In this document: piece by piece, positions 1-64,000 of the stretch
Position numbering within the stretch: position 1 is the stretch's first letter
How the letters are laid out: each line of letters starts with the position of its first letter
Translations under genes and position numbers: made by a program
Source: Halobaculum sp. CBA1158
GTDB taxonomy: Archaea > Halobacteriota > Halobacteria > Halobacteriales > Haloferacaceae
Reading direction: 5' to 3'
Length of the DNA stretch: 64,000 nucleotides
Assembly (NCBI RefSeq): GCF_021431925.1
Contig: NZ_CP090371.1
Coordinates: 1,984,001 to 2,048,000 of the forward strand
Notes under the pieces: model-generated
Database searches by the model: none
The model's input: the letters and a program-made list of their open reading frames with translations, nothing else
Told to the model about the DNA's origin: nothing

Positions 1-201
1 GAGACGTTCCGCCTGAAGGGGAAAGGGATGCCTCGCCTCCGGCGGCGCGGCGACGGCGACCTCTACGTCCAGGTGCAGGTCGTCACGCCCGACGACCTCA
101 CGAGCGAGCAGCGCGAGGCGCTCAAGGAGTTCGCGGAGGCCGGCGGCGAGGAGATCGACGTGAGCGAGGGCTTCTTCGAGAAGATCAAGAACTCGCTGTA
201 G
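1..201 (+). CDS. dnaJ: Chaperone DnaJ, C-terminal end (partial)
   Basis: The first 66 codons read in frame to a TAG at 199-201 and match the end of DnaJ: the [20 protein letters not shown] stretch is the conserved last beta-sandwich of the C-terminal substrate-binding domain, followed by the usual short helical tail. DnaJ (Hsp40) delivers unfolded clients to DnaK and stimulates its ATPase in the cytoplasm. The J domain and zinc fingers lie outside the window, so their integrity cannot be judged. The assignment rests on the C-terminal motif only. Confidence 0.88.
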
Positions 202-237
202 GCGGGGACGGCGGCGGACTTCAACTCACCGTCGCGG

Positions 238-777
238 TCAGGACAACTGCGCAGCCAAGTCCGCCTCGGTAATGATCCCGGCGGCGTCGCCGCCGTCGGT
301 GACGACGACGGCCTTGTAGTGCTCCAGGAGGTTCCGGATCTCGTCGACGGTCGCGTCCGGGCTCACCGGCGGGAACGACTCCGACATCACCTCGCTGACG
401 GGGAGTTCGGCGGCGTTCTCGCCGGCCTGGTTCACGTCCGAAAACGAGATCGACCCCACGGGCGTGCCGTTCTGGATCACCGGGAGCTGTGAGTACGCCT
501 CTCCCTCCATCAGTTCGACGGCCTCTCGGACCGACTGGTCGGGGGCGACGCTGATCACGTCCTCGTGCATGATGTCGCGGGCGCGAACCACGTCGCCCTC
601 GACCTCCTCGAGCGCCTCGACGATCCGCCGGAGCGTCGACAGCCGCGGGTCCACGTCGCCGCCCTCGATCCGGGCGATCAGCGGCTGTGATACGTCCGCG
701 CGATCGGCCAAGGCACTCTGGGTGAGATCCAGCGCGGTCCGCCGCTCGCGCAAGTCCTGTGGCGTCGGGAGTTCCAT
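238..777 (-). CDS. HTH (XRE-type) regulator with two CBS domains
   Basis: A 179-residue cytoplasmic protein. Residues about 8-60 form a Cro/C1-type helix-turn-helix (LTQSALADRADVSQPLIARI core). Two CBS motifs follow, about 66-115 (starting ARDIMHEDV) and 126-177 (starting VSEVMSES). CBS pairs usually bind adenine nucleotides, so a nucleotide-responsive transcription factor is likely; targets cannot be read from the sequence. ATG at 777 is chosen because a T-rich TATA box lies 22-29 nt upstream with a palindrome between. That palindrome suggests autoregulation. It is convergent with dnaJ and stands alone. Confidence 0.87.
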   Translation of the reverse strand: MELPTPQDLRERRTALDLTQSALADRADVSQPLIARIEGGDVDPRLSTLRRIVEALEEVEGDVVRARDIMHEDVISVAPDQSVREAVELMEGEAYSQLPVIQNGTPVGSISFSDVNQAGENAAELPVSEVMSESFPPVSPDATVDEIRNLLEHYKAVVVTDGGDAAGIITEADLAAQLS

Positions 778-785
778 ACCTCGTG

Positions 786-806
786 ATTACCCGAGGTAAT
801 TAAAAA
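786..806 (-). promoter_or_regulatory. Promoter and palindromic operator candidate of the HTH-CBS gene
   Basis: On the minus strand a TTTTTAAT box (799-806) lies just upstream of a perfect palindrome, ATTACC-CGA-GGTAAT (786-800), which ends 9 nt before the ATG. The palindrome overlaps the end of the TATA box and the expected transcription start. A dimer bound there would block initiation. Since the next gene encodes an HTH protein, autorepression is the simplest reading (inference). Confidence 0.6.
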
Positions 807-835
807 GCGTTCGGTCGCTCCGAGGCGACAGGGAG

Positions 836-1201
836 TTACTCGTCGTCGTCCTCGTCGGACTCGGTCTCGATCACGTCGATCACGTCCAGCGGCACGTCGC
901 GGAGTGCGCCGCCGATCTCGCTTTTGGCGATCCTGGTGGCGTGCTCTTCGCTGTCGGCGTTGAACACGTCGATCTCCAGCATGAGGCCGACGAGCGCCGT
1001 CGAGGCGGCGATGAACGCCGAGTCGAACGGCTCCCCGCAGGCGGGACACGGCGTCGCGCCGACCTCCACGTCGACGTACTCCTTGTCCGCCTCGTTCAGG
1101 CGGCGACCCGCCTCGCTGACCGCGACGCCGATAGCGTCGTCGATCGCTTCCACGTCTCGCACCAACCAGGCCGCCTCCAGCGCGACGAGATAGTTGCTCA
1201 C
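836..1201 (-). CDS. DUF555 / UPF0212 family protein
   Basis: A 121-residue protein starting with GTG at 1201 (VSNYLVALEAAW), the usual N terminus of the archaeal DUF555 family. It has a CPAC pair at residues 52-55 (GATPCPACGEPF), suggesting half of a zinc site, and a strongly acidic tail. The family is conserved in Euryarchaeota with no firm function. The frame remains open upstream of the GTG, but that extension is basic, low in acidic residues and unlike the family, so it was not used. Length fits the family. Confidence 0.82.
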   Translation of the reverse strand: MSNYLVALEAAWLVRDVEAIDDAIGVAVSEAGRRLNEADKEYVDVEVGATPCPACGEPFDSAFIAASTALVGLMLEIDVFNADSEEHATRIAKSEIGGALRDVPLDVIDVIETESDEDDDE

Positions 1202-1552
1202 AGCACACCTCCCGGTCGTGCGGACAATAACTCGTTGATTCGATCCGGGAGCGTCGTCGGTGACCGACTGTGTCTCATTACGTCCGAACGATATCGCGGG
1301 ACCCCGTTCAATGTTGTCACTCGTGGGCCGCGGCCGCCGCGATGGGAACGCGCACCCGACCCGCGGGTTCGCCATAAGTTATGCCGAACCCCCGCGTCCG
1401 CGCGTCGAAACGTTCGGTTCTCACGAGACGGTAGCCGGCTGCGAGCGAATTCGTCTGTGATCGCCGGAGATCGCAAGACTGCGACCGTGTCACCGAAGCC
1501 GCGGGAGCCGATACTCTTATTACCGGGAGCGGCGGCACGACGTGATACCGGT

Positions 1553-1744
1553 ATGACCCACGCCGTTCGAGCCGCCCGCCGCGCCGGCGTCCACGCGCTC
1601 CACCACCTGACCGTGCTGACGGGGATCCTCGCGTTCCCCCTCGTGTTACTCACTCGCAAGGCGGGAGTTCGACTCCCGATGGGATCGATCGTCTCGCGGA
1701 TTCACGATGCCTACGAGCGCGTCGTGGACGCCGCCAACGAGTGA
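1553..1744 (+). CDS. Small conserved haloarchaeal protein, one hydrophobic segment
   Basis: A 63-residue protein beginning MTHAVRAARRAG. Its middle (about 18-34, HHLTVLTGILAFPLVLL) is one hydrophobic stretch, followed by a basic patch and an amphipathic C-terminal helix. It looks like a small membrane-associated protein with the basic side inside. A TTATTA box lies about 35 nt before the ATG. I do not recognise a function. Small size leaves some doubt, but codon use and the promoter support a real gene. Confidence 0.6.
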   Translation: MTHAVRAARRAGVHALHHLTVLTGILAFPLVLLTRKAGVRLPMGSIVSRIHDAYERVVDAANE

Positions 1745-1962
1745 GGGACCGACGCCCGATGACGCCCGATGACGACTAACGACACCTGACGACATCCGAG
1801 GGAGCCGGACTGCGTGCGGCGACGGTCGCCTCCGACCCTCGTCGCCCGCGGCGTTCATTTTTCGCCACGGAACCGCGACGGCAACGACGTCCGGAGTGAC
1901 CGCGACAGCGACGCCGAGACCGGTAGATAGCGCCGTCGTTCGCGAGTTCCTGAAAGGGTGCA

Positions 1963-1968
1963 TTTATC
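1963..1968 (+). promoter_or_regulatory. TATA box of the proteasome beta gene
   Basis: TTTATC inside GGGTGCATTTATCAGCGG lies 26-31 nt before the psmB ATG. That spacing gives a transcript with almost no leader, the usual haloarchaeal arrangement. No Shine-Dalgarno sequence is seen between box and ATG. Confidence 0.6.
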
Positions 1969-1993
1969 AGCGGCGCGGCCCAACCGAACGTCA

Positions 1994-2719
1994 ATGCGAC
2001 CATCTAGTGACCTCGCGGGAGCCGACAACGATCTCGCCGACGAGACCGTGTTCGGGCCGGAGCTCGGGGAGTTCCCCAACGCCGACGAGCGCCGCTCACA
2101 GGCGACCGGCGAGGGCGAGATGAAGACCGGGACGACGACCGTCGGCCTGCGGACCGAGGACGGCGTCGTGCTCGCGACCGACATGCGCGCCTCGCTGGGC
2201 CGGATGGTGTCCTCGAAGGACGTTCAGAAGGTCGAGCAGATCCACCCGACGGGCGCGCTCACCATCGCCGGATCTGTGTCGGCCGCACAGAACCTCATCC
2301 AGACGCTGAAGGCCGAGACGAACCTCTACGAGGCCCGTCGCGGCAAGGACATGAGCATGCGCGCGCTGTCGACGCTCACCGGGAACCTCCTGCGCTCGGG
2401 CGCGTTCTTCATCGTCCAGCCGATCCTGGGCGGCGTCGACGAGGAGGGCGCACACATCTACTCCATCGACGCCGCCGGCGGGATGACCGAGGAGGAGTAC
2501 ACGGTCACCGGCTCCGGCTCCCAGTTCGCTCTCGGGGTGCTCGAACAGGAGTACGACGCGGAGCTCTCGCTGGACGACGCAAAGCGCGTCGCCGCCCGCG
2601 CGATCAAGTCGGCCGTCGAGCGCGACACCGCTTCCGGCAACGGGATCAACGTCGCCGTGGTCACCGACGAGGGCGTCGAGATCACGAAAGAGAAAGACAT
2701 CGACGCGCTGCTGGAGTAG
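1994..2719 (+). CDS. psmB: Proteasome beta subunit
   Basis: The catalytic subunit of the archaeal 20S proteasome, an N-terminal-threonine protease degrading proteins fed in by PAN/Cdc48 ATPases. The 241-residue precursor has a 46-residue propeptide ending GEMKTG; autocleavage before Thr47 (TTTVGL) exposes the nucleophile. The catalytic Asp/Lys region follows (VVLATDMRAS), then the GSG-SQFALGVLE signature near residues 175-185. Start ATG at 1994 follows a TATA box at the leaderless distance. It is a single gene; the alpha subunit is not in the window. Length and motifs are normal. Confidence 0.96.
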   Translation: MRPSSDLAGADNDLADETVFGPELGEFPNADERRSQATGEGEMKTGTTTVGLRTEDGVVLATDMRASLGRMVSSKDVQKVEQIHPTGALTIAGSVSAAQNLIQTLKAETNLYEARRGKDMSMRALSTLTGNLLRSGAFFIVQPILGGVDEEGAHIYSIDAAGGMTEEEYTVTGSGSQFALGVLEQEYDAELSLDDAKRVAARAIKSAVERDTASGNGINVAVVTDEGVEITKEKDIDALLE

Positions 2720-2907
2720 TTCGGCGCGGTTTCGGCTCCCGTCGACTCCTGGACCGTCGACGTTCGCGGGACGCCGATCCCCGGGTCGCGTCCCCCACTC
2801 CGTACCTCGCCCCTGAGGCTCGATACCTCTCCCTCCAGGCTCTGTACCCCATCCACCCTCCCGCGGCAGCGACGACGTTTTACTCGGAGACTCTGTAGCC
2901 GTCGGTC

Positions 2908-3321
2908 ATGACCACGGGGACGACGATCGCGTCGCTCGCGGACGTTCCGGAGTCGGGATCGCTGTTGTTCACCGTCGCCGACGGCCACGCCGAGGACCGA
3001 GAGGCGATCTTAGTCAGGTGCGATGAGGAACCCGGCGTGCGAGCGTGGATCAACACCTGTCCCCACGAGTACCAGCGCCTCGACCGCGGACGCGGCGCGG
3101 CGATGCGCGACGGGGAGATCATCTGTCCCAAGCACGGCTCCATGTTCGACGCCTGCTCGGGCGAGTGCGACAACGGCGAGGCCGCCGGCACGACCCTGCC
3201 GTCGGTGAGCGTCGCCGTCGAAGACGGGGAGGTGCTGCTCGCGGACGACGACTACACCTTCCGACACGAGGGGGGAATCGACGACGACGGCCCGAGTTCG
3301 ACCTCGCACATCGGCTTCTGA
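2908..3321 (+). CDS. Rieske-type [2Fe-2S] ferredoxin-like protein
   Basis: A 137-residue soluble protein with a complete Rieske cluster site: Cys51-Pro-His53 and Cys73-Pro-Lys-His76 (CPHE and CPKHGSMFD). It has no transmembrane anchor or signal peptide, so it resembles cytoplasmic Rieske ferredoxins of oxygenases and nitrite-reductase-like small subunits rather than the bc1 subunit. Its redox partner is not encoded beside it. A TTTTACT box (2878-2884) sits 24-30 nt before the ATG. The last 25 residues are a polar acidic tail. Confidence 0.88.
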   Translation: MTTGTTIASLADVPESGSLLFTVADGHAEDREAILVRCDEEPGVRAWINTCPHEYQRLDRGRGAAMRDGEIICPKHGSMFDACSGECDNGEAAGTTLPSVSVAVEDGEVLLADDDYTFRHEGGIDDDGPSSTSHIGF

Positions 3322-3435
3322 CGGTCGGCGGCGACGGCGACCCTGCCGAGGGCGTCGCGAACGACGGCCGCGATGGCGACCCTACAGGGGGCGTCGCGAA
3401 CGGCGGCCGCGACGACGCCCGGGACGCGCTCGGCG

Positions 3436-5010
3436 CTATCGGTCCGTCCCGACCCAGTCGGCGAGCGTGCCGTCGAACAGCGTCGCGGACTGCTCGCGGA
3501 TGTACGTCCGCTGCATCCCGGCGATCGCCTCCCCGAAGTCGTCGCCGGCGTCGAGGCGATCGCGAACGCGCTCGCGCTTCCAGCCGGCGGGCGTCACGCC
3601 CGTCTCGGCCCGCCAGCGGAGGGGCTCGAGGTAGGACCGGGCCGTCGACTCGTCGAGGCCGGCGTCCTCCAGGCCGGCGGTCGCGTGCGAGAGCAGGTCG
3701 TCGAAGACGACGTCGCGGTCGGCGGTCTCGACGCCGTCGGTGGTGACCCACGAGAGATCGGCGTCGATCCCGTCGCGGACGGCCGCATAGAAGTTCTCCT
3801 CGGCGGTCTCCCACGCGAGGTCGGCGACCGGGTGGTGTCGTCGCGGGAGGCTCTCCATCAGGCCGGCGAACGCCGCGAGGAAGGCGATCGAGTCGCGAAC
3901 CGTCGGCTGGGCGGCGATCGGGCGGAACTCGATGCGGGCGTTGGCCGCCGAGCGCGTCGCGCCGTCGAACACCGGGCGGACCCACCGCCAGTAGGTGCCG
4001 TGCTTGCGACGCAGCGTGGCGAAGGCGTCGTCGAAGCGGTCCCCCGTCTCGACGGACATCGGAACGATCGTCGGATCGCCGGCGACGCGGTCGACCGCCT
4101 CCCCGACGGAGTCGAGGTCCGCGGGGAACCGAACCTTCTCCGCGTCCTCCTCGTTCATCACCGACTCGAAGACGGCGACGCGGTTCTCGTCCCAACCGTC
4201 GGCCAGGATCGCCTCGGGGGTCGCGTCGTCCGCGTACGCGTCCGCCGGAAAGAACGGGGAGTTGACTCCAAGCGCCAGCAGGGGACCCGCGACGCGCGCC
4301 GCGAGGTCGTGATAGACGGGGATGTCGTCGGCGTCGGCGACCTGGTAGTGCGGCTGGATCGACGTGATGAGGCTCTCGGGGAGCACCGTGTCCGCCGAGA
4401 GGTCGACGTGCGGCGCGTCGACGACGAAGGCGTCGGCGTCGGCGCTGTTGGCCATCGCGTGATACCGGACGGCGTCGCTCATGTTGGTCGCGACGCGGAC
4501 GCCGTCGATGTCGACGGAGTCTCGGAGGTACTCGCGGGCGGTCTCGCCGACCGGGGGGATCGTCCACATCCCGTCGGAGACGAGCCGCATCCCCTCGGCT
4601 TGCGTCGTGTCCTGGGCCGCCGACAGCTGCGCGCGCACCTCGGACGCCTGGGCGGCCAGGCCGTCGGCGTTGAGCGGCTGTGGGCTCGTCGTCATCTCGG
4701 CGTTGTGCAGGCCCAACTCCTTCTCGAAGCCGATGAGCTCCAGCAGGCGTCTGGGGACCCGACTGAGGTGGTACGCGTCGCCGTCGACGGGGTCGCCCGC
4801 CAGGAGGTCCCCCTCGCGCCACCGGCCCTCCGAGACGGCGTAGAACTCGTACTCCAGCCCGACGATCGACTGGTGGTTGTCGAAGGTGCCGTCGCGAAGC
4901 TCCGTCTTCACGGTCTCGGCGTCGGCCTCGGCGCGACGGCGGAACGCCTCGGCGTCCGTCGACAACACCGCCTCGACCCGCTCGGCCAGATCCACGTCGC
5001 CGTCTGCCAT
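3436..5010 (-). CDS. GCS2-family glutamate-cysteine ligase-like protein
   Basis: A 524-residue cytoplasmic protein. Its N-terminal third carries a VGLEYEFYAV motif (about 50-59) like the conserved Glu-rich ATP/Mg site of GCS2-type ligases (PF04107). Further family-like blocks are HNAEMTTSPQPL and ARIEFRPIAAQPTVRDSIAF. GCS2 enzymes form a gamma-peptide bond to glutamate with ATP. Haloarchaea use gamma-glutamylcysteine as their main thiol, but this protein is longer than the usual haloarchaeal GshA (about 360 residues), so the substrate may differ. ATG at 5010 precedes MADGDVDLAERV. It is divergent from the next gene across a 108-nt AT-rich spacer. Confidence 0.7.
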   Translation of the reverse strand: MADGDVDLAERVEAVLSTDAEAFRRRAEADAETVKTELRDGTFDNHQSIVGLEYEFYAVSEGRWREGDLLAGDPVDGDAYHLSRVPRRLLELIGFEKELGLHNAEMTTSPQPLNADGLAAQASEVRAQLSAAQDTTQAEGMRLVSDGMWTIPPVGETAREYLRDSVDIDGVRVATNMSDAVRYHAMANSADADAFVVDAPHVDLSADTVLPESLITSIQPHYQVADADDIPVYHDLAARVAGPLLALGVNSPFFPADAYADDATPEAILADGWDENRVAVFESVMNEEDAEKVRFPADLDSVGEAVDRVAGDPTIVPMSVETGDRFDDAFATLRRKHGTYWRWVRPVFDGATRSAANARIEFRPIAAQPTVRDSIAFLAAFAGLMESLPRRHHPVADLAWETAEENFYAAVRDGIDADLSWVTTDGVETADRDVVFDDLLSHATAGLEDAGLDESTARSYLEPLRWRAETGVTPAGWKRERVRDRLDAGDDFGEAIAGMQRTYIREQSATLFDGTLADWVGTDR

Positions 5011-5118
5011 ACCGACCGCGACTCGCGCGGCGACCTTCAAGCCGTCGGGGTCGACTCTCGGTATCAGAATCAGTATAGAGAAGCAAAGTTTATGAAATAG
5101 ATTCGCCAGTCCGGGCGT

Positions 5119-5628
5119 ATGGAGACCCTGGGGCTCGTGCAGGCGGGTGCCTGTCCGTTCCGTGGTCGGGGGCCGGCTGTGGATCGCTACGCGACCGCGT
5201 TCTTCACGAAGAAGGCGGAGCTCGCGGATCTGGTGTGTGACGAGTGGGTCGTCCTCTCCGAGCGCAACGGCGTGATCGACCCGGATGCGGAAGTCGAGGG
5301 GGTCGACCGCGAGTTCACCGAGTTGGAGCCGGCCGAACGGGCCCGCTGGGCGACGGACGTGGTGGCGGAGGTGAGTTCGCGCGTCCGCAAGAACGAGTTC
5401 GATCGGGTGGTCGTCTTCGCCGACCGTCCCGTTCGGACGGCGCTGAAGGACCGCGGGGGACTGTTGAGCCGGGTCGCCGCCGCGGGGGCGGACACCGTCG
5501 AGCCGCTGTCCGGCATCGGCGGACGCGACCGTCAGGAGCGCTGGCTCGACGAACAGCTCGCGATTCGCCGGGAGGCGGCCGACCCGGCGGCCGACGACAT
5601 CGACGCGGACCTGGACGAGTTGTCCTGA
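5119..5628 (+). CDS. DUF6884-like protein
   Basis: A 169-residue cytoplasmic protein. Features seen are an early FTKKAELADLV segment, then WVVLSERNGVIDPD, which resembles the 'lets see the sample still here' block (LS-x-x-x-G-x-x-x-P-D) of DUF6884/YaaA-like proteins, and a later FDRVVVFADRP strand. The biochemical role of these proteins is uncertain. An AGTTTATGAAATA stretch at 5087-5099 serves as promoter at a leaderless distance. The acidic C terminus is typical of haloarchaea. It stands alone. Confidence 0.6.
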   Translation: METLGLVQAGACPFRGRGPAVDRYATAFFTKKAELADLVCDEWVVLSERNGVIDPDAEVEGVDREFTELEPAERARWATDVVAEVSSRVRKNEFDRVVVFADRPVRTALKDRGGLLSRVAAAGADTVEPLSGIGGRDRQERWLDEQLAIRREAADPAADDIDADLDELS

Positions 5629-5727
5629 ACGGGGCCGTCCGAATCGAGGAGTTCCAGTCGGGCGGTCCGACCGGTTCGCCCGCCCCGAGTCGTCGGAGTT
5701 ATTCTCGCTGACGGACTCCGTCCGAGT

Positions 5728-7584
5728 ATGGAGTTCGCGACGTTCGCCGAGCGGGCCGACGCGATGGCCGAGGAGGAGGGCGACCTCGCGACCGTGGGGC
5801 TCGTCGCCGACGCGCTGTCGGCCGCCGGCGACGACCTCGCGGTTGTCGCGCGCTTTCTCCGCGGCGAGGTGTTCGCCGGATGGGACGGCCGCACCCTCTC
5901 GGTCGGACCGTCTCTGTGTCACGAGGCGCTCGCCCGGGCCGCCGGCGCGAACGTCGACGCCGAGGAGATCGAGGATCGACTCGCCGAGACCGGCGAGATC
6001 GGCGCGGTCGCCGCCGGGTTGGACCTGGGCGGGCAGACCGGGCTCGGGGCCTTCGGCGGCGGCGCTGGGGGCGCAGACGGCGGTCTCACCGTTCGGGAGG
6101 TGTACGACGACCTCGTCGCGGTCGCGGCCGCCACCGGGGACGGGAGCGAGTCGTTCCGCAGGGACACGCTGTTCGGACTGTTCACGAGCGCGAGCCCGGT
6201 CGAGGCGGCGTACCTCGCGCGGCTCGTCCTCGGAGAGATGCGCGTCGGCGTCGGCTCCGGGACGCTCCGGGACGCCACCGCCGAGGCGTTCCTCGAGGCC
6301 GACGTGACGACGCCGACCGACGAGCGCGCCGAGAACGACCGGACCGAGGCGCTCGTCGGCGTCGTCGAGCGCGCGCTCCAGGTGACGAACGACCACGGTC
6401 GGGTCGCCGAGATCGCACGCGACGAGGGCGAGGCCGGCCTGCGGTCGGTGTCGCTCACCGTGGGGCGACCGGTTCGGTCGATGCTCGCGCAGGCCGGCAC
6501 GGTCGCCGACGCGCTCGAGGCGTGGGACCGGGCTGCCGTCGAGACGAAGTACGACGGCGCGCGCGTCCAGATCCACTACCGAGACCCGGACCGCGACGAC
6601 GCGACGCCGAGTCGCGAGCCCGGACGCGACGCGGACGCCGGCGGCGACGGGCCTGTGTCGATCTACTCGCGAAACATGGAGGACGTGACCGCGGCGCTGC
6701 CGGAACTGGTCGAACACGTCCGCGAACACGCCGCGCCGCCGGTCATCCTCGACGGCGAGGCCGTCGCCGTCGACGACGACGGGGAGCCGCTCCCGTTCCA
6801 GGAGATACTCCGGCGCTTTCGGCGGAAACACGACGTCGACAGGATGCGCGAGGAGGTCCGGGTCGAGCTTCGCGCGTTCGACTGCCTGCACGCCGACGGC
6901 GACGACCTCCTCGATGCGCCGCTGTCGGAGCGCCGCGACCGCCTCCGCGACGCGCTCGACGCCGGCGTCTCGGAGCTGTTGGTGTCCGACGATCCCGACG
7001 AGATAGCCGCGTTCGAGGCGGACGCCCTGGAGGCGGGCCACGAGGGCGTGATGCTGAAACGCCCGGAGTCGACGTACGACCCGGGTGACCGCGGCCGCAG
7101 TTGGCTCAAGCGCAAGCCCGACGTGGAGACGCTCGACCTCGTGGTCACCGGCGCGGAGTGGGGGGAAGGCCGGCGGGCGGAGCTGTTCGGGACGTTCGAG
7201 GTGGCGGTCCGCCTCGACCGGTCGGCCCCGAACGCCGACGCCGCAGGCGACGGCGTCGGTGACGCCGCAGGCGACGACGGGGCGACGCCCGACGGCTACG
7301 CGACGGTCGGGCGGGTCGCCACCGGAATAACCGACGAGCGGCTGGCGGAACTGACCGATCTGCTGGAACCGCACGTGCGCTCGGAGTCGGGGCAGACCGT
7401 GCGGTTCGCTCCCGAAGTCGTGTTCGAGGTGGGCTACGAGGAGATACAGACCTCCCCCACCTACGACTCGGGGTACGCGCTCCGGTTCCCGCGGTTCGTC
7501 GCCGCCCGCGAGGACAAGTCCCCGGCCGACGCCGACTCGCTGAACCGGGTCGAGCGCCTCGCCGATGAGAACGGAACGAACTGA
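5728..7584 (+). CDS. lig: ATP-dependent DNA ligase
   Basis: Archaeal replicative/repair DNA ligase (618 residues) that seals nicks with ATP through a lysyl-AMP intermediate. The order is an N-terminal DNA-binding domain (1 to about 210), a nucleotidyltransferase domain with motif I KYDGAR (nucleophile Lys274), motif III ILDGEAVAV, motif IV EGVMLKRP and motif V SWLKRKPD, then an OB-fold from about residue 470. Two acidic insertions are visible, one right after motif I (about 291-310) and one in the OB-fold (about 500-530), as often seen in haloarchaeal ligases. ATG at 5728 starts MEFATFAERADAM, the usual family N terminus. Confidence 0.95.
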   Translation: MEFATFAERADAMAEEEGDLATVGLVADALSAAGDDLAVVARFLRGEVFAGWDGRTLSVGPSLCHEALARAAGANVDAEEIEDRLAETGEIGAVAAGLDLGGQTGLGAFGGGAGGADGGLTVREVYDDLVAVAAATGDGSESFRRDTLFGLFTSASPVEAAYLARLVLGEMRVGVGSGTLRDATAEAFLEADVTTPTDERAENDRTEALVGVVERALQVTNDHGRVAEIARDEGEAGLRSVSLTVGRPVRSMLAQAGTVADALEAWDRAAVETKYDGARVQIHYRDPDRDDATPSREPGRDADAGGDGPVSIYSRNMEDVTAALPELVEHVREHAAPPVILDGEAVAVDDDGEPLPFQEILRRFRRKHDVDRMREEVRVELRAFDCLHADGDDLLDAPLSERRDRLRDALDAGVSELLVSDDPDEIAAFEADALEAGHEGVMLKRPESTYDPGDRGRSWLKRKPDVETLDLVVTGAEWGEGRRAELFGTFEVAVRLDRSAPNADAAGDGVGDAAGDDGATPDGYATVGRVATGITDERLAELTDLLEPHVRSESGQTVRFAPEVVFEVGYEEIQTSPTYDSGYALRFPRFVAAREDKSPADADSLNRVERLADENGTN

Positions 7585-7664
7585 TCGGCGGGAAGCGATC
7601 GGCGGAGAACGAACGGCGGCGACGAAGTGACAAGACACTAGCCGTGGGGGGCCCTGCGGCCGAC

Positions 7665-7868
7665 ATGGACACACGCCGGACCGTCGCCGAGTACCCGCTT
7701 CAGGTGCTGCTCGGCGTCGCGTTCCTCGTCGCGCTCGTCGCCACCGCGCTCGTCGCCGCGACCGGCGAGTCGCTCGCGCTGACGCTCCGACTCGCCGCGC
7801 TCACGACCGTCCTGTTCGCGTTCGCCGGGGGGCTGTCGGCCGGCCCGCTCGCGGAGCGATACTTATAG
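7665..7868 (+). CDS. Small two-helix membrane protein
   Basis: A 67-residue protein with two predicted transmembrane helices (about 11-31 and 39-59) and no long loops. The ATG at 7665 gives a short basic N terminus (MDTRRTVAEY). The stop codon lies inside the TATA-like sequence that drives the next gene. I do not recognise the family; similar tiny membrane proteins are common in haloarchaea. Confidence 0.65.
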   Translation: MDTRRTVAEYPLQVLLGVAFLVALVATALVAATGESLALTLRLAALTTVLFAFAGGLSAGPLAERYL

Positions 7869-7893
7869 ACGGTCGCCGGCCGCACGTCCGTCC

Positions 7894-8670
7894 GTGACTG
7901 TCAGACACGACGACCTTCGGGTCACGTGGTACGGCTACGCCACCGCGCGCGTCGAGAGCGAGGACGGCACGGTCGTCTACACGGACCCCGGCCGCTACGG
8001 CGTGCTCGACGGGGAGTGGACGCCGCCGGGCGGCGGCAACCCGAAAGCGGCCGCCCATCCCCGAGCCACGGACCACCGGCCGATGGACGCCGACCTCGTG
8101 CTCGTCACCCACGACCACCACTACGACTCCGAGGGGATCGAGCGCGTCGCCGACGACGACGCCACCGTCGTCGTCTACGAGGGCGTCGACGCCGCCGGCA
8201 TCGACCGCGACGTGAAGCCCGTCGACGAACTGCCGTTCGAGGTCGTCCGGATCGGCGAGGAGGATCACGTCGCCGTCGACGGCGTCGGCGACGTGTGGTC
8301 TGTGCCCGCCTACAACGACCCCGACGGCCCGCACGCGGACGACGACGGCTCGGTCCCGCACCCCCGCGGCCTCGGCGTCGGCTACCGCTTCACCGTCGGC
8401 GAGGACGACACCTCGGCGTTCTGGCCGGGCGACTCCGACGCGCTCGACGCCTTCGCCGAGATCGACGCCTCGCTGTTCCTCGCAAACATCTCCGGGTCGG
8501 TCTGCATGAGCGCCGCCGAGGCGGCCGACCTCGCAGCGCGGATGGATCCGGACCTGGTCGTCCCGATCCACTACAACACGCAGTCGTTCCTGGAGGCCGA
8601 CTCGGGGTCGTTCGCCAGCGACGTGGCGCGTCGATCGATCCCGGTCGCGCTGGACGAGTCGGCCGAGTAA
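7894..8670 (+). CDS. MBL-fold metal-dependent hydrolase
   Basis: A 258-residue cytoplasmic protein of the metallo-beta-lactamase superfamily, closest in style to UlaG-like hydrolases. It has the metal motif TH73-D-H75-H76-Y-D78, a FWPGDSDAL segment giving the bridging Asp, and a C-terminal VVPIHYNT His. Substrate cannot be told. The start is GTG at 7894; an ACTTATAG box (7861-7868) overlaps the stop of the upstream gene and sits 26-33 nt before it, so it is separately transcribed despite close spacing. Confidence 0.85.
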   Translation: MTVRHDDLRVTWYGYATARVESEDGTVVYTDPGRYGVLDGEWTPPGGGNPKAAAHPRATDHRPMDADLVLVTHDHHYDSEGIERVADDDATVVVYEGVDAAGIDRDVKPVDELPFEVVRIGEEDHVAVDGVGDVWSVPAYNDPDGPHADDDGSVPHPRGLGVGYRFTVGEDDTSAFWPGDSDALDAFAEIDASLFLANISGSVCMSAAEAADLAARMDPDLVVPIHYNTQSFLEADSGSFASDVARRSIPVALDESAE

Positions 8671-8789
8671 GCCCCCGCGGGACTCGACTCCGACCGTCGG
8701 TCGCGACGCCCGAGACGCGGCCGGATACCGATCGGAGGGTCCCCGGACGCGCAAGCTACTTCCTTGCCCGCCGGTGACGTATCGACGAC

Positions 8790-9668
8790 ATGCCCTCCCG
8801 TTCGTCCGCCCCCTCGGCGTGTCCCGCCTGTGGCACCAGCCTGGGGGCCGCGGACCGCTTCTGTTCGTCGTGCGGTCGGGCCGTCGGGAGGGACGATCCG
8901 GCGGCCGACGGGCGGCCCGGCCCGGAGGACCGCGCGTGGCTGGACCGCCGTGTCGCCGACCTCCGCGCCGAGGGCTGGGACCCCGTCGCAGACGACGGGG
9001 ACCGGGTGGTCCTCCGCGACCGCGGAGTCGGCAGCCTCCCGGTGCACGCGGCGTTGCTGGTGTTCACCGGCGGGATCGGGAACCTCGTGTACGCGCTGTA
9101 CCGCTACACGTCGGGCGCGCCGCGGCTGATCGTCGACGCCGACGGCACGGAGCGCCGGCCCGACGAGCGCGACACCGACCTCCGGTCGGTCGCGACCGCG
9201 CTCGTCGCCGGGACGCTGGCGTTCTCCGCGGTCGTCATGGTCGGCGTCGCCGTGCTCGCGAGCCTCTCGGAGGCCGCGCTCGCGGCCGGCGGGCTGGCGA
9301 TCGTCGCGCTGGCGCTCGCGGCGGCGACGGCTATCCCGTCGATCGCCCGCGACGGCCGCGAGTCGATCACGACGTTCGGGCGACGACGGACCGTCGACCG
9401 CGACCGCGTCCGCAACCCGCCGGACCCGTGTGCCGCCTGCGGCAGCCGGGTGTTCCGCGGCGAGCACCGACGGTACGCCGAGCGACTGTACATCGCGGGG
9501 GTCCCGGTTCGGACCGCGTCCTCGGGCGCGAACACCTACTGCGCGTCGTGTGCCGACGAGGCCGGCGACCCCGCGGGCGACGACGTGGCGGCGGAGCCGT
9601 CGCGGGTCCGCGACGCGGCCGACGACGCCGGCGGACGCGAACGGAGTCGAGAGCGATCGAGGGAGTGA
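8790..9668 (+). CDS. Zinc-ribbon membrane protein
   Basis: A 292-residue protein. A zinc ribbon opens it (Cys11, Cys14, Cys25, Cys28: CPACG and CSSCG). A soluble region follows, then two hydrophobic helices (about 131-150 and 155-177), and a second zinc ribbon in the C-terminal half (CAACGSRVF and CASC). The C terminus is charged and low in complexity. This looks like a membrane protein with cytoplasmic zinc ribbons at both ends. No function is recognised. Confidence 0.72.
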   Translation: MPSRSSAPSACPACGTSLGAADRFCSSCGRAVGRDDPAADGRPGPEDRAWLDRRVADLRAEGWDPVADDGDRVVLRDRGVGSLPVHAALLVFTGGIGNLVYALYRYTSGAPRLIVDADGTERRPDERDTDLRSVATALVAGTLAFSAVVMVGVAVLASLSEAALAAGGLAIVALALAAATAIPSIARDGRESITTFGRRRTVDRDRVRNPPDPCAACGSRVFRGEHRRYAERLYIAGVPVRTASSGANTYCASCADEAGDPAGDDVAAEPSRVRDAADDAGGRERSRERSRE

Positions 9669-9700
9669 TCGCCGCAGAACGGTGCTGGCGGGGCGACGAC

Positions 9701-10816
9701 TCAGAGGACGCCCATCTCCCCGAGGCGGTCGGGGAGGTAGGTGTCGGTGACGAAGTCGAGACCCTGGGCCGCGAGCGCCTGCTGTTCGGCCTTCTTTCCG
9801 ATGTCGAGCTGCAGCTCGATCTGCTCCTCCCAGAAGTCGGTCTGGAAGCGCGGGTCGTCCAGTTCGGACTCCAGCGCGTTCACGTCGGAGTCCGCCAGCG
9901 GGTCCGTCGGCAGGTCGTAGTCGACGATGTCCTGCGGGCGGATGCCGACGTACTCGGCCTCCGGCGTCGCCAGGTACTCAGAGAGGTGCGCCGACTTGAT
10001 CGACCCGTAGGCCACGGAGCCGAAGATGCGGTACGACCAGGGGTCGCCGTCGGTGAACACCACGACCGGGAGGTCGAGTTCGTCGTGCAGGCGCTTGGTG
10101 ATCCGGCGAGTTGCGCGCGCGGGCTGGCCCTTGAGGTGGACGACGAGGCAGTTGTAGTCGGTGTCGAAGCCGTTCTCGACGAGCCGGTCGCGCATGCCGC
10201 CGGTCTCGACGCACAGCACGAAGTCGATGTCGTGATCGAGGAACTGGATCGTGTCGGGGTTGTTCGGGATCTGGTAGCCGCCCTCGCCCACGTCCTCCTG
10301 ACAGTGGATGTCGCGCTCGCCGCGGCGGGTCTGCTCGCGGAGCTCCAGCGGGCCCATCAGCGTCGCGCCCGACTCCTCCGGGCGCATGTGGAAGTCCTCG
10401 CGGGTGACGCCGGAGACGACCTCCAGGTCCTCGACGAGCTGGTTCGACTCGTCCTGGTCGGAGAAGCCCGCCTCGTCGGAGTCCCACGACTCCGAGAGGT
10501 AGTACAGCTCACGCAGGGTCGACGAGCGGTCCTCGTCGAGCTGTTGGGCGAGGAACTCGACGGTGTAGGCCGCCTTCAGCAGCTTTCGAGCGCCGCGCAC
10601 GGAGTTGGCCGAGCGCGTCGACGTGCGGTCGCCGTACACCCACACGCCGGAGTCGTCGTCGAAGACGATGTTGCTCTTGGTCCGGGTGGGGAGGACCATC
10701 TGCGGGATGTCCCCGCGGTCGAACTGGTCGTAGATGTCCTCGGCGAGATCGAGCAGTTGCTCGCGGGCCTTCTGTTCGTTCAGGGTGGTGTCGGATTCGG
10801 GTGTGTCTGCGCTCAT
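9701..10816 (-). CDS. top6A: DNA topoisomerase VI subunit A
   Basis: The DNA-cleaving subunit of type IIB topoisomerase VI, which relaxes and decatenates duplex DNA as an A2B2 complex. The 371 residues include the CAP/5Y domain with [12 protein letters not shown] (Tyr105/Tyr106, one of which is the Spo11-type catalytic tyrosine), a TOPRIM Glu in [10 protein letters not shown], and the [17 protein letters not shown] acidic motif. It starts one nucleotide after the top6B stop, so the pair is a tight operon with translational coupling likely. Length is normal. Confidence 0.96.
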
Positions 10817-10817
10817 A

Positions 10818-15434
<4,617 letters not shown>

Positions 15435-15507
15435 TGCGGCGACCGCGACAACCGATGCAGATGACGCGAATGACGCGACACGGACACACGACGACGGAGG
15501 CGTATCG

Positions 15508-18000
15508 ATGAGTTCCGACGTGCCCGACGTCGACCCCGACGAGGTGCAGGCGGCGCAGGTCGACCGCGTCCGCATCGAAGACGAGATGGAGCAGTCGTAC
15601 ATCGACTACGCGATGTCGGTCATCGCGGGTCGAGCGCTCCCGGACGTACGGGACGGCCTCAAGCCCGTCCACCGGCGGATCCTCTACGCGATGCACGAGA
15701 TGGGCGTCACGAGCAACACCAGCCACCGGAAGTCCTCCTCGGTGGTCGGTGAGACGATGGGTGACTACCACCCGCACGGCGACCAGGCCATCTACGACAC
15801 GCTCGTCAACATGGCCCAGGAGTTCTCGATGCGCTATCCGCTGATCGACGGCCAGGGGAACTTCGGCTCGATGGACGGCGACCCGGCGGCGGCGATGCGG
15901 TACACGGAGGCCCGCATGGCCGACATCGCCGAGGAGCTCCTCTCGGACATCGAGAAGGGCACCGTCGACTTCACCGCCAACTACGACGACCGCCTGACCG
16001 AGCCGGACGTGTTGCCCGCGGCGTACCCCAATCTGCTGGTCAACGGCTCGACCGGCATCGCGGTCGGCATGTCGACGAAGGTGCCGCCGCACAACCTCGG
16101 CGAGGTGATCGACGCGACGATCGAGCTGATCGACGACCCGGACGCGACCGTCGCGGACCTCATGGAGCACGTGGAGGGACCCGATTTCCCGACCGGCGCG
16201 AATATCGTCGGCCGCAACTCCGTCCGGGAGGCGTACACGACGGGTCGCGGTCGCGTCCGCGTGCGCGCCGAGATGGACGTCGAGGAGTTCGGCAACGACC
16301 GCGAGCGAATCGTCGTCACCGAGCTCCCGTACCAGGAGAACAAAGCGCGCATCGTCGAGCGCATCGCCGAGGACGTGAACGAGGGCGTCATCGAGGGCAT
16401 CTCCGACCTGCGCGACGAGTCGGACCGCGAGGGCGTGCGCGTCGTCATCGAACTCAAGCGCGGCGCGAACGTCGAGGTGGTGAAGAACCAGCTGCTGGAG
16501 CATCACCTGGAGTCCACCTTCGGCGTCATCAACCTCGCGCTGGTCGACGGCCAGCCGAAGGTCCTGACCCTCAAGGAGACGCTGGAGCACTACATCGAAC
16601 ACCGAAAGGAGGTCGTCACCCGGCGCTCGGAGTACGACCTGCAGGAGGCCGAAGAGCGCGCACACATCCTCGAGGGTCGCTTACGGGCGCTCGAGAACGT
16701 CGAGGACGTGGTCGAGACGATCCGCGAGAGCGACGACCGCGACGCAGCCAAGACCGCGCTCCGAGGCGTCTACGACTTCAGCGAGGAGCAGGCCGAACAC
16801 ATCGTCCGGATGCAGCTCGGCTCGCTCACCTCGATGGAGGCCGCCGAGATCGAATCGGAGTACGAGGAGGTGCAGGCGACCATCGAGCGCCTCAACGAGA
16901 TCCTCGAGTCCGAGTCGGAGCTGCTCGAGGTGATCAAGACGGAGCTCCGCGAGATCAAAGATCGGTACGACGACGACCGCCGCACGGGGTTCGTCGACGA
17001 CACCGGCACGGTCACCCACGAGGACCTCATCCCCGAGGAGGAGTCGGTGGTCGTGCTCTCGGAGGACGACTACATCAAGCGGATGCCCGCGGCCGACTTC
17101 CGCGCGCAGAACCGCGGCGGCAAGGGGATCATCGGCACCGACCTGAAGGAGGGCGACCGCGTCTCCTCGGTGTTCCTCGCCTCGACGCACGACTACCTCC
17201 TGTGCTTCACCGACGAGGGACGCGTCTTCGAGCTGAAGGCGTATCAGGTGCCGGAGATGGGTCGCACCGCCCGCGGCAAGTCCGCGGTGAACGTCCTCGA
17301 TCTGAACGACGACGAGGAGCTGACCGCCGTGGTCAACTGCGACGACCTCGACGGCGACGAGTACCTCACGATGGTCACGGAGGGCGGCTACGTGAAGCGG
17401 ACCGCCGGCGACGAGTTCGAGAACATCCTCTCGACGGGGATCCGCGCCATCAGGCTGGAGGAGGGCGACGCGCTCGCCGACGTGGAAGTGACCGACGGGG
17501 ATCGGAACCTCGTGATCGGCACCCGCGACGGGATGGCGATCCGGTTCGACGAGAGCGAGGTTCGCGCGATGGGCCGCACGGCACGCGGCGTCCGCGGGAT
17601 CAAGCTCACCGGAGACGACCGCGTCGCCGGCCTGGCGGCCATCGACGAAGACGAGCACGACTGGGTGCTCACGGTCACGGCCAACGGCTACGGCAAGCGG
17701 ACGGACCTCTCGGAGTACCGCATCCAGAGCCGCAACGGAAAGGGGCTCATCGACATCAAGACGAACGAGCGCAACGGCCCCGTCTGCGCCGTCGAGGCGG
17801 TCACCTACGGTGACCACCTGTTCGCGATGAGCGCCGACGGGCAGATCATGCGCACCCGCGTCGAGGACGTCTCGACCATCGGTCGCAACACGATGGGCGT
17901 CACCGTGATGGACATCGAGGAGGGCGACGCCGTCGCCGCCGTGGACGTGCTCTCCTCCGAGCGCGTCGCTCCCGAGCGGACGGACGGCGACGACGAGTAG
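15508..18000 (+). CDS. gyrA: DNA gyrase subunit A
   Basis: The breakage-reunion subunit of gyrase (830 residues). The quinolone-resistance region is seen around [16 protein letters not shown], and the catalytic Tyr132 in [10 protein letters not shown]. The tower and coiled-coil gate follow, then a C-terminal beta-pinwheel of six repeated blades. A GyrA-box-like QNRGGKG lies near residue 535, expected for a true gyrase that wraps DNA. Start ATG at 15508 opens [13 protein letters not shown] before the core at about residue 20. It lies downstream of gyrB in one operon. Confidence 0.97.
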
Positions 18001-18054
18001 CCGAGGCTCGAGACCGGGAATCCCGCGACGTCGGGAGCGCCCGTCCGGTCCGTC

Positions 18055-18675
18055 TCAGCCGTCAGCCCGCGCGTCGACCAGTTCGTAGTAGTCCCCACAG
18101 CAGTCCGTCGGGGCGACGCGCTCGCGTTGAGTCTCGACGGGAAGCTCCGCGGTCCGCGTCGTGCGACAGCGCCGACAGCGGTCGGCGATCACGTCGCCGC
18201 AGCCGCGGCACCGGATCAGGTAGCGCCCGCGGTGGAACGCTGGACAGCGCCGGTCGGCGTTCACCGCGTCGGCGCGCTCGCGGAACCAGGTCCCGTGGCC
18301 GGTCGCGCCGAACCGGGCGAACTGCTCGACGTGGATCAGTTCGTGTCGGAGGACGCGCCGCCACTCGGCCTCGCCGTAGGCGTCGGCCGCCCGGCGCGAG
18401 CAGACGACGTGGCACGCGCGGAGGTCGTCGAATCGGGAGTTCGGACCGGGGAGTCGGTCGCCGTGATCCCGGACGACGGCGTCCCAATCGAGCGGATCGC
18501 CCACCGCAGCGCCGGGGATCGTCGGGTGTTTCACCGCCGCCGCCCGGCGCTTGGCGCGCGCGGAGACGCGCCAGTCGGTCACGATATCGAGCGAGGGGAG
18601 CCGGTAGGGGTACGTCGCGACCGCGGAGGCCGCGTAGTCGCGACTGTAGGCGACGAGGTCGGCGTCGGTCGTCAC
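18055..18675 (-). CDS. SprT-like zinc metallopeptidase
   Basis: A 206-residue protein with the SprT/Spartan signature HELIH (His111-Glu112-His115) and a third zinc ligand at His127 (GATGHGTW). A C-terminal zinc ribbon is formed by Cys156, Cys159, Cys167 and Cys170. Spartan-type proteases cut DNA-protein crosslinks in eukaryotes; the role in archaea is inferred only. Start is GTG at 18675. It is convergent with gyrA, with about 54 nt between stops. A second Cys pair (DCCGDYY) near the end is extra. Confidence 0.85.
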   Translation of the reverse strand: MTTDADLVAYSRDYAASAVATYPYRLPSLDIVTDWRVSARAKRRAAAVKHPTIPGAAVGDPLDWDAVVRDHGDRLPGPNSRFDDLRACHVVCSRRAADAYGEAEWRRVLRHELIHVEQFARFGATGHGTWFRERADAVNADRRCPAFHRGRYLIRCRGCGDVIADRCRRCRTTRTAELPVETQRERVAPTDCCGDYYELVDARADG

Positions 18676-18755
18676 GTCGCTCCAGCGGATACCGGTGGAT
18701 GGACGGAGGAGACCGTGAGTCTGTCGGCGTCGGCTCGGAACCCGGCGTCGGAGCC

Positions 18756-19658
18756 TCAGAGAATGCGCTTACCGAACGCGCTTGCGACGAGTTCGGCCGC
18801 GAGCTCGGCCGTTTCGTTCGAGTCGTCGAGCACGGGGTTCACCTCGACCACCTCCATCGAGCGGACGGCGTCGGTCTCGGCGACCAACTCCATCGCGTGG
18901 TGGGCCTCGCGGTAGGTGACCCCCCCGCGGACCGGCGTGCCGACGCCCGGCGCGATCGTCGGGTCGAGCCAGTCCATGTCGAGGCTGACGTGGACGCCGT
19001 CGACGCCGTCGCCGGCGACCGAGAGGGCCGCCTCGACGACATCGGTGATCCCCCGCTCGTCGATGTCGGACATGGTGTACGCCGTCATCTCGGAGGCGCG
19101 GATCGCTTCGCGTTCGCTGTCGTCGATCGTGCGCAGGCCGACGTACGCGACGTTTTCCTCGCGGAGACCGGGGGCGTTCGCCCAGTCGACGCCGTCCCAC
19201 TCGGCGTGTCCGAGTGCCGCCGCCAGCGGCATCCCGTGGACGTTGCCGGAGGGCGACGTGCTCGGCGTGTTGTAGTCGCCGTGGGCGTCGAACCAGACGG
19301 CCCCGATCTCGGCGTCGCGCGCGCTCCCGACGAGCGAACCGATGGCGACCGAGTGGTCGCCCCCGAGCACGACCGGGGTGTCGCCGGCCGCGACCGCGTC
19401 GGCGACGCGGTCGGCGAGGGTGGTCGTCACCTCCTCGGTCTCGCGGAGGAACCTCGCGTCGCCCTCGCTGGGCTGTCGGGAGTGGGGGTCGCGCTCCTCG
19501 GCGCGCGGCACCGAGAGGTCGCCGTCGTCGACGGCGTCGACGCCGGCGGACGCGAGGGCGTCCGCGAGGCCGGCGTAGCGAATGGCGGAGGGGCCCATGT
19601 CGACGCCGCGTCGGTCCTGTCCGTAGTCCGTGGGGACGCCGATGATCCGGACGGTCAT
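18756..19658 (-). CDS. rocF: Arginase
   Basis: Hydrolyses L-arginine to ornithine and urea in the cytoplasm. The 300 residues have all manganese ligands of the ureohydrolase family: GGDHS (His102), DAHGD (Asp124, His126, Asp128) and SLDMDWLDP (Asp227, Asp229). The N-terminal MTVRIIGVPTDYGQDRRGV block is arginase-like rather than agmatinase-like, and the loop SPSGNVHGMPL supports arginine specificity (SGNVHGMP is typical of arginases). It stands alone, without other arginine genes beside it. Confidence 0.93.
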   Translation of the reverse strand: MTVRIIGVPTDYGQDRRGVDMGPSAIRYAGLADALASAGVDAVDDGDLSVPRAEERDPHSRQPSEGDARFLRETEEVTTTLADRVADAVAAGDTPVVLGGDHSVAIGSLVGSARDAEIGAVWFDAHGDYNTPSTSPSGNVHGMPLAAALGHAEWDGVDWANAPGLREENVAYVGLRTIDDSEREAIRASEMTAYTMSDIDERGITDVVEAALSVAGDGVDGVHVSLDMDWLDPTIAPGVGTPVRGGVTYREAHHAMELVAETDAVRSMEVVEVNPVLDDSNETAELAAELVASAFGKRIL

Positions 19659-19736
19659 ATCGGAGAGGCGGCGTCCGGGGGCTTCAAACGGGGTGGTTCC
19701 GGCCGGCGGGGAGGCGACGGTCGGTCACCGGGCCCG

Positions 19737-20666
19737 CTACTCCTCGAGGTACGGCGCGCAGACGCGCTCGACGCCCTCCTCGAAGTCGATCTCCGGCTCC
19801 CACCCGGTCGCCTCGCGGATCCGCGTGATGTCCGCGCAGGTGTCGTGGACGTAGTTCTCCAGCGGGATCGGCTCGTAGACGGGTTCGACGTCGGTGCCGA
19901 GCGCGTCGTTGATCAGCTCGATCGTCTCGTTGAACGAGTAGGGGTCGCCGGTACCGAGGTTGTACACGCCGGCCAGTTCGTGGTCGGCGATCGCCTCGAG
20001 TCCGCGGACGATGTCGTCGACGTGGGTGAAATCGCGCGTCTGGGAGCCGTCGCCCCACAGCACCGGCGACTCGCCGGTGGCGACGGCGTCGGCGAACTGC
20101 GAGACGGTGTTGGCGTACTCGCCCTTGTGCCCCTCGTTGCCGCCGTACCCCTGATACACCGAGAAGAAGCGCGCACCGGCACACGTCAGGTCGTCGTAGA
20201 AGTCGTTGTAGTACTCGGCGTAGCGCTCGCGTCCGAGCATCGAGGCGTCGTAGCCGGTCGACGCCTCCAGGTCCATGTCCTCGGGGCTCGGCTCCGTCCG
20301 ACTGCCGTACGCCGAGGACGTCGACGCGTAGACGATCGTGTCACAGCCGTCGGCGCGGGCCTGTTCGACGACGTTGACGAACCCCTCGACGTTGACGCGA
20401 GCGCCCCGTCTGGGGTTCTCCTCGAGCATCTGTCGCGAGGACAGCGCCGCGAGGTGGAACACGCTGTCCACGTCCGTCGGAAGGTCGTCGTCGAGCACGT
20501 CGGCCTCGACGAACTCCACGTCGTCCGAGAGGTTCTCGTGAGTGCCGAGGAACTCGTTGTCGAGTGCGATCACGTCGTTGCCTGCGGCCGCGAGCGTGTT
20601 GGCGAGGTTCGAACCGATGAAGCCCGCACCGCCGGTAACGAGCACGCGCGAATCGTCCATACGCAT
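19737..20666 (-). CDS. NAD-dependent sugar epimerase/dehydratase (GalE-like)
   Basis: An extended short-chain dehydrogenase of 309 residues. The Rossmann motif is TGGAGFIG (11-18), with Asp36 in the ALDN strand suiting NAD. The active-site Ser/Thr block is STSSAYG (115-121) and the tyrosine is Tyr139. The usual lysine of the YxxxK pair is replaced by methionine (YDASM, Met143). The C-terminal part (GDGSQTRDFTHVDDIV) is like UDP-glucose 4-epimerases, so a nucleotide sugar is the probable substrate. Loss of the lysine makes activity uncertain. A second ATG lies two codons in (20660). Confidence 0.85.
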   Translation of the reverse strand: MRMDDSRVLVTGGAGFIGSNLANTLAAAGNDVIALDNEFLGTHENLSDDVEFVEADVLDDDLPTDVDSVFHLAALSSRQMLEENPRRGARVNVEGFVNVVEQARADGCDTIVYASTSSAYGSRTEPSPEDMDLEASTGYDASMLGRERYAEYYNDFYDDLTCAGARFFSVYQGYGGNEGHKGEYANTVSQFADAVATGESPVLWGDGSQTRDFTHVDDIVRGLEAIADHELAGVYNLGTGDPYSFNETIELINDALGTDVEPVYEPIPLENYVHDTCADITRIREATGWEPEIDFEEGVERVCAPYLEE

Positions 20667-20776
20667 TCTGGCCGGCGCGACCCCGAAAGCGGTGTCGGTC
20701 CTGCCGAGCGCACGGGCCGCGATCCCGGTCCACGGGGGCTATCGTCGCCATCCCCGTCACGTCCCCGGGTCCGTGG

Positions 20777-20783
20777 TTTTAAG
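20777..20783 (+). promoter_or_regulatory. TATA box of the wHTH regulator
   Basis: TTTTAAG in CCGTGGTTTTAAGCGG is 26-32 nt before the ATG at 20809. Another ATG at 20801 is in a different frame and was rejected. Confidence 0.55.
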
Positions 20784-20808
20784 CGGCGTCCCGGAAAATC
20801 ATGAACGA

Positions 20809-21342
20809 ATGTCGTCCATCGAGCTCACCGACAGCCAACGGAAGATCCTCAACGAACTGGTGAACCTCTACCGCGAGGAGGAAGACGCCGTCAAGGGGGA
20901 GACGATCGCCGACGCGGTCGGCCGCAACGCCGGCACGATCCGCAACCAGATGCAGAGCCTGAAGGCGTTGCAGTTGGTCGAGGGCGTACCCGGCCCCAAA
21001 GGCGGGTACAAGCCGACGGCCAACGCCTTCGAGGCGCTGGACCTCCAGAACCTCGACGAGCCGGCGTCGACGCCGCTGTTCCACGAGGGCGAGCGCCTCG
21101 AGAACGTCAACGTCCAGGAGATCAACCTCACCTCCGTCCACCACCCCGAACTGTGTCGCGCGGAGATCCACATCCAGGGGTCGGTTCGCGACTTCCACGA
21201 GGGCGACGCCGTCAGCGTCGGGCCGACGCCGCTGTCGAAGCTCGTCATCGACGGCGTCCTCGACGGGAAAGACGACACGGAATCGGTGTTGATCCTCAAG
21301 ATCGAGTCGATGGAAGCGCCCTCGGAGCCGCCCGAGCACTAA
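20809..21342 (+). CDS. Winged-helix transcriptional regulator (Rrf2-like)
   Basis: A 177-residue protein. Residues 1-75 form a winged helix (LTDSQRKILNELVNLY, then ETIADAVGRNAGTIRNQMQS as recognition helix, and GPKGGYKPT as wing), similar to Rrf2-type regulators. Residues about 90-165 form a separate beta-rich domain of unknown ligand. No Rrf2-type cysteine cluster is present, so iron-sulfur sensing is unlikely; the single Cys is in the second domain. This two-domain form is common in haloarchaea. Target genes cannot be read from context. Confidence 0.78.
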   Translation: MSSIELTDSQRKILNELVNLYREEEDAVKGETIADAVGRNAGTIRNQMQSLKALQLVEGVPGPKGGYKPTANAFEALDLQNLDEPASTPLFHEGERLENVNVQEINLTSVHHPELCRAEIHIQGSVRDFHEGDAVSVGPTPLSKLVIDGVLDGKDDTESVLILKIESMEAPSEPPEH

Positions 21343-21449
21343 TCGCCCGAGACCGACCGCGCGGACGACTGCGACGGCACCGTCGGCGAGCGCGAGGGCG
21401 CGGCGGTTCTGCGAGCGTTCGCACCGACAGCAACGGCGTCAGTCGGCTC

Positions 21450-21517
21450 GGTCGCGGCGCTGGAGCGGTCGCGGCGCTTGGGCGGTCGCATCGCCGGCAC
21501 GGTCGCGGCGCTGGGGC
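21450..21517. repeat. Four tandem 17-bp units between convergent genes
   Basis: Units at 21450, 21467, 21484 and 21501 follow GGTCGCGGCGCTGGAGC; units 1, 2 and 4 differ at one or two positions and unit 3 is more diverged. They lie in the 263-nt gap between the wHTH regulator and the NDH-2 gene, which converge. No gene is seen in the gap. They may be a slippage product or part of a terminator region. Confidence 0.7.
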
Positions 21518-21605
21518 GGCGCATGGGTGACGGGGTGGGCCGCCGAAGCGCGTCGCTGGCACGAACTGTACGAGGAAACGGACGCTGCGTGCTATCGCGC
21601 CGTCG

Positions 21606-22856
21606 TCACATGTCGCCCCAGGCGTTGACCGCGCGCCCGAGGCTCGTCACGTCGGCGATCCAGCGGCTCGCGACGCCCTTCTTGAGCGCCTTTGCGGCGG
21701 GGCCGCCGAAGGTGTTGACCGGGATCTTGAACCCGGGGGCCTGCACGTCGTGGGCGACGACCTCCTCGCCGATGGAGATGAGCGTCCCCTTGTCCTCGTG
21801 CCGCCACGACTTCAGAGGCGCGCCGCGGACCGCGCGCGCGAGGTTCTCGCCAGCGACGTCGGCGGCCTGCCAGGCGGCCTGCGCGGTCGGCGGTGCGACC
21901 TCGTCGTCGTCCTGCTCGACGAGCGCGGTGTCGCCGATGGCGAACACGCCGTCGGCGCTCGTCTCGAAGGTGGACTCGGCGTACACCCGCCCCGAGCGGT
22001 CGTCGGCGTCGACGCCGAAGTCGTCGACCTCGTCGTGGCCGGTGATGCCGCCCGTCCACAGCAGCACGTCGTACTCCATCACGAGGTCGTCGGAGAAGTC
22101 GATGTCCTCGGGAGCGGGCGCGTCGCCCTCGCCGTCCTCGCCGTAGTACTCGGTTTCCGCGCCGCCGAGGTAGACGGCGTGCTCGTCGACCTTCGAGATG
22201 AACTCGCCGGTGGAGACGCCGATCTCCTTGCCGTCGAGGCGCTTGCGGATCGCGCCCTGCACCTCGGGATCGTTGTTCGGGAACACCGAGTCGAGGCCCT
22301 CGACGATCTCGACGTCGATGGGTGCCTTGTGGTCGTCGCGGAACTCGGCGATCTCGCCGGCCGACTGGATGCCCGACAGGCCCGCGCCGCCGACGATGAC
22401 CTTCGCGGGGTCGGTCGTGGTCGCCTCCTCGCCGGCGGTCTTGACGGCCTGGTGGATCTCGCGGGCGTCGTCGAGGGTCTTCAGCGTCAGTGCGTGCTCG
22501 CGGAGGCCGTCGATGCCGAAGAAGGCCGTCGCCGAGCCGACCGCCAGCAGGAGGTAGTCGTAGTCGATCTCGTCGCCCGCGCGGGTGCGGACGACCCGCT
22601 CGTCGGCGTCGACCTCGGTGACGCGGCCGCGGACGAACTCGGTGTCGTCGGATTTGATCTCCTCGACGGGGATCGCGACCTTCGACTCCACCTCGGGCTT
22701 GCGGATGACGCGGTGGGCCTCGTGGAGGACGAGGTGGTAGTCGTGCTCCGACACCCACGTCAGCTCCGCCTCGTCCGGCTCGATGGCGTCCTCGAACGCC
22801 TTCACGGTCCCGGCACCGGCGTACCCGGCCCCGACGACGACGACCTGCGTACTCAT
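21606..22856 (-). CDS. ndh: Type II NADH dehydrogenase (NDH-2-like)
   Basis: A 416-residue flavoprotein oxidoreductase. It has an FAD-binding GxGxxG (VVVGAGYAGAG, 5-15), a second Rossmann motif for NAD(P)H (VIVGGAGLSGIQSAGE), the ATG-like LLWTGGITG block and the FAD-closing FAIGDTAL motif. NDH-2 enzymes pass electrons from NADH to quinone without pumping protons at the inner face of the membrane. The C terminus (about 360-416) has amphipathic segments suited to membrane association. A CTTTATCC box lies about 25 nt before the ATG. The substrate could also be a sulfide or other quinone partner. Confidence 0.85.
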   Translation of the reverse strand: MSTQVVVVGAGYAGAGTVKAFEDAIEPDEAELTWVSEHDYHLVLHEAHRVIRKPEVESKVAIPVEEIKSDDTEFVRGRVTEVDADERVVRTRAGDEIDYDYLLLAVGSATAFFGIDGLREHALTLKTLDDAREIHQAVKTAGEEATTTDPAKVIVGGAGLSGIQSAGEIAEFRDDHKAPIDVEIVEGLDSVFPNNDPEVQGAIRKRLDGKEIGVSTGEFISKVDEHAVYLGGAETEYYGEDGEGDAPAPEDIDFSDDLVMEYDVLLWTGGITGHDEVDDFGVDADDRSGRVYAESTFETSADGVFAIGDTALVEQDDDEVAPPTAQAAWQAADVAGENLARAVRGAPLKSWRHEDKGTLISIGEEVVAHDVQAPGFKIPVNTFGGPAAKALKKGVASRWIADVTSLGRAVNAWGDM

Positions 22857-22908
22857 GACGGCAGCTATCCAGCCGGAGGATAAAGGGGTGTTGAAACGAC
22901 GCCCCGCC

Positions 22909-23802
22909 TCACTCCAGCGACAGGCCCGCGTGCCAGCGGTCGACGCCGGCCTCGCGCTTCACCTCGTCCATGCGCGCCAGCAACGCGGCCGCGAGGCTGG
23001 CGCACTCGGCCGCGCGCGACTCCCCTTCGGTCCGGAACTCGCCGGTGACGCGGTTGGCGTACACCGTACAGACCGCGCCGGCGCGCAGACCGTACACGTT
23101 CGCGATGGTGAGGATGGCCGCGGCCTCCATCTCGATGTTCTTCACGTTCGCCTCGCGAAGCTCGTCGACGAGGGTGTCGCTGCCGGCGGCCTCGAACCCC
23201 TTGAACCCGGGACGGCCCTGCCCGGCGTAGAAGGAGTCCGCGGACATCGTGATCCCGACGTGGTAGTCGTAGCCGAGGCGCTCGGCGGCGGCGACGAGCG
23301 CGGCGACGACCTCGTGGTCGGCGGCGGCGGGGTAGTCCTCGCGGACGTACTCGTCGCTGGTCCCCTCCTGTCGGACCGCGCCGGAGGTGATGACGAGGTC
23401 GCCGACCGCCATCTCCGGCTGGATCGCGCCGCAGGAGCCGACGCGGATGAAGGTGTCCGCGCCCACCCGCGCCAGTTCCTCGACCGCGATGGCCGCCGAC
23501 GGCGACCCGATCCCCGTCGAGGTGACCGACAGCGGCTCGCCGTCGTACGTTCCGGTCGCCGTGCGGTACTCTCGGTGGAACGCCCGCTCCTCGTGGTCGT
23601 CCCACAGCGCCGTGATCTTGTCGACGCGCTCGGGGTTGCCGGGCAGGAGGACGGCGTCGGCCACGTCGTCGGGACCGACCTCGATGTGGTACTGGACCTC
23701 CTCGTTCGGGTTCTCGCTGTCGTCGTCGGGGCCGGGGTCGTCGCCGTGGGCGGGATCGTCACCGGAGGCGGGATCGTCACCGGAGGCGGGATCGTCGCTC
23801 AT
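22909..23802 (-). CDS. Nucleoside phosphorylase (uridine phosphorylase type)
   Basis: Cleaves nucleosides with phosphate to free base and ribose-1-phosphate. The 297 residues show LLPGNPERV (phosphate site), GIGSPSAAIAVEEL, RVGSCGAIQPEMAVGDLVI and NIEMEAAAILTIA, the family-1 nucleoside phosphorylase signatures. The first 35 residues are an extension with repeated SGDDPA units (18-bp DNA repeats at about 23750-23800). The mature core probably begins near residue 38. Purine or uridine preference is not certain. The cytidine deaminase gene lies 0.8 kb away on the same strand, consistent with pyrimidine salvage. Confidence 0.9.
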   Translation of the reverse strand: MSDDPASGDDPASGDDPAHGDDPGPDDDSENPNEEVQYHIEVGPDDVADAVLLPGNPERVDKITALWDDHEERAFHREYRTATGTYDGEPLSVTSTGIGSPSAAIAVEELARVGADTFIRVGSCGAIQPEMAVGDLVITSGAVRQEGTSDEYVREDYPAAADHEVVAALVAAAERLGYDYHVGITMSADSFYAGQGRPGFKGFEAAGSDTLVDELREANVKNIEMEAAAILTIANVYGLRAGAVCTVYANRVTGEFRTEGESRAAECASLAAALLARMDEVKREAGVDRWHAGLSLE

Positions 23803-23886
23803 GCCCGCGACGTTCCGGAGGGCGGTATGTAGTTCGCTCGCTTTCGGCGGGGCGAGCGTTTAGTTGCGGGCCCGCGAAGCGCCGTC

Positions 23887-24519
23887 GTGTCCTCGCGCAC
23901 CGACTCGGGACTCGACGTACACAACCCAGCGGCCGCCTACGGCTTCGACGCGAGCTATCGAGGGAGCCCGCCCAACTGGGACATCGGCCGCCCGCAACGC
24001 GCGTTCGTCCACCTCGCGGAGGCCGGCCGGATCGGGTCGCGGGTGATCGAGGTCGGGTGCGGCACGGGGGAACTGTCGCTGTTTCTGGCGCGTCGCGGAC
24101 ACGAGGTCCTCGGCGTCGACGTGGCCCCGAGCGCGATCGAGCGGGCCCGCGCCAAGGCCCGCTGGCGACGGATCCCCGCGCAGTTCCTGGCGTGGGACGC
24201 GCTCCGACTCGACGACCTGGGCGTCCGCGCGGACACCGTCGTCGACTCGGCGATGTTGCACTGTCTGGGGCCGGCCGAACGGGAGCGCGCGGTCGAGGCG
24301 ATCCGGCGGACGCTGCGCCCGGGCGGGCGGTACTACCTGCTGTGTGACGCCCGCGCGGACGGCGCGGCGGCCACGTGGGCGTCGCTGTCGCGCGCGGAGA
24401 TCCGAGAGCTGTTCGGCCCGGACGACGGGTGGTCGCTGTCGTTCGTGTTCGACACGGGGTTCGAGCGCCGCGGCTCGCGAAGCCCGGCGTTCCTCGTGGG
24501 CGCGCGTCGGCGCGAGTGA
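23887..24519 (+). CDS. Class I SAM-dependent methyltransferase
   Basis: A 210-residue protein with motif I VIEVGCGTGELSLFLA, the acidic end of strand 2 in VLGVDVAPSAIERA, motif IV TVVDSAMLHCLGP and post-motif LRPGGRYYLLC. This is the TehB/thiopurine-methyltransferase-like type that acts on small molecules; the substrate is not evident. The start is GTG at 23887, with TTTAGT 23-28 nt upstream. It is divergent from the nucleoside phosphorylase over 84 nt. Confidence 0.86.
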   Translation: MSSRTDSGLDVHNPAAAYGFDASYRGSPPNWDIGRPQRAFVHLAEAGRIGSRVIEVGCGTGELSLFLARRGHEVLGVDVAPSAIERARAKARWRRIPAQFLAWDALRLDDLGVRADTVVDSAMLHCLGPAERERAVEAIRRTLRPGGRYYLLCDARADGAAATWASLSRAEIRELFGPDDGWSLSFVFDTGFERRGSRSPAFLVGARRRE

Positions 24520-24598
24520 GTCGACGGACGACCGTCGCAGGCGGGGCGAGCGAGTCGGCGATCTCGCGGCCCCGGGCTTCCGGATTGAGGCCGAGAGC

Positions 24599-25018
24599 CT
24601 ACCGCTGTCCCCGCTGCTCGGCGGCGTCGTTCAGCGTCTCGAGGCTGATCGTGTCCGGAAGCAGTTCCCCGAGCGTGTACTCGGTGACCTCGTCCCCCTC
24701 GTCACAGACCACGGGGAGGTCGCCGTCGCAGAACTCTGCGAGGCTCTGGCGACACATCCCGCAGGGCGTGACGCCGTCGGCGGCCTCGGAGGCGACGGCG
24801 AGGCGGTCGAACTCGGTGTGGCCGTGCTTCACCGCCTCCGCGAGCGCGACTTCCTCGGCGTGCAGGGAGTTGGAGTAGTTGGCGTTCTCGATGTTACAGC
24901 CGACGAAGACGGTGCCGTCGGCGGCCCGGAGCGCCGCGCCCACGGGGTACTCGGAGTAGGGGACGTACGCGTCGGCGAACGCCTCCCGGGCGGCGGCGAC
25001 GAGCGGATCGTCTGTCAT
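24599..25018 (-). CDS. cdd: Cytidine deaminase
   Basis: Zinc hydrolase converting cytidine/deoxycytidine to uridine/deoxyuridine. The 139 residues include HAE (His53, Glu55) and PCGMC (Cys86, Cys89), the three zinc ligands and proton shuttle, plus GCNIENANYSNSLHAEE. ATG at 25018 (MTDDPLVAAAREAF) fits the family; an upstream in-frame extension is not family-like. A TTTATC box is 25-30 nt upstream. Length equals short tetrameric cytidine deaminases. Confidence 0.95.
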   Translation of the reverse strand: MTDDPLVAAAREAFADAYVPYSEYPVGAALRAADGTVFVGCNIENANYSNSLHAEEVALAEAVKHGHTEFDRLAVASEAADGVTPCGMCRQSLAEFCDGDLPVVCDEGDEVTEYTLGELLPDTISLETLNDAAEQRGQR

Positions 25019-25112
25019 ACTGAACCGCTCCGCCTCCGCGGTGATAAACGTGGGCGACCCGGCGACGCGAAAGCGGCCGCCGGGCACGGAGCGGGCCTGG
25101 TCCGAAACCGCT

Positions 25113-25163
25113 CGGAGTCGTCCGTCACACGGAGTCGCCCGTCACACGGAGTCGCCCGTCGCT
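25113..25163. repeat. Three tandem 17-bp units
   Basis: CGGAGTCGTCCGTCACA, CGGAGTCGCCCGTCACA and CGGAGTCGCCCGTCGCT occur head to tail upstream of the divergent cdd and small membrane protein genes. They may be an operator array or chance slippage; no gene is in them. Confidence 0.6.
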
Positions 25164-25222
25164 CGCCGCCATCCCGGACTGTTCCCGACAGCGCCTTGAC
25201 GGTCGCGACCGAACCGGCTGTC

Positions 25223-25522
25223 GTGAGCGACGACGCAGCCGACGATCGGTCGGGGATGGAGGGCGAAGGTCCGGCGGTCGAGGTGTCGAGCCGGCCGTAC
25301 CTGATCGGGACGGCGGCGGCGGTGACGGTGTTCGCGGCGGCGGCGGGGTACGTCGTCGCCGCCAACAACGCCGTGGGCGCGGTGACCGTCTTCGGGCTGG
25401 TGACCCTCCCCGGGTCGCCGGCGGCGATGGCGCTGTACGGCGCGGCGCTGGCGACGCTGGTGTTGGTGACGCTGTTCGGCCTCGTGAGCGTCGCCTCGCG
25501 GTACGACGACGCGGCCGCGTGA
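25223..25522 (+). CDS. Small two-helix membrane protein
   Basis: A 99-residue protein beginning at GTG 25223 (VSDDAADDRSGMEGEG). After an acidic N terminus it has two transmembrane helices (about 28-50 and 62-92) and a short polar tail. An internal ATG lies at codon 12. The frame is open upstream but that part is not protein-like. No function is recognised. Confidence 0.6.
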   Translation: MSDDAADDRSGMEGEGPAVEVSSRPYLIGTAAAVTVFAAAAGYVVAANNAVGAVTVFGLVTLPGSPAAMALYGAALATLVLVTLFGLVSVASRYDDAAA

Positions 25523-25623
25523 ACGGACGGCTCCGTCGCGGTCCGCAGCCACGTACAGGATGAGCCCAGCAGATCGGTAGATACGGACAAAGCACTTGCC
25601 GGAGTGTCCCGAAGCGCGGACCT

Positions 25624-25926
25624 ATGGAGCGGCGGCGAATTCGCACGGTCTTCCTGAATCGGGCCGTCCTCGCGGCGTTCCTGCTGATTCTTGTTTCGGG
25701 AGTCGTCTCTCCGTTACTCACGGGTGGTTCCGTACAGTTCGGCTGGTTGGCGACCCCCGTCTGGACTCTCGCGCTGGAATCGGGACGGATCTCGGGGTGT
25801 AGGACGCTGTCGTGTCTCCCGCTGGTCGCTGGTATATTCCTCGTCTATACGTACGTACTGTCCGTTCTCCTCGGTGCACTCTACCACGCGGCATCCGCCG
25901 CGGTTCGAGGAGCGAGAGCCGATTGA
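25624..25926 (+). CDS. Small membrane protein in AT-richer DNA
   Basis: A 100-residue protein with a basic N terminus (MERRRIRTVFLNR), a first hydrophobic helix (about 14-32), a second weaker segment (about 38-50) and a strong third (about 64-90). Two Cys (GCRTLSC) precede the last helix. The DNA here is less GC-rich than neighbours (34 of 60 bases are G or C at 25801-25860). No family is recognised; recent acquisition is possible. Confidence 0.5.
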   Translation: MERRRIRTVFLNRAVLAAFLLILVSGVVSPLLTGGSVQFGWLATPVWTLALESGRISGCRTLSCLPLVAGIFLVYTYVLSVLLGALYHAASAAVRGARAD

Positions 25927-26034
25927 TTCTCAGCAACGAACGAACGGATGTTCCAGCGGTACACCTGCCGAAGTAGTCGGTACGCCACGGAGCCGAGCGG
26001 GCCCCTTTTGTGACCGCGGCCCCGACTCGCCGCC

Positions 26035-26295
26035 ATGGCGACGACCGCCGGCGAGGAGGCCGACCCGAGCGGAACGGAGCCCGATACCGACGCGAGCGGG
26101 GGCTCCGGACGGAGCCGGAAGTGGGCGGCCCTCGCCGTGCTTCCGTTCCTCGCGATCGGCGTCGGCAACGTCGTGTTGATCCTCCTACAGGGGCTCGAAC
26201 CGCTGTGGGGGTTTCTGATCCTCCCGCCGATCCTGTTCTGCTCGGTGCTGGCGTACCTCGTCTTCTCGACGGACTTCCTCGAAGGTCGGACCTGA
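26035..26295 (+). CDS. Small two-helix membrane protein
   Basis: An 86-residue protein. Residues 1-28 are acidic and disordered; two transmembrane helices follow (about 30-50 and 56-78), with a short FSTDFLEGRT tail. The ATG lies at the end of a weak CCCCTTTTGTG box. It is convergent with the GNAT gene, 20 nt apart. No function is recognised. Confidence 0.62.
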   Translation: MATTAGEEADPSGTEPDTDASGGSGRSRKWAALAVLPFLAIGVGNVVLILLQGLEPLWGFLILPPILFCSVLAYLVFSTDFLEGRT

Positions 26296-26315
26296 GGGGA
26301 GACCGGCCGGTCGGC

Positions 26316-26903
26316 TCAGCCTCCGGTGTCGTACTTGTAGGTCGCCTCGTCGGGGTCGATGCCGAAGTCCTCGGCCGTCTCCTCGGGGGTCGGTTCCGGA
26401 TCCCCGCCCTCGGGGACGGCGTGTTTGAACCGCTCGCGAAGCCGCTCCGGCATCCCGAAGTCCTCGCGTCGGAGCCGCAGCGGCGTCGCCTCGCCGTCGG
26501 TGTCGTCGCGGACGGTCGCGAGGCGGTCGGCGAGCGCGTCGGGCACGGCCCCGTCGTCCAGCGCCTCGAACCCGAACTGCGCGAGGTACCTCGCCGTCGG
26601 CGTGAAGCAGTACACCTCGTCGAACCCCTCGTCGCCGGCGGTCTCGACCAGTCGCTCGATCACGTGCGCCCCGACGCCCTGCCCGCGCCACGTCTCCAGC
26701 ACGCCGATCCCGGTCAGCTCGACGAACTCGCCGTCGTCCGTCTTGTGGACGCGGAGGCGACCGAACCCCGCGCGAGCGTCGGACCCCTCCTCGACGGCGA
26801 TCACGTAGTCCCGGGACCGAAACGAGCGCTCGTCGAGCCCCATCTCCTCGATGTGGTCGAGCAGCCACGCCTCGTCGCGGTTCTTGGCGTCGCGGACGTA
26901 CAT
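26316..26903 (-). CDS. GNAT-family N-acetyltransferase
   Basis: A 195-residue protein with the GNAT fold: the acetyl-CoA pyrophosphate loop is RGQGVGAHVIERLVE (motif A, about 93-107), preceded by the ELTGIGVLETW strand and followed by YLAQFGFEAL. These enzymes move the acetyl group of acetyl-CoA to an amine; the acceptor is unknown. The ATG at 26903 (MYVRDAKNRDEAW) is chosen over an upstream extension lacking conservation. The last 35 residues form an acidic tail. Confidence 0.84.
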   Translation of the reverse strand: MYVRDAKNRDEAWLLDHIEEMGLDERSFRSRDYVIAVEEGSDARAGFGRLRVHKTDDGEFVELTGIGVLETWRGQGVGAHVIERLVETAGDEGFDEVYCFTPTARYLAQFGFEALDDGAVPDALADRLATVRDDTDGEATPLRLRREDFGMPERLRERFKHAVPEGGDPEPTPEETAEDFGIDPDEATYKYDTGG

Positions 26904-26971
26904 ACCGGGAACTACGCGGGGACGGGTGTTACCGTTTGTGGGGGAGTCCTCCAGGGGGTCGACGACGGGAG

Positions 26972-27766
26972 CTACCGGGCCGTCCACCCTCCGTCGACGG
27001 CCAGGCACGCGCCGGTCACGTAGCTCGCGGCGTCGCTCGCGAGGAACACGACCGGTCCCGCCACCTCCGCGGGGTCGGCGAAGCGGTCCAGGGGAGTGCG
27101 ATCGCGGATCGACTCCTCCAGGCGGTCGTTCCCCTCGATGTCCGCGGTCAGATCAGTGAAGACGAACCCCGGCGCGACGGCGTTCACGCGCACGTCGGGT
27201 GCCCAGTCCAGCGCCATCGACCTCGTCACGCCGACGAGCCCGTGTTTGGAGGCGACGTACGGGTGTTGCCGAGGGAGGCCGACCAGCCCGCCGACCGAGG
27301 CGACGTTGATCAGACTTCCCCCGTCGCCCGCGCGCAGTCCCTCGGCGGCCGCGCGGGCGCACCTGAGCGCGCCGCGGAGGTTCACGTCGAGCAGGAACTC
27401 GGTGTCGTCCTCGGTCGTCGCCTCGGGCGGGCCGAGCGCGCCGTCGGGGTTGACGCCGGCGTTGTTGACGACCACGTCCGGGCCGCCGAGTTCGGCCTCG
27501 ACCGACGCGAAGAGGTCCGTCACCGCGTCGGCGTCGGTCACGTCCGTCGGGCGCGCCAGCGACGCCGCACCGCGAGACTCGACGGCCGTGACGGCGTCCT
27601 CCACGTCCGTTGCGGTCCGACTCGTGGGCACCACGTCCGCGCCGGCGTTGGCCAGTCCGAGCGATGTCGCCAGTCCGATCCCGCGGGTGCCGCCGGTGAC
27701 GACGGCGACGCGACCCGAGAGGTCGAAGGCGGTCGTGGGGTCGAACTCGGCGGGTGAATCGGTCAT
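26972..27766 (-). CDS. Short-chain dehydrogenase/reductase
   Basis: A classical SDR of 264 residues with TGGTRGIG (24-31), NNAG (about 107-110), an active-site Ser in INVASVGG, Tyr and Lys in YVASK, and the PGFVFTDL loop. It resembles FabG-like 3-oxoacyl-ACP reductases and glucose/sorbitol dehydrogenases; substrate is uncertain. ATG at 27766 gives a normal length. It is divergent from the acyl-CoA synthetase, sharing a 156-nt spacer. Confidence 0.88.
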   Translation of the reverse strand: MTDSPAEFDPTTAFDLSGRVAVVTGGTRGIGLATSLGLANAGADVVPTSRTATDVEDAVTAVESRGAASLARPTDVTDADAVTDLFASVEAELGGPDVVVNNAGVNPDGALGPPEATTEDDTEFLLDVNLRGALRCARAAAEGLRAGDGGSLINVASVGGLVGLPRQHPYVASKHGLVGVTRSMALDWAPDVRVNAVAPGFVFTDLTADIEGNDRLEESIRDRTPLDRFADPAEVAGPVVFLASDAASYVTGACLAVDGGWTAR

Positions 27767-27884
27767 ACGGAGTCGTCTCGTCGCCCCCACTTCGGTCTTG
27801 TCTCGATCGCCCGGGGTGCGTCGTCGGCCGGTTCCCGGACCGAGCGCATCGACCGCTCGGCGGAACGACCACGCCGCACCGTCG

Positions 27885-27911
27885 TATAAACATACTTGCG
27901 TTCCCCGCAAG
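27885..27911 (+). promoter_or_regulatory. Promoter with operator-like palindrome before the acyl-CoA synthetase
   Basis: TATAAAC (27885-27891) lies 32-38 nt before the ATG. Four nucleotides on, CTTGCG-TTCCC-CGCAAG (27895-27911) forms a perfect 6-bp inverted repeat over the expected transcription start, ending 11 nt before the ATG. It could be a repressor site or, in RNA, a hairpin at the 5-prime end. Confidence 0.55.
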
Positions 27912-27922
27912 AACGGCCGATC

Positions 27923-29944
27923 ATGAGCGACGACCCGACCGCGACGGTCGACACCGACGCCGTGGTTCACGAGCCCGACGAGGCGTTCGCCGAAGCGACG
28001 AACGTCCGCGCGTTCATGCGCGAGCACGGCATCGACGACTACGAGTCGCTGATCGAGCGCACGACGACCGAACTCGAGGGGGAGCCCGACTCCGGCGTCG
28101 ACTGGTTCTGGGACGAGATCGTCGACTATCTCGGGATCGACTTCTACGAGGCGTACGACGCCGTCCGCGACGACTCCGACGGTCCGCAGTTCACCGACTG
28201 GTACCCGGGCGGCGAGATCAACCTCGCACACAACGTCGTCGACCGCCACGCCGCGGGCGACGCCCGCGACGATGTGGCGTGCGTTTGGGAGGGCGAACCC
28301 GGTGACGTGCGCGAGGTGACGTTCGGCGACCTCCACGAGCAGAGCAACCGCGTCGCCAACTACCTCGAATCGCGGGGCGTCGAGACCGGCGACACCGTCG
28401 GTCTCTACATGGCGATGGTGCCGGAGGTGATGAGCATCCTCTACGGCTGTTTCAAGGTCGGCGCGATCGCCGTGCCGATCTTCTCGGGCTTCGGCGTGGA
28501 GGCGACCGCGACCCGGATCGAGGACAGCGAGTGTTCGGTGCTGTTCACCGGCGACGGCTTCTACCGCCGGGGCGACCCGGTCACGCTGAAGGGGACCGCC
28601 GACGAGGCGATCGAGGAGGTCGGCCACGTCGAGGACGTGGTCGTGTACGACCGGATCGGCGCGAGCGATCCGGCCGAGGACGTCGAGATCCCCTGGACCG
28701 ACGGCCGCGACGAGTGGTGGAGCGAGTCCGTCGCGGAGGCCTCACCGGAGTACGAGACGAAGTCGCTGCCCGCCGATCAGGAGTCGATGCTGCTGTACTC
28801 CTCGGGGACGACGGGGACGCCGAAGGGGATCGTCCACACCCACGCCGGCGTGCAGGTGCAGTGCGCGAAGGAGATCCACTTTGGCTTCGATCAGAAGCCC
28901 GACGACGTCTTCTGGTGGGTCTCGGACATCGGCTGGATGATGGGACCGTGGACGCTCATCGGCAACCACACCTTCGGCGGGACCGTCCTCATGTACGAGG
29001 GCGCGCCGGACCACCCGGGGCCGGACCGCTTCTGGGAGACGATCGACCGCCACGACGTGACGCAGTTCGGAATCTCGCCGACGGCGATCCGCGCGCTGCG
29101 CAAGCACGGCGACGAGCACGTCGAGGGGCACGACCTCTCCAGCCTCCGGATCCTCGGGTCCACGGGCGAGCCCTGGGACCCCGAGTCCTGGCTGTGGTTC
29201 CACGAGCACGTCGGGAACGGCGAGATCCCGATCGTCAACATCTCCGGCGGCACCGAGATCTGCGGCTGTTTCCTCATGCCGATGCCGGATCAGCCCCTCA
29301 AGCCGTGTACCCTCGGTGGCCCCGGACTCGGGATGGACATCGACATCGTCGACGAGGACGGCGAGAGCATCGCCGACAGCCACGAGCGCGGCTACCTCGT
29401 CGCGCGCGACTCCTGCCCGAGCATGACCAAGAGCCTCTGGTCGGGCGACGAGCGCTACCTCGAGGAGTACTGGTCGAAGTACGCGGACCCGCCCATGTGG
29501 AACCACGGGGACTGGGCGCAGAAGGACGAGGACGGCTTCTGGTTCCTCCACGGCCGCGCCGACGACGCGCTCAACGTCGCCGGCCGGAAGGTCGGGCCCG
29601 CCGAGATCGAGGGCGTGCTCATCGACCACGACGCCGTGAACCAGGCCGCCGCGGTCGGCGTCGACGACGACACCACAGGCACGGCGGTCGTCGCGTACGT
29701 CGTCCTCGAACCGGGCGTCGACCCGTCGGACGGACTCCGGGATGAACTCCGCGCGCAGGTCGGCGAGGAGCACGGCAAGCCGTTCCGACCCCGCGAGATC
29801 CTGTTCGTCGAGGAGTTCCCCAAGACGCAGTCGGGGAAGATCATCCGTCGGGCCATCTCGGCGGTCCACCAGGGCGAGGACCCGGGCGACCTCTCGTCGA
29901 TGGAGAACCCCGAGGCGCTGGAGGCGCTGCGGGGGGCGAGCTAG
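27923..29944 (+). CDS. Acyl-CoA synthetase (acetate/acetoacetate-CoA ligase type)
   Basis: An AMP-forming acyl-CoA ligase of 673 residues. It has motif A3 LLYSSGTTGTPKGIVHTH, A5 NISGGTEICGC, A7 GDWAQKDEDG, A8 GRADDALNVAGRKVGPAEIE and the C-terminal catalytic lysine in PKTQSGKIIRR. The enzyme activates a carboxylic acid via acyl-AMP, then joins it to CoA. The A5 block SGGTEICGC lacks the Trp that restricts E. coli Acs to small acids, so a slightly larger acyl group, or acetoacetate, is possible. The start ATG at 27923 (MSDDPTATVDTDAV) is preferred to one 9 codons earlier. Its stop overlaps that of the next, opposite gene. Confidence 0.9.
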   Translation: MSDDPTATVDTDAVVHEPDEAFAEATNVRAFMREHGIDDYESLIERTTTELEGEPDSGVDWFWDEIVDYLGIDFYEAYDAVRDDSDGPQFTDWYPGGEINLAHNVVDRHAAGDARDDVACVWEGEPGDVREVTFGDLHEQSNRVANYLESRGVETGDTVGLYMAMVPEVMSILYGCFKVGAIAVPIFSGFGVEATATRIEDSECSVLFTGDGFYRRGDPVTLKGTADEAIEEVGHVEDVVVYDRIGASDPAEDVEIPWTDGRDEWWSESVAEASPEYETKSLPADQESMLLYSSGTTGTPKGIVHTHAGVQVQCAKEIHFGFDQKPDDVFWWVSDIGWMMGPWTLIGNHTFGGTVLMYEGAPDHPGPDRFWETIDRHDVTQFGISPTAIRALRKHGDEHVEGHDLSSLRILGSTGEPWDPESWLWFHEHVGNGEIPIVNISGGTEICGCFLMPMPDQPLKPCTLGGPGLGMDIDIVDEDGESIADSHERGYLVARDSCPSMTKSLWSGDERYLEEYWSKYADPPMWNHGDWAQKDEDGFWFLHGRADDALNVAGRKVGPAEIEGVLIDHDAVNQAAAVGVDDDTTGTAVVAYVVLEPGVDPSDGLRDELRAQVGEEHGKPFRPREILFVEEFPKTQSGKIIRRAISAVHQGEDPGDLSSMENPEALEALRGAS

Positions 29945-30738
29945 AGCGTCACGTCGACGACATCCAGCACCCCGTTCTCAGTTGCGGTTCCGTCGCCCGC
30001 GACGACCGCCGCCGTCGCGTCGATCGATACGTCACCGTCGGGCAGGGCGATCACCCCGCCCGCGGCCAGCGGCGCGAGGACGCCCGCTGCGACCGTCCGC
30101 GGGTCGGACAGCGGCGCGCGCACCCCGACCCGCGAATCCGCGTCGAGATCGAGCGCATCGACCGCGTCGCCGGCGGCCGCGAGCAGGTCGGCGTGCGAGT
30201 ACGTCCGGCCGTCGTCGCCGGCGGCGTCTCCGGCAGCGTCGCCGACGCGACCGCGGAGGATCGGCTCCGAGGGGTCGTGAAACGTCGGCGGGAACGCGGG
30301 GTTCTCGCTCCACACCTCCTCCTCCCAGTGGGTGGTGGCCGGGCGCACGGGGTCGCCGCCGAAGGCGACGAGTTTCGACCCGCCGGGGAGGTCGAACTCG
30401 TCCTCGCGCTCGACGGGGACGACGACCGCGCGGGCGTCGCACTCGCGGCCCGGATCCGAGTCGAACTCGGTCACGGCTCCCAGCAGCGCGGCACCGAGGA
30501 AGGTGAACACCGCCTGCGGGTGGGGGTCGGCGTCGACGACGAGTCGGTCGCCCTCGCGGACGCCGACGTGGCTGAGGACGTTACCCGCCTTGCAGGCGGT
30601 GTTGCACAGATCGAAGTAGCTGTACGTCCGGTCGAGCGCCGCGGCGTGAAGCGCGGGGCGCTCGCTCCGGCGCTCGCGGGCGACGAGGTCGCCGACGAGC
30701 GACAGTTCGCCGAGCGCCGGACCCGTGTCGCTGGTCAT
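29941..30738 (-). CDS. Truncated AMP-binding-like protein (probable pseudoenzyme)
   Basis: A 265-residue protein. Residues 38-92 match the N-terminal subdomain of AMP-binding ligases (TYSYFDLCNTACKAGNVLSH, then VREGDRLVVDADPHPQAVFTF). Residues 160-234 look like the A3-A4 region (SHADLLAAA, APLAAGGVIALPDG), but the Ser/Thr-Gly-rich ATP loop is replaced by GDAAGDAAGDDG. All later motifs and the C-terminal domain are missing. It therefore cannot adenylate by the normal route and may be a regulator or partner of a complete ligase. It converges with the complete enzyme so that both stops share CTAG (29941-29944). Confidence 0.72.
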   Translation of the reverse strand: MTSDTGPALGELSLVGDLVARERRSERPALHAAALDRTYSYFDLCNTACKAGNVLSHVGVREGDRLVVDADPHPQAVFTFLGAALLGAVTEFDSDPGRECDARAVVVPVEREDEFDLPGGSKLVAFGGDPVRPATTHWEEEVWSENPAFPPTFHDPSEPILRGRVGDAAGDAAGDDGRTYSHADLLAAAGDAVDALDLDADSRVGVRAPLSDPRTVAAGVLAPLAAGGVIALPDGDVSIDATAAVVAGDGTATENGVLDVVDVTL

Positions 30739-30811
30739 ACACGGCGTTGACCCCGCATCGCCAAGAGGACGACGGACGGATTTATTCCGACTCGGAAACA
30801 GCCTCGGATCG

Positions 30812-31834
30812 ATGTCCGCCCTCCACCGGCTCCCCGAGTTCCTGCTCCCCGCGTCGCTGGCGGCGTTCGCCGCGGGCGCGGTCGCGCCGGCGACGGCGCT
30901 AGTTCCCGGCGTCCCCGCCGATCCGGCGCTCCTGCTCGGCGTCGGCGCGGGCGTGTTCTCCGTCGTCGTCGCCGGCGCGACGGCGGCGGACGACCTCGCG
31001 GGAACGATCGCGGCCGTCCCCGTTCCGCTCGCAGTAGGGGTCTCCGCCGCTCCATCGATCGCGTGGCTGGCAGTCGTGATCGCCGACCTCGCGCCGGGGC
31101 TTCCCGCATCTGTCGCCGCCGTCGGCGCGGCCTCGGGCGTCCCGGCGCTCGTCGCGCTCGGCGTCGCACACGCGGCAACCCACCGCGACCGCATCGACGA
31201 CGCGACCGAACACGCCGCCTTCCGCGGCGAGAGTCGGAGCAAAGTACGGATAGCAGTCGCCGTCGCGCTCCTCGGCGTCGGCGCGGTCACGCTCGCGGGA
31301 GCGCTCGGCTACCTCGGCGACGACGGCTGGACCTCGGCGATGACCGGGATCGCGAGCCTCATCACGGCCGCGAGCGCGCTGGCGTCAGCCGGCGGAGACG
31401 ACGATTCCGACGGAGACGACGAGGGCGACGGCGAGGGAGAAGCCGACGGCGGGATCGGCGGCGACGCCGACATCCGAGTCGCGGTGACGGACGCGGGGCT
31501 CCGCGTCGGCGGCCGGCTCCACGGCTGGGACGGGTTCGTCGGCTACCGACTCACGGGCGGGGAGCTCGAACTCCCGCGCGAGGCACGGTACCGCCGGTCC
31601 CTCTCGTTCGACCGCGAGAACGTCGAAAACGAGGCTGCCGTCGTCGACGCGCTCGGTCGGTACCTCCCCCGGGTCGACGACGACGGACGCGTCGAGATGG
31701 CGGCGACGCGGGGGCACGGCCGGAGCCTCCGCGGCGACGGGTCGAAAGAGCGCGATCGGGGGTGGACTCACGAGCTACGAGGGTATCGGGAGTCTGAGTC
31801 GGAGTCGGATCGAGAGCCGGAGCGGCCGGGGTGA
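30812..31834 (+). CDS. Multi-spanning membrane protein with acidic cytoplasmic domain
   Basis: A 340-residue protein. About five to six hydrophobic helices occupy residues 1-195 (LLPASLAAFAAGAVAPATAL, LLGVGAGVFSVVVAGATAA, AWLAVVIADLAPGLPA and others). A low-complexity Asp/Glu/Gly linker (about 196-220) leads to a soluble domain (DIRVAVTDAGLRVGGRL, then YRLTGGELELP) and a charged tail of Ser-Glu repeats. TTTATT lies 26-31 nt before the ATG. No family is recognised. Confidence 0.68.
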   Translation: MSALHRLPEFLLPASLAAFAAGAVAPATALVPGVPADPALLLGVGAGVFSVVVAGATAADDLAGTIAAVPVPLAVGVSAAPSIAWLAVVIADLAPGLPASVAAVGAASGVPALVALGVAHAATHRDRIDDATEHAAFRGESRSKVRIAVAVALLGVGAVTLAGALGYLGDDGWTSAMTGIASLITAASALASAGGDDDSDGDDEGDGEGEADGGIGGDADIRVAVTDAGLRVGGRLHGWDGFVGYRLTGGELELPREARYRRSLSFDRENVENEAAVVDALGRYLPRVDDDGRVEMAATRGHGRSLRGDGSKERDRGWTHELRGYRESESESDREPERPG

Positions 31835-31842
31835 CGCCCGGA

Positions 31843-32871
31843 CTACAGCTCCAGTCCGCGGATCGCGACGCCCTCACCCTCCCCAACCGTGCCGATCACT
31901 CTCCCATCGGTCTCGGCCGCCAGCGACTCGGCGTCCTCGGGTGCGAGCGCGGCGACGAAGCCGGTGCCCATGTTGAAGGTGCGGTGCATTTCCTCGTCGG
32001 CGACGTTGCCCTCGCGCTGTACGAACTCGAAGACGGGCTGGACCGGCCACGGGTCGGTCACCTCGTAGCGGTGGTCACCGAGGCGCTCCAGGTTGGTCCA
32101 CCCGCCGCCGGTGAGGTGGGCCGCGCCGCGGACGCCGTGCTCGCGCATCGGGCCGAGCAGGTCCGCGTATATTCGGGTTGGCTCCAAGAGCGCCTCGCCG
32201 ACAGTGTCGTAGCCGTCGAACGGACAGGGATCGGTGTACTCGTGGTCGCGGGTCGCCGCCTCGCGAGCGAGGGTGAGCCCGTTCGAGTGGATGCCCGAGG
32301 AGGCCCAGCCGACGAGCACGTCGCCCGGTTCGGCGCGGCCGTCGAAGACGGCGTCCTTGGCCGCGAGGCCGGCGCAGGTGCCCGCCAGGTCGAGCCCCTT
32401 GATCACCTCGGGCATCACGGCCGTCTCGCCGCCGACGAGTTCGACGCCGGCGCGCTCGGCTCCCTCGCGCAGGCCCGCGCCGACCTGCTCGGAGAACGTC
32501 TCGTCGGGCTCGTCGACCGCGAGGTAGTCGACGAACGCGACCGGGTCGACGCCGGCGGCGACGAGGTCGTTCGCGTTCATCGCGATGCAGTCGATGCCGA
32601 CCGTCGAGTAGTCGCCGAGCGCCTCGGCGACGATGAGCTTCGTCCCGACGCCGTCGGTCGCCAGCGCGAGATAGCGGTCGCCGATGTCGAGCAGGCCGGC
32701 GTAGTCGCTCCCCCCGGCTCCGGCGTCGCCGACCGCGGACACGAGCGCCGCGGTCGCCGCCTCGCTGGCGTCGATGTCGACGCCGGCGTCGGCGTAGGTG
32801 AGTTCCGGTTCGCTGTCCTCCTCCCCGTCGGTCGCGTCCGCGCCGTCTCCGCGCGCGGCGTCGTCTGCCAT
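31843..32871 (-). CDS. purM: Phosphoribosylformylglycinamidine cyclo-ligase (AIR synthetase)
   Basis: Fifth step of de novo purine synthesis: ATP-dependent ring closure of FGAM to AIR. The 342 residues show LTYADAGVDIDA near the start, DGVGTKL (ATP-binding loop), STVGIDCIAMNANDLVAAG, LVGGETA and SGIHSNG, all typical of PurM. The first 25 residues are an acidic extension. The gene is convergent with the preceding membrane protein, 8 nt apart, and stands alone without other pur genes. Confidence 0.95.
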   Translation of the reverse strand: MADDAARGDGADATDGEEDSEPELTYADAGVDIDASEAATAALVSAVGDAGAGGSDYAGLLDIGDRYLALATDGVGTKLIVAEALGDYSTVGIDCIAMNANDLVAAGVDPVAFVDYLAVDEPDETFSEQVGAGLREGAERAGVELVGGETAVMPEVIKGLDLAGTCAGLAAKDAVFDGRAEPGDVLVGWASSGIHSNGLTLAREAATRDHEYTDPCPFDGYDTVGEALLEPTRIYADLLGPMREHGVRGAAHLTGGGWTNLERLGDHRYEVTDPWPVQPVFEFVQREGNVADEEMHRTFNMGTGFVAALAPEDAESLAAETDGRVIGTVGEGEGVAIRGLEL

Positions 32872-32912
32872 GGTCGAGAGGGGTTCGGGCGGGAGCAAAA
32901 GCGCACCGACAG

Positions 32913-33092
32913 CGAGGCACGAACGGAGTGAGTGCCTCGGCGAACGGCGGCGAGCTCGTGTGCGAGCCGCCCGCAAAGACAGCGCGGCCGAGCGGAGCGA
33001 GGCCGCGGTCCGCGGCGGAGCGGTCCTGTGCCGCTCCGCCCACGAATCCAGCGAGGTGCGAGCGGAGCGAGGTCGACCGAAGGGAGACCTCG
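32913..33092. repeat. Array of stem-loops with a repeated 11-nt loop
   Basis: The 298-nt gap between purM and the M50 gene holds at least five inverted repeats. Stems are CGAGGCAC (32913-32939), GGCGGC (32946-32971), CGCGGCC (32983-33007), GGCGGAGCGG (33014-33040) and CGAGGTC (33068-33092). Three have an 11-nt loop of one pattern: GAACGGAGTGA, GAGCGGAGCGA and GACCGAAGGGA. A fourth copy of GAGCGGAGCGA (33060-33070) is unpaired. No gene is seen in the gap. Stem sequences differ while loops are kept, so the loop seems the conserved part. Confidence 0.75.
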
Positions 33093-33169
33093 ATGTGAAC
33101 GGCGTGATCCGTGAGCGAGGCGAGCGCCTCTGTGCGAACGGGGCGCGTGAGACGGGCGAACCGACCGCC

Positions 33170-33853
33170 TCAGAACAGCACGAACAGCGCGAACCCGACG
33201 GCCAGCGCGGCGCTCGGGAGGAACGTCGCGAGCCACACCGGCGTCGACCACTCGCGCACGGTCGCGCCGTCGAGCGGGCCGAAGGGAACGAGGTTGAACG
33301 CCGCGAGCAGGAGGTTCACCGCGACGCCGTAGGTCCCGACGGTCAACAGGACCGACGAGAACCCCGCGAGTCCGACAAGCAGCAGCGGCGCGAACACGGC
33401 CGCGAGCACGAGGTTCACGAGCGGACCGGCCAGCGCGATGAGGCCGTTCTCGCGTTTCGTGATCCGGCCGACGTGGTGGACGGCCCCGGGCGCAGCGAAG
33501 AGGAAGCCCGCGGTCGCGGCGACGACCGCGAGGAACAGCATGCCGTAGTCCGCCCGAAACGCCGCGCGCTGGCCGAACCGGACCGCGACGACCTTGTGCG
33601 CGAGTTCGTGCAGCAGGAACGCGACGCCCGCGGTCAGTAGGCTCACGAGGAGCAGGCCGCCGACCGACCCGAGCGCGCCGGCGGTGAGCGACCGGATCAC
33701 CGTCGTTCCGCCCCCGGCGAAGAAGACGGTGAACGCGACCGACAGCGCGACCCACGCGAGCAGGAAGTCGCGAAGCTCGCGCCCCGAGAAGGCGAGGCCG
33801 GCGACCGCGAGGGCGGACCCGCGGGAAGCGTCGCCGCCGGATCGGCGGCTCAC
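33170..33853 (-). CDS. M50-family (site-2 type) membrane metalloprotease
   Basis: A 227-residue integral membrane protein with five or six helices. The zinc motif is HELAH (His82, Glu83, His86) inside a helix, and the third ligand is in NLVPFGPLDG, the N-x-x-P-x-x-x-LDG signature of M50 proteases. Such proteases cut membrane-bound substrates within the bilayer; substrate is unknown. The GTG start at 33853 overlaps the TGA of the TraB-family gene by 4 nt, implying a coupled operon. A paralogue of this type is common in haloarchaea. Confidence 0.82.
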   Translation of the reverse strand: MSRRSGGDASRGSALAVAGLAFSGRELRDFLLAWVALSVAFTVFFAGGGTTVIRSLTAGALGSVGGLLLVSLLTAGVAFLLHELAHKVVAVRFGQRAAFRADYGMLFLAVVAATAGFLFAAPGAVHHVGRITKRENGLIALAGPLVNLVLAAVFAPLLLVGLAGFSSVLLTVGTYGVAVNLLLAAFNLVPFGPLDGATVREWSTPVWLATFLPSAALAVGFALFVLF

Positions 33854-35685
33854 GCGACGGCCCCCCAGACGATCCGGGCGGACTCGCGAGCGCCCTGGAT
33901 CATCAGGTCGGTGATGCTGGCGTCCAGCGAGCCCGCGAACGCCGGGACGACGTAGGCGGCGAACAGCAGGGAAGCGATGACGCTCCCGATGTTCGTCGCC
34001 GCGACGACGACGATCAGCCGGAACAGCGGCACGTCGAGCATGTCCGAGACGATCGCGCGGATCGGTCGCGACTCGTCCGACAGCAGTTCGTTCAGCGTCC
34101 CGATGTCGGCGACGTTCACCGTCAGGTGGCGAAGCTCCATGTACCCGGTGAACCACCCCGGCGCGAGCAGGGGGTTGATCGAGGTCATCCACGCGACCGC
34201 GCCGCCGACGCCGGCCGAGCGCCAGCGCGCCCCCGCCAGCTTCGCCAGCCCGGCCGCGAACGCCCCGTTGATGAGGAACCACGCGGCGAACAGCGCGAGC
34301 AACTGCTCGTTCCTGACCCCGGCCATCGCCAGCAACACGAAGAAGGCGATGAACGCCGCGGAGATCGCGAACGCGGCGATCTTCCCCCACGGGATCCTCC
34401 CGGAGTCCGCCGTCCCGACGAGCGTGTCCATCGGCGGCAACGTCTCCGGCGACTGCAGGTACGACTCGATGCCCTCACGGTGGCCCGCGCCGACGACCGC
34501 GACCACGTCGTAGCCCGACTCGCGGAGGCCGACGAGCTGGTGGGCGATGTAGGCGTCGCGCTCGTCGATGAGCGCCTCCGCGCCCCCCGGCGAGAACTGG
34601 CGGAACTCCTCCATCATCGCCGTCACCACGTCGGCGTCGGTCAGCTCGTGGGGGTCGAACCCCTCGAACTCGTCGGCGTCGCCCGCGGCCATCCCGAGCC
34701 CGAGCGCGTCGATCGCGAGGGCGGCCAGCGCCCCGACGGTCAGTCCCGCGAGCAGGCCAAGCGCGAGGCCGCCGACCGCACGGACGATCGTGGCCGAGAG
34801 CGCCCCCGCCACGGGCGCGACACCGATCCCGGTGACGGCGACGGTCGCGCCGACCGCGACGGCGACGGCCGCACCGATTCCCAGTCCCGCGAGCCCGGTC
34901 GCGCCGTCCGCGTCGCCGTCGGCCGTTTCCCCACCGGCGGCTCCCCCTCCGCCGGCTCCCAGCGTCGCGTCGGCGACGCGGACCGCGAGGTAGCCGGCGA
35001 CCAGTCCGGCGAGCCCGCCGACGGCGACGCGCTCGAGGACGGCCGCGGTGATCCCGACCGCCCCGCCGAACAGACCGATCGCGGGGCCGAGCAACAGTCC
35101 GACGACGAGCCCGAAGGTGACGCCCGCGACGCGGGGGTCGGTGACGCCGAACGCGAGCGCGCCGACCATCCGGAGCTTCTCCAGCAGGGAGAGCCTGGCC
35201 CAGAACCGCTGGATCGTCGTCTGGATGTCGCGGTCGACGAGCGCGACCGAGATGCCGAGGTCTTCGGCGGTCTCGACGGCCGCCAGCAGCTCCGCGCCGG
35301 GCTCGATGTCGAAGCGGTCGCCCATCCGCGTCTGGACGTACGAGAGCATCCAGTACGCGAGGAACTGAAAGACGGTGTTGCCCCGGAGCAGGTCGCCGGC
35401 GTCGAGGTCGTCCGGCGTCTCCCCCTTCATCTGCCGGTAGCGTCCCTCGTCGAGTTCGACGGCGACGACATCGGGGCGCTCCTCGTCGACCGTCGCTTCG
35501 ACCTCGCGGACCGAGGCCTCCGAGACGTGGGCCGTGCCGACGACGCGGACGCTCCCCTCGCCGTCGGGGTTGGAGGGCCGCGGCGTCCCGCCGGGGGCGG
35601 AGCCGCCGGCCGAGTCGCCGAGGGAGGAGTCGCCGGGGGAGGGGTCGACGGCGTCGTCGCGAGGCGCGTCGGCGTCGCGGCTCAC
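33850..35685 (-). CDS. TraB-family membrane protein
   Basis: A 611-residue protein. Residues 46-75 contain the TraB signature VRVVGTAHVSEASVREVE, followed by VVAVELDEGRYR. A second TraB element is near residue 400 (VVAVVGAGHREGIESYL). Between them sits a large glycine/alanine-rich block of helices (about 195-345), and a further membrane region follows (about 430-611), so the TraB domain is split by a membrane insert. TraB/PrgY proteins relate to pheromone shutdown in Enterococcus; the archaeal role is unknown. GTG start at 35685; the first 40 residues are disordered and acidic. Confidence 0.8.
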   Translation of the reverse strand: MSRDADAPRDDAVDPSPGDSSLGDSAGGSAPGGTPRPSNPDGEGSVRVVGTAHVSEASVREVEATVDEERPDVVAVELDEGRYRQMKGETPDDLDAGDLLRGNTVFQFLAYWMLSYVQTRMGDRFDIEPGAELLAAVETAEDLGISVALVDRDIQTTIQRFWARLSLLEKLRMVGALAFGVTDPRVAGVTFGLVVGLLLGPAIGLFGGAVGITAAVLERVAVGGLAGLVAGYLAVRVADATLGAGGGGAAGGETADGDADGATGLAGLGIGAAVAVAVGATVAVTGIGVAPVAGALSATIVRAVGGLALGLLAGLTVGALAALAIDALGLGMAAGDADEFEGFDPHELTDADVVTAMMEEFRQFSPGGAEALIDERDAYIAHQLVGLRESGYDVVAVVGAGHREGIESYLQSPETLPPMDTLVGTADSGRIPWGKIAAFAISAAFIAFFVLLAMAGVRNEQLLALFAAWFLINGAFAAGLAKLAGARWRSAGVGGAVAWMTSINPLLAPGWFTGYMELRHLTVNVADIGTLNELLSDESRPIRAIVSDMLDVPLFRLIVVVAATNIGSVIASLLFAAYVVPAFAGSLDASITDLMIQGARESARIVWGAVA

Positions 35686-35844
35686 GCCCGCCACCCCGGC
35701 CGCGATCCGGTTCCGATGGTCATCGGCCGCGTGTTCCCGTCGGCCCGGTATACGCCTGTCGGAGTCCCACGTCGGCGACCCGCCGGGCGCGTCCGTCGGG
35801 GGCCGCACGGTAGGTATTCATGTCCGGGCCACGTGTCGTGAGAC

Positions 35845-36387
35845 ATGGATCACGAGGCCGAGGTCGCCGGCATCGGCGTGGGGGTCGGCCCGGACGGCGA
35901 GGAAGTCCCCGCGGTCGTCCTCCGCGTGCGCGGCGAGTACCTCCCGATATTCGTCACGCCCGACCAGGCGCGGTCGATCCGCGGGGCGCTCGCGGGCGAA
36001 CCGTTCGACCGACCGCTGACGCACGACCTGCTCGTCGATATGGTAACGGAGTTCGGAGGGGCGATCGACTCCGTCCGGATCGACGACCTCGCCGACGGCA
36101 CCTTCTACGGGAAGGTCGACGCCGAGCGTTACGAGGACGGCGAGCCCGAGCGGTTCGTCTTCGACGCCCGGCCGAGCGACGCCGTCGGGCTGGCGGCCCG
36201 CGTGGAATGTCCGATCCTCGTCGACGACGCGATCGTCGACGAGGCCGGCCAACCCCCCGAGGCGATGGACCTCGGCGACGACCCCGGGCCGCCGGACGTG
36301 GACGACCGGGATCTCGAGCCCGACGACCGCGGTCCGGACACCGGACCGGGGTCGTCGGACCCGGACGACGAGTACCGCTACCGCTGA
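35845..36387 (+). CDS. DUF151 bifunctional-nuclease-like protein
   Basis: A 180-residue protein with the DUF151 core: VPAVVLRVRGEYLPIFVT, then LTHDLLVDMVTEFGG, FYGKVDAERY and FDARPSDAVGLAARVECPI, which is the family hallmark. Plant and bacterial members have been reported as nucleases. The last 35 residues are an acidic disordered tail. The stop overlaps the next, opposite small gene by 10 nt. It stands divergent from the TraB gene. Confidence 0.87.
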   Translation: MDHEAEVAGIGVGVGPDGEEVPAVVLRVRGEYLPIFVTPDQARSIRGALAGEPFDRPLTHDLLVDMVTEFGGAIDSVRIDDLADGTFYGKVDAERYEDGEPERFVFDARPSDAVGLAARVECPILVDDAIVDEAGQPPEAMDLGDDPGPPDVDDRDLEPDDRGPDTGPGSSDPDDEYRYR

Positions 36388-36572
36388 GTGGCGTCGCCGT
36401 CGCCGATGTCTCCTCGAGCCGCGTCGACCGTCGACTCCACCTCGTCGGCCCGCTCGCGGAGGGCGGTCGCGATGTCGTCCGCCGGGAGCCCGTTCTCGCT
36501 GGCGGACTCGACCACCTCCTCGAGCGCCTCGTCCAGCAGCCGGTGGGAGGATATCTCGCGGTTCGTTATCAC
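36378..36572 (-). CDS. Small conserved helical protein
   Basis: A 64-residue acidic protein with a helical pattern (SSHRLLDEALEEVVESASENG and DIATALRERADEVESTVDAA). It overlaps the end of the DUF151 gene by 10 nt on the other strand. The opening MITNREISSHRLLD looks like a defined N terminus. No function is recognised. Size and overlap leave some doubt, but amino acid composition is typical of a haloarchaeal protein. Confidence 0.62.
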   Translation of the reverse strand: MITNREISSHRLLDEALEEVVESASENGLPADDIATALRERADEVESTVDAARGDIGDGDATQR

Positions 36573-36656
36573 GTCTCTCGATCCGGACGGCTGCGAAATA
36601 ATCCTTCGGCCGGGTCACCGCCGGGGTTGATACCGGCGGACCGGATACGGGGAGGC

Positions 36657-37139
36657 ATGGCCGACGACGAGGGAACGCTCGCGGGATCGTACACCGAGAT
36701 GACCGAACTCCTCCTCCCGAACGACACGAACAACCTCGGCCGGGCGCTCGGGGGCGCGGTCCTCCATTGGATGGACATCTGCGGGGCGATCGCGGCGATG
36801 CGGTTCTCGCGCCGCCAGTGCGTCACGGCGTCGATGGATCACGTCGACTTCATCGCGCCGATCGACCTGGGCGAGGTGGCGGTGCTGGAGGCGTACGTGT
36901 TCAACACCGGGCGCACGAGCGTCGACGTGAAAGTGGACGTGCGCGCGGAGAACCCCAAGACCGGCGAGGAGCACAGGACCACGACCTCGTTTCTGACGTT
37001 CGTCGCGCTCGACGACTCGGGGTCGCCGACGCCGGTTCCGGAGCTGTCGTGTCCGACCGCCGAGGAGGAGGCGCTCCGGGCCGAGGCGACCGAGGCGCGC
37101 CGCGAGCAACTGTCGGACGTGTCCGACCGGCTGGAGTGA
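36657..37139 (+). CDS. Acyl-CoA thioesterase (hotdog fold)
   Basis: A 160-residue protein of the YciA/cytosolic acyl-CoA hydrolase type. Seen are LLPNDTNNLGRALGGAVLHWMD (active-site Asn/Gly block near residues 19-40), the helix ICGAIAAMRFSRRQCVTASMD and VDFIAPIDLGEV. It hydrolyses acyl-CoA to free acid and CoA; chain length is uncertain. Start ATG at 36657. A normal-length, single-hotdog protein. Confidence 0.88.
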   Translation: MADDEGTLAGSYTEMTELLLPNDTNNLGRALGGAVLHWMDICGAIAAMRFSRRQCVTASMDHVDFIAPIDLGEVAVLEAYVFNTGRTSVDVKVDVRAENPKTGEEHRTTTSFLTFVALDDSGSPTPVPELSCPTAEEEALRAEATEARREQLSDVSDRLE

Positions 37140-37207
37140 GTCGATCCGCGGGCGACCGGTCGACCGTCCGCGGTTTTCAACGCTGATTCTTACGGGAGAC
37201 GTAGTAA

Positions 37208-37233
37208 ATACACCCCCGAAAAACGGGGTGTAT
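37208..37233 (+). promoter_or_regulatory. Hairpin covering the chemoreceptor start codon
   Basis: ATACACCCC (37208-37216) pairs with GGGGTGTAT (37225-37233) across the loop CGAAAAAC. The 3-prime arm ends on the first two bases of the ATG (37232-37234). No Shine-Dalgarno site is visible. In RNA the hairpin would bury the start codon; in DNA it could be a repressor site. Either would control receptor synthesis. Confidence 0.55.
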
Positions 37234-39826
37234 GAGCAGGATCCCGGACGTGATACGCGCGACGTATCTCCGGAAGTTCACGGCGCTGACGCTCGCGACG
37301 CTCGTCGTCGTCGCGGGCGCTGGCGTGCTCCTCCAGGGGCAAGTCGCAGCACAGCTTACCGACCGAACACACGACGACCTCACGGCGAGCGCGGAGACGA
37401 GCGCCAGCGAGGTGTCGATCTGGGTCGAGAACAACCGTCGGACCGCGAGGCTGATCTCACAGCAGGCGAAAGGTCAGGAGGGCGACGACGTGCGGACGAC
37501 GATCGAACTCGAACACCGGAAGCTCCCGGAGTCGGTGACGGCGATCCACGTCGTCGACACCGAGTCGATGGTCGTCGAACAGAGCACGGACGACGTGCGG
37601 ATCGACTCCTCGCTCAACTTCATCGACTGGGAGACCGACGGCGACGACCTGTCGACGATATCGCCGACGGGGGCGGTCGTCTCGAAGACGTACCGGCGGG
37701 CGGGCTCACACCTGATGGCGTTCGCCAGTTGGATCCCGGGTACAGAGACAGCGATCGTGATGACCGTCGACGTGTCGTCGGTCGCCGGGGCCGCCGGCGA
37801 TCAGGGCTCGGGGTCGCTCAGCGTCGTCGACGGCGAGGACGCCACCGTTCACATCGCCTCCGACGAGGCGGCCGTCGGCGAGACGTTCGCCGGAGGCGTC
37901 GACTCCCACGCGCTCGCGAACGGTCGCGAGCACTCGGGCGCACACGACATGGAAGCGGCCGGCACGGTGATGGCGTACGCGCCGGTGGAGGGCACCGACT
38001 GGGTCGTCGTGCGCGAGGTTCCGACGGCGACCGCCTACGGGATCGTGACCGAGGTGCAGACGGCGCTGGGCGCTGTGATCGCGTTGGCCGCGCTCGGGTT
38101 CGTCGTCATCGGCGCGACCATGGGTCGGTCCACCTCCCGGAGCCTGCGGGACCTCGCGCGCCGCGCCGAGGCGCTCGCCGCCGGCGACGCGACCGCGGCC
38201 GCGACGGACGGCGGCACCCGGGTCGCGAGCGAGACGACCGGCGACGAAACCGGCGACGGGTCGGTCGGAGCCGACGGCGTCGCCGCCGGCAACCGGATCG
38301 ACGAGGTGGGCGAGGTCCGGACGGCCTTCGAGGAGGTGCGTGACTACCTCGCGACCGCCTCCCGACAGGCGACGGCCGTCGCCGACGGCGAGTTCGACGC
38401 GCCCGTGCTCGAGGAGGACGTCCCCGGCGAACTGGGGGCGTCGCTGTCGGCGATGCGGGCGGACCTCGAGTCGCTGATCGAGGAGATGGAGGAGACGAAC
38501 GAGACGCTGGCGGCCGCAGCCGAGTCGTACGGCGAGACGATGGAGCGAGCGGCCGAGGGCGACCTCACCGCGCGGATGGACGCCGACGTGGACGACGAGT
38601 CGATGGCGCGCATCGCCGCGGAGTTCAACGACATGATGGCCCAACTGGAGGCGACGATCGGCCGGGTCGACCGCGCGGCCGCGGAGGTGGCCGCCGCCAG
38701 CGACGAGGCCGACAGCGGGGTCGCCGAGACGCGTCGCGCCGCCGGCGAGGTCGCGAGCGCGACCGACGGGATCGCCGCCGGGGCCGACGAGCAGGTCGAC
38801 CACCTCCGGGAGGTGACAGACGAGATGTCCGACCTCTCGGCGGCCGTCGAGGAGGTCGCCGCCACCGCCGACGAGGTGGCCGAGCGATCGGAGGCGGCCG
38901 CCGAGCGCGGCGCGGAGGGGAGCCGACTCGCGGACGCCGCCATCGACGAGATGGCCGCCATCGAAGCGCACACGGAGTCGACCGCCGAGGCGGTTCGCGG
39001 GCTGGAGTCCGAGGTCACCGAGATCGGCGAGATCGTCGACCTGATCGACGACATCGCCGAGCAGACGAACACCCTCGCGCTCAACGCCTCGATCGAGGCC
39101 GCCCGCGCCGGCTCCGAGGGCGACGGCTTCGCGGTCGTCGCCGAGGAGGTGAAACAGCTCGCGACCGAGACGCGGGAGGCGACCGGTCGGATCGCCGACC
39201 GCATCGACGCGGTCCAGTCGTCGACGGCGACGGCCGTCGACGACATCGAGGAGACGGCCGCGCGCGTCGAGGAGGGGGCCGACACGATCGAGACCGGGCT
39301 GGGCGCGCTCGGCGACGTGGTCGAGGCCGTCGAGGACGCCAACGACGGCGTGCAGTCCATCTCGACGGCCGCGGGCGACCAGGCCGCCAGCGCCGAGGAG
39401 GTCGTCGCGATGGCCGACGAGGTCGCCGAGGTGAGCGAGGAGACCGCCGAGGAGGCCGAGCGCGTCTCCGCGGCCGCGACCGAACAGTCCGCGTCGCTGA
39501 CGCAGGTGAGCGAGGAGGTCGAGCGGCTCGCCGAGCGCGCCGAGGAACTCCGCGACCTCGCCGGCGGCTTCGAGACGGACGCGGGCGACGATGCGACTGC
39601 TGGCGACAACGAGGTCGCTGGCGACGAGGAGATCGCGGGCGATGCCGGGGTCGCCGCCGACGGCTTCGAGTTCGGCGGCGGCGAAGCCGACCGCTCCGAC
39701 ACCGGGGCGGCCGCGACCGACGGCGGTCACGAGGGCGGGAGAAGCAACGACAGGGCGAGCGGCGACGCGGGGAGCGACGGCGGCCGGGACGACGGCACGA
39801 GCGACCGCGCCGGCGACTCCCGATAG
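37232..39826 (+). CDS. Methyl-accepting chemotaxis protein (transducer)
   Basis: An 864-residue haloarchaeal transducer. TM1 lies at about 14-36, an extracellular sensory domain (Cache-like) at about 37-270, TM2 at about 276-298, and a HAMP domain after it, broken by an acidic insert (about 320-345). A second HAMP-like helix pair lies at about 400-470. The signalling domain includes the conserved hairpin tip [20 protein letters not shown] (about 611-630) and Glu/Gln methylation helices. The C terminus is a long acidic Gly tail. It passes a signal to CheA through CheW; no che genes are near. The ligand is unknown. Confidence 0.93.
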
Positions 39827-39832
39827 CCCGCC

Positions 39833-40951
39833 TCAGAGGCCGGGATCGGGCCGTTCGCCGAGTTCGAAGGACACGGTCGACTCGCGGCCGTCGCGGACGA
39901 CCGTGAACTCGACCTCGTCGCCGGGCGACGTCTCCAGCGCGAGGTAGTTGGACAGGTCCGCCTGTACCGCCACGTCCGTCCCGCCGATGCCGACGATCAC
40001 GTCGCCGCCGGTGGGAACCTGAACGCCGTCGACGACCGTCTCGTCGTCGGATCCCTCGAGGGTGCCGGCGGCGGGGCCGTCTTCGCGCACCTCGACGATG
40101 AGCACCCCGCCCACGTCGTCGAGGTCGTACGCCTCCGCGATGACGGGCGACACTTCGAGGAGGCGAACGCCCATGAACGGGTGGGCGTAGTCGCCGGTCT
40201 CGGCGAGTTCGGGCACGACCCGCTTCGACAGTTCCGCGGAGACGCCGAAGCCGATGTTGTCCCCCCCGCCGCGGGCGGCGACGGCGGCGACCTCGCCCTC
40301 GAAGGTGACGAGGGGGCCGCCGGAGTTTCCGGGGTTGAGCGCGGCGTCCGTCTGCACCGAGTCGGCGACGGTGAAGTTGTTCGGCGCGGACAGCACCCGA
40401 TCGACACCGGAGATGATGCCGGTCGAGGCGGAGCCGCTGAAGCCGTACGGCGAGCCGATCGCCATGACCGACGTGCCGACCGGCGGCTCGGGATCGGTGT
40501 CGACCCAGGACAGCGGCGTCGCAGAGTCGGGGCGCTCGTCGGCCCGCAGCACCGCGAGGTCGGAGTAGGCGTCGGTGCCGACTATCTCGGCGTCGTGCCA
40601 CTCGTTGCCCTGGAACCGGAGCTTCACCTCCGTCGCACCGGCGACGACGTGCTGGTTCGTGACGACGTATCCGTCGCCGGCGACGAACCCGGAGCCGCTT
40701 CCCTGCGGGCCGTTTCGACCGTAGTTGAGCACGCCGACGACCGACTGGATCGTCGACTCGTACACCGCCGTCGAGGTGGCGTCGGCCGGCTGGTCGGCCG
40801 CGGCGGCTTCCGACTCGGTTCCGACGGCCGTCGCGGTGTCGGCGTCGCCCGCTGCGGGAGCCGACCCGCTGGAGCCGATCTGGACGCATCCCGCGACGCC
40901 GGCAGCGGCGGTCGCCCCCAGCCCCGCGAGCAGATCGCGTCGTGTTGGCAT
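39833..40951 (-). CDS. HtrA/DegP-like serine protease, lipoprotein
   Basis: A 372-residue trypsin-like protease. The N terminus has a twin-arginine signal (MPTRRDLLAGLGA) ending in a lipobox (VAGCVQ, Cys22), so it is exported by Tat and anchored outside the membrane by lipid. A Ser/Thr/Ala-rich spacer follows. The triad is His101 (NQHVV), Asp131 (YSDLAVL) and Ser210 (NPGNSGGPL). One PDZ domain ends it (about 265-372). It probably degrades damaged exported proteins. It converges with the transducer, with 6 nt between stops. Confidence 0.93.
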   Translation of the reverse strand: MPTRRDLLAGLGATAAAGVAGCVQIGSSGSAPAAGDADTATAVGTESEAAAADQPADATSTAVYESTIQSVVGVLNYGRNGPQGSGSGFVAGDGYVVTNQHVVAGATEVKLRFQGNEWHDAEIVGTDAYSDLAVLRADERPDSATPLSWVDTDPEPPVGTSVMAIGSPYGFSGSASTGIISGVDRVLSAPNNFTVADSVQTDAALNPGNSGGPLVTFEGEVAAVAARGGGDNIGFGVSAELSKRVVPELAETGDYAHPFMGVRLLEVSPVIAEAYDLDDVGGVLIVEVREDGPAAGTLEGSDDETVVDGVQVPTGGDVIVGIGGTDVAVQADLSNYLALETSPGDEVEFTVVRDGRESTVSFELGERPDPGL

Positions 40952-41028
40952 GGAACAGTATATGGGCGTGATCCGAATAACTCCGGCGCTCCGGCAGGCC
41001 TTTGCGTGTTCGCGGGCAACCGCGAGAC

Positions 41029-41481
41029 ATGAGCCTCGACGCCGACGTGCCGCCGCCGCCGACGCTGTCGACGGTCGACCCCAGCGAGTACGACGACACC
41101 GATGTCGCCGGCGACGAGTATCACCGCGAGGAACTGGAGGCGTTCCTCCGGGAGGGGGCGTGGGCGACGGCGTTCGACCGGTGGGCCGCCGACGCCGACA
41201 TCGACGCCGAGACGTGGGCGATCGCGGGCGAGCTCGACCTCTTCGCCGGCTTCGACTTCTTCTGGGACGACTTCGCCGACCGCGTCGGCTACCACGCCCC
41301 CGGGATCCCCGAGGACTGGAAGGAGCGCGATCTCCATCCGGAACTGGAGAGCTGGGCGCAGGTGTCGGCGATCAACGCCGCGCTCACGGAGTTCGGGCAG
41401 GTGGTCTGCGAGGTACTGAAAGCGGAGTACGTCGACTGGGAGAGCGAGTTCGAGGCCCCCGACGACCTCCCCGACTTCTGA
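41029..41481 (+). CDS. Conserved haloarchaeal protein of unknown function
   Basis: A 150-residue acidic cytoplasmic protein rich in Trp and Asp. Seen are a YHREELEAFLREGAWATAF helix, a LFAGFDFFWDDFADRVGYHA block, and WAQVSAINAALTEFGQVVCE. No membrane segment, metal motif or nucleotide site. The start ATG at 41029 follows a GCCTTTGCG box 28-32 nt upstream. I cannot name the family; composition and motifs look conserved. Confidence 0.65.
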   Translation: MSLDADVPPPPTLSTVDPSEYDDTDVAGDEYHREELEAFLREGAWATAFDRWAADADIDAETWAIAGELDLFAGFDFFWDDFADRVGYHAPGIPEDWKERDLHPELESWAQVSAINAALTEFGQVVCEVLKAEYVDWESEFEAPDDLPDF

Positions 41482-41551
41482 GCGATCGGGCCGCTCGAGC
41501 GAGAGACCGACCGCCGGTACCGATTTACCCGCGGGCCGTGACGTGGTAGCC

Positions 41552-41686
41552 ATGGTCACGGAGACGGAGCGTGACGACATGACGTGGTACCAGTGTGACG
41601 CGTGCGGGCTGTTACTGGACGACCGCGAGGACGCCGAACAGCACGAGGAGAACTGCGACGCCGAGGAACCGTCGTACCTCCAGTAG
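41552..41686 (+). CDS. Zinc-finger microprotein (44 aa)
   Basis: A 44-residue ORF, MVTETERDDMTWYQCDACG then LLLDDREDAEQHEENCDAEE, ending SYLQ. The ligands Cys15, Cys18, His31 and Cys35 fit a single C2H2/C2HC finger. A TTTACC box lies 24-29 nt before the ATG. Haloarchaea have many such tiny zinc-finger proteins, some linked to adaptation and biofilm formation. The finger would bind a protein or nucleic acid; the partner is unknown. Confidence 0.75.
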   Translation: MVTETERDDMTWYQCDACGLLLDDREDAEQHEENCDAEEPSYLQ

Positions 41687-41755
41687 CGCGCGACGGTCGA
41701 CGGGAGGCTGCGGGCCGATCGGTCGCCGCCCTGCTGCTCGGATCCGCCCGACGAC

Positions 41756-41989
41756 TCAGAGTCGCTCGTCGGCGAGACGTTCCGCGTGGTCCCGCGACTC
41801 GGCGACCACCCACCGGACCGCCTCGGCGTCGCCGTACGCAAGCGCCTCCTTCAGTTCGTCGCGGAGGACGCCCACACCGTGCCCGACCGCGTCGCCGTCG
41901 GCGTCGCCCAGTTCGTAGACGCCGTAGCGGTCCGGCGCGGCGGCGACCGTCGAGCGGTCGAGATCCCGCCACGGCTTGCGGAGGCTCAT
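41756..41989 (-). CDS. Small conserved protein, GIY-YIG-like start
   Basis: A 77-residue protein. Its opening PWRDLDRSTVAAAPDRYGVYELGDADG recalls the first strands of GIY-YIG-like folds (YGVYELG), but the Arg and Glu of the nuclease are absent. The second half is a helix pair (VLRDELKEALAYGDAEAVRW). ATG at 41989 lies 1 nt after the stop of the DUF5796-like gene, so the two are cotranscribed. No activity is claimed. Confidence 0.68.
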   Translation of the reverse strand: MSLRKPWRDLDRSTVAAAPDRYGVYELGDADGDAVGHGVGVLRDELKEALAYGDAEAVRWVVAESRDHAERLADERL

Positions 41990-41990
41990 C

Positions 41991-42518
41991 TCACTCCGCC
42001 TCGTCGCCGGCGCGGTCCGTGTCGGCGGTATCGGCGGTATCGGTGGCGTCGGCGGTGCCGGTGGCGTCGGCAGCGTCCGCGTCCGCGTCGGCGACGAACT
42101 CGTAGCTGTCCTCGCCCCAGTCGTCCTCGACGAACGCGAACACGCGGCCGCCGGCGACCTCGGGATCGGCCTCGATCTCCGTGCGCTGGCCGCCCGGCCT
42201 GCGGGCGGTGACGCCGGGGAACAGCTCCTCCGTTTCGCCCTCGTCGAGGATGACGCGACCGACGCCGGTGTCCTCGAGAATCTCGTCGTGCGTCTTCAGG
42301 TCGTTCACGTACAGCAGCACGCCCTCGGTCTCCGTGGGGTCGGTGACGAGCACGTGCGTCTCCTTGCCCGGCGGGGTGGTGAGGGTGTCCTCGACCGCCC
42401 GGGGGACGCCGTGGTAGAACGTGACCCGGCCGTCGAGGTACTCCACCTCGACCCCCTCCTCCCGGAGGGCGACCGAGACGCTCGCGGGGGCGACATCGCT
42501 GCGGTTCGGCGCGCTCAT
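41991..42518 (-). CDS. DUF5796-like haloarchaeal protein
   Basis: A 175-residue protein. Residues 10-140 form a compact beta-rich domain (VSVALREEGVEVEYLDGRVTF, HGVPRAVEDTL, HVLVTDPTETEGVLLYVNDL). The last 35 residues are a repeated Ala-Asp-Thr tail (TADATDTADTADTD). No catalytic motif is clear. ATG at 42518. First gene of a two-gene minus-strand unit. Confidence 0.68.
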   Translation of the reverse strand: MSAPNRSDVAPASVSVALREEGVEVEYLDGRVTFYHGVPRAVEDTLTTPPGKETHVLVTDPTETEGVLLYVNDLKTHDEILEDTGVGRVILDEGETEELFPGVTARRPGGQRTEIEADPEVAGGRVFAFVEDDWGEDSYEFVADADADAADATGTADATDTADTADTDRAGDEAE

Positions 42519-42632
42519 GCCTCGAGATGGAGGCCCGACGCCGATAAGCGCGGCGAGGCGCGATCGTTCCCGACCGCGACCGACGGTCGAGTTACCCCGA
42601 GCTTTATCTCTCGGCGACCCGGACGACGCTCC

Positions 42633-43982
42633 ATGCATAGCAGGCGAGGGGTGTTGGCGGGCGCGACCGCCGCCCTCGCGTCGCTCGCCGGCGGGTGTCT
42701 CGCCTCGGGATCGAACGTCTCGTATCCCTCCGAGACCGGGACGGCGGCCGATGGCGAGACCGCCGGAACCGCTGCACGGGCGGTCGACGACCCCGACGGT
42801 GAGACGGACGGGCGAGAGTCCGCCCGCGTCGACGAGTCGAACCCGGCGCTGGCCGACAGGACGCGGCGTGTCGCCGACGAGGTACGGTGGTTCGCCGAGA
42901 CGTACCCCGACGCGATCGAGACCTACCGGCGTGCGCTCGGGCGGGCGACGACGGCGACCCGCGATCTGGCCGAACGCGACGCCGTCACGCCCGCCGACGC
43001 GGCAGCTCTGGAGACTGTGTTCGAGGAGGTCGTCGCGACCGCGGAGTCGGCCGTCGGTGGACACTTCACCGTCCACAACCGCCTGGATCGCCGGTCGAAG
43101 TACCACCTCGGCGTGATCGAGAAGTTCGCGAGACGCGGCGACCACGACCGAACCGTCGAGGAACTGGAGCGACTTGGCGCGTTCACGGCCGGGATGGCCG
43201 CCGAGCCGTACGTCAGAAGCCGACTGTCGCGATCGCCGATCCGGAACCGACTGGTCGGTCACCTGCGTCGCGGCGACCGCGACCCGCGGTACCCCATGCT
43301 GTTTCAGGTGGCACGTGTTCCGGACCCGACGGACGACGGGGACGCCGGCGGCGACAGCGAGGGGGACGCGAACGGCGGGGACGACGGCCCGACCGGCGGC
43401 GGGGGGCCGAGCACGCGCGAGACCGCGGACCCGCGACCCTTCGACCGCGGCGAGCAGTTCGCGTCGTACGTCTACGGCTGGGAGCGCGAGGACCCGGGCG
43501 ACTACCCCGCGATCGTCGAGGGGCCGATCGCGGACCGCCGACTCCTTCGTCCGCCGATGACCGACCGCAACCAGCGGGACGTGAGCGTCGCCTACCCGCC
43601 GCTGTTCGTCGACCGCGGCCGCGAGTCGACGCTGCTGGTCGGCGCACACGGCGTCGACAGGACCGACCGCGTGGCGGACTTCCCGGACGGCAGGCCACGC
43701 ACGACGACCGCGAACGCGACGCTGATCCAGCGCTATCGCGACGCCGCCGCCGCCGAGTCCGCGCGCGCTACCCTGTTGACCCGGGCGACGCGCGAGGGGA
43801 CCTACCCCCTCGGCGACGCGACCTGGGAGCGGGTCTACTACGACCGCGACGGCGACGTGACGTACGCGCTGGTGTGTCGCGCCGGCGAGTTCCTGCTGGC
43901 GACGGGCGCGAACCGGACGGCCTGGGAGGAGCGCGTCGACTGGGGGACGCTCCACGAGCGAACGTGGCTCGGGGGTGCCTGA
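42633..43982 (+). CDS. Tat-exported lipoprotein, function unknown
   Basis: A 449-residue protein. The signal MHSRRGVLAGATAALASLAG carries a twin Arg, and LAGGC (Cys22) is a lipobox, so the mature protein is anchored outside the membrane by lipid. The rest is a helical domain (about 70-225), a low-complexity DG-rich linker (about 230-265) and a mixed domain to the end that includes VYGWEREDPGDYP and YPPLFVDRGRE. TTTATC lies 25-30 nt before the ATG. It heads a three-gene operon. Confidence 0.75.
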   Translation: MHSRRGVLAGATAALASLAGGCLASGSNVSYPSETGTAADGETAGTAARAVDDPDGETDGRESARVDESNPALADRTRRVADEVRWFAETYPDAIETYRRALGRATTATRDLAERDAVTPADAAALETVFEEVVATAESAVGGHFTVHNRLDRRSKYHLGVIEKFARRGDHDRTVEELERLGAFTAGMAAEPYVRSRLSRSPIRNRLVGHLRRGDRDPRYPMLFQVARVPDPTDDGDAGGDSEGDANGGDDGPTGGGGPSTRETADPRPFDRGEQFASYVYGWEREDPGDYPAIVEGPIADRRLLRPPMTDRNQRDVSVAYPPLFVDRGRESTLLVGAHGVDRTDRVADFPDGRPRTTTANATLIQRYRDAAAAESARATLLTRATREGTYPLGDATWERVYYDRDGDVTYALVCRAGEFLLATGANRTAWEERVDWGTLHERTWLGGA

Positions 43983-43985
43983 GCC

Positions 43986-44462
43986 GTGCGCGCCGCCGAC
44001 CGACGGACGACGGCGCTCGTTGCCGGGGGGTACGCGGTCGTCGGGATCGGCCTCGGGATCGTCGGCGTCGCCGCCGGCGACTGGGCGCGCGCGCAGTTCC
44101 TCGCCGACGCCGGCGGCGCTGTCGGCGAGTTCGGTCCGACGTACCTCGCGCTCTCTGCGGCGGCGACGGCGACGGCCGGGATGCTCGCGCTGGTCGTCCT
44201 CGGCGGCGTCGTCGGCGCGCTGGCCGGAACGGGCTACGTCGATCCCCGGCGCGCGGCCGCCGTCGGCGCGGCCGCGGGGACGGGCGGCGCGGCCGTCGCG
44301 ACGCTCGCGCTCCTGGCGGGCGTCGCCGGCGGCACCGCGGGGGAGGCGAGCGACCAGGTGTTCTCGCTGGGACAGGCACTCGTTCCCGGCGTCGTCACCG
44401 TCGTCGTCGCCGGCGGCGTGACCGCGGGGGCGGCCGCCCTCGGTGCGGGGGCCGGCGAATGA
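43986..44462 (+). CDS. Four-helix membrane protein
   Basis: A 158-residue protein starting GTG at 43986, 3 nt after the upstream stop. Four hydrophobic helices are seen (about 10-30, 52-80, 90-112 and 128-154), with Gly/Ala-rich faces. Its end overlaps the next ATG by 4 nt. The tight packing between two lipoproteins suggests that the three proteins form one membrane complex. No family is recognised. Confidence 0.68.
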   Translation: MRAADRRTTALVAGGYAVVGIGLGIVGVAAGDWARAQFLADAGGAVGEFGPTYLALSAAATATAGMLALVVLGGVVGALAGTGYVDPRRAAAVGAAAGTGGAAVATLALLAGVAGGTAGEASDQVFSLGQALVPGVVTVVVAGGVTAGAAALGAGAGE

Positions 44463-45220
44463 GTGGGGAGTCGGACGGCGACCGGAGATCGAACGCCGAC
44501 CGGAGATCGAACGCCGACCGAAGATCGAACGCCGACCGAAGATCGAACGCCGACCGGGGTCCCGACTCCGACTCGGGCCGCGACGGACGCGCGAACAGGC
44601 GGGGGTTCCTGGGGAGCGTGTGCGGACTCGCGGTCGCCGTGTCCACCGCCGGCTGCGGAGGGGGTGGGGGCGAGGTGACGCCGCTCCCCGAGGGGGAGGC
44701 GACGCCGTCGGCGACGGCGACGCCCACGGAGACCGCCACCCCGGAGCCGACCGCCTCCCCCACGCCGTCGGAGACGTCGGCCGCCGAGTCGACGGCGTCA
44801 CCGACGGCCGAGTCGACGACGTCCCCGACGGCCACGGCGACGCCGCGGGAGGCCCGGGTACCGCCGCGCGGGTCGCTGTCGCTGGTGAGAACCGGCGTGA
44901 CCGTCGTCGACGACGACGGCTACTCCCTGGCGCAGGCGTCGGTCGTCCTCGACAACGTCGGCGACGTCGTGTTCGAACTGCTCGAGCTTCGGTACGATCT
45001 GTACTTCACGCCGGTCGGGCAGCCCGAGGAGCGCAGTTGGGTCGCAAGCGGGTACGGCCTGCGCGACTTCCGCGGGGACGACGAGAACGGCTTCGCGCCC
45101 GGCGAGCGGCGGTCCGTGCGCGGGGAGATCCGATACCGTCGCGACGGTCGCGCGAACCGCTCGCTCGACGACGACCGGTTCGACATCGAGTTCGCGTACC
45201 GCCGAGTCCGGTACCGGTAG
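44459..45220 (+). CDS. Tat lipoprotein with repeat-extended N region
   Basis: A 253-residue protein. The N region before the signal has four RRSNAD repeats, then a Tat motif NRRGFLGSVCGL and a lipobox-like STAGCGG. A Thr/Ala/Pro-rich spacer (TPTETATPEPTASPTPSE and onward) suits glycosylation outside the cell. The mature domain (about 135-253) has alternating strands (SLAQASVVLDNVGDVVFELLEL) like LEA14/FxLD-type lipoproteins. The first ATG overlaps the previous TGA. A later start closer to the Tat motif is possible, since the repeats are unusual in a signal peptide. Confidence 0.72.
   Translation: MSGESDGDRRSNADRRSNADRRSNADRRSNADRGPDSDSGRDGRANRRGFLGSVCGLAVAVSTAGCGGGGGEVTPLPEGEATPSATATPTETATPEPTASPTPSETSAAESTASPTAESTTSPTATATPREARVPPRGSLSLVRTGVTVVDDDGYSLAQASVVLDNVGDVVFELLELRYDLYFTPVGQPEERSWVASGYGLRDFRGDDENGFAPGERRSVRGEIRYRRDGRANRSLDDDRFDIEFAYRRVRYR
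44483..44554 (+). repeat. Four tandem 18-bp units in the lipoprotein N region
   Basis: Units CGGAGATCGAACGCCGAC (two copies) and CGAAGATCGAACGCCGAC (two copies) run head to tail in frame and encode RRSNAD four times. The period of 18 keeps the frame, so unit number could vary without frameshift. Too short and gap-free to be a CRISPR array. Confidence 0.85.
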
Positions 45221-45345
45221 CGACGGCCGGTGTTGGAGGAGACCGACGCTGAGCGACTCCCGATCGCCGGACCGAGCGACCGTCGCGTCCGGGAACCGTT
45301 GACGCGACCGCCATGCTTTACCCCGGCGAACGCGCGCTGTGGCGC

Positions 45346-46221
45346 ATGGACGGACGCGCCGCCGCGCCCGGAGCCGGGACCGTCGTCAACGCGCTCGCGA
45401 CGGGCGTCGGGAGCGCGTTCGCGCTGGATCTGGAGACGACCGCGACCGTGTCGCTCGACCCCGACGCCGACGGCGTGACGGGAACGATCGCGGGCGACCC
45501 GGAGGGCGACACGACGCTGATCGAGCGGTGCGTCGAGCGCGTCGTCGACGCCCACGGGGCCGACGAGGGCGGCACGGTTCGGACCGAAAGCGAGGTGCCG
45601 ACCGCCGCCGGGCTCAAGAGTTCGAGCGCGGCCGCCAACGCGACCGTGCTGGCGACGCTGTCGGCGCTTGGACTGGAGGTGGCGACCGACCCCGACGCGG
45701 ACGTGGCCCCGGTCGAGGCGTGCCGGATCGGCGTCGACGCCGCCCGCGACGCCGGCGTCACGGTCACCGGGGCGTTCGACGACGCCTCGGCGTCGATGCT
45801 CGGCGGCGTCACGGTCACCGACAACCGGGAAGACGACCTGCTCGACCGCGGCGCGTCGTTCGCCGAGCACGCGCTCGTGTGGACGCCGCCCGAGCGCGCC
45901 TACTCCGCCGAGACGGACGTGAGCGCCTGCGAGCGCGTCGCGCCGATGGCCGAATTGGCCTCGGAGCTGGCGCTCTCGGGCGAACACGCCCGTGCGATGA
46001 CGGTGAACGGCCTCGCGTTCTCGGCGGCGCTGGGGTTCCCGACCGAGCCCGCGGTCGAGGCGATGGCCGCCTGCGACGGCGTCTCGCTGTCGGGGACCGG
46101 CCCGAGCGTCGTCGCCGTCGGCGACCGCGAGCGCCTCCGAACGGTTCGCGATCGGTGGGACGGCCGCGAGGGCGAGACGCGACTGGTCGACACCCGAGAC
46201 CGGGGCGCGCGAGTGCTGTGA
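45346..46221 (+). CDS. aroK: Shikimate kinase, archaeal GHMP type
   Basis: Phosphorylates shikimate at O3. The 291 residues are of the GHMP-kinase superfamily, unrelated to bacterial AroK: PTAAGLKSSSAAANATVLATL is the P-loop-like motif 2 and SLSGTGPSVVAVG is motif 3. The family usually begins MDGRAxAPxAGTVxNAL, so the ATG at 45346 is chosen over one 33 nt upstream. The stop overlaps the chorismate mutase GTG, which indicates translational coupling. Confidence 0.92.
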   Translation: MDGRAAAPGAGTVVNALATGVGSAFALDLETTATVSLDPDADGVTGTIAGDPEGDTTLIERCVERVVDAHGADEGGTVRTESEVPTAAGLKSSSAAANATVLATLSALGLEVATDPDADVAPVEACRIGVDAARDAGVTVTGAFDDASASMLGGVTVTDNREDDLLDRGASFAEHALVWTPPERAYSAETDVSACERVAPMAELASELALSGEHARAMTVNGLAFSAALGFPTEPAVEAMAACDGVSLSGTGPSVVAVGDRERLRTVRDRWDGREGETRLVDTRDRGARVL

Positions 46222-46568
46222 GCGACCGAATCGACGACGACACCGATACCATGAGCTACGACGACACCGACACCGACGAGGCGGCGACCGACCTGGACGG
46301 AATGGGCCTGGACGAACTGCGCGCGGAGATCGAGGACATCGACCGCGAACTGGTCGAACTCATCGCCCGCCGCACGTACGTGGCCGACACCATCGCCGAG
46401 GTGAAAGCGCGCAACGACCTCCCGACGACCGACGAGACGCAAGAGCAGGCCGTGATGGATCGGGCGGGCGCGAACGCCGAGCGCTTCGACGTGGACGCGA
46501 ACCTCGTGAAGGCGATCTTCCGGCTGCTCATCGAGTTGAACAAGGTCGAGCAACGAGAGAGCCGGTAG
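46218..46568 (+). CDS. Chorismate mutase (AroQ class)
   Basis: Converts chorismate to prephenate for Phe/Tyr synthesis. The 116 residues have the all-helical core: LDELRAEIEDIDRELVELIARR (binding Arg), VADTIAEVKARNDLPTTD (Arg/Lys) and the Glu/Gln helix ending LIELNKVEQRESR. The GTG at 46218 overlaps the aroK TGA; ATG at 46251 is an alternative giving 105 residues. The last 33 nt (46536-46568) occur again at 47249 and 48203 behind two toxin-antitoxin modules, so this gene end seems to be an insertion target. Confidence 0.9.
   Translation: MSDRIDDDTDTMSYDDTDTDEAATDLDGMGLDELRAEIEDIDRELVELIARRTYVADTIAEVKARNDLPTTDETQEQAVMDRAGANAERFDVDANLVKAIFRLLIELNKVEQRESR
46536..46568 (+). repeat. Direct-repeat copy A: 3-prime end of chorismate mutase
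   Basis: Encodes LNKVEQRESR and the stop. Compared with the copy at 48203 it differs at 3 of 33 bases, and with that at 47249 at 5 of 33. The only non-synonymous difference is the stop codon (TAG versus TAT in copy B). It marks the left edge of the first inserted module. Confidence 0.85.
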
Positions 46569-46569
46569 C

Positions 46570-46923
46570 TCAGTCGAGGCCGAGACTCAGCTGTAACGCC
46601 TCGTCGACTTCAGCCATCGTAGGTCCGTCGAGTGAACCGACGACCGAGTGAATCCGTTCCAGAACCGAGACGGTTCGAATCTGGTCGAGCCGGATTGACG
46701 AATCCGTTTCGAGCGGTGACCCGTCCGCCTCGACGAACACCTCGAACGGATACTCGCGGTAGGTCCCCGTGACGGGCGCGACGATGGTCGTACTTGAGTT
46801 CCGGTTTCCGATATCGTTTTGAACGACCACGGCCGGGCGCGTCTTCTTCATCTCGTGTCCCTCGGCGGGGTCGAGTCGAACGATAACCACATCACCCCGT
46901 CGCACGTCCGTGCCGTCACTCAT
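46570..46923 (-). CDS. MazF/PemK-like toxin
   Basis: A 117-residue toxin of the CcdB/PemK fold. It shows RRGDVVIVRLDPAEGHEMKKTRPAVVVQND, the MazF opening with its Arg and Thr, then TTIVAPVTGTYREYPFEVFV and LDQIRTVSVLERI. Family members cut RNA at short sequences and stop translation. It starts within the antitoxin gene (8-nt overlap), and its stop lies two bases past that of chorismate mutase, convergent. GC is lower (34 of 60 at 46621-46680) than the host gene. All active-site regions seem intact. Confidence 0.87.
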   Translation of the reverse strand: MSDGTDVRRGDVVIVRLDPAEGHEMKKTRPAVVVQNDIGNRNSSTTIVAPVTGTYREYPFEVFVEADGSPLETDSSIRLDQIRTVSVLERIHSVVGSLDGPTMAEVDEALQLSLGLD

Positions 46924-47152
46924 CGAGGCGTTCCCACGCTTCGTCGGACGTTTCGCCCCACTCCTCTGTGAGTGCCTCCGCGCTCTCGGAGGCCTCCCGA
47001 TAGGCGGTTGCCAGTTCGTCGTCGTCCGGCCGGTCAGATTCCACCTCGACGACAGCGACGGTCACGCGCTTGTTCGCGTACTCGGTGCCGAGATAGACTC
47101 GACCTCGGTCGTCCGTCTCGTTCGTTTTGAGGTCTGTTGCGTCGACTTTCAT
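46916..47152 (-). CDS. Antitoxin of the MazF-like module (AbrB-like)
   Basis: A 78-residue protein. Residues about 10-40 (ETDDRGRVYLGTEYANKRVTV) look like an AbrB/MazE swapped-hairpin DNA-binding domain, and the acidic rest (SDRPDDDELATAYREASESAE) would wrap and block the toxin. It lies first in the operon, as usual for an antitoxin that also represses its own promoter. The overlap with the toxin start fixes the pair. Confidence 0.78.
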   Translation of the reverse strand: MKVDATDLKTNETDDRGRVYLGTEYANKRVTVAVVEVESDRPDDDELATAYREASESAEALTEEWGETSDEAWERLDE

Positions 47153-47208
47153 AGAAAACGGTACGCACCCGCCGCTGATATGTGTTGCCCACTATTACCC
47201 ACGGACTT

Positions 47209-47227
47209 CCCCGTAGGGGTTACGGGG
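47209..47227. repeat. Inverted repeat just before direct-repeat copy B
   Basis: CCCCGTA-GGGGT-TACGGGG, a perfect 7-bp stem with a 5-nt loop, ends 7 nt before copy B begins. It lies in the 319-nt gap (47153-47471) between the two modules. Its place beside the direct repeat suggests a role in recombination, though it may also be an operator or terminator. Confidence 0.6.
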
Positions 47228-47234
47228 TATACAA

Positions 47235-47281
47235 TGGATTTCCGCTACCTGAACAAGGTCGAGCAACGGGAGAGTCGATAT
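47235..47281 (+). repeat. Direct-repeat copy B of the chorismate mutase end
   Basis: The 33-nt core is 47249-47281; 46 bases from TGGATTTC onward match copy C (40 of 46). An ATG at 47234 opens a 22-codon reading frame, MDFRYLNKVEQRESR then YAYRRLF, because the stop is lost here (TAT instead of TAG). It sits between the MazF-like and PIN modules. Remaining DNA of this gap (47282-47471) holds one imperfect hairpin and no gene. Confidence 0.85.
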
Positions 47282-47303
47282 GCGTACAGACGACTGTTCT
47301 AGA

Positions 47304-47327
47304 GCCTCCACTACGTATTAGTGAGGC
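47304..47327. terminator. Imperfect hairpin after copy B
   Basis: GCCTCCACTA-CGTAT-TAGTGAGGC forms a nine-pair stem with one bulged C. It lies 2 nt after the short frame that begins in copy B, in DNA of about 52 percent GC (31 of 60 at 47281-47340). No T-run follows, so termination is only one possibility. Confidence 0.4.
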
Positions 47328-47471
47328 TGGGTCGATTCTCGACGCCACCATACGAAACTGCGGACTTGATGAACAGGCGGAAGATTCGACGTAACTCTGT
47401 TGCAGACGCGGTCACGACAACGATTACGAGTCCACGCTTCGTTCAGCTGCGACTATATCCACCGTCCGGAG

Positions 47472-47858
47472 TCACTCCTCGTCAGTTGGTTCGAGTGGGA
47501 CTCGTTCCACCTCGATATCCTCGTAGTCCTTCTCAGAGGAGAGCACGTTCATCCCTCGCGTTTCCGCAGTCGCCGCGTGGAAGGCGTCGAACGGCGTCAT
47601 TCCCTCGTCGTAGTAGTTGACAGCTTTCAGAATCACCTGTTTCTCCTCCTCGTTCCGCACGGGAACGAGTTCGAGCAGGTTCGCCACCAGCGGAACGTAG
47701 TCGAACTCGTAGCGTTCTCTGGCGAGGAGGAGTTCGAGATACGAGAACGAGGACGTTTCGACGTCGTACTTGCCGAGGGCGTCCTCAGCAGAGCCCTGCA
47801 ACCAATCGGTGTTTTTAGCGAGTGCGAGCAGGAAATCCGTCTCGACGTACACCGTCAT
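47472..47858 (-). CDS. PIN-domain ribonuclease toxin (VapC-like)
   Basis: A 128-residue protein with the PIN fold. The acidic residues include Asp8 (VYVETDFLLALAKN), Glu in FSYLELLLARE, Asp in GMTPFDAFHAATAE, and a last Asp/Glu in LSSEKDYEDI. VapC toxins cleave tRNA or rRNA. Its start overlaps the antitoxin stop (ATGA), giving one operon. It carries no insert or break and looks functional. Confidence 0.88.
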   Translation of the reverse strand: MTVYVETDFLLALAKNTDWLQGSAEDALGKYDVETSSFSYLELLLARERYEFDYVPLVANLLELVPVRNEEEKQVILKAVNYYDEGMTPFDAFHAATAETRGMNVLSSEKDYEDIEVERVPLEPTDEE

Positions 47859-48100
47859 CTGTCGTCACCAACTGCTTCAGCTTCGTCTTTCGCCTCCGCC
47901 TCGATGTCCTCTCGGATTTCCTCGACGGATGCACCGCGAAGCTCACCTGCCGCTTCGCGGACAGCGGCGAGTGGATCGTCCGCGACGGGGATCAGCTCGA
48001 TTCTGTCCTCGTACAAAACGATGTGATACTTCTGGCCGTACTTCTCGCGCACCTCCTTCGGGATGTACAGCCGCCCCTGTGCATCCGTTTCTGCTGACAT
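47855..48100 (-). CDS. AbrB/VapB-type antitoxin
   Basis: An 81-residue protein. Residues 1-45 are a SpoVT/AbrB swapped hairpin (ETDAQGRLYIPKEVREKYG, then YHIVLYEDRIELIPV), followed by a helical acidic tail (VEEIREDIEAEAKDEAEAV) that would bind the PIN toxin. ATG at 48100 is chosen because an earlier in-frame ATG gives a non-conserved hydrophobic leader. DNA upstream is very AT-rich (21 of 60 bases G or C at 48121-48180), which would hold its promoter. Confidence 0.86.
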   Translation of the reverse strand: MSAETDAQGRLYIPKEVREKYGQKYHIVLYEDRIELIPVADDPLAAVREAAGELRGASVEEIREDIEAEAKDEAEAVGDDR

Positions 48101-48188
48101 AGAGGAGAATACGCTACCACAGAAAAAGAATCTTACCATCAGATTGGGATTGGTGGTTACAACAAGATCGTTTCAATAGTGCGTATGG

Positions 48189-48235
48189 TGGATTTCAGCT
48201 ACCTGAACAAAGTGGAGCAACGAGAGAGCCGGTAG
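48189..48235 (+). repeat. Direct-repeat copy C of the chorismate mutase end
   Basis: The 33-nt core is 48203-48235 and ends in TAG as in the functional gene. Thirty of 33 bases match copy A; all three differences are synonymous (Leu, Lys, Val codons). An ATG at 48185 opens a 16-codon frame, MVDFSYLNKVEQRESR. It marks the right edge of the AT-rich block. The rest of the gap to the DUF2891 gene shows no gene. Confidence 0.85.
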
Positions 48236-48370
48236 CGGTCTCAAGTCGGTTTGATCGCTCTCCCCTAGTGATTCGAAAAGTAGTCTCCGGAGTTCGCCGT
48301 GTTCGGTCGGGATCGCCGAGACGTCCGAACCGCTCGGTCGCGTTGGACGTCCCCGCTCGGACCCCTCTCG

Positions 48371-49426
48371 CTACTCGAGGCCGATTCCGCCCTCGTTGCG
48401 CGTGAGCAGGTAGCACGCGAACGACGAGAGCCAATGCGACCCTGCGTAGTCGTCGGTGAAGGCCTCGTCGAGACCGCGGCGCGCGTGGGCGACGGCGGAC
48501 TCACGGAGGGTGCCGGCACGCGGCCCCGCGGGGAGCGCGTCGGCGACGCCGGCGAGACACCACGCTCGCGAGACGTTCAAGCCGACCAGGTGGAGCGCGA
48601 CGCCGTCCTCGCCGTCGGCGACCGAGACCGGCGCGGGGAGCGCGTCGAGGTCCGGGAGGAAGCCGTCGAGCCAGTCGGCGAACTCGTCGCCCTCAAGCAC
48701 GCGTCGCATGAGGTCCGCCTCGACCAGCGTCGGGGAGAGGAAGTCCCACCCGAGCGGCTCGTACTCGAGGGGGGCGTCGGTGTCGGCCCCGTAGAACTCC
48801 CGTGCGGTCTCGGCCGTCGCGGTCGCGAGCGCGTCGTCGCCGACGCTTCGAGCGTAATCGAGGATCAGCGAGCACGCGAACGCAGCGTTGCCGTGGGTCC
48901 CGACCCGGTGGGCTCGCTCCATCGTGAGGAATCGGTCGCGGACGAGCTCGACGACCCGGTCCTCCAGCGGGCGGAGCGCCTCGCGCCAGTCGTCGGCGCG
49001 TGAGTCGTCCCAGCGGTCGAGTTCGGCCGCGAGCGCGAGCAGCCACGCCCAGCCGTACGGTCGCTCGAACGTCTCGTGCTCCTCGAAGTACGCGACCTCG
49101 CCCGCGACGCGGTCCGGGGTCAGCCGCTCGTCGATCCCGGCGACGATGGCCTCGCGGTCGGGATGCTCGGGAAACAGCCGGAGCGCACGCACGAGCGCCC
49201 AATGGCTGTGGACCGCCGAGTGCCAGTCGAAGCAGCCGTAGAAGACGGGGTGGCGCTCGCGCGGGACGACGGCGTCGTCCGGGCCGTCCACGGAACCGAC
49301 GTAGTGGGGGTACTCGGTGTCGACGGCGTCCTGCGGGTGGTGGGTGAGCCGCGCGGCCGCGTCGGCGTCGAGCGCGTCCGCGCGTCCGGCCAGGAGGTCG
49401 ACATCGGAGAGCGCGAGATCGGTCAC
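48371..49426 (-). CDS. DUF2891 domain protein
   Basis: A 351-residue protein that is nearly all helical, like an alpha/alpha toroid. Characteristic blocks are ERHPVFYGCFDWHSAVHSHW (about 57-76), ERPYGWAWLLALAAEL, THGNAAFACSLILDYAR and DYAGSHWLSSFACYLL. The family is widespread, with no firm biochemical role; the fold suggests a carbohydrate or peptide enzyme. The start is GTG at 49426. No signal peptide, so it is cytoplasmic. Confidence 0.87.
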   Translation of the reverse strand: MTDLALSDVDLLAGRADALDADAAARLTHHPQDAVDTEYPHYVGSVDGPDDAVVPRERHPVFYGCFDWHSAVHSHWALVRALRLFPEHPDREAIVAGIDERLTPDRVAGEVAYFEEHETFERPYGWAWLLALAAELDRWDDSRADDWREALRPLEDRVVELVRDRFLTMERAHRVGTHGNAAFACSLILDYARSVGDDALATATAETAREFYGADTDAPLEYEPLGWDFLSPTLVEADLMRRVLEGDEFADWLDGFLPDLDALPAPVSVADGEDGVALHLVGLNVSRAWCLAGVADALPAGPRAGTLRESAVAHARRGLDEAFTDDYAGSHWLSSFACYLLTRNEGGIGLE

Positions 49427-49464
49427 GGTCGGGCGTCCACCGGGAGACAGTTGAATCGGTCGCT

Positions 49465-49540
49465 CGCGACCGCGACGGCAACGAGAACCGCGACCGCGAC
49501 AACGATGAGAACCGCGACCGCGACAGCAACGAAAACCGCG
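49465..49540. repeat. About three tandem 24-bp units
   Basis: Units of the type AACCGCGACCGCGACAACGA, four bases longer in full, follow one another between the DUF2891 gene and carbonic anhydrase. The first unit is less regular. They contain an inner CGCGAC repeat. The 132-nt gap has no gene; the DUF2891 promoter must lie in or beside these repeats. Confidence 0.65.
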
Positions 49541-49558
49541 ACGCCGAACTGCCGGCCG

Positions 49559-50275
49559 TCAGTAGGTCCAGAGCCTGTCGATCCGCGCCGGCACCTCGGC
49601 GTGCGCCTCGCGCAGCGCGTCGGGGTCGCGCTCGCCGTCGACGTTGATCACGTGGACCTCGCCGCGCTCGCCGTCGTAGACGTCCTGAAAGTCGTAGACG
49701 ACGCCGATGAGGTCCGTGTCCGCGGGCACGTCGTCGCTGTCGAGGAGGTGCTCGATCTGCCGGTCGACGTTGTACTCGACGAGGTGGTTCACCTCTGCGG
49801 CGTCGTCGAGTCCCTCGGGGAGCAGATCGACGCCCGGTTCGAGGTGCGGCGCGAGCAGGCCGACGCAGTGTTCGATCCCCGGCGGCTCGCCGCCCGCGTC
49901 GAGATTTCCCGTGAGCGCGTCGTACGTCGCCGTCACCGCGCCGCAGCCGGTGTGGCCGACCACGACCGCCGTCCGGGTGCCGGCGTGCGCGAGCGGGTAG
50001 AGCACGTCGCCGGAGATCACCTCGCCGGCACCCGTGCGCTGGACGACGCGGTTACCGATGTTGCCGCAGGTGAACAGCCGCCCGGGGGTGTCGTTGCCGA
50101 AGGCGTGGTCCTGGAGCACCCGCGAGTCCGAACAACACACCGTCACCGCCTCGGGCTGTTGTCCGTGTTGGACCGCGTCGAACCGGGAGGCGAACTCGCG
50201 GGCGTGCTCCGCGTTGCCCGCGAGCAGGTCGACGACCGTCTGATTCATGTCGAGGGAGTCCACGGCTGCGTACAT
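49559..50275 (-). CDS. Beta-type carbonic anhydrase
   Basis: Catalyses reversible hydration of carbon dioxide. The 238 residues carry the zinc ligands Cys48, His108 and Cys111 and the Asp50-Arg52 dyad (CCSDSRV and GHTGCGAV). The spacing fits clade-B beta-carbonic anhydrases. Start ATG at 50275 (MYAAVDSLDM); a second ATG at 50248 (MNQTVVDLLAG) is closer to the family start. It would help supply bicarbonate for carboxylations. Confidence 0.93.
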   Translation of the reverse strand: MYAAVDSLDMNQTVVDLLAGNAEHAREFASRFDAVQHGQQPEAVTVCCSDSRVLQDHAFGNDTPGRLFTCGNIGNRVVQRTGAGEVISGDVLYPLAHAGTRTAVVVGHTGCGAVTATYDALTGNLDAGGEPPGIEHCVGLLAPHLEPGVDLLPEGLDDAAEVNHLVEYNVDRQIEHLLDSDDVPADTDLIGVVYDFQDVYDGERGEVHVINVDGERDPDALREAHAEVPARIDRLWTY

Positions 50276-50447
50276 ATGTCTGGTCCGTCCGATCGGCGCG
50301 ACGGACGGGAGATCTGGCGACGACCGGCGCTCCCCGCGGCACCGTGGAGGGATCGACGGGATCTCCCGGCGTGACGTGGACGGATCGACGGAATCCCCGC
50401 CGACGTACCCCCGCGATCTGATCGCCCGTCGGTAGCCCCCGAGAGTT

Positions 50448-50468
50448 AGTATTAATATCCTAATATGG
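50448..50468 (+). promoter_or_regulatory. AT-rich promoter region
   Basis: AGTATTAATATCCTAATATGG stands out in this GC-rich DNA and contains two TATA-like sites and an imperfect palindrome. It lies 65-85 nt before the small protein at 50533 and 175 nt from carbonic anhydrase on the other side, so either could use it. The rest of the 257-nt gap (50276-50532) shows no gene. Confidence 0.5.
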
Positions 50469-50532
50469 TACTGTGTGTCTAAGGGAATTGCATGCAACGC
50501 TAAAATACCGGGACGTGCTGGTACGTATCACG

Positions 50533-50664
50533 ATGACCGAACGAACCATGGCGGACGTCAGTCACACAGCGCCGAACGGGGCCTCCGCGGACCGAGTTTG
50601 GGAACGAGGCGGCGAGAAACCCGAGGCACGAACCGACGGCGGCGACCGCGACGACGACGACTGA
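50533..50664 (+). CDS. Small haloarchaeal protein (43 aa)
   Basis: A 43-residue hydrophilic protein, MTERTMADVSHTAPNGASAD then RVWERGGEKPEARTDGG and an acidic end. The DVSHTAP...RVWERGG pattern looks like a conserved motif of small haloarchaeal proteins. An alternative ATG lies at codon 6. No function is recognised. Support is the motif, the composition and the AT-rich promoter upstream. Confidence 0.55.
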   Translation: MTERTMADVSHTAPNGASADRVWERGGEKPEARTDGGDRDDDD

Positions 50665-50839
50665 TTCTCGCGACCGATCGACGCTACCGCTCAAGCTACG
50701 CTACCGATCGACCGCCGCCCGAGCGGCGCGATCGACCGATCCGCTGGACGACGGACCGCTCCGTACGCACCGCGCCGCCGGTTCTCAGGCGCGATAGGCG
50801 CGGCGACGGGCCTTTACTCCACGGGGCGAAGGTAGCCGT

Positions 50840-51871
50840 GTGATAACCGTCGACGGCTTGCGGAAGGTGTACGGCGACTTCGTCGCCGTCCACGGGAGTA
50901 CCTTCGACGTGGATCCGGGGGAGATCTTCGGCGTCGTCGGCCCGAACGGGGCGGGCAAGACGACGACGCTCAAGACGCTGGCGGGGCTGATCGAGCCCAC
51001 CGCCGGCACGGTCGAAGTGGCGGGATCGCCCGCCGGCGACCCGGAGACGCGGACCGCGCTGGGGTTCCTCCCGGAGGAGTCGCCGCTGTACGAGGACATG
51101 ACCGCGCGGAGCTACCTCCGCTTTTTCGCGGACCTGTACGAGGTGCCCCGCGAGGTCGCCGACGAACGCATCGAGACGGCGCTGGACGACCTCGAGCTGG
51201 AGCACCGCGACCGACGGCTGGGGGACGTCTCGAAGGGGATGAAGCGAAAGGTCGCCATCGCGCGCTCGCTGGTCAACGATCCCGACGTGCTGATCTACGA
51301 CGAACCCGCCTCGGGCCTGGACCCCCTGACGACCAACTACGTGTTGGAGTACGTCCGCGCGCTCGCCGACGCCGGGAAGACGGTGCTGTTCTCCGCGCAC
51401 AACCTCTATCACGTGGAGTCGGTGTGCGACCGCGTCGTCATCATGAACGAGGGGAAGATCGTCGCCCGCGGCTCCGTCGAGGAGATCCGCGCCGAACACG
51501 GCGAGACGAGCTACCGCGTGTTCACGACCGTCCCCGTCGAGGGGAGCGACCCGGACGGCGACCGTCACCTGACGGTCGTCGACTCGATGGACGCCGTCGA
51601 GGGGATCCGCGCCGAGGCGGCCGACGCCGGCGGCGAGGTCGCCGACATCCGGACCCGCGAGTCGACCCTCGAGGAGATCTTCCTCGACGTGGCCGACCAG
51701 CCGATGCCCGGGAGCAGACGCGTCGCCCCCGGCGACGACCCGACCGTCGTCGGCGACGCGGCTCGGTCGGACGGGGACGAGCACGGGGATCGCGCCGGCG
51801 ACGACGACGCGGACGCCGACCGGGGTGAACCCCCCCGAGAGGGCGTCGACCCGCCGGAGGCGGGGGAGTGA
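50840..51871 (+). CDS. ABC-2 type exporter, ATP-binding subunit
   Basis: A 343-residue ATPase of the NatA/CcmA type. Walker A is GPNGAGKTT (34-42), the Q-loop lies in LGFLPEES, the signature is degenerate (VSKGMKRKVAIARS), Walker B is VLIYDEPASGLDP and the switch His is in LFSAHNLYHV. The C-terminal 45 residues are an acidic tail. The start is GTG at 50840, with TTTACT 22-27 nt before. Its stop overlaps the next gene's start. It powers the two permeases that follow, likely an exporter of unknown cargo. Confidence 0.92.
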   Translation: MITVDGLRKVYGDFVAVHGSTFDVDPGEIFGVVGPNGAGKTTTLKTLAGLIEPTAGTVEVAGSPAGDPETRTALGFLPEESPLYEDMTARSYLRFFADLYEVPREVADERIETALDDLELEHRDRRLGDVSKGMKRKVAIARSLVNDPDVLIYDEPASGLDPLTTNYVLEYVRALADAGKTVLFSAHNLYHVESVCDRVVIMNEGKIVARGSVEEIRAEHGETSYRVFTTVPVEGSDPDGDRHLTVVDSMDAVEGIRAEAADAGGEVADIRTRESTLEEIFLDVADQPMPGSRRVAPGDDPTVVGDAARSDGDEHGDRAGDDDADADRGEPPREGVDPPEAGE

Positions 51872-53685
51872 TATCGCCGCGTAAGCTCCTGCGCGTCGCC
51901 CGCTGGGAGGTGTCTCGGACGACCGGGACGCTCGACCGGCGGACCGCGGCGCTGGGGGCGGTCGCGCTGCTGTTGACCCTCGGCGTCGCCGCCGGCGGCC
52001 TCCTCGCGGGCGGCGTCGCGCTCGACGAGGACATCTACTCGGTCGCGGTGAGTTCGGAGAGCCCGTACCACGAGCCGGTCGCCCAGTCGACGCCGCTGTC
52101 GGCGTCTCCGCCGGACGCGCCGAACGCGGACGTGTACGTCGTCGACCCCGACCCGACCGACCGGAGCGCGACCGTCACCGCCGCCGACACCCCGAAGGGC
52201 GAGGCGGCGCTGTCGACGTTCCGGTCGGCCGTCGAGGCGCACAACGGCCGTCTCCTGGCGGCCGAGCCGAACCAGTCCGCGGCGTTCCCCGTCGGCGTCA
52301 CGCTCACCTACGTCGAGCGCTCGAGCCAGCGGATCGGCGCGAGCGACGGCGACGTCGCCGGCGCGGGCGACGACGACGGCGGTGCCGGTGGCGGCGACGG
52401 CGACGGCGGCGACGGGAGCGGCGGTGCCGGCAGCGATGCCGGCGGCGACGCGACCGGTGGCTCGGACGGCGGCCTGGGCGTGCCCGACTTCGGCGGCGCG
52501 GCCGGCGGGCTGTTCGGCGGGCAGCCGACGGGGTCGCCCGCGGAGATCTCCCCGCCGTTCCCGTTCGGCTCGCTGGTGCTCGCGTTCGCGTTCCTCGTGC
52601 CGATGAACTTCATCATCCAGGCGTACGGCTCGACGGTGCTGAACGAGCGGATCAACCGCCGGGGCGAACTCCTGCTCGTCGCGCCGCTGTCGCGGACGGA
52701 CATCGTCGCCGGGAAGACGCTGCCGTACGCGGCGGTCGCGCTCCTCGCGACGACGCTCATCGCCCTCGGCGTCGGGGGCGGCGCGCTGTCGGTCGCGGCG
52801 GTGTTCCCCATCGCGCTGGTGTTCCTCGCGTCGACGTTCGTCGGCGCGATGTTCGCGCGGTCGTTCAAGGAGCTCACGTTCGTCACCGTCACCGTCTCGG
52901 TGACGCTGACCACCTACGCGTTCGTGCCGGCGATCTTCTCGACGGTGACGCCGATCGCGCTCATCTCGCCGCTGACGATCGTCGTCCGCGACCTCCAGGG
53001 CGAAGCGGTCGCGCTCGGCGAGTACCTGTTCTCGACGGGACCGTTCTACCTCGTCGCGGGCACGCTGTTCGCGATGGGGATCGGCGTCTACCGCGAGGAG
53101 GACATGTTCACCCAGCGCGCGGTTCCGCTGAAGTTCCTCGACGCGCTGGCGGTCCACCTGCACCGCCCGCGCGACGTGGCGCTGCTCGCGGCGCTGTCGA
53201 TCCCGTTCGTGTTCGTCGCCGAACTGCTCGGGGTCGCGCTGCTGTTCGCGCTCCCCGAGTCGGCCGCGCTGGTCGGGCTGTTCGTCGTCGTCGCCGTCGT
53301 CGAGGAGCTCGCGAAGGGCGTGCCGATCTACGCCGGGTTCTCGCAGTCGCGCTTCGAGCGCGACCTCCCGACGGCGCTGAAGCTCGGAGCGCTCTCGGGC
53401 GCTGGGTTCTTCCTCGCCGAGAAGGCGACCGCCGTCGTCCAACTCGTCGGGCTCGACTCGCTCCCGCTCGGACGGGCGGCGTTCGGCACCGCCGGCGTCG
53501 CCGGCGACGCCGGCCCCCTCCTCGCGCTGGGACTGCTCACGCTCCCGCTCGCGTTGCACGTCGTCACCGCCGCCGTCGCGGCCGTCGGGGCGACGCGGGG
53601 CCGGCGGGCGTGGGGCGGGACCCTCGCGGTCGCGATGGCGATCCACTTCGCCTACGACTTCGCGGTGGTGAGCGCCCTTGGATAA
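51868..53685 (+). CDS. ABC-2 permease fused to a PrsW-like intramembrane protease
   Basis: A 605-residue membrane protein with two parts. The first (1 to about 410) is an ABC-2 permease: TM1 at 25-50, a large extracellular region with a Gly/Asp-rich stretch (about 155-220), then five or six helices. The second (about 435-605) matches the PrsW/CPBP-like protease: Glu479-Glu480-x-x-Lys483 (EELAK), Phe514-x-x-x-Glu518 (FFLAE), His564 and His593-x-x-x-Asp597 (HFAYD), each within a helix. PrsW proteases cut membrane proteins. Start is GTG, overlapping the ATPase stop. The fusion ties export to proteolysis. Confidence 0.85.
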   Translation: MISPRKLLRVARWEVSRTTGTLDRRTAALGAVALLLTLGVAAGGLLAGGVALDEDIYSVAVSSESPYHEPVAQSTPLSASPPDAPNADVYVVDPDPTDRSATVTAADTPKGEAALSTFRSAVEAHNGRLLAAEPNQSAAFPVGVTLTYVERSSQRIGASDGDVAGAGDDDGGAGGGDGDGGDGSGGAGSDAGGDATGGSDGGLGVPDFGGAAGGLFGGQPTGSPAEISPPFPFGSLVLAFAFLVPMNFIIQAYGSTVLNERINRRGELLLVAPLSRTDIVAGKTLPYAAVALLATTLIALGVGGGALSVAAVFPIALVFLASTFVGAMFARSFKELTFVTVTVSVTLTTYAFVPAIFSTVTPIALISPLTIVVRDLQGEAVALGEYLFSTGPFYLVAGTLFAMGIGVYREEDMFTQRAVPLKFLDALAVHLHRPRDVALLAALSIPFVFVAELLGVALLFALPESAALVGLFVVVAVVEELAKGVPIYAGFSQSRFERDLPTALKLGALSGAGFFLAEKATAVVQLVGLDSLPLGRAAFGTAGVAGDAGPLLALGLLTLPLALHVVTAAVAAVGATRGRRAWGGTLAVAMAIHFAYDFAVVSALG

Positions 53686-54853
53686 CGACCGCGACGCGGG
53701 GCCGTCCGAGGAGCGCGAGGGCGAAGGGGACGCCCCGAACCCGGTTCCGGGGACGGTCGCCGCCGGCGATCGAACCGGCCGGGACGCGCGGTGGACGATC
53801 GCGAGGCGGGAGCTGGCGTCGCTGCGCTCGGAGAAGACGATCGTGCTCGCGCTGTTGATCCAGCTGTTCGTCGCGGCGTTCTCGTCGTTCCTCGTCGTCG
53901 GGCTGGTGTCGCTGTACGACCCCGGCGACGCGGCGGGGTACGCCGTCGAGACGGCCGTCGCCGGCGACGACGCGGGCGACCTCGCGCGAGCGGTCGGCGA
54001 GACCGACGGGATGGACGGCCGGCTGTACGCGAGCAGACAGGCCGCCGTCGACGCGTTCTCCGACGGCGAGGTCGACGCGGCGCTGCTGTCGACGGCGACC
54101 GAGCGGGGGACGCTCGAGGTCCGGGTGCTCGTCCCCGACGGCACCGTCGGGACGACGCTCGTGGTGGTCCGCGCACGCGAGGCGTTGCGGGCGTTCGAGC
54201 GCCTGGAGCGCGACCAGCGCTCGGCCAGCCTGGAGTCGGAGACGCTCGAACTGCCGCCCCGGGTCGGCTCCTCGCCGTACTTCGGGTTCACCTACACGGT
54301 GCTCGTGCCGCTGTTGCTGTTCCTCCCCGTGTTCATCGCCGGGTCGGTGACGGTCGACTCGCTCACCGAGGAACTGGAGCGCGGCACGCTCGAACTGCTC
54401 CGGGTCGCCCCCGTCACGATGACCGACATCGTCGAGGGGAAACTGCTCGCTGCCGCGGGGCTCGCGCCCGTCCAGGCGGCGCTGTGGCTGGCGCTGTTGT
54501 CGCTCAACGGCACCGCGATCGCGCCGGGGCCGAGCGCGCTCGCGACGGTGACAGGCGTGCTCGCGCTGCTGGCGCTGACGGTCGGACTCGCGGCGCTAGT
54601 GACGGCGCTTGGAGCCGCGCTGGCGCTGCTCGCGCCGGATAGGCGGGCCGCACAGACGCTGTACTCGCTGGGCGTCCTGGGGCTGTTCGGCCTCGCCGTG
54701 CTGTCGCCGGCGAACCCCGCGAACGTCGCCGCGCGCCTGGCCGTCGGGAGCGCCGACGCCGGGTCGTACGCGGCCGCGGGGGTCGTCCTCGCGCTCGGCG
54801 CGGTCGCCGTGGCGGTCGCGCGCGCCGGCGTCGCCCGGTACGGCCCGGCCTGA
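53678..54853 (+). CDS. ABC-2 type permease, second subunit
   Basis: A 391-residue membrane protein of the NatB/ABC-2 type. An acidic N terminus (1-40) comes before WTIARRELASLRSEKTIV, the amphipathic coupling helix typical of these permeases. TM1 is at about 50-72, an extracellular domain at about 75-195, and five more helices follow. LTEELERGTLELLRVAPVTM is the conserved cytoplasmic loop contacting the ATPase. It starts TTG at 53678 and overlaps the previous gene by 8 nt. A typical ABC-2 exporter uses two such subunits. Confidence 0.87.
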   Translation: MDNDRDAGPSEEREGEGDAPNPVPGTVAAGDRTGRDARWTIARRELASLRSEKTIVLALLIQLFVAAFSSFLVVGLVSLYDPGDAAGYAVETAVAGDDAGDLARAVGETDGMDGRLYASRQAAVDAFSDGEVDAALLSTATERGTLEVRVLVPDGTVGTTLVVVRAREALRAFERLERDQRSASLESETLELPPRVGSSPYFGFTYTVLVPLLLFLPVFIAGSVTVDSLTEELERGTLELLRVAPVTMTDIVEGKLLAAAGLAPVQAALWLALLSLNGTAIAPGPSALATVTGVLALLALTVGLAALVTALGAALALLAPDRRAAQTLYSLGVLGLFGLAVLSPANPANVAARLAVGSADAGSYAAAGVVLALGAVAVAVARAGVARYGPA

Positions 54854-54934
54854 ACGGGGGGCGACCTCTGTGTCGGCGGGGTCGCCACCGGAGGCGACGG
54901 AGTCCCCACCGGCGACGAGGCGACCGAGGCGGGC

Positions 54935-56473
54935 CTACGCGGCGACGAGGTCGACGACGGTCTCCTGCTCGCACACGAGGTTGTACGCGCCCTCGTCGTC
55001 GTTCCAGAGGACCAGGACGTTCTCGACCGAAAGGACCGCGCCGTAGGGTGCCTCCCGGAGGTCGCGATTCAGCACCGACTCCCCCGTGAGCACGAGGTAG
55101 TGCTCCAGTTCCTCGCTGCCGTCGCCGACCTTGAACAGGGGGTTGGCGTCGTCGCCGTCGGCGAGGTCGGCCGAGAGCTTCACGCACAGGAGGTTCACGC
55201 GGTCGGTGACGTGGGCCTCGGACTCGGCCATCCGGTGGTGGCGCTCGGCGCTCGCGGCGACGGGGTGGCGACGCTCGCCGTCCGGTCGGAGGATCGCCCA
55301 CGAGAACTTCACGTCGGTGTTGACGTAGGTGCCGGGCTCCTCGTCGTACGCCCGGGTCGCGGCGTCGTCGAGGGACCGCTGGAACGAGGGGACCGCGAGG
55401 GCCGAGCGTTCCTCGAAGGACCACCCGCGGTCGCTTGGGGCGTCGCCGGGCCACAGCCGCAGGTCGGGCGCGTAGACGCTCACGTCGCCGTCGGGCGGGG
55501 CGACCGCGCGCTCGACGCGGCGCATCCCGGTCGAGGTGTCGAGGTCGGCGGGCGCGAGCAGGAGACACGAGCCGTCGGCCGCGAGCGCGTCGAGGCCCCG
55601 CTCGACGGTCGCCTCGGGGTCGTCCAGTTCCGAGAGGACGTTCCCGAACAGCACGAGGTCGAACGGACCGTCCGCGGCGGGATCGTCGCCGGTGACGTCG
55701 GCGTCGTCGGTCCCCGTGGTGTCGTCGCTCCCATCGGAATCGTCGCCCCCGCCTGCGTCGCCGGCGTCGCCCGAGTCGACGAGTCCGGTCAGGTCGATGT
55801 CTTCGACGCGCTCGCGGTGGATCGTGGTTCGGAAGTTCCGACGGGTGTCCGCGAGCACGTCCGCGAGCACGTCGGCGTTGGCGCTGGGTTCGACGGCGTG
55901 GTAGTCGACGACGGCGTCCTCGGGGAGGTAGTCGTGGAGGCCGAGCGCGGGGCCGCCGGTGCCCGCGCCCACGTCGAGCACGCGGAGCCTGCGGGGGAGC
56001 AGCCCGCGGTCGGCCAGCCGGTCGAGGACGTAGCCGACGGCGGCGTAGAAGTCCGGCAGGTGATACAGGGCGTACGCCAGCGCGGCGTCGGCGTCGTACT
56101 CGACGCGCCGCCCGCGGTAGTAGTCCTCCTTCATGCGGTCGATCGTCTCGCGGAGGGCGTCGCCGGAGTCGCCGTCGTGCCAGTCGAGTCCGTGTCGGTC
56201 GAACAGGAGGTCCTCGACGGTCTCGACGTGCTCGTCGGGGAACGCCGAGGGCGACCACCCCGGCGGGTCGACCGGCTCCTCGTCGACCGGGACGAAGCTG
56301 CCGTCGTCGCGCTCGCGGAGGCCGAGGTCGAACGCCTCCTCACGGAGGGCCGTGCGAACGACGGCCTGGTGGGGCTGACCGGGGAGGTACTCGTACACCT
56401 CGTCGGGGTCGACGGGGCGGACGTTTCGGAGGTACTTCGCCGTGTCGCGCAGGGCCTCGCGGTCGACGCTCAC
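54935..56473 (-). CDS. Rsm22-like ribosomal small-subunit methyltransferase family protein
   Basis: A 512-residue class I methyltransferase. Motif I is [20 protein letters not shown] (about 170-190) and motif II follows in [15 protein letters not shown]. After an Asp-rich insert (about 232-265) comes motif [17 protein letters not shown]-terminal beta domain (about 395-512) resembles the Rsm22 end. Rsm22 acts in mitochondrial ribosome assembly; the archaeal role is presumed. No iron-sulfur Cys cluster is visible, in contrast to eukaryotic Rsm22. GTG at 56473 is chosen ([10 protein letters not shown]); GTG at 56482 is possible. Confidence 0.78.
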
Positions 56474-56557
56474 GGCGACCACCCCGGGGGCGTCGGCGAT
56501 GGAGTCATTGCCGACGGCTACTCAGTCGGCGTGGGTAACGGTTCTGTCTCGGCCGCC

Positions 56558-57385
56558 TCACTCCTCGAAAGTCGGACCGTCGCCGTCCGCGGTCGCGTCG
56601 TCGTCACCGTTAGCCGCGCCGTCGCCGACGCGGGAGTCGCCGTCGACGGCGTCGCGGGCGTCGGCGAACAGCGCGTCGAACTCCTCGCGGTCGGCCTCCG
56701 CCAGCGCCGCCGCGGCGTCGGCGACCGGCCCCGCGCCGTCGAAGGCCTCGCGGATGTCGGCGTACACGCGCGACTCGCCCGCGGCGACCGTGCGAGCCAA
56801 CTCCGCCAGCGGCTCGGAGACGGGCGTGTGGAACCGCTCGTCCACGTCGCCGGCGGCGAGCGCGTACGCCAGGACGGCCGTGTGGGCCCCGGCCTGTACC
56901 TTCGCCATCGCGTCGTCGTGCTCCGCGGCGGTCGTCTCGAACGGCTCGTTGCCGGCGTCGGCGAACCCCTCGCGGACGTGCTCGACGACCGGGCCGACCT
57001 CACCGGGGACGTACGCGATCCGCCCGGGGCCACGCGGCGGCGCGAAGAGCGGGTGGAAACTGGCGTACTCGCCGTCGGCGTGGGTCGCCATCGCGGCGAG
57101 GGGGTCGCCCATGACGCCCGCCACGTCGACGATCGCCCCGTCGGCGGCGTTGTCGGCGTAACGGGCGACCGCGTCGGCGACGACCGGGATCGGGACCGCG
57201 AGGACGACGCAGTCGAACGACTCGTCGGTGTCCAGGGGGACGACGCGGCCGTCGACGACCGCCTCGGCGGCGTCCATGGCCGTCTGCGGGTTCGTGTCCG
57301 CGAGCGCGACCCGGTCGACGACCGGGCGGAGGGTGTGTGCGACCCACCGACCCATCTCCCCCGCGCCGACGACGAGCAACTTCAT
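56558..57385 (-). CDS. tyrA: Prephenate dehydrogenase
   Basis: NAD(P)-dependent oxidative decarboxylation of prephenate to 4-hydroxyphenylpyruvate in tyrosine synthesis. The 275 residues have the Rossmann motif VVGAGEMG (5-12), the acidic ADTNP end of strand 2, the [13 protein letters not shown] block and [20 protein letters not shown] with the active-site His. The C-terminal helical domain is short, then a low-complexity acidic tail (about 245-275). It is 9 kb from chorismate mutase, which makes its substrate. Confidence 0.9.
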
Positions 57386-57463
57386 GCACCCCGCTATCGG
57401 TGTCGCGACCGAAAGGGTATCGGTCCGGGGGGCGACGCGATCGGACGAGTCCGCCCGCCGCCG

Positions 57464-57973
57464 TCACTCCACCGACGCGAGCCGGAACGACTCCGAGGGG
57501 AGGGTGTCGCCGTCGTGGTCCTCGCCGGCGACCAGCCGCATCCGTACCTCCGAACGGGGCACGGGCTCCGCGAACCGTACGCCGACGAGCGTCTCCGCCT
57601 CGACGCTCCGGGCCTCGCCGCGGAAGTCGACCGCCCGGACGGTCACGCGGTCCTCGCCGACGCCGCCCTCGACGACCTCGAAGTGGGCCTCCAACAGCCC
57701 GGGCGCGACCTCCGCGATCTCGGCCCCCTCCGCGACCACTTCGACGGTGTACGTGCGGATCCCGTCGGGAGCACGCTGACAGACGGCGACGACGGCGTCG
57801 GTCGCTTCGTCCGCGTGTTCCTCGTCCGCGTGCTCCTCGTCGCCGTCGTCAGCCGGATCGGCGTCGTCGCCTCCCCCCGCGGGATCAGTCACGCCGCCAT
57901 CCCCCGGGGGCTCCTCGGATCCGTCCGCGTCGGGCTCCCGGAACGCGGCCGCGACGCGCTCGAACAGGCTCAT
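57464..57973 (-). CDS. Conserved haloarchaeal protein, beta-rich domain
   Basis: A 169-residue protein. After a start [15 protein letters not shown] comes a disordered acidic segment (15-60, with an [11 protein letters not shown] repeat). The rest is a beta-rich domain with [44 protein letters not shown] and [14 protein letters not shown]. No motif allows a function. ATG at 57973; single gene. Confidence 0.65.
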
Positions 57974-58108
57974 ACCTCGTATCACGGCGGCCGTCGACAA
58001 AGCCGCGTCGCCGCCGGTGTCCTCGGTGTCGCCTGCGGCGTCGGGGCGCGCGAGGCGGTCGCCCCGGGTCACCCCGTCCGGGCGGTCTCCGGGATCGCGT
58101 CGACGCGG

Positions 58109-59299
58109 TCACTCGACCACCAGCTCCACCGGGAACTCCGTGAGGTTCTCGTAGCCGTCCTCGGTGACGACGACGATGTCCTCGATGCGGACGCCGCCGA
58201 CGTCGGGGTCGTACAGGCCCGGCTCGACGGTGATCACGTGGCCGGGCTCCAGTTCCCCGCCGCGGGGGTTGAGCCCGGGCTGTTCGTGCACGTCGAGGCC
58301 GACGCCGTGGCCCGTCGAGTGGATGAACCCCGTCTCCGTGTCGGGATCGGAGCGAAGCGTCGGGTGGCCCGCGTCCTCGTACACCTCGCAGGCGGCCGCG
58401 TGCACGTCCGCCCCGGTCGCACCGGGCTCGACGGCCGCGAGCGCCGCCGAAAGCGCCGTCTCGGTCAGGTCGAACCACTCCCGGACGGTCCCGTCCGGCT
58501 CGCCCTTGGAGAACGTCCGGGTCATGTCGGAGTGGTACTTGCTCGACTTCTCCCGGGGGAAGATGTCGACGATGATCGGCTCGCCGGCCGCCAGCGGGCC
58601 GCTTCCGCGGTCGTGGGGGTCGGCCGCGTCCGCGCCGCAGGCGACGATCGTCTCGTCGAGCGCGCAGCCGTGTCGCAGCAGCGTCACCTCTATCTCCTCG
58701 CTCACGCGCTCGCTGGTGAGCGGCGTCTCCTCGCCGTCGACATCGTGTACGAGCGTGCCGTCGTCGGCCACGTCGGCATCGGCGATCAGCGCCTCCGCGG
58801 CCGCCATCGCCGCCTCGTTGGCCGCCTGGGCCCGCCGGACGGCGTCGACCTCCTCGTCGGTCTTGACCGCCCGCAGCGTCTCGACGGTGTCGTCGCGGTC
58901 CACGTCGACGGCGACGCCCGCCTCGCGCAGGCCGTCGGCGACGCCGACCGGGAACCGCTCGGGGACGAGCGCCGACTCGACGCCGAGGTCAGCGAGGAAG
59001 TCGGCGTACACCGACGCCTTTGCGCTCGCCTCGTCGGCCTCCGCGGCGCGCTCGGCGTAGTCGTACGCCGAGAGGCGCACCACGGTGTCGGCGTGCGACT
59101 CGGTCTTCGCGCGGCCGTACTCCAGTCCGGAGACGAGCACCGCCAGTTCGTCGCCGGTGTAGGCGGTGAGAAACGGGTCAGGGGCGTCGAATCCCGAGAG
59201 GTACAGCTGATCGGAGTCGGCGTTGTCGGCCTCGATGCAGTAGGCGTCGACCCCAGTCGCGTCGAGGCGATCGTCGAGTGCCGAGCGGCGTCGCGTCAT
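58109..59299 (-). CDS. M24 metallopeptidase (Xaa-Pro dipeptidase type)
   Basis: A 396-residue aminopeptidase P/prolidase-like enzyme. The N-terminal creatinase-like domain (1 to about 135) precedes the pita-bread domain with all five metal ligands: [22 protein letters not shown] (two Asp), STGHGVG (His), TVEPGLYD (Glu) and RIEDIVVV (Glu). It removes residues before proline in the cytoplasm. ATG at 59299 ([12 protein letters not shown]) is chosen; a GTG 6 codons earlier is possible. Active site is complete. Confidence 0.9.
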
Positions 59300-59381
59300 G
59301 GTCTCCGGTGCGTCCACGGGCGGGATAGGCGTTTTCGTCGCGGCCGCCCGTCGACGCCGGTCTCGATCCCCCCTCGAGGCG

Positions 59382-59567
59382 TCAGTTCGTCCGTTGCTTC
59401 GGGTCGTCGGACCACCGTCGGGCGACTTTCCCCTTCATCGCGTACTCCAGCGCGTGCCAGACCCGCCCCTGTCGCTTCAGTCGTTCGACCGCCTCGACGC
59501 GCTCCTCCGGCACCGATCCGCGTTCCAACAGCTCCGCGAGGAGTGTCTCGGCGCTATCACGATTCAT
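59382..59567 (-). CDS. Small basic helical protein
   Basis: A 61-residue protein, [21 protein letters not shown] then [22 protein letters not shown] and a basic tail ([17 protein letters not shown]). The pattern is two helices with aromatic residues, unusual in having a basic end in a haloarchaeon. ATG at 59567 is preferred to one 16 codons upstream. No function is recognised. Confidence 0.62.
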
Positions 59568-59713
59568 CTGGTGATACGTCTTCCTCGGGGGTGGATACCG
59601 GTGTTGCCAAACCATTCCGGTGTGATGAGCGCCACCTAGATAGTCAATACCTAGCGCCTACGGGGCTTATACTCTCGATTTGGAGGTCAGAGACTGCGAA
59701 GCTGATCAGGCCG

Positions 59714-59734
59714 GAGTCGGTCGAATTCCGACTC
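59714..59734. repeat. Inverted repeat in the gap before EPSP synthase
   Basis: GAGTCGG-TCGAATT-CCGACTC is a perfect 7-bp stem in the 251-nt gap 59568-59818. A GGCTTATACTC box (59663-59673) lies 40 nt upstream. A short untranslated RNA or a long aroA leader is possible, but nothing else supports it. No gene is seen in the gap. Confidence 0.4.
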
Positions 59735-59818
59735 GGAGGTGGCAATCGACTGCCCGAGGGTCGCCGGAACCGTCGCCGCGTCCGGTACACACTTGCCGCG
59801 GCGAGCGCACCTCGGGAC

Positions 59819-61141
59819 ATGGACGCACACGTCTCGCCGTCGCGAGTCGCCGGACGCGCACGCGCGCCGCCGTCGAAGAGCTACACGCACAGGGCGATCC
59901 TCGCGGCCGGGTACGGCGGGGGAACGACCGTCGCGGACCCGCTGGACTCGGCGGACCCGCGGGCGACCGGCCGGGCCATCGAGGCGTTCGGCGGCGCTGT
60001 GTCGTGGATCGACGACGGGACCGGGGGCGCGAGCGCGGTCGAGGTCGAGGGGTTCGGCGGTCGCCCCGACACCCCCGACGACGTGATCGACTGCGCGAAC
60101 TCGGGGACGACGATGCGGCTCGTCACAGCGGCCGCCGGACTGGCGGACGGACTCGCCGTGCTCACCGGCGACGACTCGCTACGCTCGCGCCCGCAGGGAC
60201 CGCTCCTCGAGGCCGTCGAGTCGCTGGGGGGTCGCGCGGAGTCGACGCGGCACAACGGGCAGGCCCCGCTGGTCGTCGGCGACGCGATGGACGGCGGCGG
60301 GGTCGCCATCCCTGGCGACGTGTCCTCGCAGTTCGTCACCGCCCTCCTGATGGCCGGCGCGGTCACCGACGAGGGCGTCGAGGTCGACCTCGAGACGGAA
60401 CTCAAGTCCGCGCCGTACGTCGAGATCACCCGCGAGGTGCTCGCGGACTTCGGCGTCGACACCGAGCACACGGAGACGGGCTTTCGCGTTCCCGGCGGGC
60501 AGGCGTACGAGGCCGACGAGTACGCCGTCCCGGGCGACTTCTCGTCGATGTCGTACCTGCTGGCGGCGGGCGCGGTCGCGGACGGCGACGGAACCCGCGA
60601 CCGCGACAGCGACGGCGTCGTCGTCGAGGGCGCGCGGCCGAGCGCGCAGGGCGACGCCGCCATCGTCGACGTGCTCGACCGGATGGGCGCGGCGATCGAC
60701 TGGGACCGAGAGGCCGGGGAGATCGAGGTCCGCGGCGGCGACCTCTCCGGCGTCGACGTCGACGTGGGCGACACGCCCGACCTCCTCCCCACCATCGCCG
60801 TCCTCGGCGCGGTCGCCGGCGGCGAGACGCGGATCGTCAACGCCGAGCACGTCCGGTACAAGGAGACCGACCGCGTGGCCGCGATGGCCGAGTCGTTGGA
60901 GGCCATGGGCGCAAGCGTGACCGAGGAACCCGACTCGCTGACGGTCCACGGCGACGACTCGGACCTCGTGGGCGCGACGGTCCAGGGTCGCGGCGACCAC
61001 CGACTCGTGATGGCGCTGACGGTCGCCGGCCTCGTCGCCGAGGGCGAGACGACGGTCACGGGCGCTGAGCACGTCGACGTGTCGTTCCCCGGCTTCTTCG
61101 AGACGATGGCGGACCTGGGCGCGGACGTGTCCGTGGAGTGA
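59819..61141 (+). CDS. aroA: 3-phosphoshikimate 1-carboxyvinyltransferase (EPSP synthase)
   Basis: Transfers the enolpyruvyl group of PEP to shikimate-3-phosphate. The 440 residues contain [11 protein letters not shown] (Lys20, Ser21, Arg25), [24 protein letters not shown], the catalytic Asp in [11 protein letters not shown], and HVRYKETDR. Two inverse alpha/beta domains of normal length. Start ATG at 59819 ([17 protein letters not shown]). An Asp/Gly-rich loop (about 257-268) is an acidic insertion. The product feeds chorismate synthase, whose gene is outside the window. Confidence 0.95.
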
Positions 61142-61243
61142 CGACGTCGAGGGGGCGAGTCCCCGAAGCGGCCACGCGATCGCGTCGCTCCGGCGGGGTG
61201 TCAGACCACGGTCGTTTATGACTCCCGTCCGGGAGACTCGGCC

Positions 61244-61681
61244 ATGGAGCGGACGTATCTCGGTCCGGGTCTCGGCGAACTCGACGACGGCTCCGACCCC
61301 GCGATGTCGTTCGGCGTGGCGACGGAGCGGTCCGACGGCGTCGACGTGGCGCTGTCGGGACTGATCCACCCGGAGGGAACGCCCGTCGAACAGACGGCGG
61401 TCGTCTTCGAGATGATCGAGGACATGATCGTCGACGACCTCGGCGGGGAGATGGGGGACGTGACGCGGCTACGGTTCTACGTCAGAGAGGACGTGCTGAC
61501 CGCAGATCTCCGTCGCGAACTGCACGAACTGCGACGTGACGTGTTCTCGGCCCCGGAGTATCCCGCGGCGACGATGGTCGGCGTGTCGTCGCTGGTTCAC
61601 GACGACGCGGACGTGGAGGTCGAAGCGAGCGCGTTCGTCCCCGCCGACGAGCGGACGGTGACCACGATCCGGCCCGACTGA
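61244..61681 (+). CDS. Rid-family (YjgF/YER057c) protein
   Basis: A 145-residue chorismate-mutase-like trimer fold. Seen are VDVALSGLIHPEG, QTAVVFEMIEDMIVDDLG and DVTRLRFYVREDV, and the end block EYPAATMVGVSSLVHDDADVEVEASAFV. RidA imine deaminases have an Arg in the PAR(S/T) motif; here it is PAAT (Ala109), so classical 2-aminoacrylate deaminase activity is doubtful. TTTATG at 61215-61220 is the likely promoter, 24-29 nt upstream. Confidence 0.85.
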   Translation: MERTYLGPGLGELDDGSDPAMSFGVATERSDGVDVALSGLIHPEGTPVEQTAVVFEMIEDMIVDDLGGEMGDVTRLRFYVREDVLTADLRRELHELRRDVFSAPEYPAATMVGVSSLVHDDADVEVEASAFVPADERTVTTIRPD

Positions 61682-61701
61682 CGCCGGATCGACCGGGGGT
61701 G

Positions 61702-61776
61702 GAGCGTTTCCGCCGCCGATGCCGTTTTCGCCCGGAGGATAGAGCGCTTCCGCCGCCGATGCCGTTTTCGCTCGGG
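61702..61776. repeat. Two 35-bp direct repeats upstream of the Fe-ADH-like gene
   Basis: GAGCGTTTCCGCCGCCGATG plus 15 more bases at 61702-61736 recurs at 61742-61776 with three substitutions, a 40-bp period (about four helix turns). The second copy ends 17 nt before the ATG. The phase would put two bound proteins on the same DNA face. Confidence 0.75.
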
Positions 61777-61793
61777 AGACCGACCGGACTCGC

Positions 61794-62993
61794 ATGAGCG
61801 ACCTCGATACGCCGCCGTTCGCCTTCGATTACGACCCAGGGGCGATTCACTACGGCCGCGGGTGCATCGCCGACATCGGCGACGCGCTCGCCGACCGCGA
61901 CCGCGACGCCGCGCTGGTCGTCTGCGGGTCGAACGTCGCCGGCAACGCCGCGCTGATGGACGCCGTCGGCGACAGCCTCGACGACCGCCTCGCGGAGGTG
62001 TTCGCGGGCACCACCCCGGACAAGCGACTCCGGGAGGCCGCCCGCGCAGTCGAGCGCGCCGACGACCTCGCGGTCGACGCGTTCGTCCCCGTCGGCGGCG
62101 GTTCCAGCCTCGACGTCGCCACCGTCGCCTCGGTCCTCCGGGCTCGCGACCTGTCGCTCGCGGACGCCCGGGCCGAGGTCGCAGAGACCGGGGGGATCTC
62201 GACCCCGGACGATCCCGACGAGCTGACGCCGCTGTTCCCGGTCCCGACGACGCTGGCGGGCGCTGACCTGTCGGTGATCGCCGGCATCGCCGCCGCGGTC
62301 GACGACGGCGACGGCGGAACGGAGGTCGTCTCCACGGGCGTCGGCGGGGCCGAGTTGATGCCCGAGGCGCTGTTCTACGACCCGGCGCTGTTCGAGACGA
62401 CGCCGGAGCGCGTGCTCGCCGGGTCGGCCATGAACGGCTTCGACAAGGCGATCGAGTCGCTGTACGCCCGCACGAGGACGGCCGTCACGGACGCGACAGC
62501 GACGCGGGCGATTCGGCTCCTCGCAGACGGTCTCCCGGAGATGGCGGATGACCCGACCGCGATGGACCGCGCGGTCGCGGGGATCGTGCTCGCGCAGTAC
62601 GGCATCTCGCGACCCGGAGCCATGACGATCAACGTGATCCACGCGTTCGGGCACGGCCTGCGCGACGCGTTCGGCATCCAGCAGGGACTCGCGCACGCGG
62701 CGGTCGCCCCGCACGCCCTCCGAGCGATGGCCGACGCCGGCGTCGACCTCTCGCTGCTGACGGCGGCGTTCGAGGTCGACACGGCGGAGGCGGCGATCGC
62801 CGAGGTGGAACGCGTCCGCGACGCCCTCGATCTCCCGGCGTCGCTGTCGTCGCTCGAGGGCGTCGACGAGACGGGACCGGGACTCGACGAGGCCGCCCGC
62901 GTCGCCGCCGCCGACTCGCTGCTGTCGTACGCGCCCGAGGAGTACGAGCTGACGGAGGCGGACGCGCGGGCGGTGTTGGAGGCGGCGCGATGA
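61794..62993 (+). CDS. Iron-type alcohol dehydrogenase-like protein
   Basis: A 399-residue member of the group III ADH/dehydroquinate-synthase-like fold. The NAD-binding GGGSSLD (about 102-108) and PTTLAGADLS are present. In the metal region, MNGFDKAIESLYA aligns with the DxxxH pair but has no His, and GIQQGLAHA has Gln where GldA-type enzymes have His; only HAFGHGL retains His. Metal use may therefore differ, or the alignment is shifted. Function is alcohol or polyol oxidation by family. A repeat pair lies before the gene. Confidence 0.8.
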   Translation: MSDLDTPPFAFDYDPGAIHYGRGCIADIGDALADRDRDAALVVCGSNVAGNAALMDAVGDSLDDRLAEVFAGTTPDKRLREAARAVERADDLAVDAFVPVGGGSSLDVATVASVLRARDLSLADARAEVAETGGISTPDDPDELTPLFPVPTTLAGADLSVIAGIAAAVDDGDGGTEVVSTGVGGAELMPEALFYDPALFETTPERVLAGSAMNGFDKAIESLYARTRTAVTDATATRAIRLLADGLPEMADDPTAMDRAVAGIVLAQYGISRPGAMTINVIHAFGHGLRDAFGIQQGLAHAAVAPHALRAMADAGVDLSLLTAAFEVDTAEAAIAEVERVRDALDLPASLSSLEGVDETGPGLDEAARVAAADSLLSYAPEEYELTEADARAVLEAAR

Positions 62994-63078
62994 GCGACGA
63001 GACCCGAACGCGCCGCACCGCGGTCCGACGGAGGGCTGGGTCGCAACCGTTATTTCTCGCGACCCCAGGGACCCGTCA

Positions 63079-64000
63079 ATGAGCGAGCCGGGCGATCGAA
63101 CCGACGATCCGACCGAGGACGCTGCCCAGGAACTCGATCGAACGAGTGACGCCGTCGTCTCGCTCGACGAGGACTGGCGGGTGACTGCCTGGAACGGTCA
63201 GATGGCCGAACTGTCCGGCGTCTCGGCGGCCGAGGCCGTCGGCACGGAGGTCTGGACGGTGTTCGACGGCTACGACCTCTCGGAGTCCTCGTTCGCGTCG
63301 GCGCTTCGCGAGACCGCCGAAACGGGCGGCGAGCGCGCCATCGAGGCGACCCTCCCCGGCGTCGACGCCCGCGTCGAGGTGCGGATCTATCCCGATCCCA
63401 CGGGCGTGACCGCGTATCTCACCCCGTCGATGTCCCGGCTGCCGCACGACCGGGAACTGGAGCGGAGTCGGGAGGTCCTCCGGGCGCTTCACGACAGCGT
63501 GATCGTGCTCGACAGCGACCTCGTCGTCGAGTTCGCTCTGGTCCACCTCGACGGCGCGGACGACCTCGAGGGGCGCGGGGTCGAGGAGGCGATGACGTCG
63601 CTGACGAGCCCGGCGGACGCGAAGCGGTTCCTCGCGGCCGCGCGAGCGGTCCTCGACGGCGATTCCCTCGACGGCGATTCGGCCGCCTCCGAGGGCGGGT
63701 CGACCCGCCGAAGGGCGGGCGCAACGGCGGGCGGAGCGACCGGCGGGGCGACCGACGCGGGGTCCGGGACCGCCGAGGGAGGCAGCCGGCGACTGACGCT
63801 CCCGTACGGGAGCGACGAGGATCTTCAGTACGTCGATCACCGCCTGACTCGTGTCACCTTCGACGGCGAGGATCACGTCCTCGTCATCGGCCGCGACGTG
63901 ACCGAGCGGACCCGGTTCGAGCGGCGACTCCGCGCGCTCCAGAGCATCGCGCGCGAGCTGAACACGGCGACCAACGCCGACGACATCGCCTCGCGTGCCG
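63079..64000 (+). CDS. PAS/GAF sensor protein, N-terminal part
   Basis: At least 307 residues; the frame runs off the window end. Two PAS domains are seen (about 20-120, with VVSLDEDWRVTAWNGQMAEL; and about 135-280, ending DHVLVIGRDVTERTRFE). A low-complexity Gly/Ala linker (about 205-235) splits the second. The last residues LRALQSIARELNTATNADDI match the start of a GAF domain. Haloarchaeal proteins with this layout end in a histidine kinase or a Bat-type HTH domain; which one is present cannot be told. No membrane segment. Confidence 0.82.
   Translation, partial: MSEPGDRTDDPTEDAAQELDRTSDAVVSLDEDWRVTAWNGQMAELSGVSAAEAVGTEVWTVFDGYDLSESSFASALRETAETGGERAIEATLPGVDARVEVRIYPDPTGVTAYLTPSMSRLPHDRELERSREVLRALHDSVIVLDSDLVVEFALVHLDGADDLEGRGVEEAMTSLTSPADAKRFLAAARAVLDGDSLDGDSAASEGGSTRRRAGATAGGATGGATDAGSGTAEGGSRRLTLPYGSDEDLQYVDHRLTRVTFDGEDHVLVIGRDVTERTRFERRLRALQSIARELNTATNADDIASRA

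Follow-up and report, generated by a model that had tools for sequence, protein, structure and literature searches.

The window analysed here, a 64-kb stretch of DNA from Halobaculum sp. CBA1158, contains a short intergenic gap between two genes of the minus strand, and this gap is filled with hairpins. The features of the locus are given below. N and N' denote positions 3 and 9 of an 11-nt loop pattern, GANCGNAGNGA, and R1 is a covariance model of 25 positions and 9 pairs.

31843..32871, minus strand: purM-like gene (AIR synthase domains; Pfam PF00586, PF02769)
32872-33169: intergenic gap of 298 nt between the purM-like and M50-like genes, both on the minus strand
32896..32902, minus strand: TATA-like GCTTTTGC region, ~27 nt upstream of the purM start codon; congeners keep CAAAAG(C)
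32913..32939, plus strand: hairpin A of unit 1, 8-bp stem CGAGGCAC/GTGCCTCG, loop GAACGGAGTGA, N/N' = A/T
32946..32971, plus strand: hairpin B of unit 1, GGCGGC ... GCCGCC, inner flanks again GA ... GA (from sequence and fold)
32983..33007, plus strand: hairpin A of unit 2, 7-bp stem CGCGGCC/GGCCGCG, loop GAGCGGAGCGA, N/N' = G/C, 42.2 bits (R1)
33014..33040, plus strand: hairpin B of unit 2, an inverted repeat with a 10-bp stem GGCGGAGCGG/CCGCTCCGCC and a 7-nt loop
33049..33071, plus strand: hairpin A of unit 3, a direct repeat with a 1-bp stem; left arm and loop kept, right arm broken by the next unit
33068..33092, plus strand: hairpin A of unit 4, 7-bp stem CGAGGTC/GACCTCG, loop GACCGAAGGGA, N/N' = C/G, 41.4 bits (R1)
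33093..33169, plus strand: degenerate array tail, probably a decayed unit, including the palindrome GAGGCGAGCGCCTC at 33117-33130
33170..33853, minus strand: peptidase M50-like gene (Pfam PF02163 at 28.7 bits, cut-off 27.2)

On the plus strand, the loop pattern occurs at 32921, 32990, 33060 and 33075 with stems of 8, 7, 1 and 7 pairs, respectively, and the three remaining matches in the 64-kb window have stems of 0, 0 and 2 pairs. When the plus strand was folded as RNA, all three stem-bearing hairpins took the form stem / GA / 2 bp / 3-nt loop / 2 bp / GA / stem. The fold was equalled by 2 of 200 dinucleotide shuffles as RNA (z -2.5) and by 5 of 200 as DNA (z -2.4). Pattern positions, stems and folding thus agree with the original prediction of a hairpin array in this gap with three stem-borne loops. 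A fourth loop, at 33060, had been described as unpaired; it is indeed barely paired (1 bp), but it is the loop of a further hairpin A, in which the following unit breaks up the right arm. Unit 4 appears to have inserted inside this hairpin: at 33049-33092, one unit seems to lie within another hairpin A, on its loop side, with GGAG before it and CG behind it. Within the window, hairpin A recurs at ~70 nt together with hairpin B, in direct tandem. No Rfam family matched the window at the gathering score, and both an Rfam family and a tRNA were rejected as identities for the hairpins.

The hairpin A of unit 1 begins 41 nt upstream of the purM start. In eight of ten genomes of the same genus, the first hairpin lies directly behind a conserved CAAAAG...CCGACAG, 41-68 nt from the matched purM start (the match starts differ), and two genomes are without a hairpin. 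The outer six pairs of the purM-gap hairpin are complete in all nine genomes that have it, the window genome included, though pairs 3 and 6 vary. Copy number and inner sequence of the units vary between species, and their orientation relative to purM is identical in all genomes with them. One congener (G006) carries four hairpins upstream of purM, exactly 70 nt apart. Judging by its position, the GCTTTTGC region probably acts as the purM promoter. As this conserved TATA-like box stands between the array and purM, the array would lie outside a leaderless purM transcript. A purM leader or riboswitch was rejected for this reason and because the two congeners mentioned above lack the array.

Cap, stem and unit of the element

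The loop has the form GA-N-C-GNA-G-N'-GA, and positions 3 and 9 read A/T, G/C and C/G in the window hairpins. Because these positions are complementary, the loop can be resolved into tandem G·A, the two pairs N-N' and C-G, and a GNA triloop, and we take the opposed GA/GA to form sheared pairs. The sequence GCGNAGC is an unusually stable DNA mini-hairpin, and the element bears the same cap (C-GNA-G plus one further pair). The mini-hairpin is a physical motif and not a genomic family, whereas in the element tandem GA/GA and a conserved stem enclose the cap. This stem has 7-8 bp, and most stems fit CGnGGnC/GnCCnCG with compensating changes. The original prediction had held that the loop is conserved but the stem is not; this part finds no support, since the stem has a consensus and compensatory changes of its own.

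A gap-free alignment of 13 hairpins gave CGnGGnC-GAnCGnAGnGA-GnCCnCG. As these hairpins had been picked for pairing, the fair test is the pattern without a pairing rule. Among the matches listed, all three variable pairs were complementary in 68 of 72 haloarchaeal matches (61 loci) compared with 3 of 19 bacterial matches (19 loci), where loci were assigned by record titles and the 38 of 118 pattern loci without a title were left out. Of 44 distinct haloarchaeal 25-mers, 43 were complementary at pair 3-23, 41 at pair 6-20 and 43 at pair 10-16; shuffles reached at most 28, 23 and 25, respectively. Stem pairing could instead persist through gene conversion between copies. Three bacterial loci (L260, L269 and L315; by record title Rhodalgimonas, Rhodobacter and Dehalococcoidia) have fully paired hairpins with the same loop, which may be convergent.

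The unit comprises hairpin A (CGnGGnC - GA NC GNA GN' GA - GnCCnCG) and, in many copies, a hairpin B behind it with the same kind of cap. Hairpin B, recognised by a simple pattern only, was found after no more than 98 of 215 hairpins A (83 long, 15 short). Neighbouring hairpins A are spaced 43-85 nt apart, most commonly 61, and the unit is mostly 54-75 nt long. At C1:1867558-1868002 of the window genome, eight 60-bp tandem units with identical hairpins apparently reflect a recent expansion. A second palindromic family, AAATCGCG..CGCGATTT and then GAGCTCACGAGACC-GNN-GGTCTCGTG, is often located 3' of units (L001 at ~18.8 kb, L035 at ~15.06 kb, L128 and the purM gap of L043), and at L010 (~10.9-11.1 kb) units alternate with copies of a tRNA 3'-end-like sequence (GTGGTTCAACTCCGCCCGAGCCCA).

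If the loop merely reflected chance or the biased composition of GC-rich intergenic DNA, it should be as frequent outside stems as inside. We ran this test, proposed in the original prediction, on 864 kb of the window genome (40 systematic 20-kb stretches and the window; coding fraction 0.84 by our own gene calls). The sample contained 62 loop matches, 35 of them intergenic though intergenic DNA makes up ~16%. Perfect stems of at least 4 pairs were present at 13 of 26 intergenic loops with complementary N/N', at 1 of 8 coding loops with complementary N/N', and at none of 28 loops in which N/N' was non-complementary. Therefore, the loop is also found outside stems, yet the subset in which N and N' pair is strongly stem-bound, as expected of a structured cap and not of composition bias. 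Only two of 11 permuted patterns had intergenic stems, one with 1 and the other with 5, and the latter pattern overlaps the real motif whenever the N of GNA is G. In the same sample, 10 of 23 intergenic hairpins with a perfect stem of at least 7 pairs and an 11-nt loop bear the motif. When no loop condition was imposed, CGnGGnC/GnCCnCG stems carried the loop in 7 of 7 intergenic and 0 of 5 coding cases (each hairpin printed on both strands). Chance does find some support in the bare 11-mer, which has 147/152 matches against 92/83 for a reversed control, so that many bare matches are background. For the stem-bearing copies, however, chance is refuted by the stem and pairing results and the permuted controls; together with the shuffles and the bacterial matches without pairing, these lead us to dismiss it as extremely improbable.

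The window genome has at least 52 R1 matches at E<=0.1, a lower bound obtained by scoring 150 of 12588 candidates. At E<=0.01, at least one match was present in 98 of 116 Halobacteria genomes, representing 41 of 46 genera, and 18 of the 116 had none. In a draw of 148 genomes from the phylum, 15 matched R1 at E<=0.001, all in the order or family of the window genome; no match fell outside the class, and each listed genome beyond the order was negative (113 negatives not individually listed). Four viral contigs carry the letter pattern and none of them has all three pairs, on which ground a phage or virus origin was rejected.

In-frame copies in protein genes

Copies inside genes follow a strict rule of strand and frame. 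In 80 stretches from other genomes, taken in rank order (one contig-edge match dropped beforehand; G000, G083 and G101 left out, the latter two sampled apart), all 17 copies in called genes were sense and in one frame. In an independent sample of 61 haloarchaeal loci, the 22 coding copies among the matches listed were likewise all sense and in the same frame; matches <300 nt from a locus end were left out of this sample (8 cases), as they were from the placement counts below. Over all sets, with duplicates removed, 41 of 41 distinct perfect-stem copies within called genes were sense. The frame was determined for 39 coding copies and was the same in all 39, reading (E/D)R(S/R)E, often followed by ASERASGE. 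Among ten scanned host proteins, four were named at curated cut-offs, i.e. IleRS (L159), LeuRS (L154), MutS (L208) and an ATP-dependent DNA helicase (L144), and the other six had weaker names or none. The sense bias is not due to stop codons, since in 42 coding units the three antisense frames are open as well (42, 41 and 42 units). Their mean net charges are +3.1, +0.8 and +6.3, compared with -2.4 for the used frame, and the intolerance of an acidic proteome to basic peptides may account for the bias. Six loosely paired matches (5 of 7 pairs) in genes of the window genome, one of them antisense and their frames mixed, break the rule and look like chance.

At orthologous codons, units are present in some genomes and absent from their relatives. 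An asparaginase-like gene contains the unit in 2 of 13 genomes of one genus (probably Halobacterium), a gain of 54 nt or 18 codons, and the empty genomes have DKFG-xx-DPxGR or similar joined by short variable linkers. For IleRS, one of eight genomes has a full 54-nt insert, another a partial insert of 33 nt, and six are without. A third gene (L157) has an 81-nt insert, and in G133 the two halves of the empty gene abut. The mapped gains (54, 54, 81 and 33 nt) are all multiples of 3 and preserve the frame. This speaks against an archaeal BHB intron, which is excised from the RNA and could therefore have any length. At the L157 codon site of G108, a different and longer hairpin insertion is found in G026 (locus L390), marking an insertion hot spot. 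No target duplication was evident by eye between filled and empty sites. TGA as a required target was rejected, because internal coding insertions without TGA are seen by eye.

In genes, the pattern reads GAN CGN AGN GAn with each N at a third position, as would be expected if the loop were only a protein motif whose N are the wobble positions of E/D-R-S/R-E codons. As a whole explanation, such coding constraint is refuted by the copies between genes, which are the majority and keep the N/N' pairing. Within genes, it is further opposed by the two filled asparaginase-like copies, whose loops differ by three synonymous changes that swap an N/N' pair of G-C for A-T. We therefore regard coding constraint alone as very unlikely.

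Intergenic placement and polarity

Placement was counted once per gap and strand using our own gene caller, with duplicates removed by flank sequence (as also for the spacings above). In gaps between tandem genes, arrays were sense in 42 cases and antisense in 23 (p 0.025); a further 32 lay in convergent and 39 in divergent gaps. The 5' end of the array was located 0-8 nt behind a stop codon in 31 of 75 cases, whereas its 3' end (36 nt beyond hairpin A) was -36 to 8 nt from a stop codon in 1 of 55 (Fisher p 3e-8 versus the 5' end). Start codons gave a similar picture: in 26 of 62 cases the 5' end was 30-60 nt upstream of one, and in 8 of 83 the 3' end lay <=60 nt from one (Fisher p 8e-6). That units lie mostly after genes, raised in the original prediction as a point to test, is supported in part: 5' ends are anchored right behind stop codons, and copies also occur before and inside genes. 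The adjoining stop codons were TGA in 21 cases, TAG in 12 and TAA in 2, which is near background. Isolated copies (n=40) were anchored on their 5' side in 21 cases and on their 3' side in 4, and polar decay of arrays is therefore not the whole reason for the polarity.

In both anchored classes, the RNA-forming strand is the strand transcribed away from the neighbouring gene. A TTTT was present within 150 nt of the stop codon in 5 of 30 genes with a stop-adjacent element compared with 80 of 371 genes without. In the absence of T-run enrichment, a classic U-run intrinsic terminator is not favoured and was rejected. Insertion alone does not account for the strong 5' polarity.

Proposed spread of the element and its relation to known families

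With dispersal, compensatory pairing, presence or absence at orthologous codons, tandem copies and a single acidic frame all observed, the best reading is a mobile REP/RPE-like family that would spread without a detectable dedicated transposase. We consider it probable that the cluster upstream of purM consists of direct tandem copies of a short palindromic insertion element (54-81 nt) common to Halobacteria and moved in trans, some copies of which may be kept as RNA boundaries. Mobility is deduced here from comparing species. In this mechanism, the unit would spread as a folded single DNA strand, the purine-rich GA/GNA cap being present on one strand only; the likeness of the cap to the stable mini-hairpin GCGNAGC supports folding of the DNA strand. 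A capped strand that can be recognised only once it is single and folded would suit HUH-type single-stranded DNA transposition. The unit would be cut and pasted by an enzyme provided in trans, for which an IS200/IS605-type (Y1) transposase is the most plausible candidate. Above the cut-off of NF047646 (REP transposase), 0 of 116 genomes of the class and 1 of 14 control genomes had a match, and no unit was present in four Y1 loci of the window genome (~3.3 kb each) or in 30 further Y1 loci. Linkage to a RAYT was rejected on these results, which led us to propose a non-autonomous element. Insertions would survive between genes, or in genes only where an acidic flexible linker results. Less firmly, some intergenic copies may be kept because outward-transcribed hairpins end or process RNA, where outward transcription would either run on beyond a stop codon or start divergently at a promoter, as upstream of purM.

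Selection on RNA might instead be primary. The hairpins would then be functional boundary elements, i.e. terminators or 3'-end processing signals selected where transcription leaves genes in either direction, with spread secondary, an explanation that we hold to be possible rather than probable. It is consistent with the 5' anchoring at stop codons and behind promoters, isolated copies included, and with the sense bias in tandem gaps. In agreement, excerpts of a study of Haloferax volcanii report hairpins upstream of 503 transcript ends and one coding-region hairpin that ended 59% of transcripts (PMC7237163). Against it, a copy in an essential gene would cleave the very mRNA that contains it, no enrichment of T-runs is seen behind copies, 39 arrays lie in divergent gaps, and 18 of the 116 genomes have no match at E<=0.01. 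A neutral by-product is a further alternative: a stable GNA-capped DNA hairpin could seed template switching that perfects stems, without any transposition. This would explain why the loop is shared and the stems are perfectly paired, and it gains from the resemblance of the cap to the DNA mini-hairpin. We nevertheless find it improbable, since the sequence and length of the stem are themselves conserved (CGnGGnC), the gains at orthologous codons are precise (54-81 nt), and there is a second hairpin in a regular unit of mostly 54-75 nt.

For a mobile family moved in trans, we hypothesise that a boundary against outward transcription explains the polarity. The hairpins near transcript ends described in part for Haloferax volcanii (PMC7237163) make a boundary role reasonable, and the lack of T-run enrichment keeps it a hypothesis.

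Bacterial REP sequences (GTAG/CGTC families), as partly described in PMC3733652, share with the element short palindromes with stems of 5-13 bp near gene ends, a left flank that can give a TAG stop, and some copies in ORFs; the paper mentions 'archaea' in its reference list only. The element differs in its two-hairpin direct tandem in place of inverted dimers, in having no conserved GTAG and no RAYT over the cut-off, in its presence in most Halobacteria, and in not avoiding divergent gaps. A terminal GTAG was found in 4 of 171 'first' units and TAG in 19, with G at position -1 in 89% and positions -4 to -2 mixed. Inverted dimers do not predominate, as unit words in the flanking gap stood at 2.7 per 100 nt on the same strand versus 0.4-0.6, with a background of 0.6. 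As many dispersed, short and mainly extragenic palindromes, the copies are REP-like in the broad sense, but without a GTAG terminus, RAYT association or inverted dimers we do not file them as GTAG REP. Their in-frame insertion into unrelated protein genes that are empty in relatives makes them RPE-like. Rickettsia palindromic elements (RPE) are likewise palindromic DNA in frame inside unrelated proteins (in part from PMC3733652); the element differs in host domain, sequence and loop, and in its one fixed sense frame and acidic peptide. PARCEL, according to excerpts of PMC2996958, are also tandem coding repeats with dyad symmetry that spread within genomes. Their 25-residue domains are amphipathic and stand in ORFs without known function, whereas the insert here is hydrophilic and acidic and lies in housekeeping enzymes, and most copies of the element are intergenic. 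PATE, SMR and MITE of Haloquadratum walsbyi are small transposase-free mobile repeats of a haloarchaeon, too, and PATEs have palindromes and cause no target duplication (PMC3119063, in part). They are set apart by description: SMR-A has ~110 bp and HqIRS41 80 bp, and the excerpts of that report mention neither in-frame protein insertions nor this loop (PMC3119063).

In titles and abstract starts of the literature on haloarchaeal hairpins, REP, MITE and in-frame palindromes (subscription papers and supplements lying outside this search), the element is not described, and an exact-sequence literature search gave nothing on archaea by title or abstract. The element is of a known kind, the REP/RPE-like palindromic elements, and is new in being archaeal and class-wide, with two-hairpin units in direct tandem, a single acidic frame, a polar placement and no RAYT detected.

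In-frame invasion of proteins by palindromic DNA is chiefly known from Rickettsia. A counterpart that spans a whole class of genetically tractable archaea, with an acidic frame suited to halophile proteins, offers a natural experiment on how a proteome tames mobile DNA. Its polarity at stop codons and promoters allows a cheap and concrete test of mobile hairpins as archaeal transcription boundaries. More speculatively, and we think doubtfully, a class-wide mobile hairpin whose GA/GNA cap is read by an enzyme on one DNA strand could be both a protein-remodelling element that supplies acidic linkers to essential enzymes and a genome boundary with a direction, its 5' end standing at stop codons and behind promoters, where transcription leaves genes. 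If so, a single mobile family would supply 3'-end signals as well as signals against divergent transcription. For the enzymes of Halobacteria, an acidic insertion may be the remnant of such an element rather than an adaptation to salt.

Follow-up and report, generated by a model that had tools for sequence, protein, structure and literature searches.

The window analysed here is a stretch of 64,000 nucleotides from Halobaculum sp. CBA1158 (contig NZ_CP090371.1), in which three consecutive genes of the plus strand encode an ABC ATPase, a fused membrane protein and a second permease (Table 1). The gene in the middle is one open frame with zero internal stops, and Pfam matches are found for both of its parts. 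It joins an ABC-2 permease to a C-terminal domain with four PrsW-type motifs, as the initial annotation had proposed. The placement of this gene between the ATPase and the second permease, with overlapping starts and stops, is likewise correct. The fused gene starts with a GTG and shares 4 bp (51868-51871) with the end of the ATPase gene. Its own last 8 bp are shared with the second permease, for which the first start is a TTG at 53678. The ATPase has a Walker A motif (GPNGAGKTTT), a signature-like motif (SKGMKRK) and a Walker B motif (LIYDEP), and its top NCBIfam match is the DrrA subfamily (E 4e-69), under the cut-off of that subfamily. The second permease probably provides the other half of a heterodimeric exporter. 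Spurious long frames are common in high-GC halophile DNA, for example one of 2013 aa at 55100-61141.

Table 1. Coordinates of the three genes and of the parts of the fused protein within the window
Feature	Position	Strand	Basis
ABC ATPase, nucleotide-binding subunit, 343 aa	50840..51871	+	ABC_tran, E 5e-30
Fused permease-protease gene, 605 aa	51868..53685	+	open frame
Type V (ABC-2) permease half, residues 1-416 (predicted)	51868..53115	+	ABC2_membrane_2, model
Acidic, glycine-rich low-confidence stretch, residues 141-229	52288..52554	+	pLDDT under 50; alignment
PrsW-like intramembrane-protease domain, residues 435-605	53170..53682	+	PF13367, hhalign, fold
Motif 1, EELAK 479-483 (E479, E480, K483), consensus EExxK	53302..53316	+	166/166
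Motif 2, GFFLAEK 513-519, consensus GFxxxEK	53404..53424	+	alignment of 166
Motif 3, His564	53557..53559	+	166/166
Motif 4, HFAYD 593-597, consensus HxxY[N/D]	53644..53658	+	alignment of 166
Second ABC-2 permease, 391 aa	53678..54853	+	ABC2_membrane_3, E 4e-17

The permease half and the PrsW-like domain

The permease half matches ABC2_membrane_2 in Pfam at 28.1 bits, above the cut-off. In the model of the full-length fused protein (pLDDT 80, pTM 0.73), this half has an N-terminal cytoplasmic helix and six membrane helices, with a large loop joining helices 1 and 2. The acidic, glycine-rich stretch is inside the extracytoplasmic loop, and its length varies among homologues. With Foldseek alone, neither the full model nor the domain model had a match at E 0.001 or better, and the sequence search of solved structures with family profiles found nothing. 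The structural matches reported here came from a second look with VIA-align. For residues 3-416 these are ABCA4 (Z 16.9, rmsd 3.5, 226 aligned), NosFY (Z 16.6, rmsd 3.4, 204 aligned) and ABCG5/8 (Z 14.8, rmsd 4.3, 229 aligned). The model thus predicts the six-helix permease fold of a type V exporter, with an ABC ATPase encoded alongside.

Since the ATPase is nearest to drug-exporter and GldA-type profiles, and the permease fold is nearest to NosFY and the ABCA lipid transporters, the module could be an ordinary exporter of small molecules, lipids or ions of the DrrAB, NatAB or NosFY types, with a protease that merely serves to mature or degrade the transporter itself or some accessory protein. 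We consider this improbable. Though exporters of such a type work without a protease domain, the domain is retained here in every intact member, and no second cleavable partner is linked to the module except in Methanosarcinaceae.

When the C-terminal 187 residues are scanned alone, they match the PrsW-protease family PF13367 at 31.3 bits (E 1.9e-7), against a curated cut-off of 23.5 bits. A six-frame search of the organism's own genome finds the same site at 30.6 bits, and many, not all, of the homologues are above this cut-off in six-frame searches. In full-length Pfam scans of 34 members PrsW is never reported, and only the permease is. Because of this, the protease domain is easily overlooked. 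In hhalign comparisons, the alignment with stand-alone archaeal PrsW spans the full domain and brings the motifs into register (probability 94, E 9.6e-8), whereas that with 24 haloarchaeal CPBP sequences reaches E 0.08 and a probability of 0.7. The CPBP/Rce1 family PF02517 has no Pfam match in the fused protein or in its C-terminal part. The profile comparison and the EExxK motif, which is not of the EExxxR type, rule out CPBP and support PrsW as the family to which the sequence of the domain belongs. A typical stand-alone PrsW is encoded elsewhere in the same genome (C1:850428-850994; 156 bits in the six-frame PF13367 search), so the fused form is additional to it.

Folded alone, the domain gives a confident model (pLDDT 90, pTM 0.85). 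In the full model its pLDDT is mostly 86-98, except in the loop region at 520-550. The top structural match is APH-1 of gamma-secretase (Z 11.2, rmsd 4.5, 162 aligned), chains of which fill the first three rows of the matches; a BOS-complex chain (Z 10.1, rmsd 4.0, 146 aligned) and Rce1 (4cad), a catalytic member of the superfamily (Z 5.2, rmsd 3.3, 111 aligned), are matched as well, all with Z values that are moderate for a helical bundle and are to be read jointly with the motifs. The predicted fold matches the PrsW/CPBP/APH-1 superfamily (APH-1/Rce1 type). APH-1 and the BOS-complex chain are non-proteolytic members of this superfamily, APH-1 being a scaffold. Since the nearest solved fold is such a scaffold, the fold alone is no proof of catalysis. 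In the model, residues 435-604 form about five helices and cover positions 12-176 of the 196 positions of the Pfam profile. Most PrsW representatives have eight transmembrane helices and no permease (PMC3482391), whereas the archaeal fusion has its five or so behind a permease. The helices that are absent in comparison may sit outside the Pfam core.

Conservation and distribution of the fusion

An alignment of 166 distinct fused sequences, the protein in the window included, was used to assess conservation. E479, E480, K483, E518, K519, H564 and H593 are invariant in all 166 sequences, F514 is kept in 165 and Y596 in 163. Position 597 is N in 147 sequences, D in 18 and A in 1. The positions first given for the four motifs (the second as FFLAE, 514-518) are correct. 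The six residues named at that time (E479, E480, K483, E518, H564 and H593) are all among the 9 near-invariant positions of the 171 in the domain, which has a hypergeometric probability of 2.6e-9 by chance. The expected conservation of EELAK and HFAYD holds for EExxK and HxxY[N/D], but not for the final D, since this last position of motif 4 is usually N, unlike in PrsW. The motif residues do not appear scattered in the model, where each motif is placed mid-helix in one of four consecutive, confidently predicted transmembrane helices (464-492, 500-529, 550-575 and 579-604). The loops at 493-499 and 574-579 are positive, as would be expected if the linker behind the permease were cytoplasmic and the C-terminus extracytoplasmic. 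The PrsW assignment is borne out by conservation, profile comparison and modelling together.

That seven charged or histidine residues are fixed within membrane helices across such divergence indicates catalysis. The active site is apparently intact, and we infer from its sequence that the domain is proteolytically active. Alternatively, the domain could be APH-1-like and catalytically inactive, and stabilise or gate the transporter. This would agree with its best solved matches, which are generally known to be non-proteolytic, but a scaffold is expected to lose some of the seven residues, and all of them are unchanged in the 166 sequences down to 24% identity. We therefore regard an inactive domain as quite improbable. 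The probability that the motifs are due to chance, or that the domain is a gene-calling artefact such as a C-terminal extension or a run-on, is negligible. Though spurious long frames are frequent in DNA of this kind and Pfam is silent on PrsW in the full-length protein, the whole length is conserved at 24-84% identity in many lineages including methanogens, the catalytic residues are invariant and the models are confident. Conservation across the 166 sequences rules this explanation out.

Genome searches covered the Halobacteriota phylum. All 11 genomes of the genus have a homologue, in one case a decayed remnant, as do 125 of 148 genomes of the family (116 of the 129 of good quality). In the sample of the phylum, homologues are found in 204 of 393 genomes. 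Every intact homologue examined is a full-length fusion, down to 24-30% identity. Of the long-frame hits examined, none is a separate, unfused permease or protease of this family; the one short remnant (L096) belongs to an operon in decay. The initial annotation had raised both separate and fused forms across archaea, and it is the fused form that is seen. The fusion is carried by haloarchaea, Methanosarcinales, Methanomicrobiales, Methanoperedens, Syntrophoarchaeum and further families of the phylum. Among the best 80 loci, which the contig scan covered, the carriers named are Methanolobus, Methanococcoides, Methanomethylovorans, ANME-2c, Methanoperedens, Syntrophoarchaeum, Methanoregula and Methanoculleus. 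In the plasmid search only Haladaptatus salinisoli carries a homologue, the record of which is labelled 'ABC transporter permease subunit'. Methanomicrobiales and Methanosarcinales each remain single groups in a quick tree, in line with mostly vertical descent of the sequences. Some good-quality haloarchaeal genomes have no homologue when every candidate is scored. Thus, the module is not universally essential.

The second permease is directly 3' of the fused gene in 92 of the 97 loci with flanks. The family ATPase gene is present in 77 of these loci, and in methanogens it is usually adjacent and divergent. In haloarchaea, the ATPase, the fused gene and the second permease are together and co-directional in 25 of 25 loci. 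Beyond these three genes, nothing is conserved nearby in most of the 25 loci, and no conserved membrane-peptide gene or substrate was found adjoining the module in haloarchaea. The small peptide genes for which the initial annotation had suggested a search near the module in relatives are thus not borne out there. Of 10 genus members compared, 8 have a hydrophilic ORF of 64-81 aa located 5' of the ATPase. It was rejected as a peptide gene, with no evident membrane helix and no Pfam match, and it has no relative in the remaining loci compared.

In Methanosarcinaceae the operon goes on. The module is followed by a gene for a secreted protein of about 600 aa, with Ig-like, DUF11 and BatD domains and a C-terminal membrane anchor, and then by genes for two small membrane proteins. 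Conservation is modestly raised in the anchor (52.9%) relative to the ectodomain (42.8%). Since this protein is lineage-specific and its anchor is just modestly conserved, it is a lead only, as a possible substrate or partner. MarR-like regulator genes are also found near the module in Methanosarcinaceae. An MscS channel gene is located between the ATPase and the fused gene in 16 loci.

Comparison with known systems

The NCBIfam family NF041647, 'ABC transporter permease subunit/CPBP intramembrane protease', has its parts arranged in the same way, with an ABC-2 permease at the N-terminus and a protease at the C-terminus. Both proteases belong to the CPBP/PrsW/APH-1 superfamily, but that of NF041647 is of the CPBP (Rce1-like) kind and that of the archaeal fusion is PrsW-like. 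At a threshold of E 1, the fused protein does not match NF041647. The second, unfused permease is similar to the permease part of this family at 35.6 bits, against a cut-off of 435 bits that is reached in none of 30 related archaeal genomes. Membership is rejected, the score being below the cut-off everywhere checked. Because the permease part of NF041647 is closer to the unfused permease than to the fused one, we suggest that the two families arose by separate fusion events.

Peptidase-containing exporters (PCATs), whose logic had been invoked for the fusion, also hold a protease and an ABC exporter in one protein. Their C39 peptidase is a soluble cytoplasmic cysteine protease, and the exporter is of another type. 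Pfam and NCBIfam scans find no C39 peptidase domain in the fused protein, and a dedicated peptide exporter on the PCAT plan is not supported over one with a general or distant substrate. By analogy, the closer parallel would be the pairs of separate intramembrane proteases and type V or Ecs-like ABC transporters in Bacillota. These are EcsAB or PptAB with RasP or Eep, where transporter and protease are jointly needed (PMC7157817, PMC7478892, PMC2996298). S. aureus needs both Eep and EcsAB to convert lipoprotein leaders to secreted linear peptides (PMC7157817). In B. subtilis, intramembrane proteolysis by RasP needs EcsAB; one proposal is a 'cleaning function' that rids the membrane of peptides (PMC7478892, PMC2996298). 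For the interdependence of Ecs/Ppt-type transporters and intramembrane proteases in Bacillota, the reason may be either removal of inhibitory peptides or export of the cleaved product. For the TMcin pathway, a preprint describes trimming of a membrane-embedded peptide by an S2P protease and proposes that a type V ABC transporter extracts this peptide (PMC13252029).

The archaeal module differs from these precedents. EcsAB/PptAB and RasP/Eep are encoded by separate genes, the protease is a site-2 zinc enzyme and the permease is arranged differently, whereas the archaeal module has permease and protease in one chain, plus a second permease. TmcP-TmcBC, which likewise combines an intramembrane protease with proposed type V extraction of a membrane-embedded peptide (PMC13252029), consists of separate proteins; its protease is of the S2P class, its permease is one chain of 12 helices, and the cluster includes a gene dedicated to the precursor. 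The proteases of the precedents are thus site-2 (zinc) enzymes from Bacillota, and that of the archaeal fusion is of the PrsW class.

The likeness to PrsW itself (PF13367, MEROPS M82), the site-1 protease for RsiW of B. subtilis, consists of the four motifs and of the Pfam and profile matches. PrsW fusions described earlier are to toxins and to signalling domains (PMC3482391). For the PrsW-like protein HVO_0408 of Haloferax volcanii, a review lists no function and makes no mention of ABC fusions (PMC9263693). We found no published account of a PrsW-ABC fusion in a literature library of limited coverage, by which novelty is not proven. The motility mutants of Haloferax hvo_3001/3002 were set aside, as they appear to concern another ABC system.

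On the basis of the PrsW literature, a role in signalling and not in export is also conceivable. The ABC module would sense or gate, as in BceAB-type systems, and the PrsW domain would perform regulated, site-1-like cleavage of a membrane-bound regulator. B. subtilis PrsW acts in this way on the anti-sigma factor RsiW, and signalling domains are known as fusion partners of other PrsW domains (PMC9263693, PMC3482391). The MarR-like genes of Methanosarcinaceae, and a module that no peptide gene adjoins, would agree with such a role. However, no conserved membrane-bound regulator adjoins the module in haloarchaea, the tight linkage of the ATPase with two permeases points to genuine transport, and in the EcsAB-type precedents the protease is coupled to export. 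We think that a role confined to signalling is unlikely.

Proposed function and implications

We propose, with a probability of about 0.5, that the module is a heterodimeric type V exporter with a PrsW-class protease, which cuts a membrane segment and extracts or exports the product. The three genes would give a pair of ATPases and two different permease halves, one of which has the protease at its C-terminus. The protease would cut a transmembrane segment within the bilayer, and would hand the product over to the transporter. The ATP-driven exporter of the same chain would then lift the hydrophobic product out of the membrane. Candidate substrates are the remnant of a signal peptide or lipoprotein leader, a C-terminal anchor, or a dedicated peptide. 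Since the module occurs widely, is lost in a patchy manner and has no dedicated peptide gene, we consider a substrate that is general or encoded at a distance more likely than a private peptide.

More tentatively, the module may be a self-contained cut-and-extract machine, in which the protease hands the transmembrane product straight to the ATP-driven exporter within one polypeptide. It is possible, though we would not call it probable, that this is a general system of the Halobacteriota for clearing or releasing membrane fragments, such as leader remnants and the anchors of sorting signals, and possibly secreted signalling peptides.

The protease domain is widespread and is missed by routine annotation. 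If the proposal is true, both activities are joined in a single chain in an archaeal family of ancient origin, and the coupling between them is physical. The fusion would also provide a single protein in which the hand-over could be tested by point mutants, and the haloarchaea and methanogens that have the module include genetically tractable species. Thus, the link between ABC transporters and intramembrane proteases, which is an old question, would become testable through the fusion.

Loss of the module in a relative

At locus L096, in a genome of the same genus as the window, all three module genes have been reduced to decayed remnants. What is left, lying together, comprises fragments of the ATPase gene, a stretch coding for residues 354-435 of the fused protein, and the final part of the second permease gene. 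Because the remnants of all three genes lie side by side, the module was lost here as one unit. Stand-alone PrsW genes are widespread in haloarchaea and are also present in genomes that lack the fused module; the window's own genome carries an additional one (156 bits).

Coordinates of the features discussed
Feature	Location	Remarks
Decayed module, L096	G010:C2:67400-77600	
Additional stand-alone PrsW	G000:C1:850428-850994	window's own genome
Protein with lipobox-like start, ~230 aa	about 1 kb 5' of fused gene	L134 and other loci
Operon extension	L107:10931-13535	~600-aa secreted protein and two small membrane proteins; equivalents in other Methanosarcinaceae loci

A small reading frame upstream of the ATPase gene

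A hydrophilic small ORF of 64-81 aa precedes the ATPase gene in eight of ten genus members (L005-L012) and, among the loci compared, is restricted to this genus. Its ends are conserved (MxQQxTFxSY ... TFGCVEYxPxE), it has no Pfam match, and that form is absent from the window (about 50473-50664). Between the ORF and the ATPase start, these loci share a strongly conserved stretch, GTTCTCAC ... CGATAGsCGCGsCGACG.

Genes accompanying the module

The protein with the lipobox-like start (LVSGC) is encoded close to the module in eight loci and is a possible leader-peptide donor. In 16 loci (L079, L080, L107, L114, L117 and others), a gene for an MscS-type mechanosensitive channel stands between the ATPase and fused genes, within the divergent promoter region, with MATE-like and MarR-like genes upstream. 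The large protein of the Methanosarcinaceae extension is C-terminally anchored, with DUF11/BatD/TRAP_beta-like domains, and together with the two small membrane proteins it forms a candidate substrate or partner set.
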